Shown here: in pieces, positions 1 through 64,000 of the stretch | Numbering within the stretch: the stretch's first letter is position 1 | Layout: each line of letters opens with the position of its first letter | Assembly: GCA_031177985.1 (NCBI GenBank) | Contig: JAPSJW010000002.1 | Coordinates: 441,693 to 505,692 of the forward strand | Origin: Microbacteriaceae bacterium | GTDB taxonomy: Bacteria > Actinomycetota > Actinomycetes > Actinomycetales > Microbacteriaceae | Direction: 5' to 3' | DNA length: 64,000 bases | Notes under the pieces: model-generated | What the model saw: the letters and a program-made list of their open reading frames with translations, nothing else | Databases searched by the model: none | What the model was told of the DNA's origin: nothing | Position numbers and translations under genes: made by a program

Positions 1-59
1 GTCTATTCGGGTGTTTCTGGTCCACCTCGCCGCGCACCAACGCTTAAACAACCGCGGAC

Positions 60-87
60 GGGCCGCGCGACCTGCGTCGCGCGGCCC
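60..87 (-). terminator. Terminator hairpin downstream of odhA
   Basis: A perfect 12-bp GC-rich stem (GGGCCGCGCGAC at 60-71, its complement at 76-87) with a 4-nt CTGC loop lies 17 nt beyond the odhA stop. Read on the minus strand it is followed by a short T-containing stretch (GGTTGTTT). A factor-independent terminator for odhA is the simplest reading. Nothing else is recognisable between 1 and 59. Confidence 0.75.
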
Positions 88-103
88 TTCCGTGTCTGAT
101 CGG

Positions 104-3100
104 CTAAAGCGAGAGCGCCCGGTCGATGATGCTCGCGTGCTCCTGCGCGCTGCGCTTCGTCGACCCGGTCGCCGGGCTCGCCGCCGAGGCGCGCGAGACG
201 ACTCCCAGCGTGCGCCCGTTGAGGTGCGGAACGAGCTCGAGGTTGAGGAACGACCAGGCGCCCTGGTTCTCCGGCTCCTCCTGCACCCAGACGAGCTCGG
301 CGTTGGGGTAGCCGTCGAGCACGCCGTTGATGCGCTCGAACGGCAGCGGGTGCAGCTGCTCGAAGCGCACGAGCGCCACCCGCTTCTCCTGACGCTTCTC
401 GAGCTCGCCCGCGAGGTCGTGGTACAGCTTGCCCGAGACCATCACGACCCTGCGCACGGCGTCCCGGTCCTGGATCTTGTGGTCGTCGAGGATCGGCTCG
501 AAGCGGCCGTGCGTGAAGTCCTCGGTCGCGCTCGTCGCGCCGCGCAGGCGCAGCATCGCCTTCGGGGTGAAGACGACGAGCGGGCGACGCGGACGGGCGT
601 AGGCCTGACGGCGCAGCAGGTGGAAGTACGACGCCGGCGTCGACGGACGCGCGATCGTCATGTTGTTCTCCGCGCACAGCTGCAGGTAGCGCTCGATGCG
701 CGCCGACGAGTGGTCGGGACCCTGACCCTCGTAGCCGTGCGGCAGCAGCAGCACGACGCTGGAGCGCTGGCCCCACTTCTGCTCGGCGCTCGAGATGAAC
801 TCGTCGATGACGATCTGGGCGCCGTTCGCGAAGTCGCCGAACTGCGCCTCCCACAGCACGAGCGCATCCGCCCGCTCGACCGAGTAGCCGTACTCGAACG
901 CCATCGCCGCGTACTCGCTCAGCAGGGAATCGTAGATCCAGAACTTCGCCTGCTTCTCGCTGAGGTTCGCGAGCGGCAGCCACTCCTGGCCGTTCTCGCG
1001 GTCGTGCAGCACCGCGTGCCGCTGCACGAAGGTGCCGCGGCGCGAGTCCTGCCCGACGAGGCGCACGGGCGTGCCCTCGTGCAGCAGCGAGCCGAGTGCG
1101 ATGAGCTCGCCGAAGCCCCAGTCGACGCCGCCGTTGCGGCTCATGTCGACGCGCTTCTTCAGCAGCTGCTGCAGCTTCGGGTGGATCGTGAAGCCGGCGG
1201 GCGGGTTGGCGTGCGCGTCGCCGATGAGGTTCAGCAGGTCGGTCGAGATGGCCGTGGACTCCGGCTCGCCGCTCGCGTCGTCCTGCTGGGACTCCGGGCG
1301 CTCCAGGTCGGCGACCGCGTTCGCATCCTGCACGACCACGGGGATCGAGTTGGTCTGCGCCGCGTGGGTCTCGGCGAAGGCGCGCTCCAGACGCTCCTGG
1401 AAGTCGCGGTGGCTCGCCTCGAACTCCTCCTGGGTGATGTCGCCGCGGCCGACGAGCGCCTCGGTGTAGAGGGTGCGCACGCTGCGCTTCGCCTCGATGA
1501 GGTTGTACATCAGCGGCTGCGTCATCGACGGGTCGTCGCCCTCGTTGTGACCGCGCCGGCGGTAGCAGACGAGGTCGATGACGACGTCGCGGTGGAACCG
1601 CTGACGGTAGTCGAAGGCGAGCTCGGCGACGCGGACGACGGCCTCGGGGTCGTCGCCGTTCACATGGAAGACGGGGGCCTGGATCGACTTGGCGACATCG
1701 GTCGAGTAGACGGAGCTCCGGCCCTCGCCGGGCGGCGTCGTGAAGCCGACCTGGTTGTTGACGACGAGATGGATCGTGCCGCCCGTGCGGTAGGCCCGCA
1801 GCTGCGACATCTGCAGCGTCTCGAGCACGACGCCCTGACCGGCCATCGCGGCGTCGCCGTGCACCAGGATCGGCAGCACCGAGAACGTGCCGATCGGCTT
1901 GCGGTCCTGCTTGGCGCGCACGATGCCCTCGAGCACGCCGTCGACGGCCTCGAGGTGCGAGGGGTTGGCGGCCAGGTACACCGGGATCTGGCTGCCGTCG
2001 GCGCTCGTGAAGGCGCCCTCGGTGCCGAGGTGGTACTTGACGTCGCCTGAGCCCTGGACGGTGCGCGGGTCCTGGGTGCCCTCGAACTCGCGGAAGATCT
2101 GGGCGTAGGTCTTGCCCGCGATGTTGGTGAGCACGTTGAGGCGTCCGCGGTGCGCCATGCCGATGGCGACCTCGTCGAGACCGGCGGTCGCGGCTCCCGA
2201 CAGGATCGCGTCGAGCAGCGCGATCGTCGACTCGCCGCCCTCGAGGCTGAAGCGCTTCTGGCCGACGTACTTGGTCTGCAGGAAGGTCTCGAAGGCCTCG
2301 GCCTCGTTGAGCTTCGAGAGGATGCGGAGCTGCTCCTCCTTGGTCGGCTTCTGGTAGGGCCGCTCGAGGTGCTGCTGGAACCAGGAGCGCTGCTCGGGGT
2401 CCTGGATGTGCATGTACTCGATGCCGACGGTGCGGCAGTACGAGTCGCGCAGCACGCCGAGGATGTCGCGCAGCAGCGCCGCGCGCTTGCCGCCGAAGCC
2501 GCCGGTGACGAACTCGCGGTCGAGGTCCCAGAAGGTCAGGCCGTGGCTCGTGATCTCGAGGTCGGGGTGCGAGCGCTGGCGGTACTCGAGCGGGTCGACA
2601 TCCGCCATGAGGTGGCCGCGCACTCGGTAGGAGTTGATGAGCTCCTGCACGCGGGAGGTCTTGCTGACCCGCTCCGAGAGGTCGACGTTGATGTCCTCGG
2701 CCCACGAGATCGGGGCGTAGGGGATGCGGAGGGCCGCGAAGATGTCCTCGTAGAAGTCGTGCTGGCCGATCAGGCGCTCGTGCACCTTCTTGAGGAACTC
2801 GCCCGAGCCCGCACCCTGGATGACGCGGTGGTCGTAGGTGCTCGTGAGGGTGATGCTCTTGCCGATGCCGAGCTCGGTCAGCGTCTTGGGGCTGGCGCCC
2901 TGGAACGCGGCCGGGTACTCGAGCGCACCGGCGCCGACGATGCAGCCCTGTCCCTGCATGAGGCGGGGGACCGAGTGCTCGGTGCCGATGCCGCCGGGGT
3001 TGGTCAGCGAGATCGTGGTGCCCTGGAAGTCGGCCGCGGTGAGCTTATTGCCGCGCGCCCGCTTCACGAGGTCCTCGTAGGCGGAGAGGAACTCGTTGAA

Positions 3101-4135
3101 GGTCATCGTGTCGGCGCGCTTGATCGCGGGCACGAGCAGCGACCGGGTGCCGTCGGGCTTCGGCAGGTCGATCGCGATGCCGAGGTTCACGTGCGCGGGC
3201 ACGACGAGGCTCGGCTTGCCGTCGACCTCCGCGTAGTGCACGTTCTGGCTCGGGAACTCCTTGAGCGTCTGCACGATCGCCCACCCGATGAGGTGGGTGA
3301 ACGAGATCTTGCCGCCGCGAGCGCGCTTGAGGTGGTTGTTGATGACGATGCGGTTGTCGATCATCAGCTTCGCCGGGATGGACCGCACGCTCGTGGCGGT
3401 CGGGACGGCGAGGCTGGCGTCCATGTTGGTAGCGAGGGTCTTGGCCATGCCGCGCAGCGGGCTGACCTGGTCCTCGTGCTCGAGCTCCTCGGCCGTCGGG
3501 ATCGGCGCCGTCTTCGGCGGAGCCTCGGCGGGGATCGGCTGCGGCTTCGCCTGCACGGATGTGGTGCGCGCGATGGGCGTCGACGCGCTCGTCGGCACGG
3601 GAGGCGCGGGCGCCTGGGTGGCCTGCTCGGCTGAGGGGACCTCGTCGGGGATCTGCGCCTCGCCGCCGCCCGCCTGGTCCTCGACCGCGGCCTGCTCGGA
3701 CTCGTGCTCCGTGACGGCGGGCTGCTCCGCCTCGGCGGAGGGCTCTGCGCCGGTGGGGCCGGCCTGCGGCTGAGCGGCGGCCTCGGGCTGTGCGGGAGCC
3801 TCGGGCTGTGCGGGAGCCTCGGGCTCAGCAGCCGGAGCCTCGGGCTGCACGGGAGTCTCCGGCTGAGCGACGGCCTCCTGCGCAGGCGCCTGAGGCGCCT
3901 CCGCCTGCCGCGGTGCGCCGTTCGTCTGCTCGGCGGTCAGCACGGGGAGCGTCGCCGTCGGCGTGGGGTCGGTCGTGGACGGCGTGTAGTTCTCGAGGGT
4001 GGGCCACCACGACTGGTCCACCGAGTTCTTGTCGACGATGTACCGCTCGTACATCTCTTCCACGAGCCATTCGTTGGCCCCGAACTCGCCGGAGGAGCCC
4101 TCCTCAGGCGCGAGCCCGGTCACTTGGCTTGACAC
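104..4135 (-). CDS. odhA (kgd): Multifunctional 2-oxoglutarate dehydrogenase E1/E2 (OdhA/Kgd)
   Basis: Large fused enzyme of the TCA cycle (about 1343 aa) that decarboxylates 2-oxoglutarate with thiamine diphosphate and transfers succinyl to lipoate. Visible order: an N-terminal helix of the type [12 protein letters not shown]; a Pro/Ala/Glu/Gln-rich linker of about 150 residues; an E2 acyltransferase catalytic domain (about residues 220-450) ending in the DHRVIQG motif that carries the catalytic His; then a full E1 domain containing GMAHRGRLN and [13 protein letters not shown] and ending in ALSL. There is no lipoyl domain, as is normal for actinobacterial Kgd/OdhA, which borrows lipoate from the pyruvate dehydrogenase E2. 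The GTG at 4135 is chosen; a second GTG at 4123 is equally possible. It is divergent from guaB1. In relatives the activity is controlled by the FHA protein GarA/OdhI, not seen here. Confidence 0.95.
3780..3854 (-). repeat. 18-bp tandem repeat coding the OdhA linker
   Basis: Four adjacent copies of an 18-bp unit (gcctcgggctgtgcggga; the third copy is 21 bp) encode an Ala-Pro-Glu/Gln linker just before the E2 domain. The first two copies are identical, which suggests recent slippage. Flexible linkers of this kind are normal in acyltransferase subunits, so length variation is probably tolerated. Confidence 0.75.
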
Positions 4136-4205
4136 AGCCGACCGCCCACTTTCGGTTCTCTTCGTGCGTTGCTGTTGCGGCGACCCTGCGTCGGGCGCCC
4201 TCCCA

Positions 4206-4256
4206 AGCTTAACGGCTCCCGTGCGGGGGCGCGGGCTCGGGATGCGCGGGTAGCGT
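4206..4256. promoter_or_regulatory. Divergent odhA/guaB1 promoter region
   Basis: On the plus strand TAGCGT (4251-4256) lies 7 nt before the guaB1 ATG, the spacing expected for a leaderless transcript. On the minus strand TAAGCT (4211-4206) could serve as the odhA -10, leaving a leader of about 65 nt; no convincing -35 is visible for it. No repressor palindrome was noticed. Confidence 0.4.
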
Positions 4257-4263
4257 GAACAGC

Positions 4264-5703
4264 ATGCGGTTCTATGAGACGACCCCGACGCACGACCTGA
4301 CGTACTCCGACGTGTTCCTCGTGCCCAGCCAGTCGGATGTCGGCAGCCGCCTGTCGGTGTCGCTCGAGCCGGGAGACGGCACGGGCGCCACACTGCCGAT
4401 CGTCGCGGCCAACATGAACTCGGTGACCGGTCCCCGGCTGGCCGCCACGCTGGCGCGGCGCGGGGGACTCGGAGTGCTTCCGCAGGACCTCCCCCTGCAG
4501 GATCTCGACGCCGCCATCCGCTGGGTCAAGGAGCAGCCGGTCGCCTACGACACCCCGCTGGCGCTCGGCCCCGATCAGACGGTCGCGGACGCCCTGCTGC
4601 AGCTGCCTCCCGTCGAGGGGCACGGCGTCGTGCTGCACGACGCCAAAGGGCAGTACCTCGGATGCATCCCGGCGGCCCGGCTGGGCACGGCCCTCCCCGA
4701 CGCCCGGCTGGGCGACCTCCTGCACGGCTCGCTCACGTCGATCGACGCGGATGACGTCGACGGTCCGCGCGCGGCCTTCGATCTGCTCAGCGCGGCAGGC
4801 GTCGACTTCGCGCCGGTGCTCAGGCACGGGCACGTCATCGGCACGCTGAGCGTCAAGAGCGCTCTGCGCGCGACGCTCTACACGCCGGCGACGGATGCGC
4901 GGGGGCGCCTGCGGGTCGGTGCGGCGATCGGCATCAACGGCGATCCGGCCGCCAAGGCGAAGGCGCTCGCGGAGGCCGGCGTCGACGTGCTCGTCATGGA
5001 CACCGCGCACGGCCATCAGACCGGCATGCTGCGCGCGCTCGAGCAGGTCGCGGCGCTCGACCTCGGGCTGCCGATCGTCGCGGGCAACATCGTGACCCGC
5101 GAGGGCGTGAAGGCGCTCGTCGGAGCCGGAGCCACGATCCTCAAGGTCGGCGTGGGTCCGGGCGCGATGTGCACGACCCGCATGATGACGGCCGTCGGAC
5201 GCCCGCAGTTCTCGGCGGTCCTCGAGACCGCGGAGACCGCGAAGGAGCTGGGGGCGCACGTCTGGGCCGACGGGGGAGTGCGGTACCCGCGCGACGTCGC
5301 GCTCGCGCTCGCCGCAGGCGCGGCATCCGTCATGATCGGCTCGTGGTTCGCCGGCACGATCGAGGCGCCGGGGATCCTGCAGCGGGACGGGAACGGCAGG
5401 CTCTACAAGGAGAGCTGGGGCATGGCGTCGACGAAGGCGGTCAAGGAGCGGTTCGGGCGCCTCGACGCCTACGAGCTCGCGCGCAAGACCCTCTTCGCCG
5501 AGGGGATCTCGAGCTCGAGCATCTACCTGGATCCGCTGCGTCCGTCGCTCGAGGATCTGCTCGACATGATCACGTCGGGGCTGCGCAGCTCGATGACCTA
5601 CGCCGGCGCCCGGAACCTGCCCGAGTTCAGCGAGCGGGCGCTCGTCGGCATCCAGTCCGCGGCGGGCTACGAGGAGGGAAAGGCTCTGCCGGTCTCGTGG
5701 TGA
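4264..5703 (+). CDS. guaB1: GuaB1-family IMP dehydrogenase-related protein (probable GMP reductase)
   Basis: A (beta/alpha)8-barrel enzyme of the IMPDH/GMPR superfamily, 479 aa. The barrel starts at once ([15 protein letters not shown]), is interrupted near residues 95-200 by a CBS-pair insert, and resumes with the catalytic Cys loop [18 protein letters not shown] and the C-terminal flap region ending [12 protein letters not shown]. It is distinct from the biosynthetic guaB2. Mycobacterial GuaB1 has been shown to act as a GMP reductase in purine salvage, so that role is inferred here. The ATG at 4264 is preferred over the upstream GTG (4255) because TAGCGT sits 7 nt before it. Confidence 0.88.
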
Positions 5704-5732
5704 CGGTCTCCCGCGACTGAGCCCTTCGATCG

Positions 5733-5761
5733 CTCCCGTCCCCAGCGAGCGGGCACGGGAG
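5733..5761 (+). terminator. Possible weak terminator after guaB1
   Basis: CTCCCGT (5733-5739) pairs with ACGGGAG (5755-5761) around a 15-nt loop, 30 nt beyond the guaB1 stop. There is no T-run, and it abuts the next promoter, so the assignment is tentative. Confidence 0.3.
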
Positions 5762-5767
5762 GTCGTT

Positions 5768-5773
5768 TATACT
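5768..5773 (+). promoter_or_regulatory. Strong -10 element (TATACT) before the CorC-type operon
   Basis: TATACT is a near-perfect -10 hexamer. A transcript starting about 7-10 nt downstream would begin at or just before the ATG at 5783, i.e. it would be leaderless for a short upstream ORF instead of for the transporter gene at 5850. Confidence 0.6.
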
Positions 5774-5782
5774 CGGCGGACA

Positions 5783-5860
5783 ATGGATGACCCTCCGTCT
5801 TCGACCTCGTCCCCTGTTCACAGACCCTCGCCGGTGATCGGGGGCCGTCATGGCGCTTGA
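5783..5860 (+). CDS. Putative 25-aa leader peptide upstream of transporter pair
   Basis: An ATG placed 9 nt after TATACT opens a 25-codon ORF (MDDPPSSTSS..., Pro/Ser-rich in its first half) that ends with a TGA overlapping the first 11 nt of the next gene (ATGGCGCTTGA). The geometry suggests a leaderless leader ORF translationally coupled to the downstream gene, which has its own GGGGG-type ribosome binding site 6 nt before its ATG. No homologue is recognised, and the ORF could be chance. Confidence 0.4.
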   Translation: MDDPPSSTSSPVHRPSPVIGGRHGA

Positions 5861-7175
5861 GTGGATCCTGCTCGGTGTCGGACTGCTTCTGACCATCGGC
5901 ACCGGCTTCTTCGTCGCGTCGGAGTTCGCGCTCGTGAACCTCGACCGGGCCGACCTCGAGGCTCGCGCCTCCCGCGGCGAGCGAGGGCTCGGCCCCGTCA
6001 TCTCGGGGCTCAAGCACACCTCGACCCATCTCTCGAGCGCCCAGCTCGGCATCACGCTGACGACCCTGCTGACCGGCTTCACCATGGAGCCTGCCCTCAG
6101 CACGCTGCTCGAACCGCTGCTCGGCGGGCTCGGGCTGCCGGACACGGCGGTCGGCGTCATCGCGACGATCGTGGCCGTCGCGATCGCGACGCTGCTGTCG
6201 ATGATCGTCGGCGAGCTCGTGCCGAAGAACTTCGCCCTGTCCCTCCCGAGGCACACGGCGAAGTTCGTGGTGCCGTTCCAGCTCGTGTTCACGACCGTGT
6301 TCCGCCCGGCGATCGCGCTGCTCAACGGCACCGCCAACGCGATCCTGCGCTCGATCGGGATCGAGCCCAAGGAGGAGCTCTCGGGGGCGCGCACCGCTCA
6401 GGAGCTCGCCTCGCTCGTGCGCAGGTCGGCGCAGGAGGGGTCGCTCGACAGCGACACCGCGACGCTGCTCTCCCGCACGCTCGCGTTCAGCGATCTGACC
6501 GCCCAGGACGTCATGACCCCGCGGCCCCGCGTCGCGAGCGTCGAGCGCGGCGACAAGGCGAGCGACGTCATCGACCTCGCCCGGCGCACCGGCTTCTCGC
6601 GGTTCCCGGTCATCGACGACGGTATCGACGACGTCGTGGGCGTCGTGCACATCAAGCAGGCCGTCGCCGTTCCGCGCGAGAAGCGCGCCGAAGTGCCGGT
6701 CGGCGCCCTGCAGTCGGAGGCGCTGCGGGTGCCCGAGACGATGGGCCTCGACTCGCTCCTCGCGGAGCTGCGGGGGCGCGGGTTCCAGCTCGCCGTCGTC
6801 GTGGACGAGTACGGCGGCACCGCCGGGGTCGCGACTCTCGAGGACCTCGTCGAGGAGCTCGTCGGCGAGGTGTCGGACGAGCACGACCGCACCCGCGCCG
6901 ATGTGGTGCGCTCGCGCAACTGGCTGACCTTCCCCGGCATCCTGCGCCCCGACGAGCTGCGGGAGCGCACGACCGTCGTGGTGCCCGAGGAAGGGCCCTA
7001 TGAGACCGTCGGCGGCTGGATGATGAGCGAGCTCGGACGGATCGCCGCGGTCGGAGACCTCGTCGAGACCGAGGCGGGCACCTTCCGGGTCGAGCGGATG
7101 GACGGCCGCAGGATCGATCGGGTGCGGTTCACGCCGCGGCCGGTCGAACCCCAGGACGAGGGGAGCGGCTCGTGA
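5850..7175 (+). CDS. CNNM/CorC-type (hemolysin-like) membrane transporter, first copy
   Basis: A 441-aa integral membrane protein of the CNNM/CorC (HlyC/CorC, DUF21) family, linked to divalent-cation (Mg2+/Co2+) efflux. Order: N-terminal DUF21 domain with hydrophobic segments near residues 1-25, 65-90, 97-125 and 135-165, including the conserved GELVPKNFAL; a CBS pair (about 215-340, with FSRFPVIDDGIDDVVGVVHIK and VVDEYGGTAGVATLEDLVEE LVGE-type motifs); and a C-terminal transporter-associated domain (about 355-430). It overlaps the second paralogue by 4 nt (GTGA), so the two probably form a heteromeric or sequentially translated pair. Confidence 0.88.
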   Translation: MALEWILLGVGLLLTIGTGFFVASEFALVNLDRADLEARASRGERGLGPVISGLKHTSTHLSSAQLGITLTTLLTGFTMEPALSTLLEPLLGGLGLPDTAVGVIATIVAVAIATLLSMIVGELVPKNFALSLPRHTAKFVVPFQLVFTTVFRPAIALLNGTANAILRSIGIEPKEELSGARTAQELASLVRRSAQEGSLDSDTATLLSRTLAFSDLTAQDVMTPRPRVASVERGDKASDVIDLARRTGFSRFPVIDDGIDDVVGVVHIKQAVAVPREKRAEVPVGALQSEALRVPETMGLDSLLAELRGRGFQLAVVVDEYGGTAGVATLEDLVEELVGEVSDEHDRTRADVVRSRNWLTFPGILRPDELRERTTVVVPEEGPYETVGGWMMSELGRIAAVGDLVETEAGTFRVERMDGRRIDRVRFTPRPVEPQDEGSGS

Positions 7176-8215
7176 CGACCGACTGGTGGGGCATCGCGTG
7201 GCTGGCCATCCTGCTGCTCTTCAACGCCTTCTTCGTGGCCGCAGAGTTCGCCGTCATCTCCGCGCGCCGCTCGCAGATCGAGCCGCTCGCCGAGGCGGGG
7301 TCGCGCTCGGCTCGGACGGCGCTGTGGGCCATGGAGCACGCGACGCTCATGCTCGCCACGAGCCAGCTCGGCATCACCGTGTGCTCGCTGCTGATCCTCA
7401 ACGTCTCGGAGCCGGCGATCCATCACCTGCTCGAGATCCCGCTCGAGCTCACCCACTGGCCCGAGGAGGTGATCGGAGGCGTCGCCTTCGGCATCACCCT
7501 CCTGCTCGTGTCGTTCCTGCACGTCGTGCTCGGCGAGATGGTGCCGAAGAACATCTCGTTCTCGGTGCCCGACCGCGCCGCGCTCGTGCTCGCGACCCCG
7601 CTCGTCTTCGTGGCGACGGTGCTGCGGCCGATCATCGTGGCGCTCAACGGCACTGCGAACGGCGTGCTGCGCCTGTTCAGGGTAGAGCCGAAGAACGAGG
7701 CCACGAGCATCTACACGCTCGACGAGGTGCAGACGATCGTGGCCCAGTCGCAGGCCGAGGGCGTGCTCGTGGACCGCAGCGGCGCCCTCACGGCGGCGTT
7801 CGAGTTCACCGAGAAGAAGGTGCAGGACGTCGCGGTCGGCATGGATCAGCTGATCACCCTGCCCGAGGACGCGAGCCCGGCCGACGTGGAGCGCGCGGTC
7901 GCCCAGCACGGCTTCTCGCGCTACGTGCTCGTCGACGAGGACGGCGAGCCGACCGGCTACCTGCACCTCAAGGACGTCATCGACCTCGACGACGACGAGT
8001 TCGCCGAGCCCGTTCCACCCAAGCGCATCCGTCAGCTCGTGTCGGTCTTCCGCGGCACGGAGCTCGAGGACGCGCTCGCGATCCTGCGCAGGTCGGGCCT
8101 GCACCTCGCGCGCGCGTTCGACGAGAACGGCCGCACCCGCGGGGTGCTGTTCCTCGAGGACATCATCGAGGAGCTGGTCGGTGAGGTGCAGGATGCCACC
8201 CGCCGCCGTCGCTGA
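7172..8215 (+). CDS. CNNM/CorC-type membrane transporter, second copy
   Basis: A 347-aa paralogue of the preceding gene: DUF21 membrane domain (about 1-190, with GEMVPKNISFS) followed by a CBS pair (about 200-330, with FSRYVLVDEDGEPTGYLHLKD and LFLEDIIEELVGEV). It lacks the C-terminal transporter-associated domain of copy one, and in actinobacteria this short-plus-long pairing is common. Start GTG at 7172 overlaps the upstream stop. It ends against the convergent polyproline gene with only 24 nt between the stops. Confidence 0.87.
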   Translation: MTTDWWGIAWLAILLLFNAFFVAAEFAVISARRSQIEPLAEAGSRSARTALWAMEHATLMLATSQLGITVCSLLILNVSEPAIHHLLEIPLELTHWPEEVIGGVAFGITLLLVSFLHVVLGEMVPKNISFSVPDRAALVLATPLVFVATVLRPIIVALNGTANGVLRLFRVEPKNEATSIYTLDEVQTIVAQSQAEGVLVDRSGALTAAFEFTEKKVQDVAVGMDQLITLPEDASPADVERAVAQHGFSRYVLVDEDGEPTGYLHLKDVIDLDDDEFAEPVPPKRIRQLVSVFRGTELEDALAILRRSGLHLARAFDENGRTRGVLFLEDIIEELVGEVQDATRRRR

Positions 8216-8239
8216 GACGGGGGCGGGCGGCACCCGGGG

Positions 8240-8989
8240 TCAGCGGCGGGAGCCTGAGGCCTTCACCGAGGTGCGGTAGCGGTAGGCCCAGGTTCCGAAG
8301 CCGATCGCGGCCGCCGTGCCCGCGGCGATCGCGGCGATGAGGATGCCGAGCGCGCCGACGCTGCCGGCCTCGTAATCGGCGAAGATCTGCCCGCCGGGAT
8401 CGCGGATGGCGTCGGGGCCCCGCGACGTGACCTGCGGGATGATCCTGCCGTCGTCGATCCCCGCGGACGGCGTGCCGTCGTCGTCGGTGGTCGAACCGCC
8501 GGCCGATGCGTCCTCGGCCCCGTCGGCGGAAGCATCGGCATTCGGAGCCTCGCCCGCAGGGCGCACGCCGCCCTGAGCGGGGCTCGGCGCGGAACCGCCG
8601 CTCGTCGGAGGCTGCGGGTTCGGCTGGGGCTGCTCGTCGGGCGGGTCCACCGGGTCCACCGGGTCCACGGGGTCGACCGGGTCGACGGGCTCCACCGGAT
8701 CCACGGGGTCCACTGGCTCGTCAGGGATGACCGGCGGCGGCGGTGGTGGCGGTGGTGGTGGCGGTGGTGGTGGCGGTGGTGGGGGCGGGGGTGGGCAGAT
8801 CGGTATTCCCAGACCGCAGCCGATATCGATGAGGACGTCGCCCACCCCGCCGACCGCGTCGCCTAATAGGTCGCCGACGCCCAGCGAGGAGGGCTGTGCC
8901 TCATCCACCGTCGTGGCGCCGGCGGCCGTGACGGGCCCCAGCACGACCGTCGCGGCGACGATGCCGGCGACAGCGAGTCCACGCTTCAT
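8240..8989 (-). CDS. Secreted/membrane-anchored polyproline protein
   Basis: A 249-aa protein without a recognised family. Residues 1-25 are a Sec signal peptide (MKRGLAVAGIVAATVVLG, then Ala-rich). A short Gly/Leu/Ile stretch with two Cys (near 58 and 65) leads into 21 consecutive prolines (66-86), then a Val-Asp-Pro/Val-Glu-Pro repeat, a Gln/Asn/Pro/Ser/Ala/Asp-rich low-complexity stalk, and a C-terminal hydrophobic helix (about 213-237) followed by a basic tail. There is no LPxTG motif. The shape is that of a stalk-like envelope protein spanning the wall. The ATG at 8989 has a strong AAGGGGGAAC ribosome binding site; translation through the proline run should depend on EF-P. Confidence 0.75.
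   Translation of the reverse strand: MKRGLAVAGIVAATVVLGPVTAAGATTVDEAQPSSLGVGDLLGDAVGGVGDVLIDIGCGLGIPICPPPPPPPPPPPPPPPPPPPPPVIPDEPVDPVDPVEPVDPVDPVDPVDPVDPPDEQPQPNPQPPTSGGSAPSPAQGGVRPAGEAPNADASADGAEDASAGGSTTDDDGTPSAGIDDGRIIPQVTSRGPDAIRDPGGQIFADYEAGSVGALGILIAAIAAGTAAAIGFGTWAYRYRTSVKASGSRR
8643..8717 (-). repeat. 9-bp tandem repeat encoding Val-Asp-Pro units
   Basis: Roughly eight imperfect copies of a 9-bp unit (gggtccacc on the plus strand) encode the VDP/VEP repeat of the polyproline protein. It is a likely site of strand-slippage length variation. Confidence 0.8.
8732..8794 (-). repeat. Trinucleotide run encoding 21 prolines
   Basis: Twenty-one successive NGG triplets on the plus strand (mixed CGG/TGG/GGG) encode an uninterrupted Pro21 tract. 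Codon mixing indicates the run is selected at protein level, not simple slippage alone. Confidence 0.9.
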
Positions 8990-9079
8990 CGATGTTCCCC
9001 CTTCGCGACGCCTGATCTCGTCGCTTCCGGCTGGTGAAACCGGAGAATCGTCATCGTACACGCCCCCGGATCGGGGCCG

Positions 9080-10159
9080 TCAAGACCGCGGACGCGCCCT
9101 TGCATACTGAGGCGGCCAGTAGTCGACGTCGACGCCGAGAGCCGATGCCGCTCGCAGCGGGAAGTGCGGGTCGCGCAGCACCTCGCGTCCGAGCATCACG
9201 ACGTCCGCTCTCCCCGCCGTGACGATCTCGTCCGCCTGCTCCGGCGTCGTGATGAGGCCGACGGCGCTCACCTCGGCCTCCGTCGCGGCACCCACCCTCT
9301 CGGCGAACGGCACCTGATAGCCGGGGCTCGTCGGAACCCGGGCCTCCGCCGCGAGGCCGCCGCTCGACACGTCGACGAGATCGACGCCTTCGCCGTCGAG
9401 CCAGGACGCGACCGTCGCCGTCTGCTCGACGTCCCATCCGCCCTCGACCCAGTCGGTCGCCGAGAGCCGCACCAGCAGGGGCAGGTCCCCGAGCAACGGG
9501 CGCACCGCGCGCACGATCCTCAGCAGCAGCCGTGCGCGATTCTCGAGCGCACCGCCGTACTCGTCGTCGCGGTGATTGCTGAGCGGCGAAAGGAACTGGT
9601 GCAGCAGATAGCCGTGCGCGGCATGCACCTCGACGGCCTGGAATCCGGCCTCGAGCGAGCGCAGCGTGGCCTGGACGAACGACTCGATCACGCGGTCGAT
9701 GCCCGTCACGTCGAGGGCGCGGGGAGCGCGGAAGTCGCCGAAGGCGAGCGGGGACGCGGACACCGTCTCCCAGCCGCCCTCCTCGAACGGAACGGAGCCC
9801 GTGCGATCGAAGCCCCAGGGAGCGAAGGTCGACGCCTTCCGCCCGGCGTGGGCGAGCTGGATCGCGGGCACCGCCCCCTGCGAGGCGATGAAGGCGGCGA
9901 TCGGGCGCCAGGCATCCGTCTGCTCGTCGTTCCAGATGCCGGTGTCGCGAGGGGTGATCCGACCCTCGGGCACGACGGCGGTCGCCTCGGCCATCACGAG
10001 CCCTGCGCCCCCGCGGGCGAGCCCGCCGAGGTGGACGAGGTGCCAGTCGGTGGGCACGCCGTCCTCCGCCAGCACCGAGTACTGGCACATCGGGGCGACC
10101 CAGAGGCGGTTGCGCGTCGTCACCGAGCGCAGGGTCAGTGTGTCGAAGACGCCCGTCAT
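9080..10159 (-). CDS. NADH:flavin oxidoreductase, old yellow enzyme (YqjM-like)
   Basis: FMN-dependent ene-reductase, 359 aa, usual length for the YqjM subclass. Features: APMCQYS with the redox-tuning Cys near residue 25; HLGGLARGGAGLVMAEATAV; the substrate-binding HAAHGYLLHQFLSP; and ADVVMLGREVLRDPHFPL for phosphate binding. It probably reduces activated alkenes in detoxification; the natural substrate is unknown. The start ATG overlaps the stop of the upstream HAD gene by 4 nt, so the two are co-transcribed from the promoter shared with nnrD. Confidence 0.88.
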   Translation of the reverse strand: MTGVFDTLTLRSVTTRNRLWVAPMCQYSVLAEDGVPTDWHLVHLGGLARGGAGLVMAEATAVVPEGRITPRDTGIWNDEQTDAWRPIAAFIASQGAVPAIQLAHAGRKASTFAPWGFDRTGSVPFEEGGWETVSASPLAFGDFRAPRALDVTGIDRVIESFVQATLRSLEAGFQAVEVHAAHGYLLHQFLSPLSNHRDDEYGGALENRARLLLRIVRAVRPLLGDLPLLVRLSATDWVEGGWDVEQTATVASWLDGEGVDLVDVSSGGLAAEARVPTSPGYQVPFAERVGAATEAEVSAVGLITTPEQADEIVTAGRADVVMLGREVLRDPHFPLRAASALGVDVDYWPPQYARARPRS

Positions 10160-10776
10160 GCAGCCGCGAGGTCGGTCAGGAACCGACGGAGGCCCTCGAC
10201 ACCGGTGAAGTGGTGCACGGTGACACCGAGGGCGGCGGCTGCGGCGGTGTTCACCTCCTTGTTGTCGACGAACACCATCCGATCGAGCGGGATGCCGAGC
10301 TCCCCGGCGACCTCGGCGTAGATCGCCGGGTCGGGCTTGATGGCGTCCATCTCGGCCGAGACGAACATCCGCTCGAAGAACTGCGCCATCGGCGAGTAGC
10401 GGAACGGGGTCGCGAAGTCGAACCCCGCGTTCGAGAGGAGCGCCACCCGGGTGCCGCCGTCGTGCAGCTCCTCGATGAGGTCGATCGTGCCCGGCTCGAC
10501 GCTGATCCAGCTGCGGAAGTCGGCGACCCAGAGCCGCTGCACGTGCGACGCCCGCCAGGTGATGCCGAGGTCGGCGCCGACACGCGCCCAGTACTCGGGC
10601 ACCGACAGGGTGCCCTGGTCGAGGCCGTCCCGGTGCCGCCAGTACGGCTCCCAGAAGCGCTCGGCCTCGACGCCTGCGACGGCGAGCAGCTCTGCCTGAT
10701 CGGCGGGACTGGGGGAGTGCGAGATCACCTCCCCGTAGTCGAAGACGACGACACGGTCAGGGATGCTCAGAGCCAC
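10156..10776 (-). CDS. HAD-family hydrolase
   Basis: A 206-aa haloacid-dehalogenase-type phosphohydrolase. Motif I is FDYGEV, so the usual second Asp (general acid) is replaced by Gly, a variant seen in YihX-like members. Motif II is ALLSNAGFD, the conserved Lys lies in AIKPDPAIY, and motif IV is FVDNKEVN. The cap is alpha-helical (residues about 20-85). The GTG at 10776 is chosen because TAGTTT lies exactly 7 nt upstream, giving a leaderless mRNA. Substrate unknown; overlaps the OYE gene by 4 nt. Confidence 0.8.
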   Translation of the reverse strand: MALSIPDRVVVFDYGEVISHSPSPADQAELLAVAGVEAERFWEPYWRHRDGLDQGTLSVPEYWARVGADLGITWRASHVQRLWVADFRSWISVEPGTIDLIEELHDGGTRVALLSNAGFDFATPFRYSPMAQFFERMFVSAEMDAIKPDPAIYAEVAGELGIPLDRMVFVDNKEVNTAAAAALGVTVHHFTGVEGLRRFLTDLAAA

Positions 10777-10783
10777 GGCATCC

Positions 10784-10793
10784 AAACTATCGT
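10784..10793. promoter_or_regulatory. Overlapping divergent -10 elements for HAD/OYE and nnrD
   Basis: In the 24-bp gap between two divergent GTG starts, TATCGT (plus strand, 10788-10793) and TAGTTT (minus strand, 10789-10784) share two bases. Each is 7 nt from its start codon. Both transcripts would be leaderless, and RNA polymerase could not occupy both -10 elements at once. Confidence 0.5.
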
Positions 10794-10800
10794 GAGCAGG

Positions 10801-11634
10801 GTGGAGCCCCGGACCTGGACCGAAGCGGACGCCGCGCGGCACATCGCGGTGCCGCAAGCGGATGACGACAAGTACACCAGGGGCGTCGTGGGCTTCGTCA
10901 CCGGGTCCGCCCGCTACCCGGGCGCCGCGGTGCTGGGCGTCGATGCCGCGCTGCACACCGGCGTCGGCATGGTCCGCTATCTCGGGGCCGAGCGGGCCAC
11001 CGATCACGTGCTGCAGCGGCGGCCCGAGGCGGTCAGCGCGAACGGCCGCGTGCAGGCCTGGGTCGTGGGATCGGGTCAGGACGCCGCCGACCGCGACGAG
11101 GAGCTGGCGAGCCTGCTGGACGACGCCGTGGCGCGCGGGAATCCGATGGTCGTCGACGCGGGCGCGCTCGACCTGGTGCCCCGCATCGAGGCGCCGGTCA
11201 TCGTGACGCCGCACTTCCGCGAGCTGTCGCGGATGATCGGGGCCGACCCCGTGGAGATCGCCGGCGATCCGACCGGGGCCGCCCGTCGCGCCGCGGACGA
11301 GCTCGGGGTCACCGTGCTGCTGAAGGGAGCCAGGACGGTCCTGGCAGGGCCGGGGGTCACGCTCTTCGCCAGCTCCGCCACGCCGTGGCTGGCGACGGCG
11401 GGCGCGGGCGACGCGCTCGCCGGAGTGCTCGGCGCGCTCGTCGCGACGCACGCCGACGAGGTGGCCGGCGACGAGCGGATGCTCGCCCAGCTCGGCGCGA
11501 CGGCCGCTGTATTGCACGGCATGGCGGCCAGGCGGGCCTCGGCGGGCGGCCCGTTCACCGTGCTCGGCCTCATCGCCGCGCTGCCCGCGACCATCGCGGA
11601 GCTGCTGCGGCAGCATCCGTCTGAGCGGCCCTAG
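10801..11634 (+). CDS. nnrD: ADP-dependent NAD(P)H-hydrate dehydratase
   Basis: Repair enzyme that dehydrates damaged NAD(P)H hydrates back to NAD(P)H. It is a 277-aa ribokinase-fold protein with GVVGFVTGSARYPGAAVLG near the N-terminus, VVDAGALDL, the carbohydrate-kinase signature VTPHFRELSRM (start of the PHxxE-like region), VLLKGARTV, and the anion-hole/catalytic stretch WLATAGAGDALAGVLGAL. The epimerase half (NnrE) found fused in many bacteria is absent. The start GTG 10801 is preferred over GTG 10792, which lies inside the -10. Its stop shares the CTAG palindrome with the stop of the convergent ABC ATPase gene. Confidence 0.9.
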   Translation: MEPRTWTEADAARHIAVPQADDDKYTRGVVGFVTGSARYPGAAVLGVDAALHTGVGMVRYLGAERATDHVLQRRPEAVSANGRVQAWVVGSGQDAADRDEELASLLDDAVARGNPMVVDAGALDLVPRIEAPVIVTPHFRELSRMIGADPVEIAGDPTGAARRAADELGVTVLLKGARTVLAGPGVTLFASSATPWLATAGAGDALAGVLGALVATHADEVAGDERMLAQLGATAAVLHGMAARRASAGGPFTVLGLIAALPATIAELLRQHPSERP

Positions 11635-12362
11635 AGGAAGCGCGCGAGGAATTCGCGGGTGCGCGGCTCGCGGGGGGCGCCGAACACCTCCGACGGGCTG
11701 CCCTGCTCGAGGATCACGCCGCTATCGAGGAACACGATCCGGTCGGCGACCTCCCGGGCGAACGCCATCTCGTGCGTCGCCATCACGATCGTGGTGCCCT
11801 CGTCGGCCAGCTCCCTGACGAGCGCCAGCACGTCGCCGACGAGCTCGGGGTCGAGAGCGCTCGTGATCTCGTCGAGCAGCAGCAGCTCGGGGTTCGTCGC
11901 GATCGCGCGCACGATCGCCGTTCGCTGCTGCTGACCCCCCGACAGGCGGTCGGGGAAGACGCGGGCGAACGACGCGAGGCCGATGCGCTCGAGCAGCTCC
12001 AGTCCGCGCTGCTCCGCGGCCGCGCGGTCCACGCCCTGCACATGCCTGAGGGCGAGCGTGACGTTGTCGAGCACGGAGAGGTGAGGGAAGAGGTTGTAGT
12101 GCTGGAAGACGATGCCGATGCGGCTGCGCACCGCGTCCGCTCGCACCCGCGGGTCGGAGATGTCCCGATCCCCGAGCCACACCCGCCCGTCGTCGATCGG
12201 CTCCAGCAGGTTGATGGTGCGCAGCAGCGTCGACTTGCCCGAGCCGCTCGCGCCGATCAGCACGACCACCTCGTGCGCGGCCACCTCGAGCGAGATGCCG
12301 CGCAGCACCTCGGTGCGGCCGAAGCTCTTGTGCACGTCCTCCAGTCGCAGCACGGCGCTCAT
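11631..12362 (-). CDS. Polar amino-acid ABC transporter, ATP-binding protein
   Basis: GlnQ/HisP-type ATPase of 243 aa: Walker A GASGSGKST, Q-loop FQHYNLFPH, signature LSGGQQQR, Walker B LLLLDEIT, switch His in ATHEM. It energises uptake through the adjacent permease. The ATG overlaps the permease stop by 4 nt. Its TAG and the nnrD TAG are read from opposite strands of the same CTAG tetranucleotide (11631-11634), so the convergent genes overlap by 4 nt with no space for a terminator. Confidence 0.92.
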   Translation of the reverse strand: MSAVLRLEDVHKSFGRTEVLRGISLEVAAHEVVVLIGASGSGKSTLLRTINLLEPIDDGRVWLGDRDISDPRVRADAVRSRIGIVFQHYNLFPHLSVLDNVTLALRHVQGVDRAAAEQRGLELLERIGLASFARVFPDRLSGGQQQRTAIVRAIATNPELLLLDEITSALDPELVGDVLALVRELADEGTTIVMATHEMAFAREVADRIVFLDSGVILEQGSPSEVFGAPREPRTREFLARFL

Positions 12363-13228
12363 ACGATCGACCCCATCTGCTCGCGCGCGCGGAGCTTCGC
12401 CGAGTACCAGTCGGTGAGACGGATGAGGGGCAGCGCCAGCAGCACGAACAGCACGCCCGCCACGACATAAGGGGTGTAGTCGAAGGATGCGGCGACCTCG
12501 ATCTGGGCACCGCGCACCGCGTCCACCGCGCCCAGCACCGAGATCAGGCCGACGTCCTTCTGCATGGCGACGAAGTCGTTCATCAGCGCCGGGGTCACCT
12601 TGCGGATCGCCTGCGGCATCACGATGAGCCGCAGCGTCTTGTAGTGCCCGAGGCCCAGCGAGCGGGCTGCGAGCCGCTGCGACGGATGCACCGCCTCGAT
12701 TCCGGCGCGGAACACCTCGGAGACGTAGGCGGAGTAGGTCAGCACGAGGGCGATGGTGCCGAGCACCTCGGCCGGGATGCGCTCCTCGGTGAAGCGCAGC
12801 CCGGGGATGCCGTACCCCACGAGGTACAGCACGATGATGAGCGGCAGCCCCCGGAAGAGGTCGGTGTAGCCGGCGGCGAGGGCTCGGAGCGGGAAGAAGA
12901 CCGCGCCGCGCAGGGTGCGCAGCGTCGCGATCAGCAGGCCGAAGACTGCGGTGCCGATCACCGCGAAGACCAGCACGCGCAGGTTCAGCAGGAACCCGTC
13001 CCACACGCGGGGGAGGGCCGAGACGAACACCTCGGGGTCGAAGAAGGTGGACTGCACCCGAGCCCAGCCGGGGGTGTTGATGATCGTCAGCCAGACGACG
13101 ACCGCGAAGACGATCGTGCTCGCGACGCTGACCAGCACGCTGCGGGTGCTCTGCCGACGCCGGAAGGCCCGGCGCCCGAGCTCGATGTCGCTCGGGCGCC
13201 GGGCCTCCTGGTCGAGGTCCCCGGTCAT
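12359..13228 (-). CDS. Polar amino-acid ABC transporter, permease
   Basis: His/Glu/Gln/Arg-type permease, 289 aa, with an N-terminal cytoplasmic extension of about 30 residues and about five membrane spans. The coupling loop carries the EAA signature (SLGLGHYKTLRLIVMPQAIRK region). The first codons form one arm of a perfect 16-bp stem-loop (13165-13206), described separately. The gene starts 10 nt after the binding-protein stop. Substrate is not deducible; polar or acidic amino acids are likely. Confidence 0.9.
   Translation of the reverse strand: MTGDLDQEARRPSDIELGRRAFRRRQSTRSVLVSVASTIVFAVVVWLTIINTPGWARVQSTFFDPEVFVSALPRVWDGFLLNLRVLVFAVIGTAVFGLLIATLRTLRGAVFFPLRALAAGYTDLFRGLPLIIVLYLVGYGIPGLRFTEERIPAEVLGTIALVLTYSAYVSEVFRAGIEAVHPSQRLAARSLGLGHYKTLRLIVMPQAIRKVTPALMNDFVAMQKDVGLISVLGAVDAVRGAQIEVAASFDYTPYVVAGVLFVLLALPLIRLTDWYSAKLRAREQMGSIV
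13165..13206 (-). promoter_or_regulatory. Intragenic 16-bp stem-loop at the SBP/permease junction
   Basis: AGGCCCGGCGCCCGAG (13165-13180) and its exact complement (13191-13206) are separated by 10 nt, inside codons about 8-21 of the permease gene and 33 nt past the binding-protein stop. In RNA this is a 16-bp, almost all G:C hairpin. It would stabilise the upstream binding-protein message or slow ribosomes and polymerase entering the permease, giving the excess of binding protein usual for ABC importers. Structure is seen; role is inferred. Confidence 0.6.
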
Positions 13229-13238
13229 GCGGGGAAAG

Positions 13239-14078
13239 CTACTGCAGCACGGGCGCGTCGGCGGCCTCGGCGAGCCAGACGTCCGCGATCTCCCGCAGCC
13301 GTCCGGACTCGCGCAGCGCGTCGACGGCGGCGGTGACCTCGTCAGTGAGGGGGCTGTCCTTCTCGAGCACGAGGCCGAACGCGTCGCCCTCGGTGCCCTC
13401 GATCGCCGGAAGCTGCCCGACGATGACGCCGTCGGTGAGCTCGACGCCGGTGAGGTAGAACGCCGTCGGGAGGTCCACGACGATCGCGTCCACCTGCCCC
13501 GCCTCGAGGGCGAGCTTCGCGTCCTCGTTGGAGTTGAAGGCGAGGGCGCCCTGCGCGGGGTCGATCTGCTCCTCGATGGCGACGAAGCTCGTCGTGCCGG
13601 TCTGCGCGCCGATCGCGAACTCGGCGAGGTCGGCGATCGTGGTCGCCTCCGCCGCCGGTGAGGACGCCGTCGTGATGACCGCCTGCGTCGTCTCGTAGTA
13701 GGGCGAGCTGAAGTCGACGTTCTCGGCGCGCTCCTCGGTGATCGAGAACTGCTGCAGGTTGAAGTCGAAGTCCTTCGGGCCGGGCGCTATCGCTTCGTCG
13801 AAGGTGGTTCGCACCCACTGCACGTCGCCAGCGGCGAAGCCGAGTTCGGTGGCCACGGCGTAGGCCACGGCGGCCTCGAACCCCTCGTGAGACTCCGGAT
13901 CGTCATCGACGACCCAGGGGTAGTACGCGGGCTCGCCGGTGCCGATCGTGAGCTTGCCCTCGGTCACGTAGTCGGAGGCCGGCTCGTCCGAGGTGCCTCC
14001 GGTCGGGGAGCAGGCCGCCAGCGCGAGGGCCACGGATGCGGCGGCGACCGTCGGGAGCGTGGTGCGGAATCGGGGCAT
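13239..14078 (-). CDS. Amino-acid ABC transporter substrate-binding lipoprotein
   Basis: A 279-aa extracytoplasmic solute-binding protein (SBP_bac_3 family). The signal ends in the lipobox ALAACSPTGG, so it should be lipid-anchored after cleavage. Family features include YPWVVDDDPESHEGFEAAVAYAVA, PKDFDFNLQQFSITEERAEN and FGLVLEKDSPLTDEVTAAVDALRE. The ATG at 14078 has GAGGAGT 7 nt upstream; the longer ORF upstream is rejected. It heads the operon SBP - permease - ATPase and is divergent from the GT87-like gene. Confidence 0.9.
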   Translation of the reverse strand: MPRFRTTLPTVAAASVALALAACSPTGGTSDEPASDYVTEGKLTIGTGEPAYYPWVVDDDPESHEGFEAAVAYAVATELGFAAGDVQWVRTTFDEAIAPGPKDFDFNLQQFSITEERAENVDFSSPYYETTQAVITTASSPAAEATTIADLAEFAIGAQTGTTSFVAIEEQIDPAQGALAFNSNEDAKLALEAGQVDAIVVDLPTAFYLTGVELTDGVIVGQLPAIEGTEGDAFGLVLEKDSPLTDEVTAAVDALRESGRLREIADVWLAEAADAPVLQ

Positions 14079-14187
14079 GCGGGTACTCCTCGGGATGCTG
14101 TGGACATCCATGATGCGCGATCCGCGGCCCCGGCGCGTGCCGAGACTACGGATTGTTACCGGTGCCGTGCCTCTAGGCTTGTCTGCC

Positions 14188-15468
14188 ATGACCGCGGCGA
14201 CCGACCCTGCTGCTGCCGGCGCGCTTTCGAGGCTCGCGTCGCATCCGCTGCCGCTCTGGATCGCGTTCGTGCTCGTGCACCTGTGGCTGGGCCTCTTCGG
14301 GCTCTACGGCCCGGGGATGCCGTTCGGGGACATCACCCTCGTCTACTACCAGTGGGCTCAGCAGGCCGTCGTGCACGGCTACGTCGTCGGCCTCGACGGT
14401 CCGTTCGTCTACCCGATCGCCGCGCTGCTGCCCATCGTCGCGTCGTACGCGTTCGGCCCCGAGCTCTATGCGAGCACGTGGCTCGGCCTCGTGCTGCTGC
14501 TCGACCTCGCGGGGCTCGCGGTGCTGACCGACTGGGGGCGTGCCCGTGGGCGCATCGTCTACGGCTGGTGGTGGACAGGGTTCCTGCTGCTGCTCGGACC
14601 CGTCGCGGTGGGCCGGGTGGACTCGATCACCGTGCCGATCGCGCTCGCCGGCGCCCTGCTGCTCGTCCGCCGTCCGGCGCTCGCCTCGGCGCTGCTCGCC
14701 CTCGGCGCCTGGATCAAGATCTGGCCCGCGGCGATCATCGCTGCGGCCTTCGTGGCGCTGCGCTCGCGACTGCTGGTCGCCGTCGGGGCGGCGGCCGCGA
14801 CCGCAGGCATCCTTCTCCTCGGCTTCCTCGCCGGCGGCCGATCGTCGCTGCTGAGCTTCGTGACGGGGCAGACCGGCCGTGGCCTCCAGGTCGAGGCGCC
14901 GGTGACGACCCCGTGGCTGTGGCGGGCGTGGTCCGGGGCGGGGGACACGACGATCTACTACGACACGGGCATCCTCACCTACCAGGTGGACGGCCCAGGA
15001 GACGACCGGATCGCGGCGCTCGTCACCCCCGTGCTCGTGCTCGTCGCGCTCGCCGTTGCGGTGCTCGGCTGGCTCGCGGTGCGCCGCGGTGCCGACGGCA
15101 CGACGGTGCTCCCCGTGCTCGCGCTGGCCGTCGTGGTGGCTCTCATCGCGTTCAACAAGGTCGGATCGCCCCAGTTCGTGACCTGGCTCACGGTGCCCGT
15201 GCTGCTCGGCATGATCACGCATCGTGCGGGAGCCGGCGTCTCGTTCCGCTTCCCCGCCCTGCTCTCGCTGGGCATCGCGCTCGCCACGCAGATCATCTAC
15301 CCCTACTTCTACGGCGCCCTGCTGAACCCCGAGCTGTGGATGATGCTCCTCATCACCGCCCGCAATCTCGCCTGGTTCGTGCTGCTGGGCTGGGCGCTGC
15401 TGCACCTGGTGCGGTTCGCGAGGGCGCCGCGGCCGATCCCCGACGATGCGGCGCTCGCCTCGGTCTGA
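14188..15468 (+). CDS. GT87-like polyprenyl-phosphate mannosyltransferase (membrane)
   Basis: A 426-aa polytopic protein with about ten hydrophobic segments, resembling the GT-C superfamily (GT87/DUF2029). The first periplasmic loop carries FGDITLVYYQWAQQ, with the Asp expected for catalysis. The GAWIKIWPAAI and NKVGSPQFVTWLTVP stretches match the family pattern of K-x-x-P and SPQ-W motifs. Likely role: adding mannose to cell-envelope glycolipid or lipoglycan from a polyprenyl donor. TAGGCT ends 8 nt before the ATG (leaderless). It is followed after 12 nt by the thiamine-binding gene. Confidence 0.72.
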   Translation: MTAATDPAAAGALSRLASHPLPLWIAFVLVHLWLGLFGLYGPGMPFGDITLVYYQWAQQAVVHGYVVGLDGPFVYPIAALLPIVASYAFGPELYASTWLGLVLLLDLAGLAVLTDWGRARGRIVYGWWWTGFLLLLGPVAVGRVDSITVPIALAGALLLVRRPALASALLALGAWIKIWPAAIIAAAFVALRSRLLVAVGAAAATAGILLLGFLAGGRSSLLSFVTGQTGRGLQVEAPVTTPWLWRAWSGAGDTTIYYDTGILTYQVDGPGDDRIAALVTPVLVLVALAVAVLGWLAVRRGADGTTVLPVLALAVVVALIAFNKVGSPQFVTWLTVPVLLGMITHRAGAGVSFRFPALLSLGIALATQIIYPYFYGALLNPELWMMLLITARNLAWFVLLGWALLHLVRFARAPRPIPDDAALASV

Positions 15469-15480
15469 GAGGATCGGCAC

Positions 15481-15795
15481 ATGCTCGTCGCCTTCTCCGT
15501 CGCCCCGAGCGGCGGCACCTCAGGGGATTCCGTCCACGACGCCGTCGCCGCCGCCGTGCGCATCGTGCGCGACTCGGGCCTCCCGAACCGCACGACCTCG
15601 ATGTTCACCGAGATCGAGGGGGAGTGGGACGACGTCTTCGACGTCATCCGCCGCGCCACCGACGCTGTCTCGGCCTACGGCAGCCGGGTGTCGCTCGTGC
15701 TCAAGGCCGACATCCGCCCCGGCCACACCGGCGAGCTGACCGGCAAGGTCGAGCGGCTAGAGCAGGCCATCCAGGATGCCGCAGACGTAGAGTAG
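15481..15795 (+). CDS. Thiamine-binding protein, MTH1187/YkoF family
   Basis: A 104-aa ferredoxin-like-fold protein: MLVAFSVAPSG at the start, FTEIEGEWDDVFDVIRRA in the centre and SLVLKADIRPGHTGELTGKVERLE near the end match the MTH1187 (DUF77) family, some members of which bind thiamine. No ykoCDE-like transporter is nearby. AGAGGA precedes the ATG by about 8 nt; co-transcription with the GT87-like gene is likely. Confidence 0.85.
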   Translation: MLVAFSVAPSGGTSGDSVHDAVAAAVRIVRDSGLPNRTTSMFTEIEGEWDDVFDVIRRATDAVSAYGSRVSLVLKADIRPGHTGELTGKVERLEQAIQDAADVE

Positions 15796-15846
15796 GACCG
15801 CTCGACGGCGAGCCGTCCGTCCCCTCTCCAACCGATCGGCTCGCCC

Positions 15847-17100
15847 ATGACCTCGCTCTCCCCGGCGCGCGTGCGCCTCGCGCTGCTCGCGCTCGCGCTC
15901 GGCGGATTCGGCATCGGCGCGACCGAGTTCGTGGCGATGGGCCTGCTGCCCGAGCTCGCTCGCGACCTGCTGCCGCAGCTGGCGGCAGCCGATCCCGAGG
16001 ACGCCAATGCGCGGGTGGGCTGGCTCATCTCCGCGTACGCCCTCGGCGTCGTCGTCGGCGCGCCGACCATCGCGGCGTTCTCGGCCCGCTTCGCCCGGAA
16101 GCGCCTGCTGCTGACCCTGCTCATCGCCTTCACCGTCGCGACGCTGCTGTCGGCGATGCTGCCGACCTTCGAGAGCGTGCTCGCGGCCCGTTTCGTCGCG
16201 GGCCTTCCGCACGGCGCGTACTTCGGCATCGCCGCGCTCGTGGCGGCCGAGCTGATGGGCCCAGGCAAGCGCGCGAGCGGCGTCGCGCTCGTGCTGTCGG
16301 GTCTGACGGTCGCGAACATCGTCGGCGTGCCCCTCATCACCCTCCTCGGCCAGGTGGCCGGCTGGCGGATCGCGTACCTGGTGGTCGCCGCGATCTTCGC
16401 CGCCACCTTCCTCGCCGTCTGGGCAGTCGTGCCCTTCCAGGCGGGCGACCCGGCGGCGACCCTCAAGCGGGAGCTGCGGGCCTTCGGGCGACTCCAGGTC
16501 TGGCTCGCCCTCCTGGTCGGTGCCGTGGGGTTCGGCGGCTTCTTCGCCGTCTACACCTACATCGCTCCCGTCGTCACCGAGGTCGCGAGGCTCGATCAGA
16601 CGGCCGTGCCCTGGGTGCTGGTCTCGGCGGGCGTCGGCATGACCGTCGGCAACATCCTCGGCGGACGCGCCGCCGACCGCTCGGTGCTGCGCACCCTGTT
16701 CCTCTGCTTCGGGCTGTTCGCCGTCTCGCTCGTGCTCTTCGTGACGACGGCGTCGACCGTCCTCGGTCTCTTCGTCAGCGTGGCAGCCGTCTCGGCTTCG
16801 GCGTCAGCGCTCTCGCCAGCGATCCAGACGAGGCTGATGGATGTCGCCGGCGACAGCCAGACCCTGGCCGCCGCGGTCAATCACGCGTCGCTCAACATCG
16901 GCAACAGCCTCGGCGCGTGGCTCGGCGGCCTCACGATCGCCGCGGGACTCGGCTACCTCTCGCCCGGCTGGATCGGCCTGCTGCTCTGCGTGCCGGGGGT
17001 GCTGCTCGCCGTGCTCGCGGTCGTGCTGCAGCGGCGGTCAGAGGCCGCGGGGGATATCCGACTCGATGAGGATGCCGTCCTCGATCGCACGCTTGCGTAG
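15847..17100 (+). CDS. MFS efflux transporter (AraJ/PbuE-like DHA1)
   Basis: A 417-aa twelve-span major facilitator of the DHA1 group: ALGGFGIGATEFVAMGLLPE in TM1, the loop 2-3 motif FSARFARKRLLL, and SGLTVANIVGVPLITLLG in TM5. Such proteins export sugars, nucleosides or drugs; the substrate is not predictable. After the last span a 30-residue hydrophilic tail is encoded over the 3' end of the convergent response-regulator gene, so the two coding regions overlap by 63 bp. No clear ribosome binding site is visible. Confidence 0.82.
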   Translation: MTSLSPARVRLALLALALGGFGIGATEFVAMGLLPELARDLLPQLAAADPEDANARVGWLISAYALGVVVGAPTIAAFSARFARKRLLLTLLIAFTVATLLSAMLPTFESVLAARFVAGLPHGAYFGIAALVAAELMGPGKRASGVALVLSGLTVANIVGVPLITLLGQVAGWRIAYLVVAAIFAATFLAVWAVVPFQAGDPAATLKRELRAFGRLQVWLALLVGAVGFGGFFAVYTYIAPVVTEVARLDQTAVPWVLVSAGVGMTVGNILGGRAADRSVLRTLFLCFGLFAVSLVLFVTTASTVLGLFVSVAAVSASASALSPAIQTRLMDVAGDSQTLAAAVNHASLNIGNSLGAWLGGLTIAAGLGYLSPGWIGLLLCVPGVLLAVLAVVLQRRSEAAGDIRLDEDAVLDRTLA

Positions 17101-17709
17101 CGCGACCTTCGTCCCGACGTCGATGCCGGCGACCCGGTACTTCTCGCGGATGCGCTTGAGGTAGCTCTTCGCCGTCTCCTCGGAGATCGAGAGCTGGTAG
17201 GCGACGGCCTTCACCGGTTCGCCACCGCCGTAGAGGGCCATCACCCTGCGCTCCTGGGCGGAGAGCTTCGGAGCGCCTCCCACCTCCCCGCCGTTGATCG
17301 CGAGGTCGAGCTCCGCCGACACGAACGACTCCCCGGAGGAGGCGGCACGGATCGCCTCGACGATCATGGTCGCGTCCTCGCTCTTGACGAGGTAGCCGAG
17401 GGCTCCCGCCGCGAGCGCCTCGCGCACCACGTTCGGCTCGGAGTAGGTGCTCATCAGCACGACGCGCACGTCGGCGGCCCGCAGCGTCGAGATCTTCACC
17501 GAGATGGGGATGTTGTCCTTGAGGTCGAGGTCGAGCAGCACGACGTCGACGGGGAACTCGGGGTGCGTGAGCAGCTCCGGCCAGGTCGGGACGGCGGCCA
17601 CCATCCGGATGTCCTGCGCGGCGCCCCGGATCCACTCGGTCAACGCCCCCAGCAGCATCCTGTGATCATCGACGATCGCGAGGCGGATCGGCTTGCTGGC
17701 AGAACTCAT
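17038..17709 (-). CDS. LuxR-type response regulator (RR1)
   Basis: A 223-aa two-component response regulator. The receiver domain (about 8-130) has acidic residues D14-D15, phospho-acceptor D60 in LLDLDLKD, Thr in MSTYSEP and Lys in YLVKSED. The C-terminal LuxR/NarL helix-turn-helix (about 150-223) reads LSAQERRVMALYGGGEPVKAVAYQL, then SEETAKSYLKRIREKYRVAG. The tail (GIDVGTKVALRKRAIEDGIL) is shared with the second regulator at 20385, so they are paralogues. It is last in the kinase - pseudokinase - RR1 operon; AGAGGAAC precedes the ATG. Confidence 0.88.
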   Translation of the reverse strand: MSSASKPIRLAIVDDHRMLLGALTEWIRGAAQDIRMVAAVPTWPELLTHPEFPVDVVLLDLDLKDNIPISVKISTLRAADVRVVLMSTYSEPNVVREALAAGALGYLVKSEDATMIVEAIRAASSGESFVSAELDLAINGGEVGGAPKLSAQERRVMALYGGGEPVKAVAYQLSISEETAKSYLKRIREKYRVAGIDVGTKVALRKRAIEDGILIESDIPRGL

Positions 17710-17726
17710 GTGTTCCTCTTCTTGTC

Positions 17727-18962
17727 CTAGTCCGCGGGGTTGTCCACGAGGCACTCGACATCGACGCGGAGGCTCCCGTTCTCGGTGGTGTCACTGTAAC
17801 GCCCGACCCGCCGCAGGGCGTCCCACGTCGCCGGGTCGACACGATTCCGGCTGGCGCCGGTCGTGGTGATGACGATCGGCACCCCGAGCTTGGCGCCGGC
17901 ACCGCCCGGGGTGACGGGGCCGACGGTGAGCGTCACCGTCCGGTTCCCGCCGGTCTGCGCAGCCTCGTTCACGAGCAGCCAGACGGCGCCGAGCAGGCCG
18001 TCGCGCTGCACGGGGTCGAGCAGGCCCGCGAGGCTGTTCTTGTCGATCAGGCGCACCGACCGGCCGAGCATCTCCGACTCCGTGATGGCGTGATAGAGCC
18101 AGGTCTCGCGACGGCCCTCGATGAGGTGCAGGCGCAGCTCGGTGGCGAGCGAGGCTGCCGTCGACGCGGTCTTGGGGTCGAGGGGAAGCGCGGTGGAGCC
18201 GTCCGCGATCGAGTCGAGCAGCTTCTCGGCGGCGAGGTCGAGCCGGGCGAGCTCTTCGCTCGCGAGCATGCCGACCGCGAAACGGGGAGCGGAGACGGTC
18301 GACTGCACCAGCACGCGATCCAGCTCGAGCTGCACCATCCGCTGGAAGCCCCTCACCGCGACCGAGCCGATGAACGCGGGCAGCACGGCGAAGGCGAGCG
18401 TCGTCAGCTGCTGCGCCGCGTTGTCGGTCGTCAGGCGGGTGCCGAGCACGACCGCGGCGACGAACGCGATGCCGAAGGCGATCGCGATCCCGAGCACCTG
18501 CCGGTGCGGGCGCACCGTCAGGAAGAGCACGAGCGCCATGACGGCCGTGGGCGCCGCGGTGGAGTAGGCGCCGACGTCGCCCAGGCCCCAGATCGCGACG
18601 AGATCGAGCGCGAAGGAACCCGTGAGTCCGGCGAGCAGGGTCGCGAAGAGCCAGGTCGGCAGTCGCTCGCCGAGCATCCGCACGAGGAGGACCGAGGCGA
18701 CGATCGTCGTGATGAGCAGCCCCCAGGCCGCGATCGCCGCGCCGGGCACCGGATACACCGGGATCAGCGTGGCGGACCAGCTGATGCCGTAGACGGCGCG
18801 CAGCGAGACGACGACGGCGGCTCCGACCGTAAGGAAGCCCATGCCGATCGAGGGTCGCGGCGTGCCCGCGGTGAGGCGCCGTGCCGCCTGCCCGATGCCC
18901 TTCTTGCCCGGCTTGCCGATCGGCGTGCCGAGGGTGTTCTCCTCGATCTGGCTGAAGCTCAC
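17727..18962 (-). CDS. Degenerate histidine-kinase-like membrane protein
   Basis: A 411-aa protein, not a canonical kinase. About six membrane helices (roughly 40-210) follow a basic N-terminus; the cytoplasmic half is helical and ends in a region reminiscent of an HATPase fold (LLGAVWLLVNEAAQTGG resembles an N-box) but with no HisKA histidine and no DxGxG G-box (ITTTGASRNRVDPATWDALRRVG sits where one would be). It overlaps the true kinase by 4 nt (GTGA) and lies 17 nt before RR1. A pseudokinase that dimerises with or modulates the neighbour is inferred; no specific family is recognised. Confidence 0.6.
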   Translation of the reverse strand: MSFSQIEENTLGTPIGKPGKKGIGQAARRLTAGTPRPSIGMGFLTVGAAVVVSLRAVYGISWSATLIPVYPVPGAAIAAWGLLITTIVASVLLVRMLGERLPTWLFATLLAGLTGSFALDLVAIWGLGDVGAYSTAAPTAVMALVLFLTVRPHRQVLGIAIAFGIAFVAAVVLGTRLTTDNAAQQLTTLAFAVLPAFIGSVAVRGFQRMVQLELDRVLVQSTVSAPRFAVGMLASEELARLDLAAEKLLDSIADGSTALPLDPKTASTAASLATELRLHLIEGRRETWLYHAITESEMLGRSVRLIDKNSLAGLLDPVQRDGLLGAVWLLVNEAAQTGGNRTVTLTVGPVTPGGAGAKLGVPIVITTTGASRNRVDPATWDALRRVGRYSDTTENGSLRVDVECLVDNPAD

Positions 18963-20122
18963 CGCGGCACCTCGAGCACGACGGTCGTGCCCGCACCAGG
19001 GCTCGAGAAGAGGCGGGCGGAGCCGCCGACCTCCCGGAGCCGGCCGATCACCGACTCCTTGAGTCCCAGTCTCGCTGAGTCGATGTCGTCCAGGTTGAAG
19101 CCGACGCCCGCATCCGTCACCATGGCGCGCACCGTCGTGTCGTCATCCGTGATCGTGACGTGTGCCTCGGTGACGCCGGAGTGCCGGCGCACGTTCTCGA
19201 GGCACTCGGCGAGAGCGAGCAGGAAAGCGTCGAGCACGTCGCTCGGCAGCAGGACCTGTCCCGTGCCGTGCCAGCTCACCTCGAGTCCCATCCGGCCGAA
19301 ACGCTGCTTCACAGACTCGAGCGTCGTGCCGAGCGCGGGCTCCTCGACGACCGTCTCGAGGGTGTACGAGCCGGACGATTGGGGGGTGGGCGTCGCACCC
19401 AGCCGCAGCTGACGCAGCAGGCGGGCATCGTCGGCCGCCTGCTGCTGCAGGGCGGCGGGCGCGACGCCGACGCCGCTGTGGGCGAGCAGGGTGAGGGTCG
19501 CCAGCACGGTGTCGTGCAGCAGGCGCGCGCCCTGACGGCGCTGCGCCTCGCGCTCGCTGGCCTGGCGCTCCGTGCGGTGCGCGCGTCCGATGCTCGCGAT
19601 GCGCCTGGCGGCGTGCGGGATCGCCGCGGAGATCCAGAAGCCGACGATGCTCGCGAGCCCCCACCCGAGCACCAGGATGGAGAGCGTGCGGGCGGGCGAC
19701 TCCGTCGCGAGCGTCACCGCCGTCGTGACCGCGCTCACGGTGAGGAACAGCACGACGAGCACCACGATGCGGATGCGCTCCGTCGACAGGACGATCGCGG
19801 TCGCGGCGAGCGCTCCGGCTCCCAGCTGCACGATGGCCGAGACGCCGCCGGCAGACGGCCCGGACCCGGTGAGCCCGAGCACGAGGATGACTCCGAGGCC
19901 GGACCCGATGACGACCGCGATGAGCAGGAGCGACCGACGGTTCCCGAGCAGCACGAGGCTCACCCCGAGGACGATGTACAGCGGCAGGGCGAGCACGTAG
20001 GAGGCGAAGTCCACGGCGCCCGGGATGCTCGCGCACAGCACCGAGACGACGGCGAAGCTGAGACCGTAGGCCCTGGCGACCCTCGACAGGAGGCGGTCGC
20101 GCTCCTTGGCGAAGAGTTCCAT
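18959..20122 (-). CDS. Sensor histidine kinase (NarL-family type)
   Basis: A 387-aa membrane kinase: about six hydrophobic helices (10-190) without an obvious extracytoplasmic sensor, a HisKA_3-like dimerisation helix with the phospho-acceptor His near 203 (RLLHDTVLATLTLLAH), and a compact HATPase domain with N-box ECLENVRRHSG (Asn about 310) and G-box TDAGVGFN, ending in the G2-like SSPGAGTTVVLEVPR. Likely partner regulators are RR1 and/or RR2 on either side. Signal unknown; a membrane-embedded cue is plausible because extracellular loops are short. Confidence 0.85.
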   Translation of the reverse strand: MELFAKERDRLLSRVARAYGLSFAVVSVLCASIPGAVDFASYVLALPLYIVLGVSLVLLGNRRSLLLIAVVIGSGLGVILVLGLTGSGPSAGGVSAIVQLGAGALAATAIVLSTERIRIVVLVVLFLTVSAVTTAVTLATESPARTLSILVLGWGLASIVGFWISAAIPHAARRIASIGRAHRTERQASEREAQRRQGARLLHDTVLATLTLLAHSGVGVAPAALQQQAADDARLLRQLRLGATPTPQSSGSYTLETVVEEPALGTTLESVKQRFGRMGLEVSWHGTGQVLLPSDVLDAFLLALAECLENVRRHSGVTEAHVTITDDDTTVRAMVTDAGVGFNLDDIDSARLGLKESVIGRLREVGGSARLFSSPGAGTTVVLEVPR

Positions 20123-20143
20123 GATTCTTCATGCTCACACAGA

Positions 20144-20206
20144 GGCACCACAAATGGGGGTGCCACACCGGTCTACCCGCCCCCGCCGTGCGGCTACTGT
20201 GGTGCC
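20144..20206. promoter_or_regulatory. Widely spaced inverted repeat upstream of the kinase operon
   Basis: GGCACCACA (20144-20152) and its exact complement TGTGGTGCC (20198-20206) flank 45 nt; a related GGTGCCACA lies between them (20159-20167). It is within 22-85 nt of the kinase start, so it may bind one of the flanking regulators. The rest of the 262-bp gap (20123-20384) shows no ORF or RNA gene that I recognise; an AGGGCCGC/GCGGCCCT inverted repeat (20338-20365) may end the RR2 transcript. Confidence 0.35.
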
Positions 20207-20384
20207 CAGAGGGGCGCGCGGGAACGCGCTGCCACACATCGATCCGGGGATGCGCCCTAGCGTGGAACCGGAGAGGCGTCACCACCCGAAGGCGATGCCG
20301 GCGCTGCCGTGAGGCGGCGTCTGTACCGGGGGTTGGAAGGGCCGCGAGGGAGACCTGGCGGCCCTCACCCGTTCCCGGGGCCGC

Positions 20385-21041
20385 CTACTTGTCCGGCGCC
20401 AGCCAGCCTTCGCGCACCGCGTGCCGCCGCAGCAGGATCCGGGTGCCGATGTCGATGCCGATCTGACGGTACTTGCGTCGCCCACGCTTGATGTACGACT
20501 TGACCGTCTCCTCGGTGGTGTCCATCTCGGCGGCGACCTCGCGGATCGATCGGCCGTCGGCGTACAGCACGAGGGCGCGCAGCTCCTGCCGGCCGAGGCC
20601 TGGATTCGGGGTCGCCGCGAAGGCCGCGACCGCCGAGGCGAGCGAGTCGGAGAGGTGCGGCTCGCGCCGGGACGCCGAGCGGATAGCGCTCTCGAGCTCA
20701 TCCGCGGGGTCGGTCTTCGGCACGAAGCCGAGGGCTCCCGCCTTGAGGGCGGCGTTCACCGACGCGGCGTCCGTGAACCGGCTGGTCACGACCGTCGCGC
20801 TCCCGTCGCTCTCGAGCACCCGCACCTTACTGGAGATCGGGATGCCGTCGTCGAGATGCGCGTCGATGACCACGACGTCGACCGGGTAGTGCGGGGAATC
20901 CAGGAGCTCCTGCCAGGTCGCGGCCGAGACGGCGACGTCGAAGCCCTTGCTGCTCAGCAGCGAGGCGAGGCCGTCCAGCAACAGGCGGTGCGTGTCGACG
21001 AGCGCTATGCGCACGCGCTCGACTCCCGCACGGCTCTGCAC
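20385..21041 (-). CDS. LuxR-type response regulator (RR2), paralogue of RR1
   Basis: A 218-aa regulator. The receiver has phospho-acceptor D60 (VVVIDAHLDD) and Lys in GFVPKTDP, but the first acidic pair is Asp-Thr (LVDTHR), a departure from the usual Asp-Asp. The output domain LGRQELRALVLYADGRSIREVAAEM, then TEETVKSYIKRGRRKYRQIG, and the tail GIDIGTRILLRRHAVREGWL match RR1. Start GTG at 21041 has AGGGGGT about 8 nt before. It is separately promoted from the kinase operon and lies downstream of metX. Confidence 0.87.
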   Translation of the reverse strand: MQSRAGVERVRIALVDTHRLLLDGLASLLSSKGFDVAVSAATWQELLDSPHYPVDVVVIDAHLDDGIPISSKVRVLESDGSATVVTSRFTDAASVNAALKAGALGFVPKTDPADELESAIRSASRREPHLSDSLASAVAAFAATPNPGLGRQELRALVLYADGRSIREVAAEMDTTEETVKSYIKRGRRKYRQIGIDIGTRILLRRHAVREGWLAPDK

Positions 21042-21095
21042 GGTGACACCCCCTGGATCAGCGCGGTCCGCCTCGGGCAGACAGACCGGTCGGCG

Positions 21096-21114
21096 TTAGC
21101 ATAGCCTTACCCGC
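21096..21114 (-). promoter_or_regulatory. Iron-box-like sequence over the RR2 -10 region
   Basis: On the minus strand this 19-mer matches the DtxR/IdeR consensus at 13 of 19 positions and contains TATGCT (21103-21098), a usable -10 about 57 nt before the RR2 start. The match is borderline, so iron control of RR2 is only a possibility. Confidence 0.25.
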
Positions 21115-21132
21115 GCCGGTTGCGAGTCTGGC

Positions 21133-22332
21133 TCAGATGGAGAGCAGTCGCGCGAGGTGGTGGCCCACCGCGTCGTCCTCGATCAGGAAGCCGTCGTGGC
21201 CGAAGGCGGAGTTGATGACGACGGCCTCTCCGCCGTCGATCGTCGACGGCAGCAGCTCCGCGATCCGGCGCTGATCGGGCACCGGGAACAGGCGGTCGGA
21301 GTCGATACCCAGCACGAGAGTGCGCGCCGTCACCCGCGCGAGCGCGCGCTCGATGCCGCCCCTGCCGCGGCCGACGTCGTGCGAGCTCATGGCCTCGACG
21401 AGGCTGATGTAGCTGTTGGCGTCGAAGCGCCGGGTGAACTTGTTGCCGTGGAAGTCGAGGTAGCTCTCGACGGCGTACCTGCCGCCGTGCCCGAGCGGAC
21501 TGACCCCGCTCTGCCAGCTGCGGGCGAATCGCTCGTTCAGCTCGTCGGGGGAGCGGTAGTTGAGCAGCGCCATGCGGCGGGCGAGCGCGAGACCCCGGTA
21601 GGGCCCCTCCTCCGCTTCGTAGTAGTCGCCGTCGGCGAACCGGGCGTCCATCCGGATCGCCTCGACCTGCACCGAGTTGAGGGCGATCTGGTCGGCACTC
21701 GCGACCGGCGGCGCGGCGAGCACTGCGAGCCGCTCGACCCGCTCCGGATGGGTGACGGCCCACTCGAGCGCGTGCATGCCGCCCATCGAGCCGCCGACGA
21801 CCGCCGCCCAGCGGTCGATGCCGATCGCGTCGGCGAACGCGGCCTGCGCCGCCACCTGGTCGCGGATGGTGAGGAACGGGAAGCGGGAGCCCCACTCCCG
21901 GCCGTCGGTGGTCAGCGACGCCGGGCCGGTCGTGCCCTGACAGCCGCCCAGCACGTTCGGCGCGACCACGAACCACCGATCGGTGTCGATCGCCTTGCCC
22001 GGGCCGACAAGTCCGGCCCACCAGCCGGCGGTCGCGTGACCGGGTCCGGCAGGGCCGACGAGGTGGCTGTCGCCCGTGAGGGCGTGCAGCACCAGCACGG
22101 CGTTGGACCGGTCGGGCGCGAGCTCCCCGAACGTCTCGTAGGCGACCCGCACGCCGGGGATCGCACCGCCGCGCTCCAGCTCGACGGCTCCGACCGACAC
22201 GAAGAGCCGGTTCCCCATCGGGTCGCCCTCGCGCCAGGCGCCGGTGACGTCGGGTCGCCCGAGCACCGAGCGCACGTTCGCCTCGGTGATGAAGGCCGAA
22301 GGCACCGTGTCCTCGGAGGTCTGCCAGTCCAT
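21133..22332 (-). CDS. metX: Homoserine O-acetyltransferase
   Basis: First committed step of methionine synthesis: acetyl-CoA + L-homoserine to O-acetylhomoserine. A 399-aa alpha/beta-hydrolase with HALTGDSHLVG (oxyanion region), nucleophile Ser in VVGGSMGGMHALEW, Asp in LGIDSDRLFPVPDQ and His in NSAFGHDGF. The ATG at 22332 is preceded by GATACT 8 nt upstream, so after the metY terminator the gene can be transcribed leaderless on its own. It lies downstream of metY in the same direction. Confidence 0.95.
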   Translation of the reverse strand: MDWQTSEDTVPSAFITEANVRSVLGRPDVTGAWREGDPMGNRLFVSVGAVELERGGAIPGVRVAYETFGELAPDRSNAVLVLHALTGDSHLVGPAGPGHATAGWWAGLVGPGKAIDTDRWFVVAPNVLGGCQGTTGPASLTTDGREWGSRFPFLTIRDQVAAQAAFADAIGIDRWAAVVGGSMGGMHALEWAVTHPERVERLAVLAAPPVASADQIALNSVQVEAIRMDARFADGDYYEAEEGPYRGLALARRMALLNYRSPDELNERFARSWQSGVSPLGHGGRYAVESYLDFHGNKFTRRFDANSYISLVEAMSSHDVGRGRGGIERALARVTARTLVLGIDSDRLFPVPDQRRIAELLPSTIDGGEAVVINSAFGHDGFLIEDDAVGHHLARLLSI

Positions 22333-22356
22333 GTCGTCCCAGTATCCGTGAACGAC

Positions 22357-22393
22357 GGAGGGCCCGCGGCTTTGTTACAGCCGCGGGCCCTCC
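22357..22393 (-). terminator. Strong hairpin between metY and metX
   Basis: A perfect 15-bp stem (GGAGGGCCCGCGGCT at 22357-22371 with its complement at 22379-22393) and a 7-nt loop sits 9 nt beyond the metY stop. There is no long T-run on the minus strand, but the length and GC content support a terminator or a 3'-end stabiliser separating metY from metX expression. Confidence 0.75.
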
Positions 22394-22402
22394 GGGGATC
22401 GA

Positions 22403-23722
22403 TCAGGCGTGCGCGTCGGCGGCAGCCACGACCTGACGCGCTGCGGCGAAGCCTGCCTCGAGGTCGGCCTTCAGGTCGTCGACGTTCTCGATGCCCACCG
22501 AGAGGCGCACGAGGCCGGGCGTGACGCCGGTCGTGAGCTGCTGCTCGGGGGTGAGCTGCGAGTGCGTGGTCGACGCCGGGTGGATGATGAGGCTGCGCAC
22601 GTCGCCGATGTTGGCGAGGTGGCTGAAGAGCGTCACGCTCTCGACCAGCGCGCGGCCGGCGTCAACACCGCCCTTGAGCTCGAACGACAGCACGGCGCCG
22701 ACACCCTTGGGCGAGTACTTGTTGGCGGCCTCGTACCACGGGCTCGACGGGAGACCGGAGTAGTTGACGCTCGCGACGTCCTCGTGGTTCTCGAGCCACT
22801 CGGCGATCTCCTGGGCGTTCTGCACGTGACGCTCGATGCGCAGGCTGAGGGTCTCGATGCCCTGCAGCACCGTGAAGGCGCTGTCGGGAGCGAGGGCGGC
22901 GCCGGTGTCGCGCAGCAGCTGCACGCGGGCCTTGATGGCGTAGGCGATGCCGTCGCCCAGCACGCCCGTGTAGCTCGCGCCGTGGTACGACGGGTCGGGC
23001 TCGGTGAGGCCGGGGAACTTGTCGACGTGCTGCGACCACGGGAAGGTGCCTCCGTCGACGAGCACACCGGCGATGACCGTGCCGTGTCCGCCGAGGAACT
23101 TCGTGGCGGAGTGCACGACGATGTCGGCGCCGTGCTCGAACGGACGGATGAGGTACGGCGTCGCGATCGTGTTGTCGACGATGAGCGGCAGCGCGTTGCT
23201 GTGCGCCACCTCGGCGACGAGCTCGATGTCGAGGATGTTGATCTTCGGGTTGCCGATGGTCTCGGCGAAGAGCAGCTTCGTGTTCGGGCGGATGGCGGAG
23301 CGCCACTCCTCGGCGTCGTCCTGGTTCTCGACGAACGTGACCTCGATGCCGAGCTTCTGCAGCGTGTACTTGAAGAGGTTGTAGGTGCCGCCGTAGATCG
23401 ACGACGACGAGACGATGTGGTCGCCCGCCTGAGCGATGTTGAGAACCGAGTAGAGGATCGCCGACGATCCGGAGGCGGTCGCGAGGGCTGCCGTGCCACC
23501 CTCGAGCGCTGCGACGCGCTCCTCGAGCACCGCCTGGGTGGGGTTCATGATGCGGGTGTAGATGTTGCCGAACTCGGCCAGCGCGAACAGGTTCTTCGCG
23601 TGGTCGGCGCTGTTGAAGACGTACGAGGTCGTCTTGTAGATCGGCGTAGCGCGCGCATTCGTGGTGGGGTCGGGCGCCGCGCCCGAGTGCACCTGCTTGG
23701 TCTCGAACTTCCAGTCGCTCAC
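22403..23722 (-). CDS. metY: O-acetylhomoserine sulfhydrylase (aminocarboxypropyltransferase)
   Basis: PLP enzyme (439 aa) that converts O-acetylhomoserine plus sulfide to homocysteine. Cys/Met metabolism family: [46 protein letters not shown]-Lys in [13 protein letters not shown], and the C-terminal [12 protein letters not shown]. Start GTG at 23722 has GGAGGAG 6-8 nt upstream; the longer ORF start is rejected. Together with metX it gives the direct sulfhydrylation route. Confidence 0.94.
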
Positions 23723-23783
23723 GTGAGGCTCCTCCGGGATAAGCGAAAATCTGCCGTCGGAAGCGGATACCGACGCGGAAGCG

Positions 23784-23812
23784 AGCCTAGGAAGGCGGGC
23801 GAGCGAGGGCAA
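23784..23812 (-). promoter_or_regulatory. metY promoter (-35/-10)
   Basis: TTGCCC (23812-23807) and TAGGCT (23789-23784) on the minus strand are separated by 17 nt, a classic sigma-70-like arrangement. The transcript would begin near 23777 with a leader of about 55 nt containing the ribosome binding site. No SAM-riboswitch fold is recognised in the leader. Confidence 0.6.
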
Positions 23813-23840
23813 CGACGCCCGACACATCGCGTAACGCGCG

Positions 23841-24959
23841 TCAGTGCTCGCGGCGAGAGCCGGTGGGATCGGTGCGGGAGGAGCGCAGCGGACCGTCGTC
23901 GAGCGGGATGAAGAGCCACTGCGGCCTCGGCTCGATCAGCGGCCGGAAGATCCGCCGCACGAGCGGGCTCGCGAGCGCGATCGAGATGGCGACGCAGGCG
24001 AGCACCATGCTGACGAGCCAGACCGCCGACGAGTGCTCGTCGCGCAGCACGCCGGTCTCGCGGATCGGGTAGAGCACGAAGCTGTGCAGCAGGTAGATGT
24101 ACATCGTCGCCTGCCCGAACGATGTGAACCAGGTCTCGCGCCGGGGGATCAGCGAGAAGAAGCAGGCGCTCAGCAGCACCGCCAGCGCGATCAGCCCGAG
24201 CCGCACGAGGCCCGCCCACCACTCGTCCTCGCCGAGGCCGCGGTAGGAGTCGTCGTAGAAGAACCAGAAGCGCAGGTCGATCGCCCGGAACGGCTCGATG
24301 AGCGCTATGACGACCGCGAGCCAGACGCCCAGGATCGCGATGGCAGCGCCCCGCACCTGCCAGGTGCGCCGATCGGAGACGCGCCATCGGTCGACCCAGC
24401 CCCACTGGCGCATCCGCCAGCCGAGGAGGAAGAACGGCAGGATGCCGATGGCCCGCGAGAGCGAGAACGTCGAGTCGACATTGTCGAAGTACCCGACCGC
24501 GACCGAGACCACGATGGAGATGATCAGCGGGAACCGCAGCAGCACCAGGTAGGGCAGGATCACCCGGAAGATGCCGAGCGCCAGCAGGAACCACAGCGTC
24601 CAGGACGGCTGGGTCGGGTTGAACTCCTGCTTGCCCTCGACGAGGAACTGCACGAGCGTCCAGATCGACTCGAAGATCAGGTAGGGGAGCACGATGTCGG
24701 TGACGAGCTTCAGCATCTGCCGCGAGTTCGGCGGCGTGGCCTTCGAGAAGTAGCCGCTGATCATCGCGAACGCCGGCATGTGGAATGCGTAGAAGAACAG
24801 GTAGAGGATCAGCGCGTTGTTCGAGTCAGCGGTCTGTCGCTGGATGCCGTGCCCGACCACGACGAGCACGATGCACGCGAAGCGGGCGTTGTCCCAGAAG
24901 GGGACGCGCTCTCGCTTCTTCCCCGACGGCGACGCCGCCGGAGCCGTCTGCATCGTCAT
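23841..24959 (-). CDS. Acyltransferase-3 family membrane protein
   Basis: A 372-aa integral membrane acyltransferase (OatA/ExoZ-like family) with about ten spans. The family start FWDNARFACIVLVVVGHGIQ supplies the conserved His, and FYAFHMPAFAMISGYF is the second signature; LLHSFVLYPIRE lies near the end. Likely modifies an envelope glycan or lipid with an acyl group; target unknown. The ATG at 24959 is leaderless, with TAGGCT 8 nt upstream, divergent from the SDR gene. Confidence 0.85.
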   Translation of the reverse strand: MTMQTAPAASPSGKKRERVPFWDNARFACIVLVVVGHGIQRQTADSNNALILYLFFYAFHMPAFAMISGYFSKATPPNSRQMLKLVTDIVLPYLIFESIWTLVQFLVEGKQEFNPTQPSWTLWFLLALGIFRVILPYLVLLRFPLIISIVVSVAVGYFDNVDSTFSLSRAIGILPFFLLGWRMRQWGWVDRWRVSDRRTWQVRGAAIAILGVWLAVVIALIEPFRAIDLRFWFFYDDSYRGLGEDEWWAGLVRLGLIALAVLLSACFFSLIPRRETWFTSFGQATMYIYLLHSFVLYPIRETGVLRDEHSSAVWLVSMVLACVAISIALASPLVRRIFRPLIEPRPQWLFIPLDDGPLRSSRTDPTGSRREH

Positions 24960-24967
24960 CCCGAGTC

Positions 24968-24985
24968 AGCCTAGCCCGCTAGCGT
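24968..24985. promoter_or_regulatory. Back-to-back leaderless promoters (acyltransferase / SDR)
   Basis: TAGGCT on the minus strand (24973-24968) and TAGCGT on the plus strand (24980-24985) lie 6 nt apart, each 7-8 nt from the ATG it serves. The whole intergenic region is 33 bp. Confidence 0.55.
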
Positions 24986-24992
24986 GGACGCC

Positions 24993-25766
24993 ATGGCGAA
25001 GCGCGTTGTCGTGACAGGGGCGAGTTCCGGCATCGGCGCAGCGACGGCGCGGGGCCTGCGCGCTGCCGGGTGGGACGTCGTGGCCGTCGCGCGCAGGCGA
25101 GACCGGCTCGAAGCGCTCGCCGAGGAGACCGGCGTCGACCCGTTCGCCGCCGATCTGACCGTGTCGGACGATGTCGAGCGGCTCCGCGAGCACGTCGAGG
25201 CCGGAGGGCCGCTGCACGCGCTCGTCAACAACGCCGGGGGAGCGCTGGGGCTCGCATCGGTGATCGACAGCGACGTCGAGGACTGGCGGCGCATGTACGA
25301 GATCAACGTGCTCGCCACGAAGCTCGTCACGAGCGCGCTCATCACCTCGCTTCGGCGAGGTGCGGCGGATGCGGGCGTCGCCGACCTCCTGACCGTCACG
25401 TCGATCGCGGGTCACGTCACCTACGAGGGAGGCGGGGGCTACAACGCCGCCAAGTTCGCCGAGCGGGCGATGGTGGAGGTGCTGCGCCTGGAGCTCGCCG
25501 GGGAGCCGATCCGCGTGGTCGAGATCGCGCCGGGCATGGTGAAGACCGAGGAGTTCAGCCTCGTGCGGTTCGGCGGCGACCGCGCCAAGGCGGACGCGGT
25601 CTACGACAACGTGCCCCATCCGCTCGTCGCGGAGGACGTCGCCGACGCGATCGTGCACACCCTGCAGCTGCCCGCGCACGTCAACCTCGACTCGGTGACC
25701 ATCAAGCCGGTCGCCCAGGCCGCTCCGCACAAGGTCATCCGCAGCGAGCTGAGCCCGAGGCTCTAG
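24993..25766 (+). CDS. Short-chain dehydrogenase/reductase
   Basis: A 257-aa classical SDR: cofactor motif TGASSGIG at 8-15, LVNNAGG, and the Ser-Tyr-Lys catalytic set in SIAGHVTYEGGGGYNAAK. The PGMVKTEEFSLVRF stretch resembles YdfG/serine-3-dehydrogenase-type enzymes acting on 3-hydroxy acids; the basic residues after the first strand (ARRRDR) favour NADP. Substrate not determined. The ATG at 24993 fits the leaderless -10. Converges on treZ. Confidence 0.85.
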   Translation: MAKRVVVTGASSGIGAATARGLRAAGWDVVAVARRRDRLEALAEETGVDPFAADLTVSDDVERLREHVEAGGPLHALVNNAGGALGLASVIDSDVEDWRRMYEINVLATKLVTSALITSLRRGAADAGVADLLTVTSIAGHVTYEGGGGYNAAKFAERAMVEVLRLELAGEPIRVVEIAPGMVKTEEFSLVRFGGDRAKADAVYDNVPHPLVAEDVADAIVHTLQLPAHVNLDSVTIKPVAQAAPHKVIRSELSPRL

Positions 25767-25774
25767 CGGCGCAC

Positions 25775-27480
25775 TCAGGCGCGCCGGACGATCGCGGCCG
25801 TCCGCGCCGGCACGGTCGTGCGTCCCGCATCCGTCGTGACGCCCGCGGCGGTCGCGAGCAGCAGCTCGCCCCCCACCGGGAAGTCCCGTTCCTCGCCGAA
25901 GGCGACGAGAATCGACACCGGGCCGCGGTCGAGCCTGAACCAGCGTTCCTCGTCCGAGAACTCCGCAGAGAGGCTCGCGAACGACGGGTCGGTCAGCGCC
26001 GGCTCGGCCTTGCGCAGCCGGATGAGCTCCCGGTGCAGGTCGAGCAGTCGCCCGTGCGCGCCGTCGCGGAGCTCGTCCCAGTCCAGCTTCGATCGCGTGA
26101 ACGTCTCGGGGTCCTGCGGATCCGGCACGACCTCGGGGTCCCAGCCCATCTTCTCGAACTCGGCGATGCGTCCCTCGGCCGTCGCCTTGCCGAGCTCGGG
26201 CTCGGGATGCGAGGTGAAGAACTGCCACGGGGTGGAGGCCGCCCACTCCTCACCCATGAACAGCATCGGCGTGCCCGGCGCCGCGAGGCACAGCACCGCG
26301 GCGATGCCGAGCTGGTGCTCGTCGAGGTTCTGCGACAGGCGATCCCCGGTGGCGCGGTTGCCGATCTGGTCGTGGTCCTGCGCGAAGGTCACGAGGCGCC
26401 ACACCGGAACCTCCGGCGGGATCGGGTGGCCGTGCTCGCGCTCGCGGAACGACGAGTAGCTGCCGTCGTGGAAGAAGCCCTTCGTGGCCGTCTTGGCGAG
26501 CGCGCCGAGCGAGGCGAAGTCCTCGTAGTACCCGGTGGTCTCGCCCGACACCGCGACGTGCACCGAGTGGTGGTAGTCGTCGCTCCACTGCGCCGTCAGC
26601 CCGTAGCCGCCCGCCTCGCGGGGGAGGATCAGCTTCGGGTCGTTCATGTCCGATTCGGCGATCAGCGTCAGCGGCCTGCCGAGGTGGGCGCTCAGCGCAT
26701 CCGTCTCCTCGGCGAGCTGCTGGAGGATGTGCTTCGACGACGTGTCGACCAGCGCATGCACCGCATCGAGGCGCAGCGCGTCGACGTGGAAGTCGCGGAA
26801 CCACATGAGGGCGTTGTCGACGATGAAGCGGCGCACGGCCTCCTCGTCGAGGTTGACCGAGAGTCCCCAGGTGTTCGCGCTCGCGTCGTGCAGGTACGGC
26901 CCGAACTCGGGGAGGTAGTTGCCGCTCGGCCCCAGGTGGTTGTAGACGACGTCCTGCACGACCGCGAGCCCGCGCTCGTGGCAGGCGTCGACGAACCGCT
27001 GGTAGGCGGCAGGGCCCCCGTAGGTCTCCTGCACGGCGTACCAGAGCACGCCGTCGTAACCCCAGTTGTGCGTGCCGTTGAAGGCGTTGACGGGAAGCAC
27101 CTCGACGAAGTCGATGCCGAGCTCGACGAGGTGGTCGAGCCGGTCGATCGCCGAGTCGAGCGTGCCCTCGGGGGTGAAGGTGCCGATGTGCAGCTCGTAG
27201 ATGACGCCGCCCGGCAGCTGACGCCCGGTCCAGCGGCCGTCGCGCCACTCGTGCTCCGACGCATCCCAGACGGCGCTGGCCTCGTGCACGCCGTCCGGCT
27301 GCCGCAGCGAGCGCGGGTCGGGGAACGGCCCCCGCCCGTCGACGGAGTAGGAGTAGCGGGTGCCCGCCGCCAGCGGCGCTGAGCCCCGCCACCATCCGTC
27401 GCCGGCGGCGTCGAGCGCGGTGCGCTCCTCGCCGGTGACGAGCTCCACGCGCTGCGCCTTCGGCGCCCACACCTCGGGGA

Positions 27481-27484
<4 letters not shown>
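25775..27484 (-). CDS. treZ: Malto-oligosyltrehalose trehalohydrolase
   Basis: GH13 enzyme (569 aa) that releases trehalose from maltooligosyl-trehalose made by TreY. An N-terminal E-set beta domain (about 1-90) precedes the barrel: [12 protein letters not shown], nucleophile Asp in LRLDAVHAL, acid/base Glu in [11 protein letters not shown], and transition-state Asp in [11 protein letters not shown]. Start GTG at 27484 overlaps the treY stop by 4 nt. Last gene of glgX-treY-treZ. Confidence 0.94.
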
Positions 27485-32117
<4,633 letters not shown>

Positions 32118-32198
32118 CGTCCTCCAGTCGCGGGCGGGATTTCACCGTAACGCGGCGCCGAGGGGAGCGCGCGCACTGGTCGAAACCGCGTGCGGATG

Positions 32199-33662
32199 CT
32201 AGAGGGCGGTGCGTTCCGTGCCTGGGCCGGCGAGTTCGGCTGCGTCGGCGAAGGCGATCCGGGGCACGAGGAAGAGCAGGCCAGTGGCGACGAGGGCGCC
32301 TCCCCCGCAGATCGCGAAGGTGATGAGGTAGCCCTCGAGGGTCGACGCCGTTCCGGCCGCCCCGACGGCTCCCTGCGCGAGCACGACGGCGAAGACGGCC
32401 GAGGCGAAGCTTCCGCCGATCGTCTTGGTGGTGTTCGTGAGCGCGGTCGCGACGCCGGTCTGACCGCGCGCCGCCGCCGCCGCTGCGGCCGCCGGAAGAG
32501 CGCCGACGAGGGCGCCCGATCCGATTCCGGCGACGCACATGTTGAGGAAGACCTGCGGCACCGTGTCGTGGAAGGGCAGGAAGAGCAGATAACCGATCGC
32601 GACGAGGAGGGCGGCGGCGATCATGGCGGCACGGGGACTCGCCCAGCGGGAGACCCGGGGGAAGAGCAGAGCACCGACGATCATCGAGACCAGGTACGCG
32701 CCGATGACGTTGGAGATGCCGCTCGCCGAGAGCCCCAGTCCGTAGCCGGCGGCCGGATCGGTGCCGGCGAAGGTGGAGAGCGGCGCCTGCGCGCCGAGCA
32801 GGCTGACGCCGACGAGTCCCGCCGTGAGCTGCACGGGCCACATCGAGCGGTCCGCGAGCACCCGCAGGTCGATCGCCGGGTCGGGCCGCCGCAGCTCGAG
32901 CCGGGTCCACGGCACGAAGACGAGCACCCCGGCGGCGATCGCCGCCCAGACCCACCAGGCGCCCGCGCCGTTGATGCGCAGGAAGGTCAGCCCCGAGGTG
33001 ATGAGCAGCAGGCCGAGGGTCAGCACGGCGAACCCGGCGGCGTCGAGCGAGCGCCCGGCGAGGGGCTCCGACTCCGGCACGCCGAAGAGGATCGCGAAGA
33101 AGACGAGCGTCACGGCGACCGCAGGCACGACCAGGGTTCCGGCGACGTTCTCGCCCAGCGCGGCGAAGATGCGCCCGCCGCCCAGTGCGCCGAGGATCGC
33201 ACCGGCCTCGAGCGCCACGACCAGGTAGCCGGCCGCCCGCCGGGTCTCGGAAGCCGCGCGGCCGGTGCGCCGTCCGCGGTCGAAGATGAGGGCGACCTCG
33301 AGCGGCAGCCAGACCACATAGAAGCCCTGCAGCGCCCAGGCGATGAGGAACGACGTGAAGTCCCCGGTGAAGGCGAGCCACCAGGTCGCCCCCGCGGTGA
33401 GCGCGGTCGAGACCAGCAGGATCCGTTTGTGGCCGTGCATGTCGCCGAGCTTCGCGAGGAGCGGCACCACGATCGCGCTGAGCAGCAGCTGCGCGGCCTC
33501 GAACCAGTTGAAGTCGGCGTCGCGGATGCCGAGATGATCGACCAGGTCGGGGATCAGCGGAACGTAGAACCCCTGCAGGATGCCGCTGACGATCTCGACG
33601 AGGAAGAGGTAGCCGACGAGCGAGAACGGAAGCGCCGCTCCGGAGCGGGCGGCGGTCGACAT
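32199..33662 (-). CDS. MFS transporter (DHA2/EmrB-like)
   Basis: A 487-aa major facilitator with 13-14 predicted spans: an N-terminal half with KLGDMHGHKRILLVSTAL (loop 2-3 motif) and a C-terminal half with ATALTNTTKTIGGSFASAVF, typical of the 14-TM drug:H+ antiporter group. Substrate unknown, probably an exported small molecule. TAGCAT lies 6 nt before the ATG (leaderless), divergent from the S51 peptidase gene. Confidence 0.83.
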   Translation of the reverse strand: MSTAARSGAALPFSLVGYLFLVEIVSGILQGFYVPLIPDLVDHLGIRDADFNWFEAAQLLLSAIVVPLLAKLGDMHGHKRILLVSTALTAGATWWLAFTGDFTSFLIAWALQGFYVVWLPLEVALIFDRGRRTGRAASETRRAAGYLVVALEAGAILGALGGGRIFAALGENVAGTLVVPAVAVTLVFFAILFGVPESEPLAGRSLDAAGFAVLTLGLLLITSGLTFLRINGAGAWWVWAAIAAGVLVFVPWTRLELRRPDPAIDLRVLADRSMWPVQLTAGLVGVSLLGAQAPLSTFAGTDPAAGYGLGLSASGISNVIGAYLVSMIVGALLFPRVSRWASPRAAMIAAALLVAIGYLLFLPFHDTVPQVFLNMCVAGIGSGALVGALPAAAAAAAARGQTGVATALTNTTKTIGGSFASAVFAVVLAQGAVGAAGTASTLEGYLITFAICGGGALVATGLLFLVPRIAFADAAELAGPGTERTAL

Positions 33663-33733
33663 GCACGGATGCTAGTGCAGCCCTGGTGCCTCCGCGTCGC
33701 GTCGTCGGTGCTGCCGCCCGTTACCGTTGGACC

Positions 33734-34459
33734 ATGAGCATCCACCTCGTCGGCGGCGGCTGGTCGCCCGAGCACTCGGCATCCCTCTACCGCCCCTTCC
33801 TCGCCGAAGCGGAGGCCCGCGCCGCCGGTGCCGGGCGAGTCGTCCCGCGCGTCGGCGTGATCATCGTGGGAGAGGACGAGGCCGATGCCGCCGAATCGGC
33901 GGCGCGCTACACCACGCTGCTGCCGAGTGTCGCGGCCTGCGAGCCGGTCGTCACCGCATTGACCGAGGGGGAGCAGCTCACCTCGGCCGCGCTGAGCGAC
34001 ATCGACGCGCTGCTGGTCGGCGGAGGCCTCACCCCCTCGTACCTGGAGGCGGTCGCGCCGATCGTCGACGAGCTGCGGCTGCTGGTGGCGGATGGCCTGC
34101 CGTATCTCGGCTTCTCCGCGGGCGCGGCCATCGCCGCGGACCGTGCGCTGATCGGCGGGTGGCGCATCGGCGGCATCGCCGTCGCCCCGGAGGACGCGGG
34201 CGAGGACCTGGACGAGGTGACCGTCGACGAGGGGCTCGCGCTCGTCGATCTCGCGATCGACGCGCACGCCGCCCAGTGGGGCACCCTCACGAGGCTCATC
34301 GCCGCGACGGAGGCGGGCATCGTCGACGGAGGCGTGGCGATCGACGAGGACACCTCGCTCATCGTCGGGGAGGGCACCCTGCGCGTCGAGGGCGCGGGGA
34401 ACGTGTGGCGGGTCGTGCCCGGCGAGGACGGCGTCGTCGTGAGCACCATCGGCGGATGA
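33734..34459 (+). CDS. Peptidase S51-like / type 1 glutamine-amidotransferase-like protein
   Basis: A 241-aa protein related to peptidase E and cyanophycinase. The nucleophile elbow [11 protein letters not shown] carries the Ser; [12 protein letters not shown] is the preceding glycine loop. It may hydrolyse Asp-containing or isopeptide dipeptides, but the target is unknown. TACCGT ends 6 nt before the ATG, supporting a leaderless start. Overlaps ung by 4 nt. Confidence 0.78.
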
Positions 34460-35133
34460 CGCGGACTCCGCTGCCCGCGCTCATCGACCCGGGCTGGGCG
34501 GCGGCGCTCGAGCCCGTCGCCGACCGGATCGCCGCGTTGGGCGACTTCCTGCGCGCCGAGACCGCGGAGGGCCGCCCCTACCTGCCCGCCGGACGGCACG
34601 TGCTTCGGGCGTTCGAGCGGCCGCTCGCCGACGTGCGGGTGCTCATCGTCGGGCAGGATCCGTACCCGACGCCGGGGCACCCGATCGGGCTGTCGTTCGC
34701 GGTCGAGCGGGAGGTGCGCCCGCTTCCGCGCAGTCTGGTCAACATCTACCGCGAGCTGGCCGACGACCTCGGGGTTCCGCCCGCGCAGCACGGCGATCTG
34801 ACCTCGTGGGCGGATGCGGGGGTGCTGCTGCTGAACCGCGTGCTCACCGTGCGCCCGGGAACCCCCGGCTCGCATCGCGGCAGAGGGTGGGAGCAGGTGA
34901 CCGAGCACGCCATCCGTGCCCTGGCGGCCCGCGGCGGCCCGCTCGTCGCGATCCTCTGGGGCAGGGACGCGCGCCAGCTGAAGCCGTTGCTGCGCGATGT
35001 GCCGGTGATCGAGTCGGCGCACCCCAGCCCGCTCTCCGCCTCCAGCGGATTCTTCGGCTCGAAGCCGTTCAGCCGCACCAACGAGCTGCTCGTGCAGCAG
35101 GGAGCGCCTCCCGTCGACTGGCACGTACGATGA
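34456..35133 (+). CDS. ung: Uracil-DNA glycosylase, family 1
   Basis: Excises uracil from DNA arising by cytosine deamination, the first step of base-excision repair. It is 225 aa, normal length: catalytic Asp in [32 protein letters not shown], and the leucine loop [18 protein letters not shown] with the catalytic His. Co-transcribed with the S51-like gene (ATGA overlap). Confidence 0.96.
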
Positions 35134-35164
35134 CGGGGACGCCGGGTTCGGGAAGGGGTGCGTG

Positions 35165-35743
35165 ATGCTGGAGGAGGAGTACGCTCCACGGCGCAGGCTG
35201 CCCCGTCATCTCCGTCCAGCGGCTCCCGAGGAGCCCGCGTTCGAGTACTCCATCCGCGACGCCGTCGAGGCCGACCTCCCCTACGTGCGCGAGATCTACA
35301 ACCACTACGTCGCGAACTCGACCGTGACCTTCGACGAGAAGCCGATGACGCTCGCGCAGCTGCGTCGCAAGTTCTCGAAGGTGCAGCAGCTGAAGATGCC
35401 CTTCCTCGTCGCGGAGTCGCCCCGCGGTCAGATCCTGGGGTACGCCTACGTGTACCCCTGGAAGGAGAAGGCGGCCTATCGCTACACCGTCGAGAACTCG
35501 ATTTATCTGGGACCGGCCGCGACCGGCAAGGGGCTGGGGCGCGCGCTGCTCGCCGAGCTGCTCGTCAGGTCGAAGGTCGCGGGCATCAAGGAGGTGATCG
35601 CCGTCATCGCCGATCGCGGTGCGGACGCGTCGATCCGCATCCACGAGGAGTTCGGCTTCAAGACGATCGGCCACATGGGCAAGGTGGGGTTCAAGTTCGA
35701 GCGCTGGCTCGGCACGGTGCTCATGCAGAAGAGCCTCAAGTGA
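35165..35743 (+). CDS. GNAT-family N-acetyltransferase (Pat-like)
   Basis: A 192-aa acetyltransferase. After a basic 25-residue extension it follows the phosphinothricin/methionine-sulfoximine acetyltransferase pattern: RDAVEADLPYVREIYNHYV, STVTFDEKPMT, GYAYVYPWKEKAAYRYTVENSIYL, and the acetyl-CoA P-loop TGKGLGRALLAEL. Ends in a less typical KVGFKFERWLGTVLMQKSL. The ATG at 35165 is preferred to the adjacent GTG (35162) for its spacing to GAAGGGG. Substrate unknown. Confidence 0.8.
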   Translation: MLEEEYAPRRRLPRHLRPAAPEEPAFEYSIRDAVEADLPYVREIYNHYVANSTVTFDEKPMTLAQLRRKFSKVQQLKMPFLVAESPRGQILGYAYVYPWKEKAAYRYTVENSIYLGPAATGKGLGRALLAELLVRSKVAGIKEVIAVIADRGADASIRIHEEFGFKTIGHMGKVGFKFERWLGTVLMQKSLK

Positions 35744-35845
35744 GGGCACTCGAGGCCGCGGCAGAGGTCGCCGAGCAGTAGCCGGCGGCCGCGAGTCGGC
35801 GGGATGTCTGTGGCGAGCGGCGCCGCCGATACCTACGCTCGGAGC

Positions 35846-36307
35846 ATGACCGTTCGCTCCCTCCGGCTCGTCCTCGAGACCGACGACTTCGACGCCGCCG
35901 TGACGTTCTTCCGCGACGTGCTCGGCATTCCGCAGCAAGCCGCCTTCGAGGGCGAAGGAGACGCCAGGGTGGCGATCCTCGCGATCCCGGCGGCGACCCT
36001 CGAGCTCGCGAACCCCGCGCAGGTGCGGATGATCGACAGGGTCGAGGTCGGACGGGACGTCAGCCGGCCTTCGACGCTGAGCATGCGCGTCGCGTTCGAG
36101 GTCGACGATGCCGCCGAGACGACGGAGCGCCTCGAAGCCGGGGGAGCGCAGGTGGTCGCCCCGCCCACCGAGACGCCGTGGCGTTCGCTGAACTCCCGGC
36201 TGGAGGCGCCGGGCGGAGTGCAGATCACCGCCTACCAGGAGCTGGTCTCGCTCGAGGAGCGGAGCCGGGAGCCGGGGTTCACGGCCCCCGACGCTCAGCT
36301 GCCGTAG
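35846..36307 (+). CDS. VOC-family (glyoxalase/dioxygenase-fold) protein
   Basis: A 153-aa protein with two beta-alpha-beta-beta-beta modules (RSLRLVLETDDFDAAVTFFRDVLGI, then MRVAFEVDDAAETTERLEAGGAQ) and the end LEAPGGVQITAYQEL. It belongs to the vicinal-oxygen-chelate superfamily; no specific reaction can be assigned. TACGCT lies 6 nt before the ATG (leaderless). The 102-nt gap before it shows nothing else. It overlaps the convergent lipoprotein gene by 13 nt. Confidence 0.8.
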   Translation: MTVRSLRLVLETDDFDAAVTFFRDVLGIPQQAAFEGEGDARVAILAIPAATLELANPAQVRMIDRVEVGRDVSRPSTLSMRVAFEVDDAAETTERLEAGGAQVVAPPTETPWRSLNSRLEAPGGVQITAYQELVSLEERSREPGFTAPDAQLP

Positions 36308-36891
36308 ACGGTGCGGGCGACCTCGTCGGCGAGCACGACGACCTCGTCGAAGGCGGCGTCGCCGCCCACGGTCGCCAGCACCGAGATCCAGCTCTCCTCG
36401 CGCAGCACATTGAGGATCGCGGGCTCGTGGTCGTCGTCGCCCACCTGCCCGAAGGTCGTGTAGTCCTCGACCGGGACCTCGGCGAGGCCCTGCGCGAGCA
36501 GTTCCTGCTGCACCGCCTGCTGCCCCGCGGGGTCCAGCGGAGCGACGGACACCGTCCAGGCGCTCTCCTCGGTGGTCGGGTCTCCCCAGATGCAGGTGAT
36601 CCCGCCCGCCTGCTGCTCGGGCGTCGGCTCGGCGAGGTAGTCGTCGCCGTAGCGCCCGCCAGGGCCCCCGAGGAGCACGAGGCCGGTCGAGGCCAGCGTG
36701 TCGAGCCGCTCCTGCGGAAGCACGGCGGAGCAGTCCGTCGGCACGTCGAACGGTTCCCCGGCGGCATCGGGTGCGGTCGTCGCCGTCGGGGTGGGAGTCG
36801 AGGCCTCCGAGCCCACCAGGGGAGCCGGAGTGCAGCCCACCAGCACCAGGCCGAGCAGCAGGGGAGAGGCTGCGAGGACGCGGCGGATCAC
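36295..36891 (-). CDS. Hypothetical lipoprotein
   Basis: A 198-aa protein with a lipoprotein signal (GTG start; LVLVGC lipobox with Cys near residue 20), a Thr/Pro/Ala-rich linker, and a small globular domain containing two further Cys (VPTDCSAVLP and GGITCIWGD) likely to form a disulfide. It resembles the DUF3558-type cell-wall lipoproteins only in general shape; function unknown. AAGGAG precedes the GTG at 36891; the longer in-frame ATG start would bury the signal. Confidence 0.65.
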   Translation of the reverse strand: MIRRVLAASPLLLGLVLVGCTPAPLVGSEASTPTPTATTAPDAAGEPFDVPTDCSAVLPQERLDTLASTGLVLLGGPGGRYGDDYLAEPTPEQQAGGITCIWGDPTTEESAWTVSVAPLDPAGQQAVQQELLAQGLAEVPVEDYTTFGQVGDDDHEPAILNVLREESWISVLATVGGDAAFDEVVVLADEVARTVYGS

Positions 36892-36942
36892 GGCTCTCCT
36901 TCGGCAGAGGGGGATGCGCGGCACAGTAGCAGGAACGGCTGA

Positions 36943-36968
36943 GTGCCCCGCCGCGGACGGCGGGGCAC
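36943..36968 (-). terminator. Terminator of the GntR-ABC operon
   Basis: A perfect 11-bp hairpin (GTGCCCCGCCG, 4-nt loop CGGA, complement) begins 12 nt after the permease stop in the minus direction. Lacks a long T-run but is well placed to end the operon and insulate the lipoprotein gene. Confidence 0.7.
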
Positions 36969-36979
36969 CTGTGGAGCGT

Positions 36980-37756
36980 TCAGCCGCGAGGAGTGGCCCT
37001 GCGGAGGATGAAGAAGCCTGCGACGCCCGCGACGGCCGAGATGACGAGGCTCCAGAGCGCGCTGCCGAGGAACCCTGTCGTCGCGAACCACTCTCCGACG
37101 GAGCCCCAGCTGCGGGTGAAGGTCACGAGGGCGACGAACGCCAGGGTGATCAGGCCCAGCAGCCCCAGGAGCACCGTGAGGCCGAGGGCCTTCCACCGCA
37201 CGAACACGGTCGCGGCGACGGCTCCGACGAAGAAGAAGAAGAGCATCGCCAGGAAGACGAAGGCGAGCCGCTCGAACCACGGACCGTCGCCGAAGTAGAT
37301 GCTCGTGAACATCCGTCCGCCGACGCCCCAGCCGCTCGTCGCCTCCTCGATGGCGGCCAGCACCGCCATCCCGACGGCGAACACCGCCGAGAGCAGCACG
37401 AAGGTGAGCGCTGAGCCCAGGTAGTAGTCCCTCCGCGTGACGCTCATGCCGAGCGCGAAGCTGAAGGTCTGATTCATCGCCTGGATCGCGACGATCATCA
37501 TGTAGACGAAGATGAACAGACTCGAGCCGCTGTAGCTGAAGCCCTCGGTGACGTCGGCCCGGTCGGCCGGATCGGTGACCTGGCTCATGATGATCGCCCA
37601 GATGGCGAGGTTCACCAGGAAGATCCCGATGAGGATGATCCACGGGTTGATGAGCACCGTGTAGGGATTCGCGAAGTGGAGCTTCACGACGTTCACGACA
37701 CGCTGGAGGGCGCCGGGAGTGCGCGTGGGGGACTGAGTGAGAGCGATGGCGGTCAT
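36980..37756 (-). CDS. ABC-2-like transporter membrane subunit
   Basis: A 258-aa protein with six hydrophobic segments (about 38-60, 80-100, 115-135, 165-188, 195-215, 228-248). The segment SFALGMSVTRRDYYLGSAL resembles ABC-2/YtrC-type exporters, in which a cytoplasmic loop docks on the ATPase. It overlaps the ATPase gene by 4 nt, so it is the membrane partner. Substrate unknown. Confidence 0.72.
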   Translation of the reverse strand: MTAIALTQSPTRTPGALQRVVNVVKLHFANPYTVLINPWIILIGIFLVNLAIWAIIMSQVTDPADRADVTEGFSYSGSSLFIFVYMMIVAIQAMNQTFSFALGMSVTRRDYYLGSALTFVLLSAVFAVGMAVLAAIEEATSGWGVGGRMFTSIYFGDGPWFERLAFVFLAMLFFFFVGAVAATVFVRWKALGLTVLLGLLGLITLAFVALVTFTRSWGSVGEWFATTGFLGSALWSLVISAVAGVAGFFILRRATPRG

Positions 37757-38643
37757 GCCGAGACCTCGAATTCCTTCTGGGCCGTGCCGGTGATGCGCAC
37801 CACGAGCTGCTGGAGGGAGACGGGCGCGAGCTCGAGGCCCGCGGCTGCGGCGGCGCGACGTTCTGCATCGTCGAGGCCGGCGACAGTGACGGAGGCGAGC
37901 CCGCCGAGGGCGTCGCGGTGGAGGACCTCTCTGCCGCCGACGAACTCGTCCACCGTGTTCGCCTTGCCGACGACCGTGGTGGCCGATGAGCGCAGGTCCT
38001 CCGCGGACGAGTCGACGAGCAGGCGGCCCTGATCGATCACGAACACGTGCTCGAGCAGGTTGCTGACCTCGTCGATCAGGTGGGTCGAGAGCACGACGGT
38101 GCGGGGGTGCTCGGCGTAGTCCGCGAGCAGCCGGTCGTAGAAGAGCTGCCTGGCGACGGCGTCGAGGCCGAGGTAGGGCTCGTCGAAGAAGGTCAGCGGC
38201 GCCCGCGAGGCGAGTCCGACGATGACCCCGATCGAGGAGAGCTGGCCGCGCGAGAGCTTCTTGATCGGGCGGCCCAGCGGCAGCCGGAACTCGTCGATCA
38301 GCTGCTCGGCGAACTCCGCGTCCCAGTGCTCGAAGAACCAGGGCGTCGAGCGGAAGACGTGCTTCGGCTTCCAGTCGTCGGGGTAGCGCTGGCTCTCCTT
38401 GATGAAGCAGACGTTCCGCAGCACGCTCGCGTTCTCGGCGGGAGAGGCGCCGAACACCCGGACGCTGCCGGACGTGGCGAACTCCTGGCCCGTGAGCAGC
38501 TGCATGAGCGTCGACTTGCCCGCCCCGTTGCGGCCGAGCAGGCCGTGGATGCGGTCCTCCTCGAGCGCGAAGGTCACATCGTCGACGGCGCGCACGGCGC
38601 CGAAGTGCTTGCTGAGGCCTGTCGCCTCGGCGATGGTGGTCAT
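37753..38643 (-). CDS. ABC transporter ATP-binding protein (YtrB-like)
   Basis: A 296-aa ATPase: Walker A GRNGAGKST, a Trp-rich helical insert (DDWKPKHVF, PWFFEHWD) typical of YtrB/BcrA-like GntR-linked ABC exporters, signature LSRGQLSSIG (Arg for the usual second Gly), Walker B LTFFDEPYLGLD and switch His in STHLIDEV. The last 80 residues are an accessory domain. Cotranslated with the GntR regulator (ATGA overlap). In relatives such operons respond to cell-envelope antibiotics; that role is inferred. Confidence 0.85.
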   Translation of the reverse strand: MTTIAEATGLSKHFGAVRAVDDVTFALEEDRIHGLLGRNGAGKSTLMQLLTGQEFATSGSVRVFGASPAENASVLRNVCFIKESQRYPDDWKPKHVFRSTPWFFEHWDAEFAEQLIDEFRLPLGRPIKKLSRGQLSSIGVIVGLASRAPLTFFDEPYLGLDAVARQLFYDRLLADYAEHPRTVVLSTHLIDEVSNLLEHVFVIDQGRLLVDSSAEDLRSSATTVVGKANTVDEFVGGREVLHRDALGGLASVTVAGLDDAERRAAAAAGLELAPVSLQQLVVRITGTAQKEFEVSA

Positions 38644-38996
38644 TGCGTGTCCTCGTTCCGGATCATGTCGGTGAGCTGGTCGGTGGTGATGCCGAGCTTG
38701 CGGGCCTCCTGCAGGAGGGGACCCACGTACTCGGTGCGGAATCCCTCGCGACGCTTGGCGAGCAGGCGCTCGCGGGCGCCGGCGGTGACGAACATGCCGA
38801 TGCCTCGTTTCTTGTAGAGGATCCCGTCGTCGACGAGGAGGTTGACGCCCTTCCCGGCGGTGGCGGGGTTGATGCGGTGGAACGCGGCGAACTCGTTGGT
38901 CGAGGGCACCTGCGACTCCTCGGGCAGCGCGCCGGAGAGGATCTCGTTCTCGATCTGCTCGGCCAGCTGCAGGAAGATCGGCCTGCTGTCGTCCAT
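38640..38996 (-). CDS. GntR-family transcriptional regulator (YtrA subfamily)
   Basis: A 118-aa short regulator: an N-terminal winged helix (PIFLQLAEQIENEILSGALPEESQVPS, then NEFAAFHRINPATAGKGVNLLVDDGILYKKRG) and a helical C-terminus of about 40 residues, with no large effector domain, the hallmark of the YtrA group. First gene of the ABC operon, overlapping the ATPase gene. Probably autorepresses at the palindrome centred at 39026/39027. A good AGGAGG site precedes the ATG. Confidence 0.9.
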   Translation of the reverse strand: MDDSRPIFLQLAEQIENEILSGALPEESQVPSTNEFAAFHRINPATAGKGVNLLVDDGILYKKRGIGMFVTAGARERLLAKRREGFRTEYVGPLLQEARKLGITTDQLTDMIRNEDTQ

Positions 38997-39014
38997 CCGG
39001 CCTCCTGGTGAGTG

Positions 39015-39038
39015 GGTTAGTTACTGCAGTAATGAACC
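39015..39038. promoter_or_regulatory. Palindromic operator of the GntR-ABC operon
   Basis: A perfect 12-bp palindrome TTACTGCAGTAA (39021-39032) is flanked by GGTT (39015-39018) and AACC (39035-39038), making a symmetric 24-bp site 19 nt upstream of the GntR start. YtrA-type regulators bind such GTT/AAC-ended dyads to repress their own operon. The dyad lies where the promoter is expected. Confidence 0.65.
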
Positions 39039-39075
39039 AACCACGTAAGGAACCCCGTGTCAAGTCCGGGCGCGG

Positions 39076-39105
39076 AAAAAAGGCCCGCCGCAGTGCGACG
39101 GGCCT
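39076..39105 (-). terminator. Rho-independent terminator of the APC permease gene
   Basis: Read on the minus strand, an 11-nt arm (AGGCCCG plus CGC with one mismatch, loop AGT) is followed directly by six T residues. Located 18 nt after the permease stop; the clearest intrinsic terminator in the window. Confidence 0.85.
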
Positions 39106-39122
39106 CTCTCTCGGAATCGGAG

Positions 39123-40451
39123 CTAGCGGCGCCCCAGCCTTGCGAGGAAGAACAGGCCTACTCCGACGGCGATCGCGATGCCCCCGAAGAGCCACACCTC
39201 CGGGCGCTGCCTGGTGAGGAGCAGGATGCAGGAGAGCACCCCGAGCACGGGCACGAAGGACCAGACCCTGAAGTGGTCGTGCTCCACGGGCTTGCGGCGC
39301 AGCACGAGCACCGCGACGTTCGTGCTGATGAAGACGAGCAGCAGCAGGAACACCACGGTCTCGGCCAACAGGGCCAGGTCGCCCAGCTGCGTGAGGACCA
39401 TCGCGATGGCGGTGGTCGCGAGGATCGCCACCCAGGGGGTGCGCCGATTGACCAGCACTCTGCCGAGCACGCTCGGCAGCAGACCCTCCTCGGCCATCCC
39501 GAAGGTGACCCTGCTCGACATGATCATCGTGAGCAGAGCCCCGTTGGCCACCGCGACCAGCGCGATGAGGCTGAACAGCCAATCGGGGATGCCAGCGCCG
39601 GTCGCCTGGACCACGGCGAGCAGCGGTCCACTCGACTCGGAGAGCTCGCCCGGCGGCAGGGCGATCGAGCTCGCGACGCCGACCAGCACGTACACGAGGC
39701 CGGCGACGAGCAGCGAGCCGAAGAGGGCACGCGGGTAGACCCTGGCGGGGTCCCGCACCTCTTCCGCGACGTTCGCGCTCGTCTCGAAGCCGACGAAGGA
39801 GTAGTAGGCGATGACGGCGGCCGAGAGCGTCGCCACGGCGGGACTGACGCCCTCGCGGAACTCGCCGAGCCGGGACGCGTCACCGCCGCCCGAGACGAAG
39901 AACCCGGCGACGACCACGATCACGATCAGCAGCCCGGTCAGCTCGATGGCCGTCATGACGACGTTGCTGCCGAGCGATTCGCGGATGCCGCGGGCGTTGA
40001 GCGCTCCGACGAGCAGCAGGAAGAGCGGTGCGGCGACGGCTGCGGGCACCGGGAGGAACGTGGCCAGATAGTCCCCGGCGAAGGCGAGAGCGAGCCCCGC
40101 CGCACTCACCACCCCGGCGGCGAGCATCGCGAAGCCGACGAGGAACGACACGATCGGGATGCCGAAGGCGCGCTCCGCGAACACGGCCGCGCCGCCCGCC
40201 TTGGGGTACTTCGTCACGAGCTCCGCGTAGGAGCCCGCGGTGAGCAGGGCGAGCAGGAGCGACAGGAGCAGCGGCAGCCAGAGTGCGCCTCCGACCTCGG
40301 CCGAGAGCGCGCCCATCAGCGCGTAGATTCCGGCGCCCAGCACGTCGCCGAGGATGAAGAGGAAGAGCAGCGGCCCCGTGATTCCCTGCTTGAGCTTCGA
40401 TCCGCTCCGCTCGCCCGTGTCCGTCATCGCCGTCGGCGTGTTCTCGCGCAT
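39123..40451 (-). CDS. APC-family amino-acid permease
   Basis: A 442-aa secondary transporter with twelve spans: LGDVLGAGIYALMGALSAEVGGALW (TM1 unwound glycine motif), SYAELVTKYPKAGGAAVFAERAFG (TM2-3), and YYSFVGFETSANVAEEVRDP in TM6-7. The pattern is that of amino-acid/polyamine permeases; substrate not specified by motif. TAGCGT ends 6 nt before the ATG (leaderless), divergent from the amidase gene, which could supply or use the same nitrogen compounds. Confidence 0.87.
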   Translation of the reverse strand: MRENTPTAMTDTGERSGSKLKQGITGPLLFLFILGDVLGAGIYALMGALSAEVGGALWLPLLLSLLLALLTAGSYAELVTKYPKAGGAAVFAERAFGIPIVSFLVGFAMLAAGVVSAAGLALAFAGDYLATFLPVPAAVAAPLFLLLVGALNARGIRESLGSNVVMTAIELTGLLIVIVVVAGFFVSGGGDASRLGEFREGVSPAVATLSAAVIAYYSFVGFETSANVAEEVRDPARVYPRALFGSLLVAGLVYVLVGVASSIALPPGELSESSGPLLAVVQATGAGIPDWLFSLIALVAVANGALLTMIMSSRVTFGMAEEGLLPSVLGRVLVNRRTPWVAILATTAIAMVLTQLGDLALLAETVVFLLLLVFISTNVAVLVLRRKPVEHDHFRVWSFVPVLGVLSCILLLTRQRPEVWLFGGIAIAVGVGLFFLARLGRR

Positions 40452-40539
40452 CCCTCAACGCTAGGCATCGGCGTCGGGCGCCGGAGGCGCTGGCGCCGCC
40501 GTCCGGCGGCGTGCTAGGGGCATGGCTAGGCTCGGGAGG

Positions 40540-41958
40540 ATGTTCGAGCTGCACCATCTGACCGCGCAGGAGCAGTGGAACTGGCTGCACCGTCGTGAGG
40601 TGTCGGTGCGCGACCTCGTCGAGCACTACCTCGCGCGGATCGCTCGGCTCGACGACGGGATCGGCTCCTTCGTCACCGTCGCGGGCGACCGCGCTCTCGC
40701 GCAGGCGGACCGCCTCGACGCCGAGGGGCCGGGAGCACAGCCGCTCTGGGGTCTGCCGCTCGGCGACAAGGACCTGGTGGCACGGGCGGGGCAGCGCACG
40801 ACTTACGGGTCGCGGGTGCTCGCCGAGAACGTGCCCGATCGCTCCGACGAGCTCGTGGGGGTGCTGGACTCCGCGGGAGCCGTCAGTCTCGGCACCACCG
40901 CCGCTCCCGAGTTCGGCATGCCGGCCTACACCGAGAGCAGCCTCTCGGGTGCGACCCGCAACCCGTGGGCCCCGGCGCTCGGCGTGGGCGGATCGAGCGG
41001 CGGTGCCGCCGCCGCGGTCGCCGCCGGGCTGCTGCCGTTCGCTCCCGGCTCGGACGGCGGCGGCTCGGTGCGCATCCCCGCGGCGGCGACCGGCCTGGTC
41101 GGGCTCAAGCCCTCCCGCGGGCTGCTGCCGGTGGGGTCGGGGCTCGATCGCCTGGCGGGTCTCGTGGTCCCCGGCGCGATCGCCCGCACGGTCGCCGATG
41201 CGGCGATGCTGCTCGACGGGCTCGCAGCCGGAGGCCCGTACGAGTTCGCAACCCGTGCCCCGAACGACGGCTCACCGCTCCTGGCCTCGGCCGTCCGCGG
41301 CGAGGGCAGATTCCAGCTCGGAGTGACGACCTGGTCGCCCTGGTCGACGGAGTACGACATCCGGGTCTCGCCCGAGGCGCGAGAAGCGTTGAGCCGTGCG
41401 CTCGAGGAGCTCACGGCGATCGGGCACGGGCTCGAGGAGTTCGAGCCCGAGCCGGCGCCCGAGTACGCCGCAGCGTTCCGCACCGTCTGGCAGGCGGGCG
41501 CGGCGACTCTCCCGCTCGACGACGGCCAGCTGGAGCTCGTCGAGCCCCTCACCCGCTGGCTGGTCCGCACCGGCCGCGCGACCGGGGCGCAGCAGCTCGC
41601 CGAGGCGCTCGCGACGCTCACCGGGTTCGAACGCAGCATCATCCGCTCGTTCTCGAGATTCGACGCGGTGCTCACGCCGGCGCTCGCGCTTCCGCCGCCG
41701 CCGATCGGATGGTTCGAACGCGACCGGCCCGAGCGCGATTTCGAGCAGCAGTGCCTGTTCACGCCGTTCACGAGCTTCGTCAACGTCGCCGGTCTTCCGG
41801 CCATCTCGCTGCCCGTCGCGGAGTCCGCCGACGGCATCCCGATGGGCGTGCAGCTCATCGGACGGCCGGGCGGCGAGCGCACGCTCCTCTCGATCGGCGC
41901 GCAGCTCGAGCGGCGGATCGGCTGGCAGCGGCGGCACCCGCCGGCCTGGACCGGCTGA
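40540..41958 (+). CDS. Amidase (GatA-like amidase-signature family)
   Basis: A 472-aa Ser-cisSer-Lys hydrolase: Lys in WGLPLGDKDLV (about K77), cis-Ser and nucleophile Ser in the signature GGSSGGAAAAVAAG and SDGGGSVRIPAAATG. It lacks partner gatB/gatC genes nearby, so it is likely a free-standing amidase and not the tRNA amidotransferase subunit. TAGGCT ends 7 nt before the ATG. Divergent from the APC permease; a permease-amidase catabolic unit is inferred. Confidence 0.87.
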   Translation: MFELHHLTAQEQWNWLHRREVSVRDLVEHYLARIARLDDGIGSFVTVAGDRALAQADRLDAEGPGAQPLWGLPLGDKDLVARAGQRTTYGSRVLAENVPDRSDELVGVLDSAGAVSLGTTAAPEFGMPAYTESSLSGATRNPWAPALGVGGSSGGAAAAVAAGLLPFAPGSDGGGSVRIPAAATGLVGLKPSRGLLPVGSGLDRLAGLVVPGAIARTVADAAMLLDGLAAGGPYEFATRAPNDGSPLLASAVRGEGRFQLGVTTWSPWSTEYDIRVSPEAREALSRALEELTAIGHGLEEFEPEPAPEYAAAFRTVWQAGAATLPLDDGQLELVEPLTRWLVRTGRATGAQQLAEALATLTGFERSIIRSFSRFDAVLTPALALPPPPIGWFERDRPERDFEQQCLFTPFTSFVNVAGLPAISLPVAESADGIPMGVQLIGRPGGERTLLSIGAQLERRIGWQRRHPPAWTG

Positions 41959-41980
41959 GAGCCCTGCCACCCCGGCGCCC

Positions 41981-41999
41981 TTAGGTTAGGCATGCCATA
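41981..41999 (+). promoter_or_regulatory. Iron box (DtxR/IdeR-type operator)
   Basis: The 19-mer starting TTAGGTTAGGC matches the DtxR/IdeR consensus at 14 of 19 positions, including the first 11 in a row. It overlaps CATACT (41996-42001), a -10 placed 7 nt before the SIP-domain ATG, exactly where an iron-dependent repressor would block transcription. Confidence 0.6.
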
Positions 42000-42008
42000 C
42001 TGACCCGG

Positions 42009-42413
42009 ATGTCCCGTTCAGAGGCCGCCGCTGTGCGCCGCAGGCTCTCCGCCTCCCGTCTGCTCCTCGCTGCGGACGAGACCGGCGTCGAGCGGGTCGC
42101 GACCCTTCTCGGGGCTCTTCCGGCCGGCACCAAGGGCAGGGCCTTCCTCGAGGTCCCGGCCGCGGCAGACGTCCGCGAGCTTCCGGCGCCGGGCGGTGTG
42201 ACGGTCAGCTGGCTCGTGCGGGAGCACAGCGGTTCGGCGCCCGGCGAAGCGCTGGGGCGGGCCGTGCGGGCGTGGCTGAGCGAGATGGTCGTCGACGGCT
42301 CCGACGGTCCCGAGATCACCGCCTGGCTGGCGTGCCTCGGCGATCGCGCGATCCAGCTGCGTGACGGATGCTCCAGCGCGCTCCCGCCGTCACGCGTGGC
42401 GCTCCTGGGCTGA
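42009..42413 (+). CDS. Stand-alone SIP (siderophore-interacting protein) C-terminal domain
   Basis: A 134-aa protein. LLLAADETGVERVATLLGALPAG, then GRAFLEVPAAADVRELPAPGGVTVSWLVRE, then APGEALGRAVRAWL match the NAD(P)H-binding C-terminal half of siderophore-interacting flavoproteins (ViuB/SIP family), which reduce ferric siderophores. The FAD-binding barrel that normally precedes it is missing, and no remnant is visible upstream. An iron-box-like operator sits over its promoter. It may work with a separate flavoprotein, or as an iron-regulated adaptor; the function is inferred. Confidence 0.7.
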   Translation: MSRSEAAAVRRRLSASRLLLAADETGVERVATLLGALPAGTKGRAFLEVPAAADVRELPAPGGVTVSWLVREHSGSAPGEALGRAVRAWLSEMVVDGSDGPEITAWLACLGDRAIQLRDGCSSALPPSRVALLG

Positions 42414-42417
42414 CCGT

Positions 42418-42873
42418 TCAGCGCCTGGTGTAGCCGCCCTTCTCCAGGCCCGCCTCCACCTCGAAGCGGTTGCGGCGAGCATCCTGACCGGCCGCGACGT
42501 AGAGCAGCGGGAAGGCGAGCCCGTAGCGACGCCACTGCGCCCGATGCACCGCCTCGTGCTCGAGCACGCCGGGCGACACATTCCGGGCGGTGAGATAGAC
42601 GGCCCCGATGGTCGTGCCGCCGCGGCCGAAGGCCCACCCGGGCAGCCCGCTCGCGACGAGGACGCCGCCGCGTCTGCGCAGGGGCCAGCCGCCGAGCAGG
42701 AGCGCCCAGATCGCGCCGCAGAGGGTGGCGAACCAGTAGCCGGGTACGGCGATCGCCGGCCAGAGCAGCATCCGCCGCACTCCAGGGATGCGGCGTCCGC
42801 TCCGCACGATCGCCGCCGCGAGCCGTTCCAGGGGAGCCCGCCTGCGCGCGGGATGCGGCGGAGGTGTCGCCAT
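42418..42873 (-). CDS. Hypothetical membrane protein with HExxH motif
   Basis: A 151-aa protein: basic N-terminus, one or two hydrophobic helices (about 35-62), then VYLTARNVSPGVLEHEAVHRAQW with an HExxH zinc-protease motif at residues 106-110 and a possible third ligand Glu in RNRFEVEAG near 140. The arrangement suggests a small membrane-tethered metallopeptidase or a relic of one. Not assigned to a named family. TATTCT lies 7 nt before the ATG (leaderless). Only 4 nt separate its stop from that of the convergent SIP gene. Confidence 0.6.
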   Translation of the reverse strand: MATPPPHPARRRAPLERLAAAIVRSGRRIPGVRRMLLWPAIAVPGYWFATLCGAIWALLLGGWPLRRRGGVLVASGLPGWAFGRGGTTIGAVYLTARNVSPGVLEHEAVHRAQWRRYGLAFPLLYVAAGQDARRNRFEVEAGLEKGGYTRR

Positions 42874-42880
42874 GGACCGC

Positions 42881-42890
42881 AGAATACAGT
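42881..42890. promoter_or_regulatory. Overlapping divergent -10 elements (HExxH gene / GT4)
   Basis: TATTCT (minus strand, 42886-42881) and TACAGT (plus strand, 42885-42890) share two bases inside a 23-bp intergenic region; they lie 7 and 6 nt from their start codons. Both mRNAs would be leaderless and the two polymerase sites mutually exclusive. Confidence 0.5.
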
Positions 42891-42896
42891 GGCAGC

Positions 42897-44126
42897 ATGC
42901 CCGCGACGCTCGGACGGATAGCCCTCGTCTCGATGCCCGAGGCGCCGGACGCCGAACCGGGACGGCCCGACTCGGGCGGGATGGGCGTCGCCCTGCGGTC
43001 GGTGGCGTTGGAGCTGGCGGCGCTCGGCGTGCAGGTCGAGCTGCTGACCCGTGCCGAGCAGGACGGCGAGGTGCGAGAGCTCGCGGAAGGGGTCGCCGTG
43101 CGCGCCCTGCGCGCCGGCCCCAGGGGTCCGGTGGGGCCGGGGGAGCTCCAGCCGGCGGCCGACGAGTTCGGCGAGGCGGTCGCGCAGCTCGCGCGGGAGG
43201 GCACGCGCGGGTACGACCTCATCCATGCGCACCACTGGGTGAGCGGACTAGCGACGCTGCCCGTCGCGATCGAGCTCGGCATCCCCTTCGTGCAGAGCTT
43301 CTACTCGCTCGGCGCGCTCGTGAACCGTGTCGCGCCGGCGGGCGTCGCGCCCGAGCCAGAGGGCAGGCTCCGCGCGGAGGCGTTCCTCGCCCAGCAGGCG
43401 GACGCGATCATCGCCTCGTCGACAGCCGAGGTCGACGGGCTGCTCGACGTCGTGGGGGCTTCGGCCGACCGCGTGTGGATCGTGCCGCCGGGCGTCGACA
43501 CCTCGCTCTTCGTGCCCGGGGAGACGCCGTCGAGGGACGCGCTGCGCCGGGAGCTGGGCATCGACGATCGACCGGTGCTGGCGGTCGCCGGCCGGCTGGA
43601 GCCGCTCAAGGGACAGGACCTCGCCATCCGGGCGCTCGCCGAGCTGCACGCGCTGCGGGGGTGGGCACCCGTGCTCGTCGTCGCGGGGGACGCGGCACCC
43701 GGGGCTGAGGACTGGGCGAACGGGCTGCGATCGCTCGCGCGCGACCTCGGGGTCGCGGAGGACGTGCGCTTCGTCGGAGCCCTCGAGCGCAGCACGCTCG
43801 CCGACCTGCTCGCCATCGCCTCCGTCGCCCTCGTGCCCTCGCATCTCGAGACGCTCGGACTCGTGGCGCTCGAGGCGGCGGCGAGCGGCACGCCCGTCGT
43901 CGGCTACCGCAGCGCGGGGACGGCCGAGTCGATCGACGACGGCACCTCGGGAGTGCTGCTGACCAGTCGCGACCCCCGCGAATGGGCCATCGTGCTCGGG
44001 GTGCTGCTGTCGGATGCCGAGAACCTCGCTGCGCTCTCGGCGGGGGCGCGAGCGCACGCCGAGGGCTTCCCGTGGCGCGCGACCGCGAGCGCGCTGCTCG
44101 GGGTGTACGCCGGCCTCGCCGACTGA
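42897..44126 (+). CDS. GT4-family glycosyltransferase
   Basis: A 409-aa GT-B fold enzyme similar to MshA/sucrose-synthase-type retaining transferases: N-terminal SGGMGVALRSVALELAALG (acceptor side), DLIHAHHWVSGL, then donor-side VPPGVDTSLF, AVAGRLEPLKGQDLAIRAL and the nucleotide-sugar loop PSHLETLGLVALEAAASGTPVVG with the E-x7-E pattern. It could be the mycothiol first-step enzyme (MshA) or another sugar transferase; the first is not certain. Convergent with the FAD oxidoreductase, one base between the stops. Confidence 0.8.
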   Translation: MPATLGRIALVSMPEAPDAEPGRPDSGGMGVALRSVALELAALGVQVELLTRAEQDGEVRELAEGVAVRALRAGPRGPVGPGELQPAADEFGEAVAQLAREGTRGYDLIHAHHWVSGLATLPVAIELGIPFVQSFYSLGALVNRVAPAGVAPEPEGRLRAEAFLAQQADAIIASSTAEVDGLLDVVGASADRVWIVPPGVDTSLFVPGETPSRDALRRELGIDDRPVLAVAGRLEPLKGQDLAIRALAELHALRGWAPVLVVAGDAAPGAEDWANGLRSLARDLGVAEDVRFVGALERSTLADLLAIASVALVPSHLETLGLVALEAAASGTPVVGYRSAGTAESIDDGTSGVLLTSRDPREWAIVLGVLLSDAENLAALSAGARAHAEGFPWRATASALLGVYAGLAD

Positions 44127-44127
44127 C

Positions 44128-45552
44128 TCAGGGGGTGGGGCGGCCGTAGGTCTCGAGCAGCCGCAGCCAGATCTCGTTCACGGTCGGGTAGGCCGGAACC
44201 GCGTGCCAGAGCCGATCGAGCGGCACCTCGCCGACGACCGCGATCGTCGCGGCGTGGAGCAGCTCGGCGACGTCGGGACCGACGAAGGTGACGCCGAGCA
44301 CGACCTTGCGACGCTCGTCGACCACCATCCGCGCCTTGCCCGAGTAGTCGTCCGCCTGCAGGCCGGCTCCGGCGACCCAGCCGAGCTCGTAGTCGACCAC
44401 GCGGATGTCGTAGCCGGCGTCGCGTGCGGCCTGCGAGGTGAGGCCGACGCTCGCGACCTCGGGCTCGCTGAAGGTGACCTGCGGCACCGCAGCGACATCC
44501 GCGGTGGCCACGTGCGCGCCCCAGGCGGCGTCGTCGACGCGTCGCCCGCTCGCCCGGGCGGCGATCACGTCGCCGCAGGCGCGGGCCTGGTACTTGCCCT
44601 GATGCGTGAGCAGCGCACGATGGTTGACGTCGCCGGTCGCGTAGAGCCAGTCGAAACCCTCGACCCGCAGGGTGTCGTCGACGTCAAGCCAGGACCCCGG
44701 CTCGAGTCCCACCGCGTCGAGTCCGATGTCCGACGTCCTCGGTCGGCGACCGGTCGCCACGAGCAGCTTCTCGGCTTCGACCGCCGACCCGTCGGGCAGC
44801 TCCAGTGCGACTCCGCGGTCCGTGGCTCGCACCCTGGTGGGCGAGGTGCCGGTGCGCACGTCGACCCCGAGCTCGTTCAGCCCCTCGCCGACGAGCTCGG
44901 CGGCGATGTCCTCCTGCCCGGAGAGCAATCCGCTTCGGGCGAGGATCGTGACGGTCGTGCCGAAGGTCGCGTACGCGGTCGCCATCTCGACCGCGACGAC
45001 CCCGCCGCCGAGGATCGCGAGGCTCGCCGGGGCCTCCTGGGCGCTCGTCGCCTCCCGTGAGGTCCAGATCGGCACATCGTGGATGCCCTCGAGGTCGGGC
45101 ACGGCGGCGTCCGAACCGACGCTCACGACGACGGCATGTCGCGCGGTCAGCCGGGTGATCGTGCCGTCCTCGGCGGTCACCTCCACGCGCTTCTCGCCCG
45201 TGAGCCGCCCGTGCCCGCGCACAAGCGCGATGCCCGCTCCGTCGACCCACTCCACCTGCGAGCTGTCGTCCCAGTCGTGCACGAACGAGTTGCGCCGCGC
45301 GAACACCGCCGCGACGTCGAGGTCTCCGGTGACGGCCTCGCGCGAGCCCCCCACCCGCCGGGCCGCCCGCAGCGCCATCCCGCTGCGCAGCAGTGCCTTC
45401 GACGGCATGCACGCCCAGTAGGAGCACTCCCCGCCGACGAGCTCGCTCTCCACCAGCACGGCGGTGAGGCCGCCCTGCACGGCGCGGTCGGCGACGTTCT
45501 CCGCGACCGCACCCCCTCCGATCACGATGACGTCGTACTCACTCTCGGGCAA
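44128..45552 (-). CDS. FAD-dependent pyridine-nucleotide disulfide oxidoreductase
   Basis: A 474-aa flavoprotein of the lipoamide dehydrogenase/mercuric reductase family: FAD motif VIGGGAVAENVA, the redox pair CSYWACMPSK (Cys-x4-Cys), NAD(P) motif LGGGVVAVEMATAYATFG, YATGDVNHRALLTH for FAD, and C-terminal HAVPAYPTVNEIWLRL with the catalytic His of the partner subunit. Physiological disulfide substrate unknown; mycothione reductase is one possibility but the redox motif differs from GTCLNVGCIP-type. Overlaps the RraB-like gene by 14 nt. Confidence 0.82.
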   Translation of the reverse strand: MPESEYDVIVIGGGAVAENVADRAVQGGLTAVLVESELVGGECSYWACMPSKALLRSGMALRAARRVGGSREAVTGDLDVAAVFARRNSFVHDWDDSSQVEWVDGAGIALVRGHGRLTGEKRVEVTAEDGTITRLTARHAVVVSVGSDAAVPDLEGIHDVPIWTSREATSAQEAPASLAILGGGVVAVEMATAYATFGTTVTILARSGLLSGQEDIAAELVGEGLNELGVDVRTGTSPTRVRATDRGVALELPDGSAVEAEKLLVATGRRPRTSDIGLDAVGLEPGSWLDVDDTLRVEGFDWLYATGDVNHRALLTHQGKYQARACGDVIAARASGRRVDDAAWGAHVATADVAAVPQVTFSEPEVASVGLTSQAARDAGYDIRVVDYELGWVAGAGLQADDYSGKARMVVDERRKVVLGVTFVGPDVAELLHAATIAVVGEVPLDRLWHAVPAYPTVNEIWLRLLETYGRPTP

Positions 45553-45880
45553 AGGGCCCTCCCCATCCGCTGTAGGCGCCGTGGTTGCGCTCCATGACCT
45601 CGTACACCTCGTCGACGAAGTGCTCGACGGTCTCGTCGTCGAGCGTCGACAGATGATGCACGAGCAGCTCGAACTTGAAGCCGCGCCGCGCGACGCTCGT
45701 GCGGTAGCCGAGACCCGTCAGCTCGGTGGCAGCCCGCACCGCCCAGGCGCGCTGCGAGAAGACCCCCGCATGCTCGACCTCGCGAGGCAGGTCGAGATGG
45801 TCGCCCATCTTCACCCGCTGCGCCAGCTGCTCACGGTTCATGGTGCGCTGCACCTCGAGCGTGCGGGGGATGTGCTTCAC
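45539..45880 (-). CDS. RraB-like (ribonuclease E inhibitor) domain protein
   Basis: A 113-aa protein with the RraB-family pattern: MGDHLDLPREVEHAGVFSQRAWAVRAATELTGLGY, then FELLVHHLSTLDDETVEHFVDEVYEVME and a Gly-rich end (GAYSGWGGPFARE). In E. coli RraB binds and inhibits RNase E; actinobacteria carry RNase E/G, but whether this small homologue targets it is unknown. It sits 3 nt after the crotonase gene and overlaps the FAD oxidoreductase, in one minus-strand operon. Confidence 0.72.
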   Translation of the reverse strand: MKHIPRTLEVQRTMNREQLAQRVKMGDHLDLPREVEHAGVFSQRAWAVRAATELTGLGYRTSVARRGFKFELLVHHLSTLDDETVEHFVDEVYEVMERNHGAYSGWGGPFARE

Positions 45881-45883
45881 GAC

Positions 45884-46666
45884 TCAGCGCCCCTCGAACC
45901 GCGGCGTCGTGCGAGTGAGGAAGGCCTCCATGCCGGCCCGGGCGTCGTCGCTGCCCGCCAGTCGTACGAGCTCGGCCGGCAGTGCGGATGCCGCCGCGGC
46001 GTCGCCCTCGGCGACCGCGAGCCTCGCGTTGGCGAGCGTCGCCTGCACGGCGAGCGGCGCGGCCGCGGCGATCCGCCTGGCGAGCTCGACCGCCCGTGCG
46101 ACGTGCGTGCCGTTCTCGACGATCTCGGTGACGATGCGCATCCTCAGGGCCTCCTCGGCATCGAATGCGTCACCGGTCAGCATCCAGCGCATCGCGTTCG
46201 ACCACCCCGCAGCGCGGGCGAACCGAAGGGTCGCGCCCCCGAACGGCAGGATCGCACGGGCGACCTCGAGCTGCGCGAAGCTCGTCGAGCGGTCGGCGAC
46301 GACGACGTCGCTCGCCAGGGCGAGCTCGATGCCGAGGGTGTAGCAGATGCCCGAGACGGCGAGCACGACGGGCTTGCGCACGGGGCGCGTCGTCAGCCCC
46401 CAGGGGTCCAGTCCGCCGTCGGGGATGAAGCGGAGTCCGTCCGCGCCGATCCTCGGCGCGATATCCGCGAGGTCGAGACCCGCGGTGAAGTGCTCACTGG
46501 TCGAGTGCACCACTCCCACGCGCAGGGAGGCGTCTGAGTCGAGCTGCCCGTAGGCGGCGGCGAGCTGCTCGAGCATCGCGAGGTCGGCGGCGTTGCGCTT
46601 CTCCGGCCGGTCGAGCCCGATCATCAGCAGCTCTCCGTCGCGCTCGACGCTGACTCTGCGCTCCAT
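45884..46666 (-). CDS. Enoyl-CoA hydratase/isomerase (crotonase) family protein
   Basis: A 260-aa crotonase-fold enzyme: RPEKRNAADLAML at the CoA site, HFTAGLDLADIAP (oxyanion loop), and VSGICYTLGIELALASDVVVADRS. The region usually holding the second catalytic Glu (LEVARAILPFGGATLRF) is atypical, so hydration of enoyl-CoA is not assured. TAGCAT ends 6 nt before the ATG (leaderless). First gene of the crotonase - RraB - oxidoreductase operon. Confidence 0.8.
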   Translation of the reverse strand: MERRVSVERDGELLMIGLDRPEKRNAADLAMLEQLAAAYGQLDSDASLRVGVVHSTSEHFTAGLDLADIAPRIGADGLRFIPDGGLDPWGLTTRPVRKPVVLAVSGICYTLGIELALASDVVVADRSTSFAQLEVARAILPFGGATLRFARAAGWSNAMRWMLTGDAFDAEEALRMRIVTEIVENGTHVARAVELARRIAAAAPLAVQATLANARLAVAEGDAAAASALPAELVRLAGSDDARAGMEAFLTRTTPRFEGR

Positions 46667-46808
46667 CCTCCGATGCTACGGCGTCCCGCCGTCGGCGCGA
46701 GGAATGCCCGCGTCGGGGCTCCTTCACTGCCGCGCCTGCGTGCACGGCTGCGGGCCCTCCGCCGGATCAGCGGCCGCGGTGACACAGGGGAGCGGTCGCG
46801 GTTTCCCC

Positions 46809-46918
46809 GACACGCGGGTGAACGCTCGCCGACTCGTCGTTCTCCGCCAGATCCCTGTCGGAAGAGGACGGGTGAGTCGGAAAACGGGTGTGTCGGCGGA
46901 TGTGGCGGGCGTGTCGCG
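46809..46918 (+). repeat. Dispersed structured repeat, copy A
   Basis: About 110 bp in the 282-bp gap (46667-46948) upstream of the crotonase gene. It begins CCGACACGC and ends GCGTGTCGCG (nearly perfect inverted termini) with a nested inverted repeat CCGACTC (46829-46835) / GAGTCGG (46874-46880). Blocks ACTCGTCGTT.TCCGCCA, GAGTCGGAAAACG and GCGTGTCGCG recur in reverse orientation at 55218-55330. The rest of the gap shows no ORF or RNA gene that I recognise. Confidence 0.7.
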
Positions 46919-46948
46919 CAAGGCGTTTCTCGGTCGGCGCGGACGGGG

Positions 46949-47776
46949 CTAAGCGGGTCGCGGGCCGCGCAGCGCTCCGATCAGGCGCAGCACGACCGAG
47001 AGGTCACCGTCGGCCGCGTCGGGGCTCGATGGAGCGAACTCGGTGATGCCCGCGCCGGCCAGCGGGAATCGCGCGGTGAGCGCCTGCACGGTCTCGACGA
47101 GTCTGGCGGCCGGGACGCCGAACGGCTCAGGGAAGCCGATCCCGTCGATGTCGCCCGGGTCCAGCACGTCGAGGTCGATGTGCACGTACACCCGGGACGC
47201 TCCGGTCGCCTCGACCGCAGCGACGACCTTCTCGGGCGTCACGTCGTCGGAGTCGAGCCAGGGGAGCGGATGCTCCTCGAGCAGCAGCGTCTCGGCGTCA
47301 TCGGGGGCGCGGACGCCCGCGAGGAGCACCCTGCCCGGCACCAGCGCCGTGCTCGCGGTGAGCCCTGGAGCGCCCTCGCCCAGGATCGCCCGCAGCACCA
47401 TCCCGTGGAAGGCGCCGCTCTGCGACGACCCCGGCGTGTTCAGATCCGGATGCGCGTCGAGCCAGACGAGGGCCACGTCGCCATCGGCCGCCGCATGCTC
47501 CACCGCGGCGAGCTCCACTCCGCAGTCGCCGCCCACGACGATGACCGGCGCCTCCAGCTCTCGGAGCGCGTCGAGCATCCGTCGCCGCACCTCGACGAGA
47601 GAGCTGTACCGGTCGACGCCCGTTCCCTGCGCGTCGCCCGCCTCGAGAGGCACCTCGAGCACGCGGGTCCTTGCGGAGGGCAGGTCGCCGCGGATCGCCT
47701 CCGCTCCGTCGACGAGCCGCATGGCACGCGAGGAACTGGAGCCCTGCCACTGCGGGACGACGAGGAAGCTGGTCAC
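46949..47776 (-). CDS. Arginase/agmatinase/formiminoglutamase-family protein
   Basis: A 275-aa ureohydrolase-fold protein: VIVVGGDCGVELAAV (the first Mn ligand, usually His in GGDHS, is Cys here), LVWLDAHPDLNTP (DAHxD) and VHIDLDVLDPGD (DxDxxDP), ending with ITEFAP. Two of three metal motifs are intact; the Cys variant recurs in actinobacterial members of unknown substrate, so the reaction is uncertain. GTG start at 47776 lies one base from the stop of the upstream F420-reductase-like gene, implying coupling. Confidence 0.8.
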   Translation of the reverse strand: MTSFLVVPQWQGSSSSRAMRLVDGAEAIRGDLPSARTRVLEVPLEAGDAQGTGVDRYSSLVEVRRRMLDALRELEAPVIVVGGDCGVELAAVEHAAADGDVALVWLDAHPDLNTPGSSQSGAFHGMVLRAILGEGAPGLTASTALVPGRVLLAGVRAPDDAETLLLEEHPLPWLDSDDVTPEKVVAAVEATGASRVYVHIDLDVLDPGDIDGIGFPEPFGVPAARLVETVQALTARFPLAGAGITEFAPSSPDAADGDLSVVLRLIGALRGPRPA

Positions 47777-47777
47777 G

Positions 47778-48428
47778 CTAGCCAGTGTGTCCAGGGCGCA
47801 CCGCCGCGGCAAGCGCGGCGCGCAGGCCGGCGGCGTCGAGCTCAGCGCCGTAGCCCGGGGTGTCGCGCTGGATGCGCCAGCTCTCCGCCAGCGGTCCGCC
47901 GTCGACGGCGTCGAACCCCAGCTCGTCGAGGAACCGTGCCGCGAAGCCCCGCGCGTCGGCGTCGTCCCCGAACACGGCGAGGGCGCGTCGACCCGGCGTG
48001 CCGGCTGCAGTAGCGGCCGAGGTGATCTGCGAGGAGTAGATGTGGTTGAAGGCCTTGACGACCCGCGAAGCAGGAAGATGCGCCTGCAGCAGCTCCGAGG
48101 TCGTCGTGCTCTCGTCCTCGAGCGCCGCGATCTCGCCGTCGCGCTGCGGGTAGTAGTTGTTCGCGTCGAGCACGACCTTGCCTGCCAGGTCGTCGACCGG
48201 CACGTCGGCGTAGGCGCGCAGCGGCACCGCCACGAGAGCGAAGTCGCCCGCAGCAGCGGCCTCCTCCGCAGTGGCCGCCCTCGCGCGAGGGCCGAGGTCC
48301 GCGACGAGGGATCCGAGCGTCTCGGGACCGCGCGAATTCGCAATCACGACGTCGTATCCGGCGCCGATCGCCGCGTAGGCGACCTGGCTTCCGATGTGGC
48401 CTGCTCCGATGATGCCGATAGTGCTCAT
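47778..48428 (-). CDS. NADPH-dependent F420 reductase-like oxidoreductase
   Basis: A 216-aa Rossmann protein: IGIIGAGHIGSQVAYAAIGAGYDVVIANSRGPETL provides a dinucleotide site with Ser-Arg after the second strand (NADP preference); VVLDANNYYPQRDG and RVVKAFNHIYSSQI match the NPD-dependent oxidoreductase (F420:NADP reductase) family. No F420-dependent partner gene is nearby, so another substrate is possible. Seven nt after the DUF418 gene; one base before the arginase-like gene. Confidence 0.8.
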   Translation of the reverse strand: MSTIGIIGAGHIGSQVAYAAIGAGYDVVIANSRGPETLGSLVADLGPRARAATAEEAAAAGDFALVAVPLRAYADVPVDDLAGKVVLDANNYYPQRDGEIAALEDESTTTSELLQAHLPASRVVKAFNHIYSSQITSAATAAGTPGRRALAVFGDDADARGFAARFLDELGFDAVDGGPLAESWRIQRDTPGYGAELDAAGLRAALAAAVRPGHTG

Positions 48429-48435
48429 GGCGGAC

Positions 48436-49485
48436 TCAACCGGAAGGGGTAGCGGTTCCTTCCCATCGGCGCCTCCGCGTTGCGAGCCGCATCACTCGCT
48501 CCAGGGGGCCGGTGCCGAGCAGCGCCCGCCATACGGATGCGAAAAGCAGCGAGCCGACGGCGAGGGCGAGGAAGAAGGCGAGATTCTCAGCCCCGGGGGC
48601 GTCGTTCGGGCCCTGCTGCCACCAGACGGCGAGCGCGAGGATCTGACCGGAGTAGATGGTGAGCGGCATGGCGCCGGCCGCGGCGACCGGCCAGCCGATC
48701 GCCCGGGCTACGGCGCCGAGCGCGCTCGTGCGCGGCGACGTCACGAGGCACAGCGTGCCCGTGAGGAAGAGGGCGAAGCCTCCGCTGCCCAGCACCTCGA
48801 GGGTCGAGTTCGAGTGCGCCGCGGCGGTCGCGTACGGCAGCAGCGCGTCCCCTCCATAGCCCGCGACCATGCCGGCGAGGCCCCATCCGGTGATCGCGAC
48901 CTGAGTGCGGATGCGGTCGATCCCCGACCGGGCCACCGCCAGCCCGATGAGGAGATAGGCGATCCAGGTGAGCATCGGGTAGTACCCGGTGACGAGCCAG
49001 TACGACCACACCTGAATCGCCGGCTGAAGGCGCTCGAGCGCCTCCACGGGCTCGAGCAGCGGGGGGCCGACGACCGCCGCGGCGGCGGCCGCCGCCAAGA
49101 GCACCAGGCGCCTGGCGAAGAGCAGCGGCAGCACCAGGAGGAAGCCGACGCCGTAGTAGTCGAGGATGATCGCGACGCCGGATCCGAAGGAGTTCAGCAG
49201 CAGGCCCAGCAGGATGAGCACGAGCGCCCGCAGTGCGATGGAGCCGCGGGCGGCAGCGCGGTCGTCGGAGGGGTCGGAGCCTCCCGACAGCAGACCGAGC
49301 GAGACCCCCGCGAGCACGGCGAAGAGCACGGACGAACGGCCGTCGACGAGGGTCTCCTGCGCGTCGCTCGTGATCGTGTGCGCGGCGATCATGCCGAGGA
49401 TCGCGAGACCCCGCGCGACGTCGATGCCGACGACCCGGTCGCGGGGCGCGCGCACCGGCGTGGCGCCCCCCGCGATCCGGGTCAT
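48436..49485 (-). CDS. DUF418/HGSNAT-like membrane protein
   Basis: A 349-aa polytopic protein with about ten spans. It opens RVVGIDVARGLAILGMIAAHT, the signature shared by DUF1624/heparan-alpha-glucosaminide acetyltransferase-like proteins, and ends in a DUF418-like region (PLTIYSGQILALAVWW; GTGPLERVMR). Likely a membrane acyl transferase or small-molecule transporter; not established. It starts 7 nt after the PspA stop, so PspA, DUF418, reductase and arginase-like genes may be one transcript. Confidence 0.78.
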   Translation of the reverse strand: MTRIAGGATPVRAPRDRVVGIDVARGLAILGMIAAHTITSDAQETLVDGRSSVLFAVLAGVSLGLLSGGSDPSDDRAAARGSIALRALVLILLGLLLNSFGSGVAIILDYYGVGFLLVLPLLFARRLVLLAAAAAAAVVGPPLLEPVEALERLQPAIQVWSYWLVTGYYPMLTWIAYLLIGLAVARSGIDRIRTQVAITGWGLAGMVAGYGGDALLPYATAAAHSNSTLEVLGSGGFALFLTGTLCLVTSPRTSALGAVARAIGWPVAAAGAMPLTIYSGQILALAVWWQQGPNDAPGAENLAFFLALAVGSLLFASVWRALLGTGPLERVMRLATRRRRWEGTATPSG

Positions 49486-49492
49486 CGAGAAG

Positions 49493-50245
49493 TCACTGCT
49501 CGCGGGTGATGGGACCGGCGGTGACCGCCGACTGGCCGCCGCTCTTCAGGGCCGAGAGCCGAGCGTCGATCTCGGCCTGGCGGCCGACATCCTCGAGGCT
49601 CTCGAACTGCGCGTCGAGGCTCGATGCGGCCAGTTCCTGCTGACCGAGCACGCGCGCCTCCTCGCGGCGGATCTTCTCCTCGAACCGGCCCAGCTCGCTG
49701 GTGGGGTCGAGCAGGTCGATGCTCTTGATCGCGTCGTGCACCTGGCCCTGCGCCTCGGCGACCTTCGCGCGCGAGATCAGCTCGTCGCGCTTCGCCGTCA
49801 GCTCGCCGAGCTTGCCGCGCATCGCCTCGAGGCCCGACTTCAGCTTCTCGACGACCTCGGTCTGGCTGGCGATCGTCGGCTCGGCCTGCTTCGCCTCGTT
49901 CTCGGCCGTGAGCTGACGGCTGATCGCGACCCGGGCGAGGTTGTCGAACTTCGCGGCGTCGGTGGTGTTGCCCGCCGCACGCAGCTCATCCGCCTTCGCG
50001 CTCGCCGCGAGCGCCTTGCGGCCCCAGTCGCCTGCCGCCTCGATGTCCTCGCGGTGGTCCTGCTCGAGCAGGCGCAGGTTGCCGATCGTCTGGGCGATCG
50101 CGCTCTCGGCCTCGGAGATGCTGTTGGAGTAGTCGCGCACCATCTGGTCGAGCATGAGCTGCGGGTCCTCGGCCTGGTCGAGGAGCGCGTTGATGTTCGC
50201 CTTTGCGAGCTGGGCGATGCGCCCGAGGATGGACTGCTTGGCCAT
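49493..50245 (-). CDS. pspA: PspA/IM30-family membrane-stress protein
   Basis: A 250-aa, almost entirely alpha-helical coiled-coil protein: ILGRIAQLAKANINALLDQAEDPQLMLDQMVRDY at the N-terminus (membrane-binding helix and family signature), long coiled coil to about residue 180, and ELGRFEEKIRREEARVLG. Members form oligomers that protect or reshape the cytoplasmic membrane. GGAAG precedes the ATG. It lies 33 nt downstream of the TPM-domain gene and on the same strand. Confidence 0.92.
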   Translation of the reverse strand: MAKQSILGRIAQLAKANINALLDQAEDPQLMLDQMVRDYSNSISEAESAIAQTIGNLRLLEQDHREDIEAAGDWGRKALAASAKADELRAAGNTTDAAKFDNLARVAISRQLTAENEAKQAEPTIASQTEVVEKLKSGLEAMRGKLGELTAKRDELISRAKVAEAQGQVHDAIKSIDLLDPTSELGRFEEKIRREEARVLGQQELAASSLDAQFESLEDVGRQAEIDARLSALKSGGQSAVTAGPITREQ

Positions 50246-50278
50246 GGTTCTTCCTTTCCTAGGGGTTGCTTGCCTGTC

Positions 50279-52276
50279 TCAGAAACGTCCGCCGCGGCCG
50301 CTGCTGCGCGATCGCGATCCTCCACCGCTCCGCCGGGAGGATCCTCCGAAGCCCGCGCCGAACCCTGAGGAACGGCGCGACGACGACCTGCGGCTCGAGC
50401 CGCTCCATCCGCCGCTGCGGCTCGATCCGCCCCAGCCTCCGGAGGAGCCACCGCCCCACCAGCCCTCGTCGGAGTCGTCGCTGCCCCCGCTGAAGAGCCA
50501 GTCGGCGAGGCCGCCGAGCTCCGCGGAGCGGTAGTCGGAGCCGTAGCCGTCGTCCGGCCAGCGGGACACGTAGCGGTCGACGTCCTGACGGGCGAGCGTC
50601 AGCGCCGCGGACGAGAGCTCGTACGACTGCTGTGCCGACTGCATCGCGGAAGCCTGGTCCGCGGTACCGGTCGTCACGGCCAGGGTGAGCAGCCGCTCCG
50701 CCTCCACGAGGCGGGTGCGCGCATCGACCTCCACACCGCCGCGCCTGGTCGAGAGGTAGCTCTGAGCGGCGGCGAGCTGCGCGCGGGCGCGCTCGACGGT
50801 GCGCTCGTACATCGCCGACTGCCGACGGATGCGCTCGGCGCGATCCCGATGCTCGCCGAGCGCTCGGTCGAGGGCGTCGTCCGCTCGGTCGAGCGCGTCG
50901 ATCGCGGTCAGCGGATCGCGGGCGCCTGTGCGCTCCGCGTCGTCGAGAGCGGCAGCCAGCGCGGCGCTCGCGGACGCCAGCGCGGGGTCGTCGGGAAGGG
51001 TGCTGAGGTCCTGGCGCGCGTCGCGGATGGCGGCGTCGAGTCGCGTCCTCGCCTCGCCGAGCTCCTGCGCGCGTCGTTCCACGGCCTCGAGGAGCGCGGC
51101 GATCCGGTCGATCGTCGCCTGAGCGCCGCGCACGGCGACGGCGGCGCCGCTCGTCGCGTTGGAGGCGAGCGACCGCTCGGCTCCGTCGAGCGCGGACGTC
51201 GCGACCGTGACGAGCTGCCGCGCCTGGTCGACGTTGCCGGCGACGGCCGTGACGGCCGCGGGGGAGTAGGTGGCCACGAGGTCGTCGAGCGTCGACGCGG
51301 CGGCGAGCAGCCTCGGCTCGACGGCGGCGAGGTCGGCACGCTCCTGGGCGATCGCCTGCGGAGCGTTCGTCTCGAGCGCGCGCAGCTCGTCGAAGGCGTC
51401 GGCCTGAGCATCCAGCTCGGCATCCGCCTCGGCGCAGAGGGCGATGATCCGCTCGGTTCCGGCACGGCGGTCCTGCGGCGTCTCGGGGCTCGAGTCGTCG
51501 AGGCGCTGCTGCAGCTGGAAGGCCTCCTGCCGCTTCGCCTTGGCGGAGGTCAGCGCCTGCGCGAAGGCCGTCGTGGTCTCCTCGCCGAACTGGGCGATGG
51601 CGAAGCCCAGCTCCTGCTCGCTGTCGGAGACGGCGTCGTCGAGGGCGATGAGCGCCGCTGCCGCGCGCTTGTCGAGCTCGGCCTGACTGGGCCCCTCGGC
51701 GGCCGTCGTGCTCGTGGCGGTGCGCCTGCGGCGGGCGAGGTAGACGCCCCCGCCGACGGCTGCCGCCGCGGCCACGCCGCCGATCAGCCATCCGGTCGGG
51801 AATCCGCCTCCGGCCGATGCCTCCCTGAGCCCGTCGGCGTAGCCGATCGCCGCGCCGGCCCAGTCGCCGTCCCGCAGTGCGGGCAGCAGGCGCCGCTCCT
51901 CCACGTCGGCGAGCTGGCCGTCGCTCAGCGGGAACCCGTCGAAGAACGACGGCTGGTAGAGCCGGTCGTCGACGGCGACGGCGAGGAGGATGTCCTGCTC
52001 GCCCAGCTGATTGAGGTCCGCGGTCTGGTCGGCCCAGGCCACGCGGTCGGAGGGGTCCTCAAAGGTGTCGACGAAGGCGACGATCAGATTGATCCCCGCC
52101 TCGTCGGCGAGCCGGTCGATCGCCGCTTCGACCTCGGAGGCGCGGGCGCCGAGCACACCGGCACTGTCGACGACGGTCGACGAGCCGAAGTCGGGCGGCT
52201 CCTCTGCTGCCGCGATGCCGGGGGCGGCGACGAAGGCAAGGGCGAGGGCGACCGACGGGAGCCAGCGGGACCGCAT
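50279..52276 (-). CDS. TPM-domain envelope protein with long coiled coil
   Basis: A 665-aa protein: signal peptide (1-24), TPM domain (about 30-155; VVDSAGVLGARASEVEAAIDRLADEAGINLIVAF, then GEQDILLAVAVDDRLYQ), a membrane helix (about 163-182), then some 400 helical residues rich in Ala, Arg, Asp and Glu, and a low-complexity tail of about 60 residues dominated by Ser, Gly, Arg and Trp. TPM proteins (phosphatase or photosystem-repair type) often pair with PspA in actinobacteria; a joint membrane-stress role is inferred. TAGACT 7 nt before the ATG. Confidence 0.82.
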   Translation of the reverse strand: MRSRWLPSVALALAFVAAPGIAAAEEPPDFGSSTVVDSAGVLGARASEVEAAIDRLADEAGINLIVAFVDTFEDPSDRVAWADQTADLNQLGEQDILLAVAVDDRLYQPSFFDGFPLSDGQLADVEERRLLPALRDGDWAGAAIGYADGLREASAGGGFPTGWLIGGVAAAAAVGGGVYLARRRRTATSTTAAEGPSQAELDKRAAAALIALDDAVSDSEQELGFAIAQFGEETTTAFAQALTSAKAKRQEAFQLQQRLDDSSPETPQDRRAGTERIIALCAEADAELDAQADAFDELRALETNAPQAIAQERADLAAVEPRLLAAASTLDDLVATYSPAAVTAVAGNVDQARQLVTVATSALDGAERSLASNATSGAAVAVRGAQATIDRIAALLEAVERRAQELGEARTRLDAAIRDARQDLSTLPDDPALASASAALAAALDDAERTGARDPLTAIDALDRADDALDRALGEHRDRAERIRRQSAMYERTVERARAQLAAAQSYLSTRRGGVEVDARTRLVEAERLLTLAVTTGTADQASAMQSAQQSYELSSAALTLARQDVDRYVSRWPDDGYGSDYRSAELGGLADWLFSGGSDDSDEGWWGGGSSGGWGGSSRSGGWSGSSRRSSSRRSSGFGAGFGGSSRRSGGGSRSRSSGRGGRF

Positions 52277-52321
52277 GCTCCGGAGTCTAGCGGGGCTCGA
52301 AGACGCTTCCGCGAGGGTCTT

Positions 52322-53092
52322 TCACTCGAGCGTCACCTGGCCTATGGGGCCGCCGACGAGCTCCGGCGGGGCGCCCGGGATATCGGTGCGGGTGAGGTCG
52401 ATCAGGGCCGAGACGTCGTAGACGCCGGGCGGGAGCGCGGGAAGCCCCTCGCGGAACGCGCCCGTCTCGTCGTCCTCCACATCGCAGCGCACGGGCTGGA
52501 AGGACGTGGCGTACTCGAGCGACTCACCCGGCTCGAGATCCACCTCGACGAGCGACAGGATGGTGGGCCCGTTGGAGTGCCAGAGCACCATCCCGTCCTG
52601 GGACAGCGTGATGACCGGTGTCGCGGCGGTCGTGCCGACGACGCGCTCGTCGCCAGTGTTCGTCATTGTCACCGTGCCCTCGACCCAGCCCTCACCTGCG
52701 GGCGCGTCGGGGAACTCGGTCGTCAGCTCGAGACCGGATGGCGCATCGCCGACATCGGCGAGTGATCCGGAGCAGAGGTTCACCCGATCGGCGGGCGCAG
52801 GCCCGAGCGTCGTGCCCGACTCCGGGGCGGGTTCCGTCGCGGGCGCGTCCTCCTGCATGCTCTGGTCCGAGGCGGTGCCGCCGCCGCCCGCGGTGGAGCT
52901 CAGCCAGAACCCGTTTACTCCGCCGACCACGAGTGTGAGCACGGCGGCCGCGCTCACCACGCCGGCGCCGATCTGCCCGGGCAGGCGGCGTCTGCGGCTG
53001 CGGCGGACGATGTCGCGGGCGTCGAGCCCGCTCCCCGCGCGTGGAACGGGAGCGGACGCGAGCGCGTCCCTCAGCTCGTCTTCAGTGGGCAC
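52322..53092 (-). CDS. Membrane-anchored protein paired with SigE (possible anti-sigma)
   Basis: A 256-aa single-pass protein: an acidic then basic cytoplasmic head of about 45 residues (TEDELRDAL, RDIVRRSRRRRLP), one membrane helix (about 48-68), an Ala/Pro/Thr linker, and an extracellular beta-rich domain with two Cys that resembles BsuPI-like Ig folds (TVTMTNTGDERVV; GMVLWHSNG; LEPGESLEYATSFQP; LPPGVYDVSALI). No zinc anti-sigma HxxxCxxC is seen. The GTG start overlaps the sigma-factor stop by 11 nt, the usual arrangement for a sigma/anti-sigma pair; that role is inferred. Confidence 0.65.
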   Translation of the reverse strand: MPTEDELRDALASAPVPRAGSGLDARDIVRRSRRRRLPGQIGAGVVSAAAVLTLVVGGVNGFWLSSTAGGGGTASDQSMQEDAPATEPAPESGTTLGPAPADRVNLCSGSLADVGDAPSGLELTTEFPDAPAGEGWVEGTVTMTNTGDERVVGTTAATPVITLSQDGMVLWHSNGPTILSLVEVDLEPGESLEYATSFQPVRCDVEDDETGAFREGLPALPPGVYDVSALIDLTRTDIPGAPPELVGGPIGQVTLE

Positions 53093-53606
53093 GGGTTGCT
53101 CCGTCCGCTCGCGGCTCGAGGGCGACCGCGAGCTTCCCGAGCGCATCGCTCAGGTACCGCTTCACGGCGCCGGAGCTGATGCCCAGCCATTCCGCGATGT
53201 CGTCGACCTTGAGGTCCTCGTAGTAGCGCAGCACGACGCAGGCGCGCTCGCGCGGCGCGAGCTTGCGCAGCTGGCGCTGCAGGTCGAGCCGCGCATCCGT
53301 CGCCGCAGCCGACGACTCGACCGACTCGGAGGTGACCTCGAGGTGGGCGATCTTCCGCCAACGGGTGGTCCGCCGCCCGCCGTCGAGGTAGGTGTTCAGG
53401 ATCGCCTTGCGCACGTACGACTCGGCGCTCTGCACCGAGTGGCCGTTGCGCAGCCGACCGAAGGTGCGGACGAGGGCGTCCTGCACGAGGTCCCTCGCGG
53501 TCTCCGGGTTGCCGCAGAGCAGGTACGCGTACCTCGTCAGAGCGTCGCCGCGCTCGGCGACGAGCGTCTCGACGACGCGCTCCCAGCCCGAGGTCTCAGC
53601 AGCCAC
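53082..53606 (-). CDS. SigE-family ECF RNA polymerase sigma factor
   Basis: A 174-aa group-4 sigma factor. Region 2 (ALTRYAYLLCGNPETARDLVQDALVRTFGRL) binds the core and -10; region 4 (LAPRERACVVLRYYEDLKVDDIAEWLGISSGAVKRYLSDALGKL) contacts the -35. Sequence type is the actinobacterial SigE/SigM-like family. GTG at 53606 follows a strong AGGAGGAGG site; the longer ORF start is rejected. Directed against envelope-related stress is an inference from the membrane-anchored neighbour. The 120-nt upstream gap shows no clear autoregulated ECF promoter. Confidence 0.9.
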   Translation of the reverse strand: MAAETSGWERVVETLVAERGDALTRYAYLLCGNPETARDLVQDALVRTFGRLRNGHSVQSAESYVRKAILNTYLDGGRRTTRWRKIAHLEVTSESVESSAAATDARLDLQRQLRKLAPRERACVVLRYYEDLKVDDIAEWLGISSGAVKRYLSDALGKLAVALEPRADGATRAH

Positions 53607-53726
53607 GGTCCTCCTCCTCGCGCGGCCTGGATCGGCCGGCGCTCCCATTCTGGCGGCGACCGCCCGGGGTGCGGACAACGTGCTCATACCGATAGAGACG
53701 CACGAGGGCCCGTTTCCGTTGGGGGA

Positions 53727-54815
53727 TCAGCGGATGTCGTGCGCCGCCCGGCGCGCCGCCTCGCGTAGCCAGGGCGCGGGATCGGCGATGGCCGACTCGC
53801 TCGAGCCCGCCAGCTCGCTGAGCGAGGCCGTCCAGGCGTCCGTCTGCACGGCGACCCTGCCCGCGATGACAACGGCGCGCGTTCCCGCCCGGCGTGCGCC
53901 GTCGAGGAGGGAACCGACGATCTTGCCGCCGAGGGACTGCTCGTCGAAGCTGCCCTCCCCGGTGACCAGCACATCCGCCGCCGCGAGCCGATCGAGCAGT
54001 CCGCTCTGCTGGGCGAGCCGCTCGGCGCCCGACTCGATCGTCGCTCCCCAGAGCGCGGCGAGTCCGTACCCGGTGCCGCCGGCCGCGCCCGATCCCGGAG
54101 CGTCGGGCGGTCCGCCCCCCACCGCCGCCAGCCGCGTCAGTGCCGCGTCGAGGTGACGAACCTGCTCTGCCGTCGCGCCCTTCTGGGGACCGAAGACCGC
54201 GGCGGCGCCGGAGGGTCCGGTGAGGGGAGCGGTGACGTCGGTGAGGAGCACGGCTCCGCCCTCGGGGAGCGCGCGCAGCCCCGACGTGTCGATGCGTGCG
54301 AGCCGGTCGAGCGCACCGCCGCCCTCCGGCAGCTCGATGCCGTCCGCATCGAGGAAGCGCGCGCCGAGCGCGCGCAGAGCGCCCGTGCCGCCATCGGTCG
54401 AGGCGGAGCCGCCGAGCCCGATGAGCAGGCGTCGGGCTCCCGCATCGAGGGCCGCCACGAGCAGCTCGCCTAGACCCCGGGTGGTCGCGCCCAGCGCATC
54501 GAGACGCTCCATGAGCGGCAGCCCGGAGGAGGCTGCGAGCTCCACGACCGCCGTGCCGTCGGGCAGCTCGAGCCAGTCGGCGTCGACGGGGCGGCCGTCG
54601 GGACCGGTCACTCCCGCGACGGTGTGACGGAGCGCGCCGGGGACGGCGGCCTCGACCGCGTCGAGGGTGCCCTCGCCCCCGTCGGCCTGCGGGATGGTCA
54701 CCACGTAGTCGTCCGGCCGGGCCTCGAGCCAACCGGCACGGAGGTGCTCGGCCACCTCCCTCGCGGACATCGATCCTTTGAAGGAGTCGGGAGCGACGAC
54801 GACGGAGAGCGGCAC
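53727..54815 (-). CDS. Glycerate kinase (GarK/GlxK family)
   Basis: A 362-aa kinase phosphorylating glycerate (to 2-phosphoglycerate in most family members): VVVAPDSFKGSMSAREVAEHL at the start, PQADGGEGTLDA, LIGLGGSASTDGGTGALRALGARFLD, DVTAPLTGPSGAAAVFGPQKGA and VTGEGSFDEQSLGGKIVG are the family signatures. Start GTG at 54815 with TACCCT 6 nt upstream (leaderless). No glyoxylate or allantoin genes are nearby. Confidence 0.93.
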   Translation of the reverse strand: MPLSVVVAPDSFKGSMSAREVAEHLRAGWLEARPDDYVVTIPQADGGEGTLDAVEAAVPGALRHTVAGVTGPDGRPVDADWLELPDGTAVVELAASSGLPLMERLDALGATTRGLGELLVAALDAGARRLLIGLGGSASTDGGTGALRALGARFLDADGIELPEGGGALDRLARIDTSGLRALPEGGAVLLTDVTAPLTGPSGAAAVFGPQKGATAEQVRHLDAALTRLAAVGGGPPDAPGSGAAGGTGYGLAALWGATIESGAERLAQQSGLLDRLAAADVLVTGEGSFDEQSLGGKIVGSLLDGARRAGTRAVVIAGRVAVQTDAWTASLSELAGSSESAIADPAPWLREAARRAAHDIR

Positions 54816-54861
54816 GCGATCAGGGTACCGATCGGCCGTCGCCGTGTCGGAGCCTCCGACC

Positions 54862-54867
54862 TACAAT
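54862..54867 (+). promoter_or_regulatory. -10 element (TACAAT) for the small hypothetical gene
   Basis: TACAAT is a near-consensus -10 located 46 nt before the TTG start at 54913, leaving an untranslated leader that contains a GAGGAG ribosome binding site. Confidence 0.5.
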
Positions 54868-54912
54868 CGAAGACGCAGGGCCGGCTGCTCCCCATCCCAT
54901 GAGGAGCAACCT

Positions 54913-55188
54913 TTGACGAAGAACGACTGGCAGCCGCCGTGGCCGCCGATCCAGGTCGCGATGGACGAGTGGATCGTCATGCGCGACAAGAAGACCGAAC
55001 CCGCCGCGGTCATCCGCATCGTGCGGCTGGGGCCGCGCGAGGAGCTGTACTACCGCGTCGTCACCTGGGCGCCGCGCTCCGAGGGCCGCACGCTCGTCGG
55101 CTACTTCCGCTCGCTCGGCGACGCCGACCGCGCGGTGCTGTTCGTGCCCCCGCAGGTGCGCGGACCGGGCATCCAGGCGCGGCACTGA
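54913..55188 (+). CDS. Conserved-looking small hypothetical protein
   Basis: A 91-aa protein from a TTG start 6 nt after GAGGAG. It opens with a Trp/Pro cluster (WQPPWPP), then DEWIVMRDKKTEPAAVIRIV, LYYRVVTWAP, and TLVGYFRSLGDADRAVLF, an alternating beta pattern suggesting a small beta-sandwich or RRM-like fold. I do not recognise a family. It stands alone between the divergent glycerate kinase and the repeat/tRNA region. Confidence 0.6.
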   Translation: MTKNDWQPPWPPIQVAMDEWIVMRDKKTEPAAVIRIVRLGPREELYYRVVTWAPRSEGRTLVGYFRSLGDADRAVLFVPPQVRGPGIQARH

Positions 55189-55217
55189 TGGGGGCCCCGG
55201 CACTCCCGGACGGCGAC

Positions 55218-55330
55218 CGCGACACGCCGGATGACGCCCCGACACGCGCGTTTTCCGACTCGCTCGTGCTTTCCCGACGGGCGGATGGCGGATAACGACG
55301 AGTGGGGACGTGCGGCCGCGGCGTGTCGCG
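55218..55330 (-). repeat. Dispersed structured repeat, copy B
   Basis: About 113 bp with perfect 10-bp inverted termini (CGCGACACGC / GCGTGTCGCG). Read on the minus strand it aligns along most of its length to copy A at 46809-46918. It lies in the 306-bp gap 55189-55494, 165 nt from tRNA-Arg; apart from the tRNA terminator hairpin, nothing else is recognised in that gap. Confidence 0.7.
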
Positions 55331-55447
55331 GATGGTGGCTGCCCCAGCAGGATGTGACTCCCCACCGAGCCGCCTCGACGCCGCTGCGCGGCGCCGCGGA
55401 CTGCTCGGCGTGGGCCCACGAGCAGGGTCGCGTCCCACTCGACGAAC

Positions 55448-55493
55448 GAAAGAGAAATGGCCCCGCCCTGACGGACGGAGCCATTTCTCTTTC
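55448..55493 (-). terminator. Terminator of tRNA-Arg
   Basis: A perfect 14-bp stem (GAAAGAGAAATGGC with its complement) and an 18-nt loop begin 2 nt beyond the tRNA 3' end. The A-rich/T-rich arms make it a plausible bidirectional intrinsic terminator. Confidence 0.8.
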
Positions 55494-55494
55494 G

Positions 55495-55567
55495 TGCCCC
55501 CAGCAGGATTTGAACCTGCGGCCTTCTGCTCCGGAGGCAGACGCTCTATCCCCTGAGCTATGGGGGC
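55495..55567 (-). tRNA. tRNA-Arg(CCG)
   Basis: A 73-nt cloverleaf on the minus strand: acceptor GCCCCCA/TGGGGGC with discriminator A, D-arm GCTC...GAGC, anticodon stem TCTGC/GCAGA around loop CTCCGGA (anticodon CCG), and T-arm GCAGG TTCAAAT CCTGC. The 3' CCA is not encoded. Decodes CGG arginine codons, which are frequent in this high-GC genome. Confidence 0.95.
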
Positions 55568-55616
55568 GGGGACGGCGACCAGCGTAGCACCGCGGAACGG
55601 GGCCTATCGTGAGGGC

Positions 55617-56267
55617 ATGGCCTCGCTCAGAGAGCGGCTGCGCGCCGTGCCCGTGTTCCCCGCCGAGACCCCGGCGTTCGATCTGGAGACGCTGCCGGAG
55701 CATCCTCTCGACCTCCTCGTGCAGTGGCTGGAGGACGCGCTCGACCGAGAGGTCTCCCAGCTGAACGCCGCAGTGCTGTCCACCGTGGGGGCGGGAGGAG
55801 CACAAGCTCGCACCCTGCTGCTGAAGGATGTGACGCCCGAGGGCGTCTGGTTCGCGACGAGTGTCGACAGCCCGAAGGGACGGCAGCTGCTCGCCGATCC
55901 GCGCTGCGCCCTGACCCTCTACTGGCGAGAGGTCGGGCGTCAGGTGCGGATCGCCGGCGTCGCCAAGCGCGGACCGCGTGACGTGAGCGAGGCCGACTTC
56001 CTCGCGCGCCATCCGATCGCCCGCGCAGGCGCGCTCGCGGGACGGCAGAGCGAGCCGATGCCAGCGCCGCACGAGGTGGAGCGCCGGCTGGACGGCGCCA
56101 GGCGTCTCGTCGAGACCCACCCGGACGCGGTGCCGGAGGACTGGTCGGCCTTCGTCGTCGAGCCGACCGAGGTGGAGTTCTGGCAGTCGACCCGCGACCG
56201 CGACCAGCTGCGGATGCGCTACACCGCCCGAAACGGCGCGTTCACCCGCGAGCGTCTCTGGCCGTAA
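55617..56267 (+). CDS. pdxH: Pyridoxine/pyridoxamine 5'-phosphate oxidase
   Basis: FMN enzyme (216 aa) making pyridoxal 5'-phosphate in the salvage pathway. Signatures: NAAVLSTVGAGGAQARTLLLKDVTPEGVWFATSVDSPKGRQL at the FMN site, CALTLYWREVGRQVRIAG, and C-terminal VEFWQSTRDRDQLRMRY, then RERLWP. TATCGT ends 6 nt before the ATG at 55617 (leaderless); the longer ORF start inside the tRNA region is rejected. Confidence 0.92.
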   Translation: MASLRERLRAVPVFPAETPAFDLETLPEHPLDLLVQWLEDALDREVSQLNAAVLSTVGAGGAQARTLLLKDVTPEGVWFATSVDSPKGRQLLADPRCALTLYWREVGRQVRIAGVAKRGPRDVSEADFLARHPIARAGALAGRQSEPMPAPHEVERRLDGARRLVETHPDAVPEDWSAFVVEPTEVEFWQSTRDRDQLRMRYTARNGAFTRERLWP

Positions 56268-56290
56268 CACCCGCGTGCGACGATCGAGGG

Positions 56291-57079
56291 ATGCAGCGCA
56301 CCGTCTCCTCCCGCCTCGAAGCCACCCTGCAGGGTGAGACCGACATGGTCTTCGCCATCGCGGTGAGCGAGAGCGCCGAGCTCGCCTCGGAGCAGCTGCG
56401 GTTCGTCCTCGACGGCCGCGAGGTCGAGCCGACCGAGCTCATCGATGGCGGCACCCGCCTGCACCGCCTCCGGCTCGGACCGGGGAAGCTCGTCACCGAG
56501 TACTCGGCCACCGTCTCGGGGGATCGCGAGCAGCGCGCGCCGCGGGAGACGGAGCTGCTCGCCTACCTGCGTCCCAGCCGCTACTGCGACTCCGACGCGC
56601 TCACCCCGACGGCCCGCTACGAGTTCGCGGGGCTGGAGGGCCTGCCGCTGACGGATGCCGTGGTCGGCTGGGTCGCCGACCGCCTCAGCTACGTGCCCGG
56701 TTCGAGCTCGGGCACCGACGGCGCCACGGACACCCTGCTCGCCCGCAGGGGCGTCTGCCGCGACTACGCCCACCTCGTCGTGGCACTGCTGCGGGCGAAG
56801 GACGTCCCCACCCGGCTCGCGTCCGTCTATGCGCCGGGGCTCTCGCCGATGGACTTCCACGCGGTCGCCGAAGCGTGGGTCGACGGCGCGTGGCACGTGC
56901 TCGACGCCACCCGGCTCGCCCCGCGGCAGTCCCTCGTGCGGATCGCCACCGGCAGGGACGCCGCCGACACCGCGTTTCTCACCAACCATCACGCGGACCT
57001 CATCCTCGACGATCTCGAGGTCTTCGCGGTCGCCGAGCAGCTCCCGTACGACGACGGGGGCCCGGTGCGGCTGGCCTAG
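56291..57079 (+). CDS. Transglutaminase-like domain protein
   Basis: A 262-aa cytoplasmic protein with an N-terminal beta-rich domain (1-120) and a transglutaminase/protease-like core whose triad is visible: Cys in RRGVCRDYAHLVVALLRA, His in SPMDFHAVAEAWVDGAWHVLDAT and Asp in that last motif. Members hydrolyse or cross-link peptides; no specific substrate is known. Follows pdxH by 23 nt. Confidence 0.87.
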   Translation: MQRTVSSRLEATLQGETDMVFAIAVSESAELASEQLRFVLDGREVEPTELIDGGTRLHRLRLGPGKLVTEYSATVSGDREQRAPRETELLAYLRPSRYCDSDALTPTARYEFAGLEGLPLTDAVVGWVADRLSYVPGSSSGTDGATDTLLARRGVCRDYAHLVVALLRAKDVPTRLASVYAPGLSPMDFHAVAEAWVDGAWHVLDATRLAPRQSLVRIATGRDAADTAFLTNHHADLILDDLEVFAVAEQLPYDDGGPVRLA

Positions 57080-57146
57080 CGGAGGCGGTCGAGCGCGGGA
57101 GCGACGCGCCAGGAGGCGTCGGGACCCGCCGGTAGGATCGGACACC

Positions 57147-58811
57147 ATGGATCCCGCCGCACTCTCCGCCGCCCTCCTCGCAATCACGCGGGAGACGGTC
57201 GGCCGACGAGGCGCAGAGGTCGAGGTCACCGCCGATGACGTGACCCTCGAACGCCCCCGCAACCGGGACCACGGCGACTGGGCGTCGAACGTCGCCATGC
57301 GATTCGCCAAGCGGGTCGGCACGAACCCCAGGGAGCTGGCCGAGGAGCTCGCCGTCGCCCTGCGCGAGACGGAGGGCGTCGCCGCGGTCGACGTGGCGGG
57401 TCCGGGCTTCATCAACATCACCCTGGAGGCCGCCGCGGCGGGCGAGATCGCCCGCACGATCGTCGACGCGGGTGACGCCTACGGCTCCAACGACGCGCTG
57501 GCGGGTCAGAGCATCAACCTCGAGTTCGTCTCCGCCAACCCGACGGGGCCGCTCCACATCGGCCACACCCGCTGGGCGGCGCTGGGGGACTCGCTCGCCC
57601 GACTGCTGCGGGCCTCCGGTGCCGAGCTCGCCACGGAGTTCTACATCAACGACGCCGGCAACCAGATGGACACCTTCGGCGCCTCGATCCTCGCCGCGCT
57701 CCGGAGCGAGCCGACGCCCGAGGGCGGCTACGCGGGCGCCTATATCGCCGAGCTCGCCGCGCGGGTGCTGGAGGCCGAGCCGGGCATCCTCGACCTCCCG
57801 CGCGACGAGGCCCTCACCCAGGCCCGCGAGCTCGCCTACACCTACCAGCTCGCCGACATCCGCGCCTCCCTCGACCGCTTCAACGTGCACTTCGACGTCT
57901 GGTTCAGCGAGCGGCAGCTCCACACCCCCGACGAGTCGACGGGGGTCACGCCGATCGACGCGGCCGTCGACCGGCTGCGTGCTCAGGGCCACGTGTACGA
58001 CGCCGACGACGCCGTGTGGGTGCGCACGACCGACTTCGGCGACGACAAGGACCGCGTCATCCGCCGAGGCAACGGGGTCTACACCTACTTCGCAGCGGAT
58101 GCGGCCTACTACCTCTCGAAGTCCGACCGCGGCTTCGCCCACAAGATCTACCTGCTCGGCGCCGACCACCACGGCTACGTGCACCGGCTCAAGGCGCTCG
58201 CGGGGGCCGCGGGCGACGACCCCGACAGGGACATCGACGTGCTCATCGGGCAGCTCGTCACGATCAACGGCGCCCGGCTCAGCAAGCGCGCGGGCAACAT
58301 CATCGAGCTCGACGACCTGCAGGCCTGGCTCGGCACGGATGCGCTCCGCTACTCCCTGGGGCGCTATCCGGCCGACTCGCCGCTCACGCTCGACCCCGAG
58401 ATCCTGCAGAAGCGCACGAACGACAACCCCGTGTTCTACGTGCAGTACGCGCACGCGCGCACCCGCTCCGTCGCCCGCAACGCGGAGGCGGCCGGCGTGC
58501 TGCGCGCCGAGGGCTTCGACGCCTCGCTGCTGACGCACGAGACCGAGTCGGAGCTGCTCGGCGCGCTCGCCGAGTTCCCGCGGATCGTGCAGCAGGCCGC
58601 CGAGCTGCGGGAGCCGCACAGGGTCGCGCGCTACCTCGAGGCCCTCGCGGGCTCCTATCACCGCTGGTACGACAACTGCCGTGTGACGCCGCTCGGCGAG
58701 GAGCAGGTGACCGACGTTCACCGCACCCGCGCCTGGGTCAACGAGGCGACCAGCCAGGTGCTGCGCAACGGACTGGGCCTGCTCGGCGTGTCCGCGCCCG
58801 AGCGCATGTAG
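57147..58811 (+). CDS. argS: Arginyl-tRNA synthetase
   Basis: Class I synthetase (554 aa) charging tRNA-Arg. N-terminal tRNA-D-loop domain (1-85), HIGH-type motif SANPTGPLHIGHTRW, INDAGNQMDTFG, a KMSKS-like RLSKRAGN, and a C-terminal DALR anticodon domain ending LGVSAPERM. TAGGAT ends 8 nt before the ATG (leaderless). In actinobacteria argS typically precedes the lysA-hom-thr genes, as here; a tRNA-Arg gene lies 1.6 kb upstream. Confidence 0.96.
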   Translation: MDPAALSAALLAITRETVGRRGAEVEVTADDVTLERPRNRDHGDWASNVAMRFAKRVGTNPRELAEELAVALRETEGVAAVDVAGPGFINITLEAAAAGEIARTIVDAGDAYGSNDALAGQSINLEFVSANPTGPLHIGHTRWAALGDSLARLLRASGAELATEFYINDAGNQMDTFGASILAALRSEPTPEGGYAGAYIAELAARVLEAEPGILDLPRDEALTQARELAYTYQLADIRASLDRFNVHFDVWFSERQLHTPDESTGVTPIDAAVDRLRAQGHVYDADDAVWVRTTDFGDDKDRVIRRGNGVYTYFAADAAYYLSKSDRGFAHKIYLLGADHHGYVHRLKALAGAAGDDPDRDIDVLIGQLVTINGARLSKRAGNIIELDDLQAWLGTDALRYSLGRYPADSPLTLDPEILQKRTNDNPVFYVQYAHARTRSVARNAEAAGVLRAEGFDASLLTHETESELLGALAEFPRIVQQAAELREPHRVARYLEALAGSYHRWYDNCRVTPLGEEQVTDVHRTRAWVNEATSQVLRNGLGLLGVSAPERM

Positions 58812-58834
58812 TCGACCACGAGAGAGCGGATGCC

Positions 58835-59653
58835 ATGAGCGAGTCCCCGACGATCCGTCTGCCCGAAGCGACCGAGGCGCCGCCCCGCAGACGCCGGCGG
58901 GGCCGCACCCTCACGATCGTGCTCGTCATCGTCGTCGTACTGCTCGTCGTGCTCGCGGTGGCGGCGGAGTTTGCCGCTCGCAGCTACGCGACCGGGTACA
59001 TCCGCGACCGGGTCACCCAGATCTTCGCCATTGACGACCCGTCGAGCCTCGAGATCGGGATCGGCGGCGGCTCGCTGCTGCTGCAGGCCGTCACGGGCCG
59101 GGTCGCGGAGGTGACGATCGACGCACCCGAGCTGGCGGTCGGCGAGCTCACCGGGTCGGCTGAGGTGATCGCACGCGGCATCCCGCTCGACGACACCCAG
59201 CCCGCCGAGTCGCTCGACGTCGACTTCACGCTCGACGAGGACCAGTTCGCCGCGCTCGCCGCCGCGCAGGTCGGGCTCGCACCCGAGGATGTCACCCTGG
59301 TCGACGGAGCCATCGCCCTGCAGACCGAGTTCGACCTCGGGGTCGCTGTCGTTCCCGTCGCGGCGGAGCTCGTGCCCGGTCTCGTGGACGGCCAGGTCGC
59401 GTTCAGCGCGAGGTCGATTACGGTCGCGGGTTCCACCCTCACCGAGGAGGAGCTCACCTCAGGGCCGCTCGCCTCGGTCGTCGGCTCGCTGCTCCAGCCC
59501 GGGGCGCTGTGCGTCGCGCAGTTCCTCCCGCCCTCAATCGAGGCGACTGATCTGGTGATCGGCGAGGACGGCATCCGCGCCACCCTCGCCGGGCGCGACG
59601 TCGTGCTCGGCGGCGGCGCGCTCGAGGAGCGCGGCTCCTGCGCGGGAGGCTGA
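58835..59653 (+). CDS. LmeA-like (DUF2993) membrane-anchored lipid-binding protein
   Basis: A 272-aa protein: cytoplasmic Arg-rich head, one membrane helix (about 27-47), then an extracytoplasmic DUF2993 domain (tandem beta repeats: TGYIRDRVTQIFAIDDPSSLEIGIGGGSLLLQAVTGRV; EVTIDAPELAVG) of the tubular lipid-binding type. Mycobacterial LmeA binds phosphatidylinositide and aids lipoarabinomannan assembly; the same type of role is inferred. Starts 24 nt after argS. Confidence 0.83.
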   Translation: MSESPTIRLPEATEAPPRRRRRGRTLTIVLVIVVVLLVVLAVAAEFAARSYATGYIRDRVTQIFAIDDPSSLEIGIGGGSLLLQAVTGRVAEVTIDAPELAVGELTGSAEVIARGIPLDDTQPAESLDVDFTLDEDQFAALAAAQVGLAPEDVTLVDGAIALQTEFDLGVAVVPVAAELVPGLVDGQVAFSARSITVAGSTLTEEELTSGPLASVVGSLLQPGALCVAQFLPPSIEATDLVIGEDGIRATLAGRDVVLGGGALEERGSCAGG

Positions 59654-59671
59654 CGCGCCCGGGCGTCCCGC

Positions 59672-59677
59672 TAGGAT
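59672..59677 (+). promoter_or_regulatory. -10 element of the lysA-hom-thrC-thrB operon
   Basis: TAGGAT occurs 67 nt before the lysA ATG. The leader of about 60 nt contains a small CGGCTT/AAGCCG hairpin and the GAGG ribosome binding site; no lysine riboswitch or leader peptide rich in Lys/Thr codons is evident. Confidence 0.45.
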
Positions 59678-59743
59678 GGGGGCGGCTTCAGGGACCAAGC
59701 CGGGTCCGCTCGCCTCACTCGACCACCCTCCCGTGAGGTGCCC

Positions 59744-61201
59744 ATGTCCGCCAATCCGCTCGCCCCTGCGTGGCTCCAGCCGCCGGTCGACGCCAACGAG
59801 CTCCCCGCCGCCATCTGGTCGCGGGGCGCCGCCCGCGCCGACACCGGCGAGCTCGTGGTCGCCGGGGTTCCGGCGACCACGCTCGCCGAGCAGTTCGGCA
59901 CGCCCCTCTACGTCGTCGACGAGGCGGATGCGCGTGCCAGGGCCGTGAGCATCCGCACCGCCTTCGAGCGCGAGTTCTCCCGCGTCGGAGGCTCCGCATC
60001 CGTCTACTACGCCGGGAAGGCGTTCCTCTCGGTCGCGGTCGCCCGCTGGGTGACGGAGTCGGGACTGCGAATCGACGTCGCGAGCGGCGGGGAGCTCGCC
60101 GTGGCGCTCGCCGCGGGGGTCGCTCCCGCGCTGCTCGGCTTCCACGGCAACAACAAGAGCGAGGCCGAGCTCGATCGCGCGGTGTCGGTCGGCGTCGGCA
60201 CGATCGTGCTCGACAGCGAGATGGAGATCGAGCGCGTCGCCCGAGCAGCGGACGCGAGGGGCGTGCGGCAGCGGGTGCGGCTGCGGATCAACTCCGGCGT
60301 GCACGCCTCGACGCACGACTACCTGGCGACGGCTCGCGAGGATCAGAAGTTCGGCATCCCGCTGGCCGACGCCGAACGCGTGGTCGCGATCATCCGCTCG
60401 CACCGCTCGCTCGACTTCGTCGGGCTGCACTCGCACATCGGCTCGCAGATCTTCGAATCCGAGGGCTTCGCCGAGGCGGCACGGCGGCTCTTCGAGGTGC
60501 ACGCCCGGCTGCTGGAGCACGGCCCGGCGCCCGAGCTCAACCTCGGCGGCGGGTTCGGCATCGCGTACACGACCGCCGACCGTCCGCTCGACATCGACGA
60601 GCTGGCCGCGCGCTTCGCCGACATCGTCGCCGACGGCGCCGCTCGCCACGGAGTGCCGGTGCCGCACGTCGCCGTCGAGCCCGGCCGCAGCGTGATCGGG
60701 CCCTCGACGACGACCCTCTACACGGTCGGCACCATCAAGCCGGTCGAGGTGAGCCTGGAGGACGGCGGGGCCTCGCACGGCCCGGGCGACCTCAGCACCC
60801 CGACGGTGATCGGAACCGGCAGCGCCACCCGGCTCTACGTCTCCGTCGACGGGGGGATGAGCGACAACCTCCGTCCGGCCCTCTACGGCGCGGAGTACTC
60901 CGTGCGCCTCGCGAGCCGCTCGAGCACGGCGGAGCCGGCGCTCGTGCGCGTCGTGGGCAAGCACTGCGAGAGCGGCGACATCGTGGTGAACGCCGACTAC
61001 CTGCCGGGCGACGTCGGCCCCGGCGACCTCGTCGCCGTCCCTGCCACCGGCGCATACTGCTGGTCGCTCAGCAACAACTACAACTACCTCGCACGTCCCG
61101 CCGTCGTCGCCGTGCGCGACGGGGCGGCCCGCGTGATCGTCCGCCGGGAGACGGAGCAGGATCTGCTCTCGCGCGACGCCGAGCTCGGAAGGACCTCATG
61201 A
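59744..61201 (+). CDS. lysA: Diaminopimelate decarboxylase
   Basis: Last step of lysine synthesis: meso-diaminopimelate to L-lysine + CO2. PLP enzyme (485 aa, fold type III): Schiff-base Lys in VYYAGKAFLSV, GLHSHIGSQIFE, LNLGGGFGIAY, EPGRSVIGPS, active-site Cys in VGKHCESGDIV (acts across the dimer) and GAYCWSLSNNYN. The ATG at 59744 follows GAGG by 5 nt. Overlaps hom by 4 nt. Confidence 0.95.
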   Translation: MSANPLAPAWLQPPVDANELPAAIWSRGAARADTGELVVAGVPATTLAEQFGTPLYVVDEADARARAVSIRTAFEREFSRVGGSASVYYAGKAFLSVAVARWVTESGLRIDVASGGELAVALAAGVAPALLGFHGNNKSEAELDRAVSVGVGTIVLDSEMEIERVARAADARGVRQRVRLRINSGVHASTHDYLATAREDQKFGIPLADAERVVAIIRSHRSLDFVGLHSHIGSQIFESEGFAEAARRLFEVHARLLEHGPAPELNLGGGFGIAYTTADRPLDIDELAARFADIVADGAARHGVPVPHVAVEPGRSVIGPSTTTLYTVGTIKPVEVSLEDGGASHGPGDLSTPTVIGTGSATRLYVSVDGGMSDNLRPALYGAEYSVRLASRSSTAEPALVRVVGKHCESGDIVVNADYLPGDVGPGDLVAVPATGAYCWSLSNNYNYLARPAVVAVRDGAARVIVRRETEQDLLSRDAELGRTS

Positions 61202-62517
61202 TCGAGTACCGCAACCTGCGCATCGCCCTCCTCGGCGGAGGCAGCGTCGGCGCCCAGGTCGCCGCGCTGCTGCTGGAGCACGGCGAGGAGCTCGCCAACC
61301 GGGTGGGTGCAGGGCTCGAGCTCACGGGGATCGCCGTGCGCGACGTCGACGCTCCTCGCACCGCCGACATCCCGCACGAGCTCTTCACGACCGACGCCGA
61401 GTCGCTCATCCTGGGCGCGGACATCGTCATCGAGCTGATGGGGGGCCTCGAGCCGGCCCGCAGCTACATCCTGCAGGCGATCAACTCGGGCGCCGACGTG
61501 ATCACCGCGAACAAGGCGGTGCTCGCGACGCACGGGCCCGAGCTGTTCGAGGCCGCTGAGCAGGTGGGCGCCCAGCTCTACTACGAGGCCGCCGTCGGGG
61601 GTGCGATCCCGATCATCCGCCCGCTGCGCGACAGCCTCGCGGGCGACCGCGTGAAGCGCATCCTCGGCATCGTGAACGGCACGACCAACTTCATCCTCGA
61701 CCGGATGGAGAAGACGGGGGAGTCGCTCGACGACGCGCTCGCCGTCGCCACCGAGCTCGGCTACGCCGAGGCCGACCCGACCGCCGACATCGAGGGCTAC
61801 GACGCCGCTCAGAAGGCCGCCATCCTCGCGAGCCTCGCCTTCCACACGACCGTGCCGCTGTCGGGCGTGCACCGTGAGGGCATCACGAAGATCACCCACG
61901 AGCAGGTGGAGGCCGCGCGCAAGGCCGGCTACGTCGTCAAGCTGCTCGCGATCTGCGAGCGGCTGACGGATGCCGAGAGCGGCATCGACGGGGTCTCGGC
62001 CCGGGTGCATCCCGCGCTCGTCCCTGCGGCGCATCCGCTCGCCGCGGTGCACGGCGCCAACAACGCCGTCTTCCTCGAGGCGGAGGCGGCCGGCAGCCTG
62101 ATGTTCTACGGCGCGGGTGCCGGTGGCATCGAGACCGCCTCGGCGGTGCTCGGCGACGTGGTCTCGGCCGCCCGTCGGCACGTCATCGGCGGGCCCGGCA
62201 TCGCCGAGTCCACGCACGCCGAGCTGCCGGTGCTCCCCATCTCCGATGTGACCACGCGCTACCAGCTGACCCTCGAGGTCGAGGACCAGCCGGGAGTGCT
62301 CGCGACGATCGCCGCGCTCTTCAGTGAGCAGGGCGTGTCGGTGGAGGCCGTGTCTCAGAACGTCACGGGGGAGCGGGGACCGGACCAGCCGACCGCTACT
62401 CTGGTGATCGTCACGCACGAGGCGAAGGAGTCCGACCTCGCCGCGACCGCCGTCGCCTTGGCGGCATCCGACGTGGTGCGTGCCGTCGTCTCCGTCCTGA
62501 GAGTTGAGGGTCTGTAG
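61198..62517 (+). CDS. hom: Homoserine dehydrogenase
   Basis: Converts aspartate semialdehyde to homoserine at the branch to threonine and methionine; feeds thrB/thrC here and metX 39 kb away. 439 aa: Rossmann motif LLGGGSVGAQVA, ANKAVLATHG, VGGAIPIIRPLRDSLAG and VNGTTNFILDRM, then a C-terminal ACT domain (about 360-439, YQLTLEVEDQPGVLATIAALF) for threonine feedback. GGAAGGA precedes the ATG. Confidence 0.96.
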   Translation: MIEYRNLRIALLGGGSVGAQVAALLLEHGEELANRVGAGLELTGIAVRDVDAPRTADIPHELFTTDAESLILGADIVIELMGGLEPARSYILQAINSGADVITANKAVLATHGPELFEAAEQVGAQLYYEAAVGGAIPIIRPLRDSLAGDRVKRILGIVNGTTNFILDRMEKTGESLDDALAVATELGYAEADPTADIEGYDAAQKAAILASLAFHTTVPLSGVHREGITKITHEQVEAARKAGYVVKLLAICERLTDAESGIDGVSARVHPALVPAAHPLAAVHGANNAVFLEAEAAGSLMFYGAGAGGIETASAVLGDVVSAARRHVIGGPGIAESTHAELPVLPISDVTTRYQLTLEVEDQPGVLATIAALFSEQGVSVEAVSQNVTGERGPDQPTATLVIVTHEAKESDLAATAVALAASDVVRAVVSVLRVEGL

Positions 62518-63594
62518 TTGGCTCAGCAATGGCGTGGAGTGCTCCACGAGTACCGCGATCGTCTCGACGTCACCGACGCGACCCCGATCATCACCCTGGG
62601 TGAGGGCGGGACGCCGCTGATCCCGGCTCCCGCGCTCTCGGCTCGCACCGGCGCGAAGGTGTACGTGAAGTTCGAGGGGATGAACCCGACCGGCTCCTTC
62701 AAGGACCGCGGCATGACGATGGCGATCTCGAAGGCCGTCGAGCACGGCGCGAAGGCCGTCATCTGCGCCTCCACCGGCAACACCTCCGCCTCCGCGGCCG
62801 CCTACGCGACGCACGCGGGCATCACCGCCGCCGTGCTCGTCCCCGAGGGCAAGATCGCGATGGGCAAGCTGAGCCAGGCGATCGCGCACAACGCGCACCT
62901 GCTGCAGGTGCAGGGCAACTTCGACGACTGCCTCGACATCGCGCGGGACCTCGCCGACAACTACCCGGTGCACCTCGTCAACTCCGTCAACCCCGACCGC
63001 ATCGAGGGGCAGAAGACGGCCGCGTTCGAGGTCGTCGAGGTGCTCGGCGACGCGCCGGACTTCCACATCGTCCCGGTGGGCAATGCCGGCAACTACACCG
63101 CCTACTTCCGCGGCTACCGCGAGGAGCTGCAGCGCGGCGAGACGACGAAGCTGCCGCGGATGCTGGGCTTCCAGGCCGCGGGCAGCGCCCCGATCGTGCA
63201 CGGCGAGATCGTGCGGCACCCCGAGACGATCGCGAGCGCAATCCGCATCGGCAACCCCGCGTCGTGGGAGCTCGCGCTCGCCGCCCGCGAGGAGAGCGAC
63301 GGCTACTTCGGCGCCATCGACGACGACCGCATCCTCGAGGCGCACCGCATCCTCTCCGCCGAGGTCGGCATCTTCGTCGAGCCCGCGTCGGCGATCAGCG
63401 TCGCGGGCCTGCTCGAGCGCAGCGCCGCCGGGATGATCCCGGCCGGAGCCACCGTCACGCTGACCGTCACCGGCCACGGCCTCAAGGACCCCCAGTGGGC
63501 GCTCCGCACCGCAGACGGCTCGGACGTGCAGCCGACCGTCGTGCCCGTCGACACCGCGCAGGTCGCGAGCGTGCTGGGACTGACGAGCGCATGA
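62518..63594 (+). CDS. thrC: Threonine synthase
   Basis: PLP enzyme (358 aa) converting O-phosphohomoserine to threonine. Short bacterial class: PLP-Lys in GSFKDRGMTMAI, CASTGNTSASAAAYATHAG for phosphate binding, PVGNAGNYTAYFRGYRE, and VTVTGHGLKDPQWAL at the C-terminus. It starts with TTG directly after the hom stop (TAG TTG), so translation is probably re-initiated; GAGGG is about 9 nt upstream. Overlaps thrB by 4 nt. Confidence 0.95.
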   Translation: MAQQWRGVLHEYRDRLDVTDATPIITLGEGGTPLIPAPALSARTGAKVYVKFEGMNPTGSFKDRGMTMAISKAVEHGAKAVICASTGNTSASAAAYATHAGITAAVLVPEGKIAMGKLSQAIAHNAHLLQVQGNFDDCLDIARDLADNYPVHLVNSVNPDRIEGQKTAAFEVVEVLGDAPDFHIVPVGNAGNYTAYFRGYREELQRGETTKLPRMLGFQAAGSAPIVHGEIVRHPETIASAIRIGNPASWELALAAREESDGYFGAIDDDRILEAHRILSAEVGIFVEPASAISVAGLLERSAAGMIPAGATVTLTVTGHGLKDPQWALRTADGSDVQPTVVPVDTAQVASVLGLTSA

Positions 63595-64000
63595 CCCTCG
63601 TCGGCCGCTCCGTCTCGGTCAAGACGCCCGCCACGACGGCGAACCTCGGACCGGGCTTCGACACCCTGGGGCTCGCCCTGAGCGTCTACGACGAGCTGCA
63701 GGTCACCGTGCGCCAGCAGCCCGGCGCCACGGTCGAGGTGCACGGCGTCGGAGCGGGCGAGGTGCCGACCGACGAGACGAATCTCGTCGTGACGGCCATC
63801 CGCCACGTCTTCGACGCCTACGGCGTCCCCTTCCCGGGGCTCGACCTCGTCGCCCGCAACGTGATCCCGCACGGCCGCGGCATGGGCTCGTCGGGAGCCG
63901 CGATCGTCGCGGGCGTCGTGGCCGCGAAGGGCCTGCTCGAGGGCGTCGTCGACCTCGACTCCGACGCGCTGCTGCGACTCGCGACCGACCTGGAGGGCCA
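63591..64000 (+). CDS. thrB: Homoserine kinase (cut by window end)
   Basis: GHMP kinase phosphorylating homoserine; only the first 136 residues are in the window. Visible: KTPATTANLGPGFDTLGLAL (N-terminal GHMP signature) and the ATP-binding IPHGRGMGSSGAAIVAG. The ATG overlaps the thrC stop by 4 nt, completing the lysA-hom-thrC-thrB operon. Confidence 0.95.
   Translation, partial: MTLVGRSVSVKTPATTANLGPGFDTLGLALSVYDELQVTVRQQPGATVEVHGVGAGEVPTDETNLVVTAIRHVFDAYGVPFPGLDLVARNVIPHGRGMGSSGAAIVAGVVAAKGLLEGVVDLDSDALLRLATDLEG

Follow-up and report, generated by a model that had tools for sequence, protein, structure and literature searches.

ERIC elements are palindromic repeats of 127 bp. They are intergenic, lie at the 3' ends of genes and are occasionally intragenic, and the Rickettsia palindromic elements (RPE) are inserted in frame within genes (PMC10969869). 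REPs are palindromic as well and are found 3' of coding regions, mostly in gaps where the neighbouring genes converge or run in one direction, and the MITEs include NEMIS/Correia, RUP, Bcr1 and Nezha (PMC3733652). Here we describe a family of short repeats in the genome of a Microbacteriaceae bacterium, two copies of which (A and B) are found in the window, i.e. the whole stretch of 64,000 nucleotides that was analysed. The original prediction, made from the letters of the window, had proposed a two-copy repeat of about 110 bp, either a MITE-like element or a repeated structured RNA of the lineage.

Copies of the repeat and their anatomy

Both segments were present with the words that they had been said to share, in the order given, and their predicted ends (46809-46918 and 55218-55330) were nearly right (exact extents in Table 1). 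The local alignment of A with B scored 53, whereas about 1000 random pairs from the window averaged 15.8 (sd 3.6) and did not exceed 34. The likeness of the two segments stood clearly above that of random pairs, and their number did not remain at two. BLAST of A or B against the whole genome (3.16 Mb in 24 contigs, 99.5% complete) returned the other copy and several further ones, and a covariance model recovered 14 full-length copies (E-values 1.9e-15 to 1.8e-6); five of these were outside the model, which was built from nine copies. The length was constant (114 +/- 2 bp in all 14; range 113-115 bp), and all the copies were non-coding, and intergenic by codon-usage gene calls. The 11-base word GTCGGAAAACG occurred 10 times in the genome, each time within an element (reversed control, 0).

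Table 1. Coordinates of repeat copies A and B, of their parts and neighbouring genes (positions in the window), and locations of the second-family elements (positions in the genome).
Feature	Position	Strand	Basis or remark
Copy A, type I	46805-46918	+	model R1 match, 101.9 bits, E 6e-16 (window search); C13:488497-488610 in the genome
Copy A, left outer inverted repeat	46806-46818	+	consensus CGCGACACGCC; column conservation, 14 copies
Copy A, conserved core	46829-46896	+	three phased TTTTCCG/CGGAAAA units and nested inverted repeat
Copy A, right outer inverted repeat GGCGTGTCGCG	46908-46918	+	exact match; column conservation
Neighbour of A, arginase-like gene	46949-47776	-	
Neighbour of A, enoyl-CoA-hydratase-like gene	45884-46666	-	
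Copy B, type I	55218-55331	-	model R1 match, 104.2 bits, E 2e-16 (window search); C13:496910-497023 in the genome
Copy B, left outer inverted repeat CGCGACACGCC	55320-55330	-	exact match, other strand
Copy B, conserved core	55239-55306	-	alignments
Copy B, right outer inverted repeat GGCGTGTCGCG	55218-55228	-	exact match
Neighbour of B, small gene	54913-55188	+	
Neighbour of B, tRNA-Arg	55494-55567	-	
Second-family element	C6:167427		about 76 bp
Second-family element (menD)	C7:738822		about 76 bp
Second-family element	C18:362443		about 76 bp

When the copies were anchored on two core words, the resulting segments were near-invariant in length (37-39, 33-34 and 42-43 bp). The blocks followed a dyad-symmetric order: outer repeat, spacer, b arm with TTTTCCG, central CGGAAAA unit, CGGAAAA with b' arm, spacer and outer repeat. 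The core of about 67 bp had a mean pairwise identity of 0.70 (0.26 when shuffled) and contained three TTTTCCG/CGGAAAA units whose centres, according to the column data, are about 19-20 bp apart, the array being near-symmetric around the middle unit. The outer inverted repeat (CGCGACACGCC/GGCGTGTCGCG) was more weakly conserved (identity 0.47-0.49 vs 0.37-0.39 shuffled) and imperfect in several copies. The spacers were fixed in length and random in sequence (0.32 and 0.36 vs 0.33 and 0.35 shuffled), and the flanks of the copies were also at the shuffled level. The inverted termini of the original prediction (GACACGC/GCGTGTC) and its nested inner repeat (CCGACTC/GAGTCGG) were both recovered, the one mismatch in copy B being CCCACTC.

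The copies formed two subtypes that differ in the position of the b' arm. In the nine type II copies, the pairing partner of the b arm CTCTTCG is CGAAGAG, outside the right unit. In the five type I copies, among them A and B, the partner is a b' arm located between the middle unit and the right one, and an additional GTGTCGG is found outside the right unit. No near-identical copies occurred among the 14, so there was no sign of recent movement.

Placement beside genes and distribution among genomes

Based on our own, unreviewed gene calls by codon usage, the copies favour gene 3' ends and are oriented with respect to them. Seven of the 14 were in convergent gaps (counting B, which faces the tRNA-Arg that the original prediction had noted nearby), six were in tandem gaps, and one, copy F, was in a divergent gap. 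In 400 kb of this genome taken as a sample, convergent gaps represented 12% of the intergenic bases and 16% of the gaps, which makes 7 of 14 an excess (P = 0.0006 against bases and 0.003 against gaps). The right end faced a stop codon at 10-136 bp in 12 of the 14 copies, and the nearest 3' end was on the right side in 12 of the 13 copies with an adjacent 3' end (P = 0.003). In the window, 31 bp separated the right end of A and the stop codon of the arginase-like gene, and the right end of B and the stop codon of the small gene were 30 bp apart.

Several single loci were also recorded. Copy F (C9:155522-155636) is upstream of rpoB and copy M (C9:147605) downstream of rpoC, so that an element stands on each side of rpoBC; about 100 bp from copy F (C9 near 155.7 kb) there is another palindrome with perfect arms, TGTCAGGTTTTCGGAC...GTCCGAAAACCTGACA. 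Copies N and O (C13:10778-12048) have the same orientation and are 1 kb apart, and the two small ORFs between them (197 and 95 aa, with a weak codon-usage score) may be acquired genes. The outer repeat also occurred by itself, as a short hairpin (CGACACGCC, 18 bases, GGCGTGTCG) about 30 bp past a gene (C13:202450-202485). The outer repeat was rejected as a widespread 3'-end motif, since it was not enriched in 400 kb and its four matches there were all coding.

No copies were detected in 99 relatives. A search of the family in 398 genomes (85 genera, none of them the host's genus), by model or mismatch pattern, also returned none, though strongly diverged relatives could escape since the broad runs scored the best 9-37 candidates per genome. 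A wider occurrence in other Microbacteriaceae, where the original prediction had proposed to look, found no support in those 398 genomes of other genera; the absence of copies there implies that the repeat was acquired or arose in this lineage. The mismatch pattern gave six single matches in other genera among the same genomes, all weak on inspection; the best of the six (in a genome of another genus, G229) has a similar core layout, GCCGGTTTTCCGCC...GTCGGAAA...GGCCGGAAACCGGC, and no second copy in that genome. A strict pattern of the exact core matched none of 84,980 species genomes, and the plasmid, phage and viral collections returned chance-level fragments only. The gene next to B was found in relatives at only two distant Microbacteriaceae loci, both without the element.

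Mobility, a second family and RNA structure

The mobility tests covered boundaries, transposases and candidate parents. As for target-site duplications, no direct repeat rose above permutation in 72 boundary/length combinations (best uncorrected 0.01), with copies that are old and exact ends that are uncertain. The Y1 (REP-associated, PF01797) transposase was not found in the genome, although the control profiles of that search did match, and the ISL3 transposase (PF01610) was not found either. Whole-genome BLAST detected neither a larger element flanked by such ends nor partial copies set apart in the way expected of the ends of a parent. Membership of REP/BIME was rejected for a 114-bp composite without a Y1 (RAYT) transposase, and descent from ISL3 (with GGCTCTTC-type ends) for the lack of PF01610; CCGCTCTTCGTTTTCCG presumably resembles ISL3 ends. 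What supports the term MITE-like is resemblance: the 14 copies are dispersed, non-coding and constant in length, they have terminal and nested inverted repeats, and a related element was apparently inserted in menD. No target-site duplications and no driver of the Y1 or ISL3 type were detected.

The outer motif CGACACGCC occurred 77 times in the genome, not far above the 53 of the reversed control, but at three positions (C6:167431, C7:738826 and C18:362447) it was grouped at equal spacing. These correspond to a second family of three elements of about 76 bp, which have the common outer repeat and fixed spacers with a different, GC-rich core. The C7 copy falls in menD, where it is in frame and part of the interdomain linker. 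This linker, measured from REPL to the next strand, is 65 aa long here, compared with 40 aa in Mycobacterium tuberculosis, 38-39 in Nonomuraea, Tsukamurella and Nocardia, and 44-49 in Listeria and Halomonas (lengths counted from the sequences). The excess over other actinobacteria, 25-27 aa, matches the size of the element. Comparison with these distant homologues suggests that a second-family element was inserted in menD; this is the strongest indication of insertion that we have, limited to the second family.

A repeated structured RNA, the other proposal of the original prediction, did not find support. Single copies had a modest folding advantage over shuffled sequences (z -1.7 to -3.2), as any palindrome does, and the strand read from the nearest gene gave z values of -2.5 (A) and -3.0 (B). 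The type II stem was paired in 87.7% of cells vs 86.7% in column shuffles, and its double changes, at 3 pairs, were equalled by 130 of 500 shuffles; paired cells and double changes in the type I stem were likewise not above column shuffles, and the spacers showed no preferential pairing with their own partner (permutation p 0.74). As covariation did not exceed shuffles, a conserved RNA structure is unsupported. The Rfam scan of the window matched the tRNA-Arg only, leaving the repeat unmatched, and no terminator-like T run was present at A or B. The fixed spacing and random spacers would fit recognition by a DNA-binding protein better than RNA pairing.

Explanations and comparison with known repeats

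These copies are probably lineage-specific, old, small, non-coding and non-autonomous palindromic repeats of a MITE/ERIC-like kind that were spread by trans-mobilisation, a reading that we favour with some reserve. The conserved blocks, spaced by approximately two helical turns, would be recognition sites of a DNA-binding protein, perhaps a transposase that was supplied in trans and is now lost or unrecognised. Blocks of this kind would stay intact while the spacers drifted to saturation because they are the sites recognised by the protein, and they would be preserved if only the copies usable by the trans-acting protein were propagated. Insertions may have survived mainly just past stop codons, where they would do least harm. 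Once settled, an element would provide a strong hairpin in 3' untranslated RNA or between convergent genes, which may affect termination or mRNA decay, as reported for ERIC and other MITEs. Against mobility stands the failure to detect target-site duplications or a driver transposase (Y1, ISL3).

The main rival, which we consider rather unlikely, is that the copies are chromosomal protein-binding sites held in place (nucleoid-associated, gyrase/BIME-like or regulatory). In this case the blocks and their spacing would be conserved and the spacers random because each copy is selected individually. The sharp contrast between core and spacers, the rigid spacing, the dyad-symmetric layout in which about 19-20 bp separate the CGGAAAA units, the intergenic and oriented position of all 14 copies, the lack of near-identical recent copies and the pair flanking rpoBC all agree with such sites. 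Absence from all other family genera searched would be unusual for a core chromosomal function, however, and the two subtypes, the second core within a common outer repeat and the apparent menD insertion look mobile; binding sites held in place thus account equally well for the conserved blocks, but not for the genus restriction, the subtypes or the menD copy. A more specific version seems decidedly unlikely to us: genus-specific, dyad-symmetric multi-block sites under selection, to which a single host protein binds at two-turn intervals, would mark the 3' ends of transcription units (e.g. both sides of rpoBC), and the outer repeat would be an exchangeable module round different cores.

Selection on a transcribed RNA element of the 3' untranslated region, acting as a bidirectional terminator or mRNA stabiliser, would explain why copies lie 10-136 bp past stop codons and in convergent gaps, and why the gene-read strand of A and B folds better than shuffles. 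We regard it as quite improbable, given that covariation stays at the shuffled level in the type I and type II stems and in the spacers, that A and B have no T run and match no Rfam family, and that most genes are without the repeat. Even less credible, and in our opinion very improbable, is that the copies are remnants of at least one larger mobile element (an IS or phage now lost, of which the ends would be left). The use of one outer repeat by two families that differ in their cores, and copies as close as N and O, 1 kb apart around two small ORFs, could be read in this way; the length is constant at 114 bp with both ends in all copies, though, no copy encloses a gene, and the plasmid, phage and viral collections contained no match.

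The copies add to an actinobacterial genus a family of palindromic intergenic repeats for which our searches returned no known counterpart, and the contrast between conserved blocks and randomised spacers of fixed length offers a handle on the bases that a recognising protein needs. If the repeats are mobile, they combine one outer repeat with different cores, and with an in-frame insertion in the linker of an enzyme; if they are not, they represent an undescribed chromosomal binding site.

Among described repeats, ERIC is similar in being an imperfect palindrome of comparable size that is dispersed, intergenic and located at gene 3' ends, with occasional intragenic copies. It differs in its confinement to enterobacteria and vibrios and in reaching hundreds of copies; strain-level insertion polymorphism is documented for ERIC. 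The likeness was judged on architecture. With REP/BIME the present repeats have in common the palindromic structure and the intergenic position 3' of genes, whereas REPs are 20-40 bp long, occur in high copy number, carry a GTAG or CGTC tag and are associated with Y1, and here we found a 114-bp composite and no Y1. The second-family copy in menD appears to be an in-frame palindromic insert as in RPE, although RPEs are of about 150 bp and mostly intragenic, in contrast to the main family, which is intergenic in 14 of 14 copies. MITEs are likewise short and non-coding, with terminal inverted repeats and many dispersed copies beside genes; in our case, target-site duplication was undetected, a parent IS was not found, and the copies are old and diverged outside the blocks. 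Since our searches brought up no link in sequence to a named family, the repeat is a member of the broad kind and not ERIC, REP or MITE proper. It is a real element of a fairly ordinary kind, with a likeness to ERIC, MITEs and other small mobile repeats of bacteria.
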